A stretch of DNA of 32,220 nt from Blastocatellia bacterium (lineage in GTDB: Bacteria; Acidobacteriota; Blastocatellia; Pyrinomonadales; Pyrinomonadaceae): assembly GCA_013697915.1 (NCBI GenBank), contig JACCVY010000266.1, positions 1-32,220 of the forward strand. Direction: 5' to 3'. The translations under genes and the position numbers were made by a program. Position 1 is the first letter of the stretch; each line of letters starts with the position of its first letter. Shown here one piece after another: positions 1 through 32,220 of the stretch. The notes under the pieces are model-generated. The model had not been told where the DNA came from. It did not search any database and was given only the letters and a program-made list of their open reading frames with translations.

Positions 1-192
1 GTCGTCGAACAGATGCGCAAACGGCGTAAACTGCGAGGCGTTCCGATTGTTGCTGTAACCGCGTACGATTCGCCGGGCCTTCGACTGGATGCGGAACGAG
101 CAGGCTTCACAGACTATGTTACCAAGCCTCCGAATCCCGAGAAATTCAGTAGGTTGGTTAATAAATATCTGAAACAAAGCTTGGGTAAGTGA
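1..192 (+). CDS. Response regulator receiver domain, 3' end only
   Basis: The reading frame is open from the window edge to TGA at 190-192 and gives the last 63 residues of a CheY-like receiver domain. It shows the beta4 motif VPIVAVTA with the conserved Thr, then AGFTDYVTKP with the conserved Lys before Pro that contacts the phosphoryl group. Helix 5 follows and then the stop, so no output domain comes after the receiver. The phospho-accepting Asp would lie upstream of the window. The fragment resembles the single-domain regulator at 21195-21578, which reads VPVIAVTA and AGFNAYVTKP at the same places. This suggests a stand-alone receiver or the C-terminal receiver of a hybrid kinase; the window cannot decide which. 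Confidence 0.85.
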   Translation, partial: VVEQMRKRRKLRGVPIVAVTAYDSPGLRLDAERAGFTDYVTKPPNPEKFSRLVNKYLKQSLGK

Positions 193-330
193 GGCCCCGC
201 CCGGTGGGTCATCAAGTGACCTGCATTTATGAAGTGATCCCGCATGCGGAATAGAGTCACACTTAACATCCTCCAGCGATAGCGAGAGCTTGTCTCTTAC
301 CGCCGCGTTCTAAGCCCGGGAAGGTAATGA

Positions 331-483
331 CGTGGAGGGCCTCACCGCAAAGCCCACTGTAGCGCGAGTTTTCTTGTGTCTATTCGCGTCAGTTCCAACA
401 TTGATCAGTTCAACTTCATCAACGAAATGGTTAAAGCGTTCACGTCCGGTGAATACGGACCAGGATTTGGCTCGGACAAATAA
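331..483 (+). pseudogene. Degraded C-terminal remnant of a DUF4214 protein
   Basis: The frame ending at TAA 481-483 encodes a tail containing QFNFINEMVKAF and SGEYGPGFG. This matches the last residues of the giant protein ending at 13799, which has QFNGNFVNAEMVKAF and SGEYRQRFGP before its stop. The frame is closed by stops at 325-330, there is no plausible start codon or ribosome binding site, and only about 30 residues look like DUF4214. It is most likely the stub of an older paralogue of the giant secreted protein. The rest of 193-591 shows no convincing gene. Confidence 0.55.
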
Positions 484-591
484 TACGGACGCTCCAGCGC
501 TTTCTCTAGTAATATGCTTTAACGATTTGGACTGTATCTGAAGTTTTTCAATGCTCGCTAAAATTCTCGTTCCACTCCTGGAGAACGGCTG

Positions 592-3500
592 ATGACTATT
601 CAGAAATCCGCATTACGCTCTTGTGTCCTTTTACTCTTCGCATCCCTCTCCATGGTCCTGGCCGCCACGGTTTTAAACGCCCAGGACACGGTCACCGGAG
701 CCTTCGAAGGCACAGTGAGCGACAGCCAAACCGGAGCACTGCTCAAGGGCGCCGACGTGGAGATTATTAACCAGGACACCGCTCTGACTATTCGGCTTCA
801 TACCGACAATCGCGGACGTTTCTATCAAGGATTGCTTCTACCCGGTGTTTACAGGATTCGTGTGGCGTTGGCTGGTTATCAACCACGGGAAGTGCTGCAA
901 CGTTTGAAGATCACCTACACCGGCGAAGTTGTGCCTGTGCCTGTCTTGCTTGACCCTGCGACTCCCGCCACCACAACAGCCACACCAGGAACCTCAGCTC
1001 CAGCCCCAGCGCCTGGAGTTGTAGACACAGACGTACCTGCCAGCATTAACCGGCTTGACGGGCGTCGCAGTGGCTCGTTCTCGCAAGAAGAAGTAACCGG
1101 GCTTCCACTTGGTCCACACTCGAGTCGTTCTTTTGATGAATTCAGCCTGCTCGTACCGGGCGTTGCGCCGCCGCCGCAAACACTTGGCAACGTGGCTGGA
1201 CCCGGAGTCGGCGCCGGCGTTGGTTCGGCCGGACAGTTTTCCGTCAACGGCTTGCGTTCGCGCGCAAACAATTTCACCGTTGATGGGTCAGACAACAATG
1301 ACGAAGACATTGGCGTGCGGCGGCAGGGATTTGTGGCGCTCGTGCCGCAACCGATCGAATCTATTCAGGAGTATCAGATAATTACTTTGCTGGCGCCGGC
1401 GCAGTTTGGACGCAACATTGGCGCTCAGGTCAACGCAGTATCCAAGTCGGGCGGCAACCAGACGCATGGCACCGGCTATGGCTTCTTCAATTCCAGCCGG
1501 CTCAATGCACGTAACTTCTTTGACACCACATTGGGCAATGGTGTTTCGCAGTTGCGCACGGCAAGCAATCAGCCGGTGCTATTGAACGGCAATCCGATTC
1601 TCGTCAGGAATCAGAGCGGTGGTAACGACTCGCTTACGCTGGGCCAGGGCGGATTCGTGCTTGGTGGTCCACTCGCGCCTGACCGCATGTTCTATTTCAT
1701 CTCGGGTGAAGGACAGCTGAGCAATGCCACCAAAGAACAAAGCTTTGCGGTTCCGACGATCGAACAGCGCGGTGCGTTTAATAGTGGCGCCAGTGCAATC
1801 TTTCGCAACCCGCTTGGCAGGCGCGATGCGAATGGCAACCCTACTGAACAGGTGTTTGCTTATCCAACCACGTCGCAGGGCGATGCCATCTTTAGTTTCT
1901 ACCCTTTTCCAAATAATCCCGGCGGCGTCTTTGGCCTCAACACGTTCACGCAAGTTTTGCCTGCAAGCGAGCAGGGCAAAATACTTTCGGGCAAGTTTGA
2001 CGGTAACTTCAAAATTAAAGAGAGACTGCAGACCGTAACGGCGCGTTACAACTTCACGGATGATTGGCGAGATATTCCGTCTGTCGGCGAAGCAATCTTC
2101 TCCTCAATTCGTGCGAACGTGCGCGCGCAAAACCTTTCCTTGTTTTTGAATAGCAAAGTGAGCAGCCCGGCATCGACCACTGCCGTGTTCAATCAAGTGC
2201 GCCTCTCTTATGGTCGTACGCGTCTAAACTTCGAGGAGCTGCGCGATCAAACATTCTTGCGTCCCAGCGACACTCTGGCAAACACGCCGTTTCTGCTGAA
2301 CGCGCCCTTGCTCCTAAACTCAACGCTGCCACGCGTCATTACTAACGTCGAATTTGGCGCCAACACCGGCCCAGTTCTTTACACCACCGATCCAACCGCG
2401 CCGCGAACCGAAGCTGCCCTGGGCACGGTGGGCCAAATCAACATGGCAGGTTTCAGCCCGGTCGGCGTCGATGTTTTCAACTTTCCGCAGCGGCGTGTAA
2501 ACAACACGTACCAGGTCGCCGACACCTTAACTTACAATCCGGGCCGCCACCGTCTGGCATTTGGGATAGATACACGCCGCAGTGAGCTCAACAGTGAACT
2601 TCCGCGCAACGCGCGCCCTTTGATCACTTTCAACGGCGCGCCTGAGATCGATCTCACGCCGCAAGGAACTCTTGCTTATTCGAATCGTTTTATCCGGCCG
2701 GAAACACTCGCCGCAGCCTCGGCGGCAAGTGGCTTCTCCCAAACGCTGGCCACCGGCGGTGAGTCGTCAATCGGTCTGCGTTTTTATCAGCTCGACTTTT
2801 TCACGCAGGACGAATGGCGCGTGCGCGATACGCTCTCGCTCTCGTTGGGTCTGCGCTACGAATACAATACGCCGCCGACCGAGATGAACCGCAAGATCGA
2901 AAGCACCTTCAACGATCCTTCGCTCGCAGCGGCGCCGGGCCTGAAAACATTTATTGCGGGTCGCACGCACATCTTCGAGCCCGACCGCAACAACGTTGCG
3001 CCGCGGGTTGGCCTTGCCTTTTCCCCTCACTTGTTTGGGCCAAATCGCACGACGGTGTTCCGCGGTGGTTATGGCATCTTCTACGATCAGATACTCGGCG
3101 CCGTAGTCAGCCAGTCGCGCAACGTCTACCCGACTTATCTGACGCTTGATCTCGCTGGCGGCTTCGCGAATCTGCGTTTCATTCCCGGCAATAACCAGTT
3201 TGGTGATTCATGCCAGTTACAAAATCGCTGTGCGTATCAGTTCATCAATCCGCAGAATGCCACGCTCTTTGGCGTGCCGCTCGTTGCTCCGGGCACGCTA
3301 AACACGCTTAACCCGCGCCTAACGTTTGCCCAGATCGCCAGTATCGTTAATCTGGTTGGCGGCGGGCCCGTGCCCGCCTTGAGTGGTTTTGGCGTCACCC
3401 TGCCCGCGCGGCAGCTTGAGATGCCGATGGCCCAACACTACAGCTTTTCTTTCGAACAACAACTGCGACGCAACCTCGTTGTTTCAGCCTCGTACGTCGG

Positions 3501-4431
3501 CACGCGGGGACAAAGTCTGTTGCGCTTTACCACGCCGAATCTCGGACGCAACGCTTTATTGGCGCCGTTGGCATTCAGCACGCTGCTCAGCGCCGAGCCA
3601 ATGTTCTTTGGCCTCGCCTTGCCGCCCGGCACGAGCATCAGCCCGCAAGGCAACATCGCCGGTGGCCGACCAGTCAGCAGCGTTGGCGCCGTAACGCAGT
3701 TTGAAACCACCGGAACATCGCGCTACGACTCGTTACAGTTGCAGGCGCGCGGCCGTTTTAGCAGAGCGTTGCAGTACGATCTGGCTTACACGTTCTCCAA
3801 AGCGACTGACGACGTTTCCGATGTCTTCGATCTGGCGGGTGCCTCGGCGTTGCCGCAGGACAGTTTCGATCTGACAGCCGAACGCGGGCCGGCTAATTTC
3901 GACGCGCGCCATCGCTTTGCTTACAACTTCCTCTACACCTTCAGCAACTTCGCCGCTCGTGAGCGCCTCTTCCGCGCCTTGGCTGGCGGTTTGCAAATTG
4001 CCGGCCTGGGACAGTTTCAAACCGGCCAGCCGTTCACCGTTAACAGCATCTTTGACGTCAATCTTGACGGCAATCTTACCGACCGGCTCAACAATACTAA
4101 CGGCATCGAGGTCACGGGGAATCGCCAGCAACCTTTGCGGCTGACAACCACGAACACGGCCGGCATGCTCGCTTCCGTGGGCCAGGACGGACGCATTGGG
4201 CGAAACAGTTTCCGCGCCGGCAATTTGCTGGATCTGAATTTGGCGGTCATCAAAAAATTTGCCATCACCAGCAGTCAGGGCGTGATGCTGCGCGTCGACA
4301 TTTTCAACTTCCTCAACCGCGCCAACTTTGGCATACCGGTACGGCTGCTCGAAGCGCCCGGTTTCGGACAGGCGACCAACACCGTCACACCCGGCCGACG
4401 CATCCTGTTGGCCTTGAAGTATTCGTTTTGA
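592..4431 (+). CDS. Oar-like TonB-dependent outer-membrane receptor with carboxypeptidase-regulatory domain
   Basis: A 1279-residue protein. Residues 1-31 are a signal peptide ending near NAQ. Residues about 35-115 form a carboxypeptidase-regulatory-like (CarboxypepD_reg) beta-sandwich (GAFEGTVSDSQTGA, then GVYRIRVALAGY). A Pro/Ala/Thr-rich linker covers about 120-150. A plug-like region follows (FSVNGLRSRANNFTVDG, then QPIESIQEYQI and GAQVNAVSKSGGN). The remainder has the aromatic, alternating pattern of a TonB-dependent beta-barrel and ends in LALKYSF, a typical C-terminal outer-membrane insertion signal with terminal Phe. This architecture is the Oar-like family, expanded in Acidobacteriota and often assumed to import glycans or peptides, but the substrate cannot be read here. 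The ATG is preceded by TGGAGA about 7 nt upstream. No TonB/ExbBD genes are adjacent and the gene appears monocistronic. Confidence 0.9.
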   Translation: MTIQKSALRSCVLLLFASLSMVLAATVLNAQDTVTGAFEGTVSDSQTGALLKGADVEIINQDTALTIRLHTDNRGRFYQGLLLPGVYRIRVALAGYQPREVLQRLKITYTGEVVPVPVLLDPATPATTTATPGTSAPAPAPGVVDTDVPASINRLDGRRSGSFSQEEVTGLPLGPHSSRSFDEFSLLVPGVAPPPQTLGNVAGPGVGAGVGSAGQFSVNGLRSRANNFTVDGSDNNDEDIGVRRQGFVALVPQPIESIQEYQIITLLAPAQFGRNIGAQVNAVSKSGGNQTHGTGYGFFNSSRLNARNFFDTTLGNGVSQLRTASNQPVLLNGNPILVRNQSGGNDSLTLGQGGFVLGGPLAPDRMFYFISGEGQLSNATKEQSFAVPTIEQRGAFNSGASAIFRNPLGRRDANGNPTEQVFAYPTTSQGDAIFSFYPFPNNPGGVFGLNTFTQVLPASEQGKILSGKFDGNFKIKERLQTVTARYNFTDDWRDIPSVGEAIFSSIRANVRAQNLSLFLNSKVSSPASTTAVFNQVRLSYGRTRLNFEELRDQTFLRPSDTLANTPFLLNAPLLLNSTLPRVITNVEFGANTGPVLYTTDPTAPRTEAALGTVGQINMAGFSPVGVDVFNFPQRRVNNTYQVADTLTYNPGRHRLAFGIDTRRSELNSELPRNARPLITFNGAPEIDLTPQGTLAYSNRFIRPETLAAASAASGFSQTLATGGESSIGLRFYQLDFFTQDEWRVRDTLSLSLGLRYEYNTPPTEMNRKIESTFNDPSLAAAPGLKTFIAGRTHIFEPDRNNVAPRVGLAFSPHLFGPNRTTVFRGGYGIFYDQILGAVVSQSRNVYPTYLTLDLAGGFANLRFIPGNNQFGDSCQLQNRCAYQFINPQNATLFGVPLVAPGTLNTLNPRLTFAQIASIVNLVGGGPVPALSGFGVTLPARQLEMPMAQHYSFSFEQQLRRNLVVSASYVGTRGQSLLRFTTPNLGRNALLAPLAFSTLLSAEPMFFGLALPPGTSISPQGNIAGGRPVSSVGAVTQFETTGTSRYDSLQLQARGRFSRALQYDLAYTFSKATDDVSDVFDLAGASALPQDSFDLTAERGPANFDARHRFAYNFLYTFSNFAARERLFRALAGGLQIAGLGQFQTGQPFTVNSIFDVNLDGNLTDRLNNTNGIEVTGNRQQPLRLTTTNTAGMLASVGQDGRIGRNSFRAGNLLDLNLAVIKKFAITSSQGVMLRVDIFNFLNRANFGIPVRLLEAPGFGQATNTVTPGRRILLALKYSF

Positions 4432-4513
4432 GGGAGTGAGGGATCGTCGCTTTTGTGCTGGCCGCCAAATTAAGTACTAGGAGCCTGGCGGAATAAGGTC
4501 TTTGATCGAAGAA

Positions 4514-4553
4514 TTAGAACTTCTCTGTGCCCCCTCTGTGTAACAAGTTCTAA
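4514..4553. repeat. 9-bp inverted repeat around a CTCTGTG-rich loop
   Basis: TTAGAACTT at 4514-4522 is the exact reverse complement of AAGTTCTAA at 4545-4553. The loop contains two CTCTGTG motifs, which are also the core of the larger repeats at 4671-4752 and 27230-27329. It lies 83 bp after the receptor stop codon and could act as a transcript end. Confidence 0.5.
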
Positions 4554-4670
4554 ATTTCTTGTTTTTCTGGCAAAGTTTTTGCGGTGTACTGTTGGAACTC
4601 AGGTGAGTGGAAGCTTCGCAGGCTGGTTGAATGCTTTCTCTCAGCAGCCATTTGGTTGCGGCTTAAGCCG

Positions 4671-4752
4671 CGCTGTGGTCTCTGTCTCCGTGGTGAGTGA
4701 TTTTCCGGGATAATTCACCACCGAGACACAGAGAACACAGAGATCGCACAGC
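4671..4752. repeat. Inverted-repeat element of the CACAGAGAACACAGAG family
   Basis: The arm at 4712-4752 (CACCACCGAGACACAGAG, then AACACAGAGATCGCACAGCG) is mirrored by a shorter, degenerate arm at 4671-4698. The same core recurs as an inverted pair at 27230-27329. Such elements look like dispersed, non-autonomous intergenic repeats that form stem-loops in RNA. Confidence 0.65.
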
Positions 4753-4801
4753 GACTGAATGAATTATTCCGACAGGCTCGTAGTACAGCTTGGTTGTGGT
4801 T

Positions 4802-4840
4802 CGCGCATCCTGCGCGTGATTCACGGGCGGGACGCCCGTG
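4802..4840. repeat. Two adjacent GC-rich hairpins
   Basis: CGCGCA-TCC-TGCGCG (4802-4816) is followed by CACGGGCG-GGA-CGCCCGTG (4822-4840), both perfect stems with 3-nt loops. The GGGCGGGACGCCCGTGCCAC type of element is, from general knowledge, a common dispersed intergenic repeat in Acidobacteriota and Verrucomicrobiota genomes. Confidence 0.6.
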
Positions 4841-5216
4841 CCACGTTTCAAACTGAAACCAGTACCCAAATCCATTTTTCGTCTGGCGCTTTTCGAGTAC
4901 AATGCAGCCTCCATTGGATTACTTCGACGCAAGGCCTCGCAAGTCAGCTCGTCCTGCAATCTGTGCCTTCAGTTTCTGTTTATCCGGCACGATATGCCAA
5001 TAGCTTACGGCGTTGCCATTGCCCGGCATGAAGACGTATCAACTCTCTTTGATTCAGCCGTTCTTCATCACCGCAGGCCGGGGTTGCCGGTAAGCTTTGC
5101 TCGACTGGCGACATTTCCTAACAGCGAACGCGATTCTGAGACGCTTCGTACTGATCCAGCCGCCGCGATACAAACGTGGGGCATCACCTTCCGATTGATT
5201 TAAGGAGTTCCCCCGC

Positions 5217-8200
5217 ATGTTTCGGCTACCACAAAACTGCCCCCGCAGCGAACGTTTGCTTCGACTATCAGTTATCCCGCTAGCGCTGGGGATCCTTGTC
5301 ACCCTGCTAATTTACGGCTCTGGGAACATGCTCAGCCTCGTTTCGGCAGCCTTGCAGCAACAGCAGGGCAAAACTACTACGCCGCCAGGTCCAACAGCCG
5401 CCAATCCAGCCGGCGGTAATCCCAACAGTCCGAATTCTCTGGGGAACTATCCCAACACTAGCGTGCAGCTAAGCGCGAACACGACCATCACGCCCGATGC
5501 CGCGCCTTTCAACACCTTCAGTATCAATGTGTCTACGTCAACAAATTTCAAGGGCAAGCTGGAAGGCGATCCAGCGACGGGTGTAGTGCGTGTAACAGAC
5601 GCGCATCCGGCAGGCGTGTACACAGTGACGGTCACGGGCTTCGACATCCAAGGGTCTACGACGAAGACCTTCACGTTGACGGTGACGACGCCCGTGACGT
5701 GTAATCCGGTCACCTTCGCGGCGGCGGCGAACTTCGCCGATAGCGGTCAACCTCAATCAGTGGCCGTGGGTGATTTTAATGGCGATGGCAAGCAAGACCT
5801 CGCCACTGCTAATAGCGGAAACAACAACGTGTCGGTCTTGTTGGGCAATGGCGCGGGCGGTTTCGGCGCCGCCACCAACTTCGCTGTTGGCAGCACTCCT
5901 CTCTCAGTGGCGGTGGGCGACTTCAACGGCGACGGCAAGCAAGACCTCGCCACCGCAAACAGCAACTCTAACGATGTGTCCGTGCTGTTAGGCAACGGCG
6001 CGGGTGGTTTTGCCGCCGCCACCAGTTTCGGCACCGGGTCTAGCCCTGTCTCGGTGGCGGTGGGCGATCTCAACGGCGATGGCAAGCAAGACCTCGCCAC
6101 GGCCAACATTAACTCAGCCAACGTGTCGGTGCTTTTAGGCGACGGCGCGGGCGGTTTCGGCGCTGCCACGAATTTCGGCGCGGGTGCCAGTCCTCGTGCA
6201 ATAGCGTTGGGCGACTTTAACGGCGACGGCAAGCAAGACCTCGTCACTACCAATATCAACTCCAACGACGTGTCGATCTTACTGGGCAACGGCGCGGGCA
6301 GTTTCGGCGCCGCCACGAACTTCGGCTTCATCGACAAGCCGTTCGGAGTGGCGGTGGGCGACTTCAACGGCGATGGCAAGCAAGATCTCGCCACCACCAG
6401 CCTTAACTCAACCAGTGGGAAGATCCTGCTGGGCAACGGCGCGGGCAGTTTCAGCGCCCCCACCAGTTTCGCCATCGGCGACGTTTCCCGCTCGGTGGCG
6501 GTGGGTGACTTCAACGGCGACGGCAAGCAGGACCTCGCCACCGCGAACGAGAACACAAACAATGTGGCGGTCTTGTTGGGCGATGGCGCAGGCGGTTTCA
6601 GTACGGCCAGCAATTTCGGCGTCGGAAGTTTTCCTCGCTCGGTGGCGGTCGGCGATTTCAACGGCGACGGCAAGCAGGACCTTGCCGCAGCCAACGCCGG
6701 GACGTTCGACGTGTCGGTCTTGTTGCGGCAATGCCCGGCCGCGCCGACGCTGGGCAACTACGCGAACACAACAGTGCAGCTTGGCGCGAACACGACCATC
6801 ACGCCCGATGCCGCGCCGACGAATACGGCAAGCATCAATGTTTCTACTTCGATGAACTTCAACGGCAAGCTGGAAGGTGATCCGACGACGGGTGTTGTGC
6901 GCGTGACAGATGCGCATCCGGCGGGCGTGTACACAGTGACGGTCACAGGCTTCGACACTGGTGGGACTACGACGAAGACATTCACGCTGACGGTGACGAC
7001 ACCCGCGACGTGCAACCCGGTCACCTTCGCGGCGGCGGCGAACTTCGGGGCCGGAGCTAATCCTCAATCAGTAGCGGTAGGCGATTTCAACGGCGACGGC
7101 AAGCAGGATCTCGCCACGGCCAGCGAGAACTCAAACAACGTGTCGGTCTTGCTGGGCAATGGCACGGGCGGCTTCGGTGCCGCCACCAACTTCTCCGTCG
7201 GAAGTCCTACCTCAGTGGCAGTAGGTGATTTCAACGGCGACGGCAAGCAAGACCTCGCCACGGCTAACGGTAACTCAAACAACGTGTCGGTCTTGTTAGG
7301 AGATGGGGCGGGCAGCTTCGGCGCGGCTGCCAACTTCGTCGCCGCAAGTAATCCTCAATCAGTGGCGGTTGGCGATTTCAACGGCGACGGCAAACAAGAC
7401 CTCGCCACGGCCAACTTTCTCTCAAACGACGTGTCGGTCTTGCTGGGTAACGGCGCGGGCGGCTTCGGCGCAGCCACCAACTTCGGCGCCGGACCTAACC
7501 TTAAATCAGTGGCGGTTGGCGATTTCAACGGCGACGGCAAGCAAGACCTCGTCACCGCCAGCCAAAGCTCAAACAGGGTGTGGGTCTTGTTAGGAGATGG
7601 GGCGGGCGGCTTCGGCGCAGCCAATAACTTTGTCGCCGGGACTGCTCCTCAATCAGTTGCGGTTGGCGACTTCGACGGCGACGGCAAGCAAGACCTCGCC
7701 ACGGCCAACGCTAACTCAGACGACGTGTCGGTCTTGCTGGGCAATGGCGCGGGTAGTTTCGGCGCGGCTGCCAGCTTCGTCGCCGGAAGTGTCCCTCAAT
7801 CAGTAGCGGTGGGTGATTTCAACGGCGACGCCAAGCAAGACCTCGCGACGGCCAACAAATTTTCGAACAACGTGTCGGTCTTGCTGGGCAACGGCGCGGG
7901 CAGTTTCGGCGCGGCCACTAACTTCGGCGTTGGAGCGACCCCTCTATCAGTGGCGGTAGGCGATTTCAACGGCGACGGCAAGCAAGACCTCGTCACTGCC
8001 AACATTAGCTCAAACAACGTGTCGGTGTTATTGCGGCAATGCCCGACCCCGACTGCCCTCTTCGTCAGCAACACCAACGACAGCGGCGCAGGCTCACTGC
8101 GGCAAGCTATCACGGACTCGAACAACACGGCGGGTACACAGACCATCGCCTTCAACATCGCTGGCGCGGGCGTGCACACGATCAGCCCGACCTCAGCACT

Positions 8201-11200
8201 GCCGACGATCATCGATCCGGTCATCATCGACGGCTACACGCAGCCGGGCGCGAGCGCCAACACGCTGGCAGTTGGCGATAATGCCGTGCTTTTGATCGCC
8301 CTCAATGGGGCTACGGCGGGCGGGCACGGCCTGAGCGTAACGGGGCAGAACACGACCATCCGCGGACTCGTCGTCACTAGCTTCGACGCTGGCGTGCGCA
8401 TTACCAACGGCGCGACAGGCAACCGCGTCGAAGGCTGCTACTTGGGCTTGAACGCCAATGGCACGTCCGCTTCCGGGAACCAGCGCGGCGTGGTCGTTGA
8501 TACGAACTCAAGCAACAATACTATCGGTGGCGCGACACCCGCAGCGCGCAATATCTCATCCGGCAATGTACTGACCGGCATCAGCATCGCCACTGCCAAT
8601 AACAACATTGTCATCGGTAACTACTTTGGCACCAATGCGGCTGGCACGACCGGCTTACCAAATGGATTGTACGGCGTTGAAGTTTTCGCCGGCGCGCAAA
8701 ATAACCGCATCGGCGGCACGGCTGCCGGCGAAGGCAATGTTATCTCCGGCAACAGTGTTAACGGACTGCGGATTGGTACTGCGAGCACATCCGGCACCAG
8801 CGTGCAAGGCAACTTGATCGGCGCCAACGCCGCTGGTACTGGCGCTTTGGGTAATTCCGGCTTCGGCGTCAGCATTGATGAACCCTCAAGCAATAATACG
8901 ATTGGCGGCCCAGCCGCCGGCGCAGGTAATCTCGTCGCCTTCAACGGCGGCGGCATACTCGTCGCCAGTGGCACAGGCAATTCGATCCTCTCCAACACGA
9001 TTCACTCCAACGTCGGCCTCGGAATCGATCTGGGTAACAACGGCGTAACGCCGAACGACGCGGGCGATGCCGACATAGGTGCGAACAACTTACAGAACTT
9101 CCCCGTGCTGACTTCGGTTAACTCAAGCGCTGGCAACACGACCATCACGGGCACGCTCAACTCAACGGCCAACACGACCTTCCGCGTCGAGTTCTTCTCC
9201 AGTGCCGCGTGCGACGCATCGGGCAACGGTGAAGGACAGACCTTCCTCGGCTCGGTCACTGTATCGACGGACGGGAGCGGCAACGCCACGATCAACGCCA
9301 CGCTGGCGGCCTCGGCTGCGGGCGTGGTCACAGCGACCGCGACCGATCCCGCAGGCAACACGTCCGAGTTCTCCGCCTGCGCGACAGTTGTTAGCTCATG
9401 CGCCACACCGCCGCCGAACATGGTGGCCTGGTATCCAGGCGACGGCAACGCGCTCGACATTCAGGGCGGCAACAACGGCACGCTGCAAAACGGAGCGACG
9501 TTTACGCCGGGTAAGGTTGGGCAAGCATTCAGTCTTGATGGCGTGGACGACCAAATCTTCATCGGCAATCCGACGAGCTTGCGCATCACGGGCGATTTGA
9601 CGATTGATGCGTGGGTCAATCCTGTTGACGTGACCGAAGGCCAGTTGGCTTCGATTGTGACCAAGTGGGGCTTCGATGGAACGACCGATAGCTATGGCCT
9701 CTGGCTCACTAAACAAGGCGGCGTCATCAAATTGTTTTCAGCCCTTGGGGACGCCGCTGGAAGTGGCGATAGCGGTTTCGCGGGCGGCACACTCGCGCCC
9801 AACACTTGGACGCATGTCGCCATGACCTATCAAGCCTCCAACGGCTTGCATACGCTCTACGTCAACGGCCAGCAAGTGGCCCAACGGACTCGCACTGGCG
9901 GCATCCGCAACACCACCACCAACGTCCTCATCGGGCGTGAAGGTTCATCGCAACAGCGACCCTTCAATGGTCAGATTGATGAAGTTGAAATCTTCAACCG
10001 CGCCCTCTCGCAAACGGAGATTCAAGCAATCTTTAATGCCGACAGCGCGGGCAAGTGCAAGGCGTCACCAACGCCGACACCCACACCAACGCCGACACCC
10101 ACACCAACGCCGACACCAACGCCGCTCGCCTTCAAGATCAGCGGGCGCGTGGTGGACGATAGCGGCGCAGGCATCGGCAACGTCACTATTGACTTGACAG
10201 TCTTGAGCGGCGGGCAGACAGGGGCCACGCAGACCGACGCAAGCGGGAATTACTCGTTCACTACGGTCCAAGGCGGTTCGAACTATCTGGTGACCCCGTC
10301 GAGCAGCAATTATTCCTTCAGCCCCGCCAGCCAGACTTTCAATAACTTGAACGTGGATCGCATCGCCAACTTTGTGGGAACACGGACTGTGGTGAGCATT
10401 ACAGGCACGGTGACTGACGCAAACAATGTCGGGATCAATAATGTATCGCTCGCGCTGACCAAGAACGGCGCGGCGGCCGGGACTGCGCAGACGGATGTGC
10501 TTGGTAATTACAGCTTCGGTAATCTCGCAGCCGGAGCAAATTATGTGGTGACGCCGGCGGGAAGCTTCACGCCGTCGAGTCAAAACTTTACCAATCTAAC
10601 CGTGAACGCCACCGCCAACTTCAAGGCCGCGCTAAGTATTCCTTCACAATGCAACACGGCAGGCTTTGCGGCCGCAACCAACTTCGCTGCCGGCACGTTT
10701 CCCATTTCCGTCGCCGTGGCCGACTTCAATGGCGATGGTCAGCTCGATCTGGCAGTGGCGAATCAGAATTCCGATAACGTTTCGATTCTGTTGGGCACTG
10801 GCATTGGCGGCTTCAGCGTCGCAACGAACTTCGCTACAGGCTCAGCTCCCATTTTCGTCGCAACAGGCGACTTCAATAGCGATGGCAAGCTTGATCTGGC
10901 GGTCGCGAATAATAATTCCGCTAACGTCTCGATCTTGCTGGGCACGGGCACGGGCAGTTTCAGTGCCGCAACCAACTTCGCTGCCGGCACAACTCCCATT
11001 TCCGTCGCCGTGGGCGACTTCAACAGCGATGGCAAGCTTGATCTGGCGGTCGCGAATAACCTTTCCACTGTCGTCTCGATCTTGCCAGGCACAGGGACGG
11101 GCAGCTTCGGTGCGGCCACGACTTTCGCTGTAGGCGCACGTCCCCATTCCGTCGCAGTGGGCGACTTCAATGGCGATGGCAAGCTTGATCTGGCGGTAGC

Positions 11201-13799
11201 GAATGACAATTCCGCTAACGTCTCGATCTTGCTAGGCACAGGCACGGGCAGCTTTAGTGTCGCAACCAATTTCACTGTAGGCTCAGTTCCCGTTTTCGTC
11301 GCAGTGGGCGACTTCAATGGCGATAGTAACCTTGATCTGGCAACGGCGAATGTCGATTCCAGTTCCAATAACGTCTCGATCTTGCTAGGCACAGGCACGG
11401 GTAGCTTCAGTGCCGCAACCAACTTCGCTGCAAGCGCAAATCCCCGTTCCGTCGCGGTGGGCGACTTCAATGGCGACGGCAAGCTTGATCTGACAGTGGC
11501 GAACCAGGGTTCCGATAACGTCTCGATCTTGCTAGGCACTGGCACGGGCAGCTTCAGTGCCGCCACCAACTTCGCTGTAGGCTCAGCTCCCTTTCCCGTC
11601 GCAGTGGGCGACTTCAATGGCGACGGCAAGCTTGATCTGGCAACAGCGAATTTGAGTTCCGCTAACGTGTCAATCCTGCTGAACAACGGCACGACCTGCA
11701 ACAGGCAGACTTCGCTGACTATCTCCGGCCAAGCTAAGGATGCCAACAACAACCCATTGCCTAAGGTTACGGTCACGCTCTCGGGTCCTATCACGCGTGT
11801 GATCCAATCTGACGCCAATGGCAACTATTCGTTTGCGAATCTCACACCGGGCGGCAACTATGCAGTGACGTTTCAGAGTCCCTACTTCGTCCTGGTGCCA
11901 TCGCGCACGGACTTCTTCAATCTCAGCAGTAATCAGACCGCCAACTTCACCGCCGCGCCGGTTGCCGTGCCTGCTCCAACGCCGCCGCCGAGCGATGATT
12001 TTAGCGGCTCGACCCGCGATCCCAACAAATGGAATTTAGGAACGCTGACACAACCGGCGGGAGCGTTTGATCCCCTAGTGACGACGGCGCAGATCAATGG
12101 GCAGTTAGTGTTGACGCCGCGCAGCCAAGTTAGTGGTCTGCACTACAACGGCTATGTCTCGGCCAACTCTTTTGACCTGACCAATGGCACGGCGAGTGTA
12201 GAAGTGGTTAAGGCCGCAACCGGCGGCGGGGATACCATCTTTGCTATTGGTTCGGACGCGGACAATTTCTACCGTTTCATGGTGCATACGGCGGGCGCGC
12301 CGACGAGCCAGGCGCCGGTAGTTAAGAATGTTAACGGCATCGAAGAACCTTTGGATGCGACTACGGCGCAGTTGATCTTTCAGGTCAAGGTCGGTGGAGT
12401 GTTGACCAGCTTGAGTATCAACTACGATCCGGTGCAGCACCGGTTCATGCGATTCCGTCACGAGCCGCCGACGAACTCCATTGTCTTCGAGACCAGTCCG
12501 GATGGGATCGTCTACGTAGTGCAGAACCGCGTGGTGCTGCAGAAGGGTGTATCGGCGCTGACGGCGGAACTGAGCGCGGGAACATCGAGTCCCACAAATC
12601 CGGGCCAGGCAGTCTTTGACAATTTTGGTTTGGTGACCAGCACATTTCAGTTCAGCGCCGGTAGTTACACGGTGGGAGAAGGCGACGGCAGCGTGCTGGT
12701 TACGGTGACCCGCACCGGCAGCACAACGGACGCGGCTTCAGTTTCTTACGCGACGACCGATGGCACGGCATCGCAAACGAACAAGTACATCACGGCGGTG
12801 GGCACGCTCTCCTTTGCGCCGGGACAGACGAGTAGGACATTCAATGTGCTGATTGTGGATAACGCTTTGACGGAAGGGAATCAGGCGTTGAATCTGTTCC
12901 TTAGCAATCCGGTTGGTTCGGGGCTCAATATTCCCGGGCGAGCGGTGCTCACGATCACCGACAACGACACGACTGTGGCGACCGGCAACCCGCTGGATGA
13001 TCCAGCATTCTTCGTGAACCAGCAATACTTCGACTTTCTCAACCGGACGCCTGACTCGAGTGGCCGCGCTTTCTGGATCAATCAGATTACCTCGTGCGGC
13101 ACCGACACAGCGTGCGTTGAGATCAGGCGCATCAATGTCTCGGCGGCCTTCTTCATTTCGATTGAGTTCCAGGAAACTGGCTATCTGGTGGAGCGGATTT
13201 ACAAAGCGACGTACGGCGACGCAGTCGGTACCTCAAACTTTGGGCCCACTCATCAGCTACCGGTGCCTGTCATTAGGTTCAATGAGTTTCTGCCGGACAC
13301 GCAGCAGATCGGACAGGGCGTGGTGGTTAATCAAACGGGGTGGGAACAGGTGTTGGAGAACAACAAGCAGGCTTTCATAGCTGAGTTTGTCCAGCGTGCG
13401 CGCTTTACAGCTGCCTATCCCACAACGATGACGCCTGCGCAGTTGGTTGACGCGCTCTACCTGAATGCCGGCGTGACACCATCAACAGCGGAGCAAACCT
13501 CAGTCATCAACGAGTTTGGCGGAGCTAGCACAAGCGCTGACACGGCGGCCCGAGCGCGAGCCTTGAGGCGCGTAGCCGAGAACTCGATCCTGAATCAGCA
13601 GGAATTCAATCAGGCGTTCGTGCTGATGCAATACTACGGTTATCTGCGACGTAACCCGAACGACACGCCTGACTCAGACTACAGCGGCTACGACTTTTGG
13701 CTGACGAAGCTCAACCAGTTCAATGGAAACTTTGTTAACGCCGAGATGGTCAAGGCCTTCATCGTTTCGGGTGAGTACAGACAACGGTTTGGTCCGTGA
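5217..13799 (+). CDS. Giant secreted mosaic protein: three FG-GAP arrays, beta-helix, LamG, Calx-beta, DUF4214
   Basis: 2860 residues, with AAGGAG 10 nt before the ATG. A signal peptide or anchor covers residues about 15-48. The domain order is: Ig-like (75-160); FG-GAP array 1 (162-506); second Ig-like copy (512-598); array 2 (599-942); right-handed beta-helix-like region with GNVISGN-type turns (947-1398); LamG/concanavalin-like (1401-1613); Pro-Thr linker (1617-1637); two carboxypeptidase-regulatory-like domains (1640-1806); array 3 (1812-2161); a third such domain (2165-2255); concanavalin-like domain (2258-2475); Calx-beta (2477-2585); DUF4214 (2592-2860). FG-GAP repeats carry DFNGDGKQDL, an integrin-type calcium loop. 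The protein is probably an extracellular or cell-surface adhesin or matrix protein; the ligand is unknown. There is no catalytic motif, sortase signal or autotransporter barrel. Confidence 0.88.
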   Translation: MFRLPQNCPRSERLLRLSVIPLALGILVTLLIYGSGNMLSLVSAALQQQQGKTTTPPGPTAANPAGGNPNSPNSLGNYPNTSVQLSANTTITPDAAPFNTFSINVSTSTNFKGKLEGDPATGVVRVTDAHPAGVYTVTVTGFDIQGSTTKTFTLTVTTPVTCNPVTFAAAANFADSGQPQSVAVGDFNGDGKQDLATANSGNNNVSVLLGNGAGGFGAATNFAVGSTPLSVAVGDFNGDGKQDLATANSNSNDVSVLLGNGAGGFAAATSFGTGSSPVSVAVGDLNGDGKQDLATANINSANVSVLLGDGAGGFGAATNFGAGASPRAIALGDFNGDGKQDLVTTNINSNDVSILLGNGAGSFGAATNFGFIDKPFGVAVGDFNGDGKQDLATTSLNSTSGKILLGNGAGSFSAPTSFAIGDVSRSVAVGDFNGDGKQDLATANENTNNVAVLLGDGAGGFSTASNFGVGSFPRSVAVGDFNGDGKQDLAAANAGTFDVSVLLRQCPAAPTLGNYANTTVQLGANTTITPDAAPTNTASINVSTSMNFNGKLEGDPTTGVVRVTDAHPAGVYTVTVTGFDTGGTTTKTFTLTVTTPATCNPVTFAAAANFGAGANPQSVAVGDFNGDGKQDLATASENSNNVSVLLGNGTGGFGAATNFSVGSPTSVAVGDFNGDGKQDLATANGNSNNVSVLLGDGAGSFGAAANFVAASNPQSVAVGDFNGDGKQDLATANFLSNDVSVLLGNGAGGFGAATNFGAGPNLKSVAVGDFNGDGKQDLVTASQSSNRVWVLLGDGAGGFGAANNFVAGTAPQSVAVGDFDGDGKQDLATANANSDDVSVLLGNGAGSFGAAASFVAGSVPQSVAVGDFNGDAKQDLATANKFSNNVSVLLGNGAGSFGAATNFGVGATPLSVAVGDFNGDGKQDLVTANISSNNVSVLLRQCPTPTALFVSNTNDSGAGSLRQAITDSNNTAGTQTIAFNIAGAGVHTISPTSALPTIIDPVIIDGYTQPGASANTLAVGDNAVLLIALNGATAGGHGLSVTGQNTTIRGLVVTSFDAGVRITNGATGNRVEGCYLGLNANGTSASGNQRGVVVDTNSSNNTIGGATPAARNISSGNVLTGISIATANNNIVIGNYFGTNAAGTTGLPNGLYGVEVFAGAQNNRIGGTAAGEGNVISGNSVNGLRIGTASTSGTSVQGNLIGANAAGTGALGNSGFGVSIDEPSSNNTIGGPAAGAGNLVAFNGGGILVASGTGNSILSNTIHSNVGLGIDLGNNGVTPNDAGDADIGANNLQNFPVLTSVNSSAGNTTITGTLNSTANTTFRVEFFSSAACDASGNGEGQTFLGSVTVSTDGSGNATINATLAASAAGVVTATATDPAGNTSEFSACATVVSSCATPPPNMVAWYPGDGNALDIQGGNNGTLQNGATFTPGKVGQAFSLDGVDDQIFIGNPTSLRITGDLTIDAWVNPVDVTEGQLASIVTKWGFDGTTDSYGLWLTKQGGVIKLFSALGDAAGSGDSGFAGGTLAPNTWTHVAMTYQASNGLHTLYVNGQQVAQRTRTGGIRNTTTNVLIGREGSSQQRPFNGQIDEVEIFNRALSQTEIQAIFNADSAGKCKASPTPTPTPTPTPTPTPTPTPLAFKISGRVVDDSGAGIGNVTIDLTVLSGGQTGATQTDASGNYSFTTVQGGSNYLVTPSSSNYSFSPASQTFNNLNVDRIANFVGTRTVVSITGTVTDANNVGINNVSLALTKNGAAAGTAQTDVLGNYSFGNLAAGANYVVTPAGSFTPSSQNFTNLTVNATANFKAALSIPSQCNTAGFAAATNFAAGTFPISVAVADFNGDGQLDLAVANQNSDNVSILLGTGIGGFSVATNFATGSAPIFVATGDFNSDGKLDLAVANNNSANVSILLGTGTGSFSAATNFAAGTTPISVAVGDFNSDGKLDLAVANNLSTVVSILPGTGTGSFGAATTFAVGARPHSVAVGDFNGDGKLDLAVANDNSANVSILLGTGTGSFSVATNFTVGSVPVFVAVGDFNGDSNLDLATANVDSSSNNVSILLGTGTGSFSAATNFAASANPRSVAVGDFNGDGKLDLTVANQGSDNVSILLGTGTGSFSAATNFAVGSAPFPVAVGDFNGDGKLDLATANLSSANVSILLNNGTTCNRQTSLTISGQAKDANNNPLPKVTVTLSGPITRVIQSDANGNYSFANLTPGGNYAVTFQSPYFVLVPSRTDFFNLSSNQTANFTAAPVAVPAPTPPPSDDFSGSTRDPNKWNLGTLTQPAGAFDPLVTTAQINGQLVLTPRSQVSGLHYNGYVSANSFDLTNGTASVEVVKAATGGGDTIFAIGSDADNFYRFMVHTAGAPTSQAPVVKNVNGIEEPLDATTAQLIFQVKVGGVLTSLSINYDPVQHRFMRFRHEPPTNSIVFETSPDGIVYVVQNRVVLQKGVSALTAELSAGTSSPTNPGQAVFDNFGLVTSTFQFSAGSYTVGEGDGSVLVTVTRTGSTTDAASVSYATTDGTASQTNKYITAVGTLSFAPGQTSRTFNVLIVDNALTEGNQALNLFLSNPVGSGLNIPGRAVLTITDNDTTVATGNPLDDPAFFVNQQYFDFLNRTPDSSGRAFWINQITSCGTDTACVEIRRINVSAAFFISIEFQETGYLVERIYKATYGDAVGTSNFGPTHQLPVPVIRFNEFLPDTQQIGQGVVVNQTGWEQVLENNKQAFIAEFVQRARFTAAYPTTMTPAQLVDALYLNAGVTPSTAEQTSVINEFGGASTSADTAARARALRRVAENSILNQQEFNQAFVLMQYYGYLRRNPNDTPDSDYSGYDFWLTKLNQFNGNFVNAEMVKAFIVSGEYRQRFGP
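5700..6734 (+). repeat. FG-GAP array 1 (seven about 49-residue repeats)
   Basis: There are seven in-frame repeats of about 147 bp with the core SVAVGDFNGDGKQDLATAN, then NVSVLLGNGAGGFGAATNF. The array begins at Cys162, just before a lone VTFAAAANF strand, and ends at Cys506 in VLLRQC, where the seventh repeat lacks its last strand. Confidence 0.9.
7011..8042 (+). repeat. FG-GAP array 2 (seven repeats)
   Basis: Seven repeats of the same type are bracketed by Cys599 and Cys942. The preceding Ig-like domain is also duplicated, so the Ig plus array unit appears to have been copied once as a block of about 1.3 kb. Confidence 0.9.
10066..10128 (+). repeat. Pro-Thr microrepeat linker
   Basis: Tandem ACGCCGACACCCACACCA-type units encode alternating Pro and Thr. 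This is a flexible linker between the LamG-like domain and the following regulatory-like beta-sandwich domains. Confidence 0.8.
10650..11699 (+). repeat. FG-GAP array 3 (seven repeats, diverged)
   Basis: Seven repeats have the variant core VAVGDFNGDGKLDLAVAN, then NVSILLGTGTGSFSAATNF, bracketed by Cys1812 and Cys2161. It is more diverged from arrays 1 and 2 than these are from each other (KLDLAVAN against KQDLATAN), which suggests a separate origin or an older duplication. Confidence 0.9.
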
Positions 13800-13903
13800 C
13801 AGGAAGTGGGATTTTGTAACTGGGCAAGTCGCTGGTCGGCACGTCGAACAAGCAGCATCGAAATTGAAGACATGGACGTTTTCAGTAAAGCAACGTGCCG
13901 CGC

Positions 13904-13935
13904 ACTGTAGTAAAAAATGCAGTAAACACCTGCAT
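13904..13935 (+). repeat. Direct repeat copy 1 (TGYAGTAAA-containing)
   Basis: 32 nt beginning ACTGTAGTAAAAAATG and ending TGCAT. It matches 14122-14153 at 26 of 32 positions. Inside, TGTAGTAAA and TGCAGTAAA are 9-mers in tandem. Confidence 0.6.
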
Positions 13936-13936
13936 T

Positions 13937-14004
13937 CACTGAAGGCCAAGGAAGAACACGAAAAAAGTTAAATTGTTGCCCTTGTACCTACTTGGCCTTC
14001 AGTG
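13937..14004. repeat. 14-bp perfect inverted repeat
   Basis: CACTGAAGGCCAAG (13937-13950) is the exact reverse complement of CTTGGCCTTCAGTG (13991-14004), with a 40-nt loop. It lies after the giant gene and resembles other dispersed intergenic hairpins in the window. Confidence 0.6.
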
Positions 14005-14030
14005 TCCTTCTGTGACGCTGCCTGATAATT

Positions 14031-14076
<46 letters not shown>

Positions 14077-14121
14077 ATCTACTCAACAACTTAGAGCCAC
14101 TCCTCAGTTCTTGAAAAGCTT

Positions 14122-14153
14122 ACTGTAGTAAAAAATGTAGTAAGTGTTTGCAT
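14122..14153 (+). repeat. Direct repeat copy 2 (TGYAGTAAA-containing)
   Basis: This is the partner of 13904-13935. It begins with the same ACTGTAGTAAAAAATG and ends with TGCAT. It sits between tRNA-like remnants 1 and 2. Confidence 0.6.
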
Positions 14154-14180
14154 CCTAATAACACTGCAAGAGTGGTTTTA

Positions 14181-14258
14181 CTTCCGATGCTTTACTGAAA
14201 GAGCAGCTGACTCCCAATCATCAGGGAGTCGCAGGTTCGAGTCCTGCTCGACACCACC
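14181..14258 (+). other. Degenerate tRNA-like sequence (tRNA pseudogene or attachment-site scar)
   Basis: There is a perfect T-arm (GCAGG, TTCGAGT, CCTGC at 14231-14247), then TCGACAC and CACC. Upstream, a D-arm-like GCTT/GAGC stem and an anticodon-arm-like GCTGA/TCATC with loop CTCCCAA (formal anticodon CCC) are present. However, the acceptor stem pairs at only about 4 of 7 positions, the anticodon stem has a mismatch, the D-loop lacks GG, and the variable loop is 8 nt. An alternative 7-bp hairpin GACTCCC/GGGAGTC competes with the cloverleaf. It is probably not a functional tRNA. Confidence 0.45.
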
Positions 14259-14632
14259 TATCTGGAATGAAGGACTTACCTTTAACAAGTCAGTTTAATG
14301 GTCATTGATTTGATCCACATGTGGATAAGTCGGGCTAAGATCAGAAGGTTATGCGCTCTGGACCAAGCAACGAAGAGGAGCAAGAAGAGGAGATAAATAA
14401 ATCTGCCTCACCGTAACTGCAACACTAATGGCTCACCACCGAATAGTTCTTCGGTTGACGAAGTAGACTTGCCGGGCGTAGGGTAGCTGGAAACCGAGTC
14501 AGCTTACTCTCTTCTCAGCGCCTCTGGAATCATCCAGATTATCTGAAAGCCACAGCTCAAATTAAAAGAGATGAAAATGTTTACGCGTCATCTGAAGCCT
14601 ATAGCTCGTCAAATCGAAAGAAAGGGAAAACA

Positions 14633-15046
14633 ATGAAATTACGATCTTCGCTTGTCAGCCTCAGCTTCGTTTTTCTTATCGCCCTTGGCATTGCTTTCAA
14701 AGGGGGCAATGTTGCCGCAGCTCCTCCGGATGCCTTGACTGAAGCGATTGTTAAGGAAGTTGTTACAAGGCAGGCAAATCATGTTGTAGACGGCACGATC
14801 TCAGCACCTAAGTCGATTACCGTCACTTTCGAGAGCGTCAAAATCGGAACGCCCCGAAAAGCCAGCAAAGCCGACGAGTTCAACGGCATTCCGCCAAAAG
14901 CGACAATTTATCCGGTGAGAGTGAAGTACACAGCCGTATATCACTACAGCCGCAGTGATGAAACCAACCACTACTATTACGACTATGTTTTCTTCAAAGA
15001 CAGTTTCAACGAATGGAAGGCTTTAGGTTTGGGACCGGTTAGATAG
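14633..15046 (+). CDS. Small secreted protein of unknown function
   Basis: 137 residues. Residues 1-30 form a clear signal peptide (basic MKLR, hydrophobic core, cleavage near VAA). The mature part of about 107 residues starts with an acidic amphipathic helix (DALTEAIVKEVVTRQ). Beta-strand-like segments follow (SITVTFESVKIG, IYPVRVKYTAVYHY) and a Tyr-rich stretch (TNHYYYDYVFFKD), ending GLGPVR. There are no Cys residues and no recognised catalytic motif. AAAGGGA lies just before the ATG and a strong terminator follows the stop. I do not recognise the family; it is a likely periplasmic or secreted single-domain protein. It sits between tRNA-like scars 2 and 3. Confidence 0.75.
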   Translation: MKLRSSLVSLSFVFLIALGIAFKGGNVAAAPPDALTEAIVKEVVTRQANHVVDGTISAPKSITVTFESVKIGTPRKASKADEFNGIPPKATIYPVRVKYTAVYHYSRSDETNHYYYDYVFFKDSFNEWKALGLGPVR

Positions 15047-15079
15047 GGCTAACCGCTTCTCCAACCAAGCTAGCCGATT

Positions 15080-15115
15080 AGCGGCGGGGTTCTCAGCCTC
15101 GCCGCTTTTATTTTT
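15080..15115 (+). terminator. Rho-independent terminator
   Basis: A 10-bp stem (AGCGGCGGGG / CCTCGCCGCT with one G-T pair) and a 7-nt loop are followed by TTTATTTTT, 34 nt after the stop of the small secreted protein. Confidence 0.8.
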
Positions 15116-15278
15116 AAAAATAGAAAACGTCGCGTTGAGAATCATAGCCCGCTTTAGTTAGTGCTTCTCCGTGAAATAGGGACAATCCCACCGTTCCAAA
15201 TGCGCCCGTCTGTAAAACCGTCCAGCAACACATCTTCACCTAGAACGTCTATCGAGAATCGTTGGTTCTAAAGTCATG

Positions 15279-15306
15279 GCAGGTTCGAGCCCTGCCGCGC
15301 GCACCA
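15279..15306 (+). other. tRNA 3'-end-like remnant 3
   Basis: There is a perfect T-arm GCAGG-TTCGAGC-CCTGC, acceptor-like CGCGCGC, discriminator A, and CCA at 15304-15306. The 5' acceptor strand GCGCGCG and a pairing anticodon arm are not found upstream. It ends 24 bp from the citrate synthase stop codon, on the opposite strand. Confidence 0.5.
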
Positions 15307-15329
15307 CTATTAAAGTTCGAGAACCAGGT

Positions 15330-16646
15330 TTAGTCTCCAGCGGCGCCAGCTCCCGCCAGCTGCCGCTTCTCAATTGGGACATACTCACGCGTTCTGTGTC
15401 CCAAGTAGATTTGTCTGGGCCGCGCGATCTTCTGATCCGGGTCTTCCAGCATCTCAACCCACTGCGCCAACCAGCCTGAAGTGCGCGGAATCGCAAACAG
15501 CACCGGAAACATGTCGACAGGGAAGCGCATCGCCTGGTAAATGATCCCCGAATAAAAATCAACGTTCGGATACAAGCGGCGTTTGACGAAATATTCGTCT
15601 TCCAGCGCGATACGCTCCAACTCCAAAGCGATTTCCAGCATCGGATCTTTTCCGGTTACTTCAAAAACTTCGTCAGCCACCTGCTTGATTATGCGCGCGC
15701 GAGGATCGTAATTCTTATATACGCGATGGCCAAAGCCCATTAGGCGGAACTCGCCGGCCTTCACGCGCTTGATGTAGTCGGGAACTTTATCTTTCGAGCC
15801 AATCTCTTTCAGCATGCGCAGCACCATCTCGTTAGCGCCGCCGTGGAGCGGTCCATAAAGCGCCGCCGCTGCGCCGGCCAAAGACGAAAACGGATCCGTC
15901 TGCGCGCTGCCTATGCTGCGCATGGCGTTGGTGCTGCAATTCTGTTCGTGATCGGCGTGCAGAATAAAGAGTATCGACAATGCCCGTTCAAGCACCGGAT
16001 TCGGTTTGTACTTCAACTCCGTCGTCTTGAACATCATGTTGAGAAAGTTGCCTTCGTATCCGAGATCGTTATCGGGATAGGCGTACTGCATGCCGATGCG
16101 ATGGCGATAGGCAAACGCTGCGATGGTCGGGACTTTTGCCACCAACCGGAAAATTTGTTTACGGCGACATTCCACATCAAAGATTTGCTTTGCGTCGGGA
16201 TAAAAAGTCGAGAGCGCGCCGAGCGTTGCTTCGAACATTCCCATCGGATGCGCGTTGTAATGGAATCCATCCATCACCGTCTTGATGTTCTCGTTGATAA
16301 ACGTGTGATAGGTGATGTTGCGCGTCCATTCCTTCAACTGAGCTTCGTCGGGTAGCTCGCCGTGCAACAACAGGTACGCAACTTCGAGATACGTGCTCTT
16401 TTCGGCTAGCTGCTCGATTGGATAACCGCGATACTCGAGGATGCCTTTGTCGCCGTCGATAAAGGTGATTCGGCTCTTGCAGGAAGCCGTATTCATAAAA
16501 GCCGGATCGTAAGTCATCAAACCAAAGTCGTCGTCCGCTGTTTTGATCTGGCGCAGATCCATGGCTTTGATCGTGTTGTTCTCGATCGGCACCTCATACT
16601 GTTTTCCGGTGCGGTTGTCGGTGATGGTAAGCGTATTGGCGCTCAT
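15330..16646 (-). CDS. gltA: Citrate synthase (type II, GltA-like)
   Basis: 438 residues, the normal length for the hexameric-type bacterial enzyme that condenses acetyl-CoA and oxaloacetate to citrate in the TCA cycle (cytoplasm). Catalytic residues are intact: His268 in GPLHGGAN, His307 in GFGHRVYKNYDPRA and Asp363 in VDFYSG, matching His264, His305 and Asp362 of the E. coli enzyme. Oxaloacetate-binding HADHEQN is at 230-236. The N-terminal small beta domain (about residues 1-50) is present. AGGAGA precedes the ATG on the minus strand and a promoter-like pair lies upstream. It is apparently transcribed alone. Confidence 0.96.
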   Translation of the reverse strand: MSANTLTITDNRTGKQYEVPIENNTIKAMDLRQIKTADDDFGLMTYDPAFMNTASCKSRITFIDGDKGILEYRGYPIEQLAEKSTYLEVAYLLLHGELPDEAQLKEWTRNITYHTFINENIKTVMDGFHYNAHPMGMFEATLGALSTFYPDAKQIFDVECRRKQIFRLVAKVPTIAAFAYRHRIGMQYAYPDNDLGYEGNFLNMMFKTTELKYKPNPVLERALSILFILHADHEQNCSTNAMRSIGSAQTDPFSSLAGAAAALYGPLHGGANEMVLRMLKEIGSKDKVPDYIKRVKAGEFRLMGFGHRVYKNYDPRARIIKQVADEVFEVTGKDPMLEIALELERIALEDEYFVKRRLYPNVDFYSGIIYQAMRFPVDMFPVLFAIPRTSGWLAQWVEMLEDPDQKIARPRQIYLGHRTREYVPIEKRQLAGAGAAGD

Positions 16647-16682
16647 CGCGTTTCTTCTCCTGGGCTAGCGGGTTTGGAAAAC

Positions 16683-16711
16683 AGATTAACTCCGAGGGGA
16701 TCACGAATCAA
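16683..16711 (-). promoter_or_regulatory. Candidate sigma70-type promoter of citrate synthase
   Basis: On the minus strand TTGATT (16706-16711), a 17-nt spacer and TAATCT (16683-16688) precede the citrate synthase start by about 37 nt. The match is fair, but short motifs like this occur by chance. Confidence 0.4.
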
Positions 16712-16800
16712 ACGTTGCTACCCCGGCCTTTGGTCAATATGAAATTCTAATGGGGGTCGCAACTATCCGGACTGAGGTGAGGTGTTGACGCAAGCAATGC

Positions 16801-16825
16801 AAAAAAAGCCCGCTGGTCCACGGGC
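16801..16825 (-). terminator. Rho-independent terminator of the 205-residue protein gene
   Basis: On the minus strand GCCCG, an 8-nt loop and CGGGC are followed by seven T, 32 bp after the stop codon of the gene at 16857-17471. Confidence 0.75.
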
Positions 16826-16856
16826 CTCTTGCTTCAAATGCGACTGAATTTGATGT

Positions 16857-17471
16857 TTACTTGCGGCTTCTTTTGATTTCCCGGTCAGCCTGCTTCTTTG
16901 CTTCGTTGGCTTCGCGCGAACTTAAACCGAGGGCCTGCAAAGTACTCCCGATACTGTGGCCTGAGGCCAGGCCGGCCAGAATCGCGCTTTGGGTAACGGC
17001 AGGAAATCTACCGCCTAGATTCTGTGCCAGTCTTGTAGCCGCAACGTACTGACCAAACTTAAGATTTGGATTCGTCAGCAGCGCCGCCTGATATCCGGAG
17101 CGCAGATTGTTGGCGTTCGTATGCAAGGTGTTTGCAATACCCGGATGATCTCGCAGGTCCCGATCGGCGCTATGCAAATTGGTGCCCGCAATGCGCGCGC
17201 GCTCTAAGCCGGCTTGGGATCTGCCGTTTGATCGATCGGAAGCGTTTCCTAACCCGTCATCCGAACGTCCATTTGATCGAGATGAGGCGTTGCCCAATCC
17301 GCGATCCACTCCTACTCCTGGCGGTGGTCCACCGGCGTTGCCTGCACCCGCGCCTCGCCCGCCGCCCGCGCCACCCCTCCGACCCTGGCCGAACGCAGCA
17401 GTGGTCAAACTGATAACAACCAAAGCTGTCAGCAGGGCATAAACAATTCCGTGCAATCTTATGCTTTTCAT
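16857..17471 (-). CDS. Secreted Gly/Arg-rich protein with GLGNAS repeats, unknown function
   Basis: About 204 residues from the ATG at 17471. An ATG 6 nt upstream (17477) is only 2 nt from AAGGAG, while this one is 8 nt away, so the inner start is preferred. A signal peptide ends near TAAFG. A Gly/Arg/Pro-rich low-complexity stretch follows, then two repeats of the form GLGNAS-RSNGRS. The C-terminal half is Ala-rich and helical (FPAVTQSAILAGLASG, then LGLSSREANEAKKQADREIK) with a basic end. No known domain is recognised. A terminator follows. Role unknown; an exported structural or nucleic-acid/polyanion-binding role is only a guess from the basic composition. Confidence 0.7.
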   Translation of the reverse strand: MKSIRLHGIVYALLTALVVISLTTAAFGQGRRGGAGGGRGAGAGNAGGPPPGVGVDRGLGNASSRSNGRSDDGLGNASDRSNGRSQAGLERARIAGTNLHSADRDLRDHPGIANTLHTNANNLRSGYQAALLTNPNLKFGQYVAATRLAQNLGGRFPAVTQSAILAGLASGHSIGSTLQALGLSSREANEAKKQADREIKRSRK

Positions 17472-17653
17472 ATCCATAACTCCTTGAAGTTTCCTATCGT
17501 CAGTTTCAAACGAGGGCAGCCCCTGAGATGCAAATCATAATACGGACAGACGCGTCTATGAGGCGCCCAGACAAAATGTAATCAGATTGCAACTCCGAGA
17601 GCAAAACCGGAACTTTTGAAATAACAGATCCAGCTAACTTAGGTGAGATTCAT

Positions 17654-18187
17654 TCACTTAATACCCAACAACTCAAGTTCGAAGATTAGTGTGGCATTTG
17701 GCGGGATGTTGGGAGGAGAGCCGCGCAGGCCGTAGCCAAGATCTGCAGGAACGGTCAAACGCCGTTTGCCGCCGACTTTCATCGTCATCAAGCCTTCATC
17801 CCAGCCTTTGATGACAGTACCCGTTCCGATGCGGAACTCATAAGGTCTGCCGTGGTCGTAGGAGCTGTCAAACTTCGTTCCGTTCTCAAGGGTGCCGGTG
17901 TAATTTACGGAAACTGTTTGGCCGGTTTGCGGTGAAGGTCCAGCTCCCTCGGCCAGATCGACATACTTCAATCCCGATGCGGTTGTAACTTCCGGACCAC
18001 CGCCGGTCTTAGTGCGATGCGTGATGAGATAGGCGATTGCCGCAGCGGCGAGCGCCAGCACAACAACAATGGCGATGATTCTCACCTGCCGATTGCCGCC
18101 CGACGACGCTGGAGTCTTGGCAGCGGAATAAGGGCCCTTCGGTCGTTTCTTGGCTTTCGTGGTTTTTCGATGTCTACTTTGCGGCAA
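17654..18187 (-). CDS. Membrane-anchored FKBP-type peptidyl-prolyl cis-trans isomerase
   Basis: 177 residues from a TTG start at 18187; AGGAG lies 10 nt upstream and no early in-frame ATG exists. The N-terminus is a basic cytoplasmic segment of about 35 residues ([14 protein letters not shown]). Residues 36-56 are a single transmembrane helix. The FKBP domain covers about 70-177 and keeps the active-site set of human FKBP12: Tyr96, Phe106, Asp107, Phe118, Val125-Ile126, Trp129, Tyr152 and Phe169. It should catalyse proline isomerisation outside the inner membrane, as a folding helper for exported proteins. The opening [13 protein letters not shown] is typical of bacterial FkpA/SlyD-unrelated FKBPs. 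Confidence 0.92.
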
Positions 18188-18473
18188 TACTTCGAGTCTC
18201 CTGAATGAGATTGGTCCCGGTATTTATAACTGGTTTCACCAGCTGGTTCAATTCTGGCCGCTTATTCTCGCCGTCACTGCTACAGCCCTCCGGTCAGTTG
18301 TGCCTTCTCATCGGACAAGATTAAAGATAAAATGTGCGCCTTGCCGTGCCCCGACAATTGCTTTTTTCTGCCGAGTGCCTTTGCTTCGTCCTGAAACCTA
18401 GCTTCGGTGAACGAGAAATCAATTTATCCCGGTGCCTGACGACGACGGCGCCTCTTAATCCAAGGAGTGATCG

Positions 18474-18983
18474 ATGATTACAAGATTACGGTTGCCCATT
18501 TTTTTGGGACTGGCACTAATTCTTTTGGCACTCACCGTGTCTCGCGGTTTACGGCCGGCAAAGGCCCAGACCAATCCTCATGATCCGACGTGGTGGAGCA
18601 AATACGAATTCATTCTTAACAATGGCTCGGACGCGGACGCCGGTTCAACTACGTCGGTCAGTTATGCCGGCAACGTGGACGTTTCCAATGAATGCGGCCC
18701 ACAGAGCGAAACCTTCATTACCCTTGATCCCAACAAACCGAAGACCCTGGCCGCCGGCTCAAATGAAATCTTTCGCTTGCCGATGCGCGGTTATACAGTT
18801 CAAACGGCGGAACGAGTTGGGGCGGAGTCGATCTTCCTCTGCCGCCGCCAAAATCAAAGAGCGGGACCGACTTCGGATCGGACCCCACGCTCGCTTTCGA
18901 CAGTCGCGGCAATCTCTTTTACGGCTACATCGTGGTCTTTTTCGCGAATGGCAACGGCATCAACGGGACGCAGATGGCGGTAG
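18474..18983 (+). CDS. 5' part of a frameshifted BNR/sialidase-like gene
   Basis: AAGGAG lies 6 nt before the ATG. A signal peptide covers residues 1-31 (ending AKA). The frame then encodes the start of a beta-propeller-type exo-alpha-sialidase-like protein (FITLDPNKPKTLAAGSNEIF, RLPMRGY). From about 18792 the frame no longer makes sense: the family sequence continues in the frame beginning TAC at 18794, and this frame runs on to a stop at 18983. The last 60 or so residues are therefore junk. The break is explained by a TA dinucleotide duplication. Read with 18932-19984 as one broken gene, or an intact gene with a sequence error. Confidence 0.7.
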   Translation: MITRLRLPIFLGLALILLALTVSRGLRPAKAQTNPHDPTWWSKYEFILNNGSDADAGSTTSVSYAGNVDVSNECGPQSETFITLDPNKPKTLAAGSNEIFRLPMRGYTVQTAERVGAESIFLCRRQNQRAGPTSDRTPRSLSTVAAISFTATSWSFSRMATASTGRRWR

Positions 18984-19984
18984 CGCGATCGACGGACGGC
19001 GGGAAAACCTACCCGACGGCGACTTTCTTTGCTTTTGAAAACGGGACGAACCACTTCAACGACAAGCCAATGATTACAGCCGACCAGAACGTGGGCAGTC
19101 CGTTTCGAGACAACGTCTACATTGCCTGGGATGCAGCCTCGGGAGGCTCTATCGGCGGGGGCGTACGTTTGGCGACTTCTACAGATCACGGCGCGAGCTT
19201 CTCAACTACACGAGTGGACGACCCGTCTGGACCAGGCCGGTCCATCGGCGCGTCTCCGGGCGTGGGGCCAAACGGAGAAGTTTATGTTGCATGGAACGAC
19301 TATGTAGCCAACGCGATCGTGTTCAACCGGTCCTTTGATGGAGGAAACACGTGGGGCACGCCCGTTACCATTTCACCAAAAACTCTGCCTTTTGATATCG
19401 CCGTTCCCGCCGAATCTTTTCGCGGCGCGCTGGTCTATCCGTCGCTGGATGTAGACCGTTCAAGCGAAATTCACCGGGGCAGGATTTATTGCAGTTGGAT
19501 GGATCTGACACCGGCAAACGTTACCGACATATTCATTTCCTATTCGGATAATAATGGCGCGACCTGGTCAACGCCGGCACCCGTCACTGATCAGTTTTTG
19601 TCGCCAGTGGATCGCTTCAACCATTGGATGTCGGTTGATCCAGTCACCGGCGACGTCAACGTCGCTTTTTATGACACGCGCAACGACACCACCGGCGCGC
19701 GGTACCAGACGGACTACTATCTCGCGCGCTCGAGCGGCGGCGCGAGCTGGAACGCACCGAACATTCGCGTTAGCAGCGTCAGTTCAAACGAGCATGATTG
19801 CAGCGGCGTCTTTCCGTGCCTGGGAATTAACTACGGAAACCAGCAAGGCGACTATGAAGGACTGGTATCGTTTGGCGGGGTTTCCTATCCGGTCTGGACA
19901 GACAGTCGCAGGCAGCTGGATGCGGCCAGCGGTTGTCGCCGTCCTTACTTGATGGAGGAAGTTTTCACTGCGAAAGTGAAGTGA
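18932..19984 (+). CDS. 3' part of the BNR/sialidase-like gene (coding sense from 18794)
   Basis: This frame makes sense from 18794 (YSSNGGTSWGGVDLPLPPP), upstream of the nominal GTG at 18932. It carries Asp-box (S-x-D-x-G-x-T/S-W/F/Y) motifs: ARSTDGGKTY, ATSTDHGASF, NRSFDGGNTW, SYSDNNGATW and a degenerate ARSSGGASW. These are marks of sialidase/BNR six-bladed propellers. HDCSGVFPCLGINYG contains a likely disulfide pair. The catalytic Arg triad of true sialidases cannot be assigned, so a glycosidase activity is not claimed. With 2 nt removed, the whole protein would be about 502 residues and secreted. Confidence 0.75.
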   Translation: MVFFANGNGINGTQMAVARSTDGGKTYPTATFFAFENGTNHFNDKPMITADQNVGSPFRDNVYIAWDAASGGSIGGGVRLATSTDHGASFSTTRVDDPSGPGRSIGASPGVGPNGEVYVAWNDYVANAIVFNRSFDGGNTWGTPVTISPKTLPFDIAVPAESFRGALVYPSLDVDRSSEIHRGRIYCSWMDLTPANVTDIFISYSDNNGATWSTPAPVTDQFLSPVDRFNHWMSVDPVTGDVNVAFYDTRNDTTGARYQTDYYLARSSGGASWNAPNIRVSSVSSNEHDCSGVFPCLGINYGNQQGDYEGLVSFGGVSYPVWTDSRRQLDAASGCRRPYLMEEVFTAKVK

Positions 19985-20034
19985 GCTGAATTAATGGCGC
20001 GAAGAAAATGATTGCGCGTCGAACCAAGCAGACA

Positions 20035-20066
20035 GAAGAAGGGTACCGACGGCGGTACCCTTCTTC
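20035..20066. terminator. 14-bp perfect hairpin between convergent genes
   Basis: GAAGAAGGGTACCG (20035-20048) pairs perfectly with CGGTACCCTTCTTC (20053-20066), with a 4-nt loop. It lies between the stop codons of the convergent genes at 19984 and 20104. It is a probable bidirectional terminator, although the T-tract is interrupted (TTCTTC). Confidence 0.65.
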
Positions 20067-20103
20067 AATGAGGCTTGAACCAGCAATCGGCTTTGTCGGT
20101 ACT

Positions 20104-20970
20104 TCAGTCGCTCTTAGTTTTAGCCCGGTCGCTGGTTGTCGAAGCGGTCATCATTCGCGTCAAATGAATGTTGCCATTTATTCCGCTGGCGTTGATCGAG
20201 CTGCCGCCGCTGCCAATTTGCGCGGTGTAGTGTCCGTGCCGGCTCTTGTCGACATTGACGTTCGGCAAATCAGAAACCACATTGCCGTTCATGCCATGCG
20301 CTTCAAGATTGGCGTTGACACCGTCGTTGAGTCGCAGCTCGATGTTGCCGTTGATGCCGCTGATATCGACGCCGCCCTGGTCCACCTGTTTAAGGGCAAC
20401 CGCGATGTTGCCGTTAATTCCTTTGAATGTCGCAGCGCCTGACGCCTGGGCTATATCAACTTTTCCATTTACGCCTTTCACTTCGACCGCACCATCAATT
20501 TCGCCGGCAATTACGGAACCATTGATGCCTCGGGCGACCAGCGAAATTGCTCTTGGCAGACGCAACGTCACGTGTTCCGTCGGATTGGAACCAAAGATGC
20601 GGGCGAAGAAACTGGTATCGGCGTTGTCAGCGCGAACAGTCAGACTGTCAGCGGTAGCGTCAATGGTCACTTTGCGCCGGGCCAAAACTTCCTGACTGTT
20701 GCCGGTACGTTCAACTACAACCTCGGCGGTCTTGCTATCCGAAGTTTCAATCTTTACACCACCATTGATTCCAGCTACCTCAACGCGTGCGCCGGGCGAA
20801 AGCTCATAGGTTTTCCGAATCTCTTCGCGTGCATCGCCCGCTGAAGACTTATCGCCATTCACGACCTGCGACCAATTGCGAATGCCGCCGCTGGTTTTTG
20901 CGCGCGAGCGGACAACACCCGCGATTCCGGCAATTGCGACCAGAAGCACCACCAAAATCAGCTTTTTCAT
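20104..20970 (-). CDS. Secreted DUF4097-like beta-solenoid protein
   Basis: 288 residues, with GGAG 8 nt before the ATG. A signal peptide or anchor covers residues 1-20 (MKKLILVVLLVAIAGIAGVV). After a short linker the protein has beta-strand repeats marked by the motif GINGN or a variant, seven times: AGINGG, RGINGS, KGVNGK, KGINGN, SGINGN, HGMNGN, SGINGN. Spacing is about 18-30 residues in the C-terminal half. This is the DUF4097/putative adhesin pattern, a short right-handed beta-solenoid. RR-type regulators and anti-sigma factors often neighbour such genes, but the role is unknown. It is convergent with the sialidase-like gene across a shared hairpin. Confidence 0.82.
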   Translation of the reverse strand: MKKLILVVLLVAIAGIAGVVRSRAKTSGGIRNWSQVVNGDKSSAGDAREEIRKTYELSPGARVEVAGINGGVKIETSDSKTAEVVVERTGNSQEVLARRKVTIDATADSLTVRADNADTSFFARIFGSNPTEHVTLRLPRAISLVARGINGSVIAGEIDGAVEVKGVNGKVDIAQASGAATFKGINGNIAVALKQVDQGGVDISGINGNIELRLNDGVNANLEAHGMNGNVVSDLPNVNVDKSRHGHYTAQIGSGGSSINASGINGNIHLTRMMTASTTSDRAKTKSD

Positions 20971-21194
20971 CGGGATATCTCCGTTTGCAGACGAACAATC
21001 TTGAGAGCAGTAACGACTTTGTTGCCCATTTAGTTCGATTAGAATTACCGATTGCCGGAATTTCAGCGTCGCCTGCGGCCCATCTTGACATAAGTCTAAC
21101 CGCGTCTTACATTCGACGTACTCCGCAAAATTTCAAGGTTTCAGACGCTATCCGAACCCCCTCGGAGTTTTTCCCGGCCCATGAGTAGACCGCA

Positions 21195-21578
21195 ATGGCA
21201 GAAAAAGATTCGCAGCATAAAACAGTTCTGATTGTCGAAGACTCTGAAGACGCGCGCTATTTCATGCGCCTGGAATTGGAGCAACTCGGCTATCGCATCG
21301 TGGAAGCCGACAACGGCGAGAAGGCAGTCGAAGTCGCCGAGCGTGAGCGCCCGGACATTATTCTGATGGATCTGAGTCTGCCGATCATGGACGGCATCGC
21401 CGCGACCTCAAAAATTCGGGCCTCCGATGGCTTCAAAACTGTTCCCGTGATTGCGGTCACGGCGCATCAGGAAACCGATTTTCGCGCCGACGCCAAAGCG
21501 GCTGGATTCAATGCCTATGTGACTAAGCCAATCGATATGCCCTGGCTCAGCGAATTGATCGAGGGGCTGCTGGTCTAG
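21195..21578 (+). CDS. Single-domain (CheY-like) response regulator
   Basis: 127 residues that are only a receiver domain. The acidic pair is Glu15-Asp16 (VLIVEDSED), the phospho-acceptor Asp59 (IILMDLSLPIMDG), the switch Thr89 (VIAVTAHQE) and the conserved Lys111 (YVTKP). All functional residues are present, so it should accept phosphate from a histidine kinase. With no output domain it would act by protein-protein contact or as a phosphate carrier. No kinase gene is adjacent, and the ribosome binding site is weak. It is similar to the fragment at the window start, so the genome has several of this kind. Confidence 0.92.
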   Translation: MAEKDSQHKTVLIVEDSEDARYFMRLELEQLGYRIVEADNGEKAVEVAERERPDIILMDLSLPIMDGIAATSKIRASDGFKTVPVIAVTAHQETDFRADAKAAGFNAYVTKPIDMPWLSELIEGLLV

Positions 21579-21582
21579 TGGA

Positions 21583-21919
21583 ACAGACTTTAGTCTGTCC
21601 TTTTTGGTGGCCTACTCGGATCCGTTGAAGTACGATCCTCGAACCCTCTTGGCACAAAAAGTAGTTCTCTAAGTCCGCGATAGCGGACAAGTGAGAGTAA
21701 CCCAGCAGTTCACTGCTGGGATAAGAGACGAAAGGAAACGTAGTCCGTGTAAGCGGACGGCTGAATGATGAGGGCCAGATACCTATTCTTTTCAACCGTC
21801 CGTTTCACGGACTTAGACTCAGGTTCGGAGAGCTCCCAGCGATAAAATCGCTGGGCTATTATCGGTCGTCCGCTAGCGCGGACTAGCCGGAGAAGAACGA
21901 ACAGACTGAAGGTCTATTC
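21583..21919. repeat. Array of seven short hairpins between the response regulator and smr-like genes
   Basis: Perfect stems are: ACAGACT-TT-AGTCTGT (21583-21598, followed by CCTTTTT, so also a likely terminator); GTCCGC-GCGGAC (21673-21688); CCCAGCAG-CTGCTGGG (21701-21720); GTCCG-CGGAC (21743-21758); GTCCG-CGGAC (21798-21812); CCCAGCG-CGCTGGG (21835-21855); GTCCGC-GCGGAC (21868-21883). A degenerate ACAGACT-type arm closes the array near 21900-21919. The GTCCG and CCCAGC hairpins occur in a mirrored order about a centre near 21778, so two composite units lie head to head. No gene is seen in it. Confidence 0.75.
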
Positions 21920-22245
21920 TACTCGGCTAACGAGACAATCGTTGCGCCCCAACCACCAGCTTCCGGCGGCGCGTCAATCCAAGCCAGAACAAATGGGGTT
22001 CGACCCAAAATCGCGTGGACCATGTCACGCTGCACGCCAATACCTTTGCCGTGAATAATTCTGACCTGGCGAAACCCTAATCGGCGGGCTTCGATCAAAT
22101 ATTCTTCAACTACAAGCTTCACCTCGCGCGGCCGAATTGTGTGCAGATCGAAAACGTCAGTGATTTGAATCGTAACCGGGTCGGGAAAAGGATCGTAGGG
22201 ATCTGACTGTGGATCGTCAGCCACTGGGTTATCCATCCTGTTCAT
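21919..22245 (-). CDS. Small Smr-domain protein
   Basis: 108 residues from the ATG at 22245. A TTG 30 nt upstream would overlap the previous gene and lacks a good ribosome site, while AGGA lies 11 nt before this ATG. An acidic N-terminus (DDPQSDPYDPFPDP) precedes an Smr domain with the two signature motifs: DLHTIRP (the DLHG-like motif) and IIHGKGIGVQRD (HGKG). The Smr domain is the C-terminal DNA/RNA-binding or nicking module of MutS2, also found alone. The substrate cannot be told here. The gene starts 13 nt after the stop of the VWFA gene upstream, so the two are probably co-transcribed. Confidence 0.9.
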   Translation of the reverse strand: MNRMDNPVADDPQSDPYDPFPDPVTIQITDVFDLHTIRPREVKLVVEEYLIEARRLGFRQVRIIHGKGIGVQRDMVHAILGRTPFVLAWIDAPPEAGGWGATIVSLAE

Positions 22246-22258
22246 TGAATCAACAGTC

Positions 22259-23308
22259 CTATTCTTTCGGAGCAATGTAACCTCGCCTGGCTTTGACGAC
22301 TAGTTTGTCGCGGAACTTCTGTCCGTCGGGGGTTAAATCAATTTTTAGTTTTCGAAAACTTCCATCTCGCTTCTTATTCGAGGATATGAAGGCAAGGTTA
22401 TAGCGCGTGCGCAAATGCTCGATCAACGTCTTGAAAGTGGTATTCAGTTTCTCTGGTTTCTCTTCAAACACTTCACCGCCGGTTTCGTCCGCGAGTTGTT
22501 TGATGTCCAACAACGGTGCTTTAAAAGCTCCTGCCACTCGAGTTCCAAACACCATGAATCCGTTTTCCATTCGCTGACCTGTGCTTTTAGGTACCAGGCC
22601 ACAGACGACGCTGCCCGATTCGAAGATTGCCTGCTTCGCAGCTTTGCCTGATGGCCCATGGCCGCAGTCAAAGTTTCGCGTGATGCCGGTGATCGCAATG
22701 ATCACACGCCGACCAACCGGGTTGCCGGCAGTCACCATATAATCCGCAGCCTTGGCAAACGCTTTATTCAGGCAGTGATCGGCCCAGGTATGGTTCTTTG
22801 GAATTCGCTCCAGCGCGTTGGCGATTTGCGAACGATCGCGCGTGAATTCTTGTAACAGCTCTGTATTGTCGTGGTAGGTCATCACTGCCACTTCGTCCGT
22901 TTCCTTCAAACGCGCCAGCGCCTCGTTTGCCGCCCGGCGCACCTCTGTGCCAAATGGATCAAGGCATCCTCCCCGGTCAATCAACAACACGACCGATAGC
23001 GGCAGCGTATCCTGGCTAAAGTTTGTGATCTGTTGCCGGGTGCCGTCTTCCAATATTACAAAATCGGCTTCCTTTAGATCGCCGACTACGCGGGCAGTCT
23101 GCTTTTGCAGTACCAAAGCATCGACCGTCACCAGATCGACGTTTACTTTTACCACCTCGGTTGGTTGGGCCGCGGTTCTCTTGTCGCTAGTAACAGTCCG
23201 CTCGCGAGTCTGTGACGTGATGCGCGACGAGACGTACGGCAACAGGAAAAGCAATAGGAGTGGAGAGAGAAATTTGTATTTACGCGCGCTTGAGAACAAG
23301 GCTTTCAT
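22259..23308 (-). CDS. VWFA-domain protein of the acidobacterial TIGR03436-like type
   Basis: 349 residues from the ATG at 23308, which has GGAG 5 nt upstream; the frame extends to a TTG at 23419 without support. A signal peptide or anchor (KYKFLSPLLLLFLLPYVSS) is followed by VVKVNVDLVTVDALVLQKQ and DFVILEDGTRQQITNF, the strand pair that precedes the VWFA fold in this family. The VWFA domain runs from about residue 103. Its MIDAS strand reads LLIDRGGC, so the usual D-x-S-x-S is reduced to D111 with Gly and Cys in place of the serines. A C-terminal strand region (YNLAFISSNKKRDG, then VKARRGYIAP) is typical. It is an exported protein; binding partner unknown. Probably in an operon with the smr-like gene. 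Confidence 0.88.
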   Translation of the reverse strand: MKALFSSARKYKFLSPLLLLFLLPYVSSRITSQTRERTVTSDKRTAAQPTEVVKVNVDLVTVDALVLQKQTARVVGDLKEADFVILEDGTRQQITNFSQDTLPLSVVLLIDRGGCLDPFGTEVRRAANEALARLKETDEVAVMTYHDNTELLQEFTRDRSQIANALERIPKNHTWADHCLNKAFAKAADYMVTAGNPVGRRVIIAITGITRNFDCGHGPSGKAAKQAIFESGSVVCGLVPKSTGQRMENGFMVFGTRVAGAFKAPLLDIKQLADETGGEVFEEKPEKLNTTFKTLIEHLRTRYNLAFISSNKKRDGSFRKLKIDLTPDGQKFRDKLVVKARRGYIAPKE

Positions 23309-23441
23309 GAGCACTCCGATTTCCGAAAGGCTACTACCGAAGCTTTTCTCGGGGAGAGTGCTTTGGCGAGGGTTCGATGATAACCCGTAGGTGTTCTGCC
23401 GCAAAAGAGATTTCGGCAAAGCAGATTAACTTGAGGACGCT

Positions 23442-23470
23442 TTGAACTTAGCCGGAAACTCGATTAAAAT
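23442..23470 (+). promoter_or_regulatory. Candidate sigma70-type promoter of the prolyl oligopeptidase gene
   Basis: TTGAAC (23442-23447), an exact 17-nt spacer and TAAAAT (23465-23470) lie 65 nt before the ATG at 23536. They are in the divergent spacer facing the VWFA gene. Confidence 0.5.
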
Positions 23471-23535
23471 ATGCGCTGTCTGCCAACGTTTTTCCGCATT
23501 TCCACAACAAGTTTCAGCTCAGGAGATTGATCTCG

Positions 23536-25779
23536 ATGAATAGAAATGCCTTCAGGTCCCGTCGCGCCCGTACCTCTTCGTTTTTTGTGTTGCTGATTGT
23601 CGCGCTGATCACCGCGCAGTTGGCATTAGCGCCGTTTGCCGGCGCGCAGAATCCAAACCCCTCGACGCCGGTCGTCGATGGTTCGGCGCCACCGGCTAAG
23701 CTTGCTTATCCGGATTCCATGCCGGGCGCGACCGTCGACGATTATTTTGGCACGAAGGTTTCCGATCCCTATCGCTGGCTGGAAGATGATCGGGCACCGG
23801 CAGTTGAGAGATGGGTCGAAGCCCAGAACAAAGTTACGTTCGCGTACCTCGACAGGATTCCTTACCGGCAAAAAATCAAAGAGCGTTTGACGGCGCTTTA
23901 TAATTATCCGAAATTCTCTGCGCCGGCGCACCGCGGCGACTATTTTTTCTACACCAAGAACGATGGTCTACAAAACCAAAGTGTTTGGTACCGGCAGAAA
24001 GGCCTCGATGGCGTCGCCGAAGTTCTGCTTGATCCAAACAAACTGTCGGCGGATGGCACGACGCGATTGGGATCGGTTGCATTCTCGAAGGACGGAAAGT
24101 ATTTGGCGTATGGCGTTTCGCAGGGCGGTTCTGACTGGAACGACGTTTATGTTTTGGATACGGCGACGAAGCAATTGTCGACGGACCACATTGAATGGAT
24201 GAAGAGCTCAAACATCTCCTGGCAGGGCGATGGCTTTTACTACAGCCGTTATCCCGCGCCCGAAAAGGGCCACGAGCTGACTGCGAAGAACGAGAATCAT
24301 CAGGTTTTTTATCACAAGATTGGAACACCGCAATCCGCAGACACACTCGTTTACGAGGATCCAGCAAACCCACAGCGCTTTCACAACGTGGGGGTTAGCG
24401 ACGACGAGCGATATGCGTTTCTTTATGTTTCAGAACGCGGCAAGGGCAAGAAAGGAAATGCGGTTTTCTGGCGGGATGCATCACACCCGGGCTCGGCATT
24501 CAGTCCGGTTGTTGCCGGTATTGGCGACGACACTTACAACGTAATCGATAATGTGGGCGACAAGTTTTTGGTTTACACAGATCACAAGTCGCCGAATGCT
24601 CGTATATTTCTTTTCGATCCAAAGAGGCCCGAAGAAGGAAACTGGAAAGACGTCATATCCGAAAAATCTGAGCCCATTGACGATGTGAACACAGCCGGCG
24701 GCAAAATCTTCGTAAGTTATCTGAAAGATGTTGCGGCTCGCGTTGAAGTTCATAATTTGGACGGCAAACTGGAAAACGAAATTAAGTTACCTGGCTTGGG
24801 CGCTTTGCCTGCGCCGTCGCCGGGGACGCCAAGTTCATTTGGCGGCAAACCTGATGATAAGTTTGTCTTTTACACCTTCACTTCTTTTAATTTTCCACCC
24901 ACGATTTACAAATACGATATCGCGACTAAAACGTCGAGCCTGTTTCGACAGCCGGAAATTCCTGGTTTCAAGTCAACCGACTTTGAAACTTCTGAAGTCT
25001 TCTACACCAGCAAAGACGGCACTCGCGTGCCAATGTTCCTGGTCCATAAGAAGGGAATCAAGCTCGACGGTAACAATCCAACAGTGCTGTACGGCTATGG
25101 CGGTTTCAATATCACCACTTCGCCAAACTTCAGCGCGTTGCGACTGGCGCTGCTCGAGCAGGGCGTCATTTACGCTTCTGCAAACATGCGCGGCGGCGGC
25201 GAGTATGGCGAGAAGTGGCATGAAGCCGGCACGAAACTTAAGAAGCAAAATGTTTTTGACGACTTCGTCGCTGCCGCCGAATACTTGATCAAGAATAAGT
25301 ACACCTCGCCCGAGAAACTCGCGATCCAGGGTGGCTCGAATGGCGGCTTGCTGGTCGGCGCTGTCGCCAATCAGCAGCCCGAGTTGTTTCGAGCGGTAGT
25401 GGAACAGGCTGGCGTGATGGACATGTTGCGCTTTCACAAATTCACCATTGGTTGGAACTGGGTGGCTGACTACGGCTCCAGCGAAAATGAAGCTGAGTTC
25501 AAAGCGCTCTATGCATATTCACCTATCCATAACATCAAAGCGGGCGTGAACTATCCGGCCACCTTGATTACGACTGCCGACCACGACGACCGCGTTGTGC
25601 CCGCGCACAATTTTAAGTACGCGGCCGCGTTGCAAGCAGCACAAGGCGGCACCAACCCAATTCTGATTCGCATCGATACGAAATCAGGTCACGGCGCCAG
25701 CAGCACGACCAAGGCAATCGAGCAGGCGGCGGACATCTATTCGTTTCTGATGTGGAATTTAGGTGTGACGCCGAAATAA
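23536..25779 (+). CDS. Secreted prolyl oligopeptidase (peptidase family S9A)
   Basis: 747 residues from the ATG at 23536, which is 10 nt after AGGAG; a TTG 9 nt upstream is too close to that site. A signal peptide ends at GAQ near residue 35, so the enzyme is probably periplasmic or secreted. The N-terminal part (SDPYRWLEDDRAPAVERWVE) is the S9A signature region. A seven-bladed propeller follows. The C-terminal alpha/beta-hydrolase domain has the catalytic triad Ser601 (GGSNGGLL), Asp684 (TADHDDRVVP) and His719 (SGHGASS). It cleaves after proline in short peptides. No operon partners: the gene is divergent to the VWFA gene and convergent to the kinase. Confidence 0.95.
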   Translation: MNRNAFRSRRARTSSFFVLLIVALITAQLALAPFAGAQNPNPSTPVVDGSAPPAKLAYPDSMPGATVDDYFGTKVSDPYRWLEDDRAPAVERWVEAQNKVTFAYLDRIPYRQKIKERLTALYNYPKFSAPAHRGDYFFYTKNDGLQNQSVWYRQKGLDGVAEVLLDPNKLSADGTTRLGSVAFSKDGKYLAYGVSQGGSDWNDVYVLDTATKQLSTDHIEWMKSSNISWQGDGFYYSRYPAPEKGHELTAKNENHQVFYHKIGTPQSADTLVYEDPANPQRFHNVGVSDDERYAFLYVSERGKGKKGNAVFWRDASHPGSAFSPVVAGIGDDTYNVIDNVGDKFLVYTDHKSPNARIFLFDPKRPEEGNWKDVISEKSEPIDDVNTAGGKIFVSYLKDVAARVEVHNLDGKLENEIKLPGLGALPAPSPGTPSSFGGKPDDKFVFYTFTSFNFPPTIYKYDIATKTSSLFRQPEIPGFKSTDFETSEVFYTSKDGTRVPMFLVHKKGIKLDGNNPTVLYGYGGFNITTSPNFSALRLALLEQGVIYASANMRGGGEYGEKWHEAGTKLKKQNVFDDFVAAAEYLIKNKYTSPEKLAIQGGSNGGLLVGAVANQQPELFRAVVEQAGVMDMLRFHKFTIGWNWVADYGSSENEAEFKALYAYSPIHNIKAGVNYPATLITTADHDDRVVPAHNFKYAAALQAAQGGTNPILIRIDTKSGHGASSTTKAIEQAADIYSFLMWNLGVTPK

Positions 25780-25781
25780 CT

Positions 25782-25843
25782 ATCCACAGATTCCGCTGAT
25801 TACGCAGATTTTCAAAAACAATTGATCTGTGTAATCCGCGGAT
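25782..25843. repeat. Inverted repeat between convergent genes (AATCTGTG/CACAGATT type)
   Basis: TCCGCTGATTACGCAGAT on the left arm pairs with ATCTGTGTAATCCGCGGA on the right arm, with two imperfect positions and a 15-nt loop. It is followed by TTTATTTTTT on the plus strand, so it can serve as a terminator for the oligopeptidase. Its right end abuts the stop codon of the kinase gene. Confidence 0.7.
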
Positions 25844-27208
25844 TTATTTTTTGCCGGCGCTGACCGGCAAGATAATTGTAAGGACGAGGCCGCCAGTAGC
25901 AACATTGGCGGCTTCTACTGTGCCACCATGCAAGCGAACCGCGCGTTCGGCAATCGCCAGGCCCAGGCCCGTGCCGCCGCTATTTCTATCGCGGGCCTCG
26001 TCGACGCGATAGAAAGGACGAAAAAGTTTATCGAGCGTCTCAGCCGGAACTCCCGGTCCATGGTCGCGAACTGTAATGACCGCTTGACCGCCACAGTCCA
26101 GCGTCACCTCAACCGCGGTCTCGTTCGCGGTGTACTGCACCGCATTGCGCACCACATTCTCAATCGCTCGCCGCAACAACTGCTCGTTGCCGAGAATGTT
26201 GCAAGTGTCAGGACCCTCGAATTCCACCGACCGGTTGCGATTTTTGGCTTCGTAATCTGCGTCGTCAATGATCTCTCGTACCAATTGAACCAGATCAAAC
26301 GAACTTTTCTCGACTGCTTCAGTGTGATTCTCGAGCCGCGTCAGGGCCAGCAGTTGTCCGATCATTTCGTTGAGGGTTTCAGCTTCGCGCTCAATTCGTT
26401 GCAACGCGGTTGCTGCCTCATCGCCAGCCCGCAGCCTGGCCAACTCCAACGCCACATTCAAACGGGCCAGCGGCGAACGCAGCTCATGAGAGATGTCGCC
26501 GAGCAAGCGACGCTGGCCGTTGACCAGCGATTCAATCTGTTCGGCCATTTGATCAAAGTCGGTTGCCAGCGCTGCCAGCTCGTCGCGACGATTTCCAAAA
26601 GAAGGCGCCACGCGCGCGCTCAAATTGCCGCGCGCCAGTTCCTGCGTGGCCGCGCGCAGCTTTGTTACAGGCGCTGTCAAATATCTTGCCAGCCAATAAC
26701 AGAACAATCCGCTGACGGCGATGATGGCCAATAAATGCAGCAGATGATCCCACAAAGCTGGCGAGCGCATTATCATCGGTAGCTCTGCAACCAGAACGTA
26801 CTGCGCGTTTTTCGGGGAAGTCACTGGCTGGGCCATTAGTCCCGGTGGACCATTGTCAGCAAACTCTGTGGCATGACTGAGAAAAGCGTGCTGAGCGAGA
26901 TCAGACGCGCCGCGCGGCCCTGTGCGGCCCGCTAACTCGTTTAGCTGGGGGTCAAAAAGAAAAAGACGAATGTGGGCTTCGCGTTCGACGCGGTCAAAGT
27001 ATTCGGCCAGGGCGGCCGGGCCATCGCGTTCGTAGATCTCGGCGGCCAGCTGGGCGTATCCGTTTACCGCGGCACTCATGGGCAGCCTCATCGGTTGGTG
27101 AAACGGTTCCGGTCGCAACAGTTCGCCAACCAAAAAGGTTCCGACCACTACCGTCAGCAGCGCCGCGCCAAACCAAAGAAAGATTTTAAGGAAAAGACTT
27201 CGTCCCAA
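25844..27208 (-). CDS. CpxA-like sensor histidine kinase
   Basis: 454 residues from a TTG start at 27208; GGAG is 7 nt upstream, and the next in-frame ATG would remove the first membrane helix. Transmembrane helix 1 covers residues about 8-30. A periplasmic sensor region covers about 31-153, helix 2 about 155-175 and HAMP about 175-230. The HisKA domain has phospho-acceptor His241 (DISHELRSPLARLN, typical of the CpxA/EnvZ class). HATPase: N box NVVRNAVQYT (351-360), G1 DHGPGVP (382-388), F box FRPFYR, G2 GGTGLGL (411-417). It pairs with the regulator gene 128 bp upstream. The likely signal is envelope or misfolded-protein stress, inferred from the LTxxQ gene across the regulator. Confidence 0.92.
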   Translation of the reverse strand: MGRSLFLKIFLWFGAALLTVVVGTFLVGELLRPEPFHQPMRLPMSAAVNGYAQLAAEIYERDGPAALAEYFDRVEREAHIRLFLFDPQLNELAGRTGPRGASDLAQHAFLSHATEFADNGPPGLMAQPVTSPKNAQYVLVAELPMIMRSPALWDHLLHLLAIIAVSGLFCYWLARYLTAPVTKLRAATQELARGNLSARVAPSFGNRRDELAALATDFDQMAEQIESLVNGQRRLLGDISHELRSPLARLNVALELARLRAGDEAATALQRIEREAETLNEMIGQLLALTRLENHTEAVEKSSFDLVQLVREIIDDADYEAKNRNRSVEFEGPDTCNILGNEQLLRRAIENVVRNAVQYTANETAVEVTLDCGGQAVITVRDHGPGVPAETLDKLFRPFYRVDEARDRNSGGTGLGLAIAERAVRLHGGTVEAANVATGGLVLTIILPVSAGKK

Positions 27209-27229
27209 CTTATCGCTCCGCGGTTTTGA

Positions 27230-27329
27230 TTTTCTCTGTGCAACCTTTGTGTTCTCTGTGCCTCTGTGGTGGGCAATCGTTAATGGGACTCACCACATAG
27301 GCACAGAGAACACTGAGAACGCACAAAAA
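27230..27329. repeat. Inverted-repeat element between the kinase and regulator genes
   Basis: The arm GTGTTCTCTGTGCCTCTGTG is mirrored by CACATAGGCACAGAGAACAC with one mismatch over about 23 bp, forming a long stem. It is the same family as 4671-4752. It occupies nearly all of the 128-bp gap between regulator and kinase, so it could lower kinase expression relative to the regulator or end transcripts there. Confidence 0.75.
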
Positions 27330-27336
27330 TTCTTAC

Positions 27337-28029
27337 TCAATTGGCAGCGTAAATGTAACCAACGCCGCGCACGGTCTTGATGCGTTCCACATCGCCCAGT
27401 TGATGGCCCAATTTTTTCCGCAGGTTACTGATGTGCATGTCGATGCTGCGATCAAAAGGGGAAGTGCTGCGGCCCAGCACCTCCTTTGAAAGTTCCTCGC
27501 GAGTTATGATCCGGCCTGCCGCCCGCAACAACTTTTCCAATAAATCGAATTCCACCGCCGTGAGCTCAACGACCTGACCGCCACGACGAACTACACGCGT
27601 GCCCAGGTCGAGTTCGACATCTCCGGCAGCCAATGTCCCCGGTTGATTGTGTTCGCGTGCGTCGTCCATTTGACTGCGTCGCAGGATAGCGCGAATGCGC
27701 GCCACCAATTCGCGCGGATTGAAAGGCTTTGGCAAATAGTCGTCAGCGCCGATTTCCAAACCAACAATGCGATCGACGTCGTCACCGCGCGCGGTCAGCA
27801 TCAACACCGGAACTTTCGATTCGGCGCGTATGCGACGCAGCACTTCAAAACCATTCAGGCCAGGCAGCATCACGTCGAGCACCACGATTGAAAAATTTCC
27901 CGAGAGCGCAGCCTCAGCACCTTGATCGCCGCGGTTCACTGCCTGGATTTCAAACCCGAGCGGCTCGAGATATTCAGTCACCAGCTCACACAAGGCGACG
28001 TCGTCGTCAATGATTAGTATCTGGTCCAT
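27337..28029 (-). CDS. CpxR-like OmpR-family response regulator
   Basis: 230 residues. The receiver domain covers 1-115 with acidic residues Asp8-Asp10, phospho-acceptor Asp52 (IVVLDVMLPGLNG), Thr79 and Lys101 (YLPKPF). A linker precedes the winged-helix DNA-binding domain at about 133-228. The recognition region reads SPFDRSIDMHISNLRKKLG, and the wing ends TVRGVGYIYA. This class forms dimers on direct repeats upstream of its targets. The ATG at 28029 has no Shine-Dalgarno and lies only about 8 nt from the predicted transcript start, so the mRNA may be nearly leaderless. Upstream is a GTAAA-N5-GTCAA site, which suggests autoregulation. Confidence 0.93.
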   Translation of the reverse strand: MDQILIIDDDVALCELVTEYLEPLGFEIQAVNRGDQGAEAALSGNFSIVVLDVMLPGLNGFEVLRRIRAESKVPVLMLTARGDDVDRIVGLEIGADDYLPKPFNPRELVARIRAILRRSQMDDAREHNQPGTLAAGDVELDLGTRVVRRGGQVVELTAVEFDLLEKLLRAAGRIITREELSKEVLGRSTSPFDRSIDMHISNLRKKLGHQLGDVERIKTVRGVGYIYAAN

Positions 28030-28043
28030 TGTCTTGGACAGGC

Positions 28044-28086
28044 ATTGTAGCCTAAGCGGTTAGTGGTCTTTGTAAAGAAGTGTCAA
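28044..28086 (-). promoter_or_regulatory. Candidate promoter and CpxR-type box of the regulator gene
   Basis: On the minus strand, TTGAC-ACTTC-TTTAC (28072-28086) is one mismatch from the E. coli CpxR box written in this direction (TTTAC-N5-TTTAC). It is followed after exactly 22 nt by the -10-like TACAAT (28044-28049). This places the box over the -35 region. Confidence 0.5.
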
Positions 28087-28121
28087 TGGGCTTGGCAAAA
28101 GTTCGCGACGACGAAAAGGGA

Positions 28122-28346
28122 CCAGCCCGCGGAGCAGGGCGATAGCATAGAGCCTGGGGTGGAGCGTAGCGGAACCCCAGGACCGTGAATTGAAAAAGCC
28201 AGAGCCCGCGGCGCGGGCGATAGCAACACCTCACGGAAAATGCTCTCGCCCGCTCCGCGGGCTGGCGTCGTCTTTGGTTAATTTAACCTGGGGTTGCGCT
28301 CCGCTTCACCCCAGTCTCTACGCTATCGCCCGCTCCGCAGGCTGGG
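28122..28346. repeat. 225-bp nested palindromic element
   Basis: The outer arms 28122-28181 and 28287-28346 are about 60 bp each and nearly complementary, both with a CAGCC-GCGGAGC-GGGCGATAGC core and a CTGGGG...CCCCAG hairpin. Inside, 28199-28225 and 28241-28265 form a second inverted pair of the same GCCCGCGG-GCGGGCGA core. No coding sequence is seen. It looks like two composite repeat units inserted head to head or a MITE-like element. Confidence 0.75.
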
Positions 28347-28357
28347 AGTCAGCCTTC

Positions 28358-28422
28358 TTTACAAAACTTTACATTGCATTAACTGACTCTTTACGTCCGC
28401 CGCGAGCAAACCGGCGTATAAG
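28358..28422 (+). promoter_or_regulatory. Candidate CpxR boxes and promoter of the LTxxQ gene
   Basis: TTTAC-AAAAC-TTTAC (28358-28372) is an exact reverse-orientation match to the E. coli CpxR box GTAAA-N5-GTAAA. A third TTTAC (28390-28394, preceded by TTAAC at 6-nt spacing) lies 22 nt before the -10-like TATAAG (28417-28422). The first and third TTTAC on this promoter are in helical phase, 22 nt apart counting from 28368 to 28390. No good -35 is present, as expected for an activator-dependent promoter. Confidence 0.55.
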
Positions 28423-28487
28423 AGTGGGTATGCATTGACCGGCCAGGCGGGATAGACTGTCGGCCAAACCACTAAGAGGAGATTGAA

Positions 28488-28985
28488 ATGAAGAAGAAAA
28501 TTTTAGTACTTGCCGGCATCGCTGCGCTGGTTATCGGCGCAACGGTTTTTGCGCTGGCACAGCATCCGGGCATGGGCGAAAAGATGCGCGGTCACGGACC
28601 GGGCGACATGATCGAACATATTTCACGTGAGCTGAACCTGACGGACGCGCAGAAGGCACAAGTCAAGAGCCTGTTCGACGCGCAGCAGGCAACGGAAGAA
28701 CAACGACACACCAAACTCGAGGACCTTCGCAAACAGATCGACGCAGCCACTGCGAATGGTCAGTTCGATGAAAATACGGTGCGCAATCTGGCAAACCAAC
28801 AGTCACAGTTGATGACCGATCAGATGGTTGACCACTTTCGACTGCACTCACAAATTTATGGCTTGCTGACAGCCGAACAAAAAACCAAGGCTGATGGAAT
28901 GATGAAGAGACACGGCGGGCCTGGCGGACCAGGCGAACGTGGGCATCATGGACCACCGCCACCGCCGCCGGGATCCGGTTTCTAA
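28488..28985 (+). CDS. Spy/CpxP-like periplasmic LTxxQ protein
   Basis: 165 residues, with AGAGGAG 6 nt before the ATG. A signal peptide covers 1-24 (ending FALA). The mature protein is helical and rich in Gln, Met, His and charged residues. It has two LTxxQ motifs, LTDAQ at 51-55 and LTAEQ at 127-131, the mark of the Spy/CpxP family. In E. coli this family comprises periplasmic chaperones, with CpxP as a negative regulator of CpxA. The C-terminus is a Gly/His/Pro tail (GGPGERGHHG, then PPPPPPGSGF) that could bind metal. It is divergent from the regulator-kinase pair, as cpxP is from cpxRA. A terminator follows at 29008. A truncated copy lies at 31141. Confidence 0.9.
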   Translation: MKKKILVLAGIAALVIGATVFALAQHPGMGEKMRGHGPGDMIEHISRELNLTDAQKAQVKSLFDAQQATEEQRHTKLEDLRKQIDAATANGQFDENTVRNLANQQSQLMTDQMVDHFRLHSQIYGLLTAEQKTKADGMMKRHGGPGGPGERGHHGPPPPPPGSGF

Positions 28986-29007
28986 AACCGGACTGACGGC
29001 AGTTTAA

Positions 29008-29045
29008 GAAAGGGGTCATCGATGAATGTCGCTGACCCTTTCTTT
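29008..29045. terminator. Terminator between LTxxQ gene and EF-hand-like gene (copy 1)
   Basis: GAAAGGGGTCA pairs with TGACCCTTTC (one bulged G) and is followed by TTT. It lies between convergent genes and is duplicated with them at 31492-31532. Confidence 0.65.
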
Positions 29046-29082
29046 GTGACTGATTGATTTGAATTTTAGAATGCGCGAAACG

Positions 29083-30114
29083 TCAAGGCCCACTGACCAG
29101 GAACACATCCCACGCCCAACGTCCGACTTGCGCACCGTGTACGTCTTTGACTTTTGCGCGATAGCGAAACTGGTTGCCGTATTGATCGGTCCGTTTCGAT
29201 TCGATGTATTTCAGGTCTAACGTTGCCAATCCGAGTTCCGGCAAAGTGTGCAGTTCCGCTGCTTCGGAAATGCCGTTGTGGTTTGTGTCCTGCCACAGGC
29301 GCAATGACGTGAAGATCGCATCGCCGTTATCAATCATGCCATTGGCGTTGCCGCCGTTCACCGCCTTATCGTATTCCGCAAGCGCGAGGAAACCATTTCG
29401 CACTTCGCCTGCCGGCGGCTCGGGTTGTGGCGTGAAGTTCCCGAACAACTCTGCACCGCTGTCGATCGTTCCATTACCGTTGCTGTCAAGGGCCAACCAA
29501 GCATCGTCCGAACCGGCAGCAGTCCAGGCCAGCCGTTGCTTTGTGCCGTCAATGTCGAGGTCAAAGTTGACGCCGTTTGCCATACTTGTCAGGTTAAAGC
29601 CATTGCCAAAAACATCAATGACGACCGGGCTCGTATTGCATTGTTCCTCGCTTTTACACGCGCACTTGCGGTCGCACCACGGTTGAGAAAAATTCTCACA
29701 CTCCCACGCTTGGGTTCCTCCCGGCGGGCAAGACTGGGTGCAGTTATTGGTAAAGGAGTTCCAGTGCCAGCCTGCTGCATAACAACCTGCTTGTGTGTAT
29801 GGTGTCGGCGTCGGCGCAGCATCCGGCACGCAGCAAACGCCATCGCGATGATAAAAAGGCGCGCAACCTTTCTCGATTCCTGGTGGATTATTCCAAGTAC
29901 AGTTATCGGCCGGAACACCGTCGGGGCAGTACTGAGGAAGTGTTTCTTGGCAGGGCGTTGGGGTTGGAGTCGGCGTTGGGGTGGCACCTGGACAAGAGCT
30001 TGAGCCATCCTCGTCGATGGCCTCGTTATAACACTCATTTTGACCGCCTGCTGTGCAAGCGAACCAAAGATGAATCAATCGCTTACACGGGAGACCGGAC
30101 TGAGTCGTCGCCAC
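29083..30114 (-). CDS. Cys-rich EF-hand/dockerin-like calcium-binding protein, C-terminal part of a split gene
   Basis: 343 residues from a nominal GTG at 30114 with no ribosome site. The same frame stays open upstream to 30297 and reads sensible Cys-rich sequence ([27 protein letters not shown]). Residues 1-165 carry about 18 cysteines and two Pro-Thr linkers. From 164 comes [15 protein letters not shown]. Two calcium loops follow: D210-x-N-G-N-G-x-I-D218 (residues 210-222) and D276[12 protein letters not shown]. The C-terminus is [14 protein letters not shown]. The protein is probably exported. The N-terminus most likely comes from the gene at 30156-30911 by a frame change at the A9 run. 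Copy 2 is at 31568. Confidence 0.75.
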
Positions 30115-30155
30115 AAAAGTCTGCTGGCAACCGCACGATGTTGAAAATGGACCCT

Positions 30156-30911
30156 CTATGATCCATGGCGAGCAACCGGTATCTCCACATCCGTTTTGAG
30201 GGTTAGAGAAGGCATGTGCTTGATAGCTTCGCGCGTTGTTCTCCCGTTTTGATTTTGGCTTATTTCTGGAGCGGTGCAGGGCGCTATTATTTGAATCTTT
30301 TTTTTTGATTCTTGTGTGCTTGAACCTTCAAAGATCGATACTTTTCTTCCCCTGAAATCTCTCGGTTCTCCCACTTCGAAACCTGTGCCGTCGCCGAAGC
30401 TGATGACGGCGAATCTAAGCAAAAGATTTTTGTCCAGGTCCGGATACCTTTTGTGTCTACCCTCAAAGCCCGTCCTGAACGGTTCGGGAATGGTAAACAC
30501 GTACACCTCTCCCGGATCAATATGCGGATCCTCAGTATCAGCTAATTGCATAATTTTTATATTTTCTCGTTTTCCGAAAGTTAGGGGAATTCCAACCTCT
30601 CCGTCTGCCACCTTATCATCAGGAAATATCAAATAGGCGAGTATGAAATAAATGGGCTTGTCAGAGATATTCTTAACCTCGATTTCGAGATCCTTGTGCC
30701 AGGTCTTTGATTGAAGCTTCTTGACTTTAACCTCCAGGGGCGTGTCCTTAAATTCCTTCACCTTGAACTTTCGCTCGTCGGCCTGTGCGTTCGACTGAGA
30801 TTGGCCCAGAGCATAAATGCCCTTGATTACGAAGATTGAGGCTGTGGCCAAGATGATTAAGAGAAGCAATCGCTTGGTGAACGATGCAATGGATTGTTGC
30901 TGAGGACTCAT
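30156..30911 (-). CDS. Exported/anchored protein, N-terminal part of the split gene
   Basis: 251 residues, with AGGAG 7 nt before the ATG. The N-terminus is cytoplasmic-type ([14 protein letters not shown]), then a hydrophobic helix ([20 protein letters not shown]) acts as signal or anchor. A beta-rich domain of about 150 residues follows ([21 protein letters not shown], then [20 protein letters not shown] and [20 protein letters not shown]). After SKKK, at about residue 205, the last 46 residues come from the other frame if the A9 run is intact. One added A would fuse it with the gene at 29083-30114 into 609 residues. Family not recognised by name. Confidence 0.7.
30298..30306 (-). other. 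A9 homopolymer (on the minus strand) at the frame junction
   Basis: Nine A on the coding strand sit in TCA-AAA-AAA-AAG-ATT, flanked by GAATC and GATTC. With ten A the frame continues as [13 protein letters not shown] and so on, with no stop for 61 codons up to the GTG at 30114. Confidence 0.75.
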
Positions 30912-31140
30912 AAGGATTCTCCTGAGGAAAAGATTCTAGAAGTCTAGAACGGATGAGCTACTCAGCCTTATATGCCTGTGATGAAGCAAAGTCAAGAATA
31001 TGACGTTTGTCTTGATCCTGTTCTTAATCGAGTGCTCGCTCACCTTTACGTCTACTAACTCTAAGGGTTCCTCGTTGTGATGGTCGTCCGTAATTCTTCC
31101 AGAAAAGTCACATGATTCGCGCCGCGATATTTTGCAAAAG
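30912..31140. other. Spacer before the duplication junction
   Basis: 229 bp with no credible complete gene. It should carry the promoter of the minus-strand gene at 30911. A minus-strand frame contains GRITDDHHNEEPLELVDVKV, which could be a decayed gene end, but the evidence is thin. It ends where similarity to the LTxxQ gene begins abruptly. Confidence 0.4.
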
Positions 31141-31470
31141 GTCAAGAGCCTGTTCGACGCGCAGCAGGCAGCGGAAGAACAACGACACACCAAACTCGAA
31201 GACCTTCACAAACAGATCGAGGCAGCCACTGCGAACGGTCAGTTTGATGAAAACACGGTACGCAATCTGGCGAGCCAGCAGTCGCAGTTGATGACGGACC
31301 AGATGGTTGACCATTTGCGGCTGCACTCACAAATTTATGGCTTGCTGACAGCCGAACAAAAAACCAAGGCTGATCAGATGATGAAGATGCATGGTGAAGG
31401 ACATGGACCTGGACCAGGCGGACCAGGACATCATGGACCACCGCCGCCACCACCGGGATCCGGTTTCTAA
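31141..31470 (+). pseudogene. 5'-truncated copy of the LTxxQ (Spy/CpxP-like) gene
   Basis: From GTCAAGAGCC at 31141 the sequence matches 28662 onwards, roughly 90 percent identical by eye, through to the same PPPPPPGSGF end. Compared with the intact gene, the first about 58 codons are missing: no signal peptide, no first LTxxQ, no ribosome site and no promoter. The second LTxxQ (LTAEQ) and a variant tail (MMKMHGEGHGPGPGGPGHHG, 2 residues longer) remain. A TTG at 31132 opens the frame but has no support. If translated at all it would stay in the cytoplasm. Confidence 0.8.
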
Positions 31471-31491
31471 GTAACGAAGTACTCGTAGTAC

Positions 31492-31532
31492 GAAAAGGGG
31501 TCATCGATGCATATCGATGACCCCTTTTCTTT
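31492..31532. terminator. 17-bp perfect palindromic terminator (copy 2)
   Basis: GAAAAGGGGTCATCGAT (31492-31508) pairs perfectly with 31513-31529 with a GCAT loop, then TTT. It is the duplicated counterpart of 29008-29045, more symmetric than the first copy. Bidirectional between the truncated gene and the EF-hand-like gene. Confidence 0.8.
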
Positions 31533-31567
31533 GCCGCGAGCTGATTGAAATCTAAAATGAGGGAACG

Positions 31568-32220
31568 TCAAGGCCCACTGACCAGGAACACATCCCACGC
31601 CCAACGTCCAACCTGCGCGCCGTGCCCGTCTTTGACTTTTGCTCTATAGCGGAACTGGTTTCCGAACTGATCAGTCCGTTTCGATTCCTTGTATTGCAAT
31701 TCGAACGTTGCCAGCCCACGTTCCGGCAAAGTGTGCAGTTCGCCTGCTTCGGAAACGCCGTTGTGATTTGTGTCCTGCCACAGACGCAACGATGAAAACA
31801 CTGAGTCCCGACTATCAATCAGGCCATCTTGATTGCCGCCGTTCGCCGGTTTGTCATATTCCGCAAGCGCCAGGAACCCGTTTTCCTCGACTCCAGGCGG
31901 TGGCTGCGGTTGTGGCGTGAAGTTGCCGAATAACTCTTGCCCGTTGTCAATCATACCGTTGCCATTGCGGTCCATGGCGAGCCAAGCGTCGTCTGAACTT
32001 GATGAGGTCCAGGCCAAGTGTTCACTTGCGCCATCACTATTAAGGTCAAAGCCAACTCCATTTGTTTCATTAGTCAGGTCGAAGCCATCGCCAGATACGT
32101 CTATGATAATCGGACTTACAGGTGGGCCGCATTGTTGTGGCGTGCGGCAGTTGCATGTCCGTTCGCACCACTCGGTAACCCCTTGCTCACAATCCCCCGG
32201 CGATGAGAACCCTTCTCCCG
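31568..32220 (-). CDS. EF-hand/dockerin-like calcium-binding protein, second copy, 5' end beyond window
   Basis: The frame is open from the stop at 31568 to the window edge and gives about 217 residues. It starts inside the Cys-rich part ([17 protein letters not shown], then [18 protein letters not shown]) and aligns along its length with the copy at 29083. It has calcium loop [15 protein letters not shown], second loop [13 protein letters not shown] and the same [14 protein letters not shown] end. An internal ATG at 32017 is not the true start. It is part of the tandem duplication; the full gene should extend about 1.2 kb to the right. Confidence 0.85.

Follow-up and report, generated by a model that had tools for sequence, protein, structure and literature searches.

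The 32,220-nucleotide window analyzed here, from contig JACCVY010000266.1 of a Blastocatellia bacterium genome, encodes a 2860-aa multidomain protein containing three arrays of FG-GAP repeats (Table 1). PF13517 (FG-GAP_3) covers all 21 repeats in 21 stretches (Pfam, E 1e-183), and the tandem repeats with a DxDxDG-type cation loop assign each array, at the sequence level, to the FG-GAP/VCBS (integrin-type) class. Judged by its LamG-like, Calx-beta, carboxypeptidase-regulatory-like and DUF4214 domains, the protein appears to be a secreted surface protein, and the analogy with VCBS propellers makes adhesion or carbohydrate binding its likely role (PMC9218822). The LamG-like domain is also flanked by a Cys pair (Cys1395/Cys1614), so stapling of a domain at its entry and exit may be general in this protein. 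Elsewhere in the window, positions 592-4431 encode a 1279-aa protein that has no NCBIfam match and whose sequence resembles that of a TonB-dependent outer-membrane receptor carrying a carboxypeptidase-regulatory-like domain at its N-terminus.

Table 1. Features of the propeller-containing protein, in window positions.
Feature	Positions	Strand	Basis
ORF, multidomain protein of 2860 aa with three FG-GAP propellers and an N-terminal hydrophobic segment	5217-13799	+	
Ig-like stretch upstream of propeller 1	5436-5690	+	weak He_PIG/PKD match, E 0.03, below cut-off
Propeller 1 (residues 162-506), seven predicted blades	5700-6734	+	Cys/motif layout and AlphaFold2 model
Propeller 1 Cys codons, Cys162 and Cys506	5700-5702; 6732-6734	+	
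Lone strand D of propeller 1 (VTFAAAANF), predicted to complete blade 7	5709-5735	+	sequence layout and model
Ig-like stretch, second copy, between propellers 1 and 2	6747-7001	+	similarity by eye
Propeller 2 (residues 599-942), seven predicted blades	7011-8042	+	layout; 73% identical to propeller 1
Propeller 2 Cys codons, Cys599 and Cys942	7011-7013; 8040-8042	+	
LamG-like jelly roll (Laminin_G_3, residues 1441-1603)	9399-10058	+	Pfam match
Propeller 3 (residues 1812-2161), seven predicted blades	10650-11699	+	layout and AlphaFold2 model
Propeller 3 Cys codons, Cys1812 and Cys2161	10650-10652; 11697-11699	+	
CarboxypepD_reg-like domain, C-terminal to propeller 3	11718-11900	+	Pfam match
Calx-beta domain and DUF4214, C-terminus	12642-13172	+	Pfam match

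A preliminary description of this DNA had proposed three arrays of exactly seven repeats, each bracketed by one Cys pair. Consistent with this proposal, we identified 21 DxNxDxxxD calcium-loop motifs in the translated ORF, in three groups of seven (residues 186-480, 623-916 and 1836-2132). The cysteines of the protein lie at residues 8, 162, 506, 599, 942, 1074, 1332, 1388, 1395, 1614, 1812, 2161, 2627 and 2633, which confirms the pairs 162/506, 599/942 and 1812/2161 and the statement that none of them encloses a further Cys. The spans, given as 344-350 residues, correspond to separations of 344, 343 and 349 residues (345, 344 and 350 counted inclusively), and the range 5700-11699 assigned to the arrays runs exactly from the Cys162 codon to the end of the Cys2161 codon. 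The entry Cys precedes the first motif by 24 residues, and the exit Cys follows the start of the last motif by 26, 26 or 29 residues. Given the Cys frequency inside such arrays in our first survey (0.16% per residue; 48 in 29,820), about 0.018 Cys would be expected per 11-residue flanking site – yet in the window's arrays a Cys is present at every one of the six flanking sites.

The position of these cysteines relates to how the arrays are cut. In an ordinary repeat, strands C and D are linked via the hairpin segment VSVLLGNGAGGFGAATNF. In the last repeat, strand C closes as VSVLLRQC (or VSILLNNGTTC) and strand D is missing; the array instead opens with this strand, CNPVTFAAAANF (or CNTAGFAAATNF). 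This agrees with the lone strand that had been described at the start of each array (VTFAAAANF, VTFAAAANF and GFAAATNF) and with a last repeat that ends after strand C. Laid on a normal repeat, the entry and exit Cys occupy adjacent hairpin positions in arrays 1 and 2 (+25 and +26). The Cys are thus predicted to sit in the chain parts that meet at the seam, both within the broken C-D hairpin. We also considered whether array 2 is an intact seven-unit copy of array 1, for which the comparison gave no support: same-position blades share 76% of bases, versus 77% for all inter-array blade pairs. The arrays therefore probably grew by amplification of single blades or were homogenised, with the count kept at seven.

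Structure prediction supported the propeller assignment. AlphaFold2 modelled array 1 with a pLDDT of 95.9 and a pTM of 0.92 (53 sequences), and array 3 with a pLDDT of 94.8 and a pTM of 0.91 (37 sequences). Both models contain 28 strands, arranged as 1 + 6x4 + 3. Array 2 is predicted to form seven four-stranded blades too, based on its 73% identity to array 1. When structural matches were ranked by VIA-align, integrin alpha propellers came first (3nid_C; Z ~35, 320 residues, rmsd 2.4), with a superposition spanning model residues 11-352/353 and integrin residues 1-453. WD40 and lyase propellers came next, at Z ~33-34, so there is certainty about the class of fold and less about which family is closest. 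A sequence search of solved structures returned only weak integrin and CRTAC1 matches. The two high-confidence models and the full-length integrin alpha superposition support the claim that the arrays are seven-bladed with Velcro closure.

The model of array 1 also gives a view of the seam. Its lone strand occupies model positions 17-20, and isolated bridge residues occur at 12-13 and 350-351 (protein residues 166-167 and 504-505), where the C-D ladder of normal blades lies (e.g., 56 and 62). The lone N-terminal strand therefore pairs with the last blade in the model. Residues 155-164, which include Cys162, are modelled at a mean pLDDT of only 61, and Cys162 lies, at low confidence, four residues N-terminal of the bridged strand. 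Straight extension of this strand leaves Cys162 offset from Cys506 by some three residues, and a bond would require the C-N-P-V segment to fold back.

As a check, the preliminary description had suggested a survey of FG-GAP proteins for seven repeats with terminal Cys. We gathered complete seven-repeat arrays from related loci identified by sequence, and later widened the set with more loci; it was drawn by similarity to array 1 of the window and a few relatives, making it an uneven sample, and phylum labels were given by hand, based on record titles and search groups. Seven was the modal repeat number in the first survey (100/170 arrays), and entry and exit Cys co-occurred. In the first set, both Cys were present in 31 arrays, entry only in 23, exit only in 3 and neither in 37 (Fisher p 3e-7; 2.5e-5 when counted per locus), an association that the relatedness of the arrays inflates. 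No further Cys lay inside 26 of the 31 paired arrays, and entry and exit Cys occurred together amid varied flanking domains.

The entry-only arrays of the first set are mostly from Bacteroidota, and most of them share an additional Cys at a constant distance of 129-140 residues past the last motif. This downstream Cys lies within the motif NDDC-DExxYxF of the following Ig-like domain, which is a HYDIN/ASH-like Ig domain by Pfam. Loci that combine an entry Cys and the NDDC Ig-domain Cys without an exit Cys include L079 (6645-8160), L068, L069, L072, L074, L085, L092 and L095. In arrays with an exit Cys, the NDDC Cys position is instead Ser, Thr, Ala or Arg. These patterns suggest that the Bacteroidota entry Cys probably bonds the Cys of the next HYDIN/ASH-like Ig domain, forming an inter-domain disulfide. 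The NDDC Cys is also present in 24 of 53 Bacteroidota domains without an upstream propeller; it is common in Bacteroidota generally, so that, for the apparent swap, partner type is confounded with clade. We considered a strict two-of-three rule across the three Cys sites but do not claim it, as several anchor-type domains carry the Cys without an evident partner. We also observed that in L213, L208, L219 and L209 a Cys in the linker after LamG, just before an Ig-like domain, accompanies the NDDC Cys, which suggests a third pairing.

Considering both candidate partners, the enlarged set provided 103 evaluable arrays. An entry Cys at -28 to -22 (a window narrowed after data inspection) was present in 47, each with exactly one candidate partner: the exit Cys in 32, the Cys of the following Ig domain in 15 (Bacteroidota) and both in none. 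By comparison, just 8 of the 56 arrays without an entry Cys carry a Cys at either partner site. Neither site has a Cys in 48 of the 103 arrays, and the fold can therefore do without the bond. With a wider entry window (-30 to -20), no partner could be identified for six of the entry Cys, each of which lies at -20 or -30; a few Bacteroidota arrays (L071, L093, L098 and L200) have a Cys at -20, in the lone-strand region, without an identified partner. Fitting negatives are Runella zeae (L083), where Phe occupies the entry site, and two Algoriphagus arrays (L071) that have Ser there; none of these has a partner Cys. On a FastTree phylogeny of the propeller cores, with the Cys sites left out of the input, 14 of 18 entry-site changes share branch and direction with partner changes. 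In 500 tip shuffles, matching changes averaged 2.1 and reached at most 10, a rough comparison because tip shuffling removes the tree signal.

The window's own genome contains further examples. A fourth seven-repeat array, on contig C35 (L139), has both Cys (DAQC...SPAC); its entry Cys follows a hydrophobic N-terminal segment closely, with no Ig-like domain between. A fifth, on contig C93 (L140), has neither Cys. On contig C29, a gene for a DsbA-like protein (CPPC) adjoins one for VKOR (CQFC), and a second VKOR is encoded in the genome. The presence of these genes makes oxidation after export plausible.

From these observations, we conclude that each array very probably represents one Ca-binding integrin-type (VCBS/FG-GAP) seven-bladed propeller, Velcro-closed, with a seam disulfide that closes the ring after export. 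Calcium binding by the blades is predicted from the ligand motif. The 162/506-type bond itself is supported by Cys placement, co-variation across phyla and oxidative-folding genes. The lone N-terminal strand would supply blade 7 with its outer strand, D, and the opening and closing portions of the chain would thus pair side by side. Where the hairpin GNGAGG joins C and D in a normal blade, the seam would be a cut hairpin with one Cys on each cut end, and DsbA/VKOR-type oxidation after export would join the two – the disulfide replacing the missing hairpin. Because the Cys mark the points at which the chain enters and leaves the ring, their bond would close it covalently and carry pull along the chain. 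Pulling force and unfolding could then bypass the propeller, sparing the Velcro strands the load, a mechanical role that we infer.

Other explanations of the arrays and their Cys can be weighed against this one. Blade numbers vary among FG-GAP/VCBS proteins (PMC9218822), and the arrays could in principle be elongated or differently counted repeats rather than seven-bladed rings; two models at pLDDT 95-96, the integrin superposition and a survey in which seven is by far the commonest count make this extremely unlikely. A different pairing, with 506-599 as a staple around the Ig-like domain that separates propellers 1 and 2, or with bonds linking neighbouring propellers, would fit the fact that Cys506 and Cys599 flank the Ig-like stretch at 511-595, and an inter-domain partner is apparently used by the Bacteroidota relatives. 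We consider it improbable, however. The single-propeller protein on C35 has both Cys and no Ig-like domain ahead of the first, which argues against 506-599 pairing; no Ig-like copy precedes propeller 3, and the domains flanking arrays with both Cys are varied.

It is also conceivable that the linker Cys are conserved by common descent of the domain borders, as free thiols or for another purpose, and are unbonded. Relatedness does inflate the co-occurrence, and Bacteroidota anchor-type Ig domains often have the same Cys without an upstream propeller (24/53). Several observations nevertheless render unbonded Cys unlikely: the entry and partner sites are gained and lost together on the tree, the entry site is occupied by Phe or Ser in partnerless propellers (Runella zeae and Algoriphagus), and the host encodes DsbA-like and VKOR proteins.

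A broader proposal is that the entry Cys is a covalent node with interchangeable partners – its own exit Cys in Acidobacteriota, Verrucomicrobiota and Chloroflexota, and, in Bacteroidota, a Cys in the Ig-like domain that follows. With either bond, the ring would be spared mechanical load, the bond serving as a bypass for force. In the Bacteroidota arrangement, the bond would additionally bridge the junction with the following domain and relieve that junction of load too. We put this forward tentatively, judging its chances to be slightly below even.

Seven-bladed FG-GAP rings are widely used parts of large bacterial surface proteins and kin of the integrin head. A natural Cys pair in a cut hairpin, gained and lost with its partner and sometimes switched to the next domain, provides a clear means of testing how the rings stay closed extracellularly. 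The seam pair also offers a simple rule for counting blades and setting domain borders in repetitive sequences.

The fold and closure of these propellers resemble those of the integrin alpha N-terminal propeller, as the superposition above indicates. Disulfides in integrin propellers lie within blades and are not known to occur at the seam. The likeness to the integrin alpha subunit concerns the propeller fold alone, as the other domains here are of bacterial surface-protein types. A whole integrin propeller has three or four Ca sites in total (PMC3192720), whereas here the Ca-loop motif occurs in every repeat. Described bacterial integrin-type propellers have seven FG-GAP repeats with one Ca site per repeat, as here, and occur singly or sometimes as two tandem copies (Chouhan et al. 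2011, PMC3192720), whereas the protein described here has three copies per chain, each with a seam Cys pair; the text of that study makes no mention of cysteine, disulfide or Velcro. The VCBS superfamily shares DxDxDG cation-binding blades, continual blade amplification and Velcro closure with our arrays (Pereira and Lupas 2021, PMC8023676; 2022, PMC9218822), in texts that do not mention cysteines or disulfides. A search of open-licence papers for seam disulfides in FG-GAP propellers returned nothing relevant, and a natural seam Cys pair in bacterial FG-GAP rings, together with its alternative partner, looks new within that literature. Ring closure by a disulfide is known from the hemopexin-type propellers of matrix metalloproteinases, in which one bond joins the first and last blades (PMC10267602); these are alike in this respect but are four-bladed, eukaryotic and unrelated in sequence. 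The window itself encodes a prolyl oligopeptidase (23527-25779; Peptidase_S9_N and S9), a natural contrast in that the seven-bladed propeller of this family has neither Velcro nor disulfide (PMC3778648). The ring of prolyl oligopeptidase has been stabilised by engineering a disulfide that connects blades 1 and 7 (PMC3778648), but that bond is artificial, whereas the Cys pair described here is natural and comes on top of Velcro closure.
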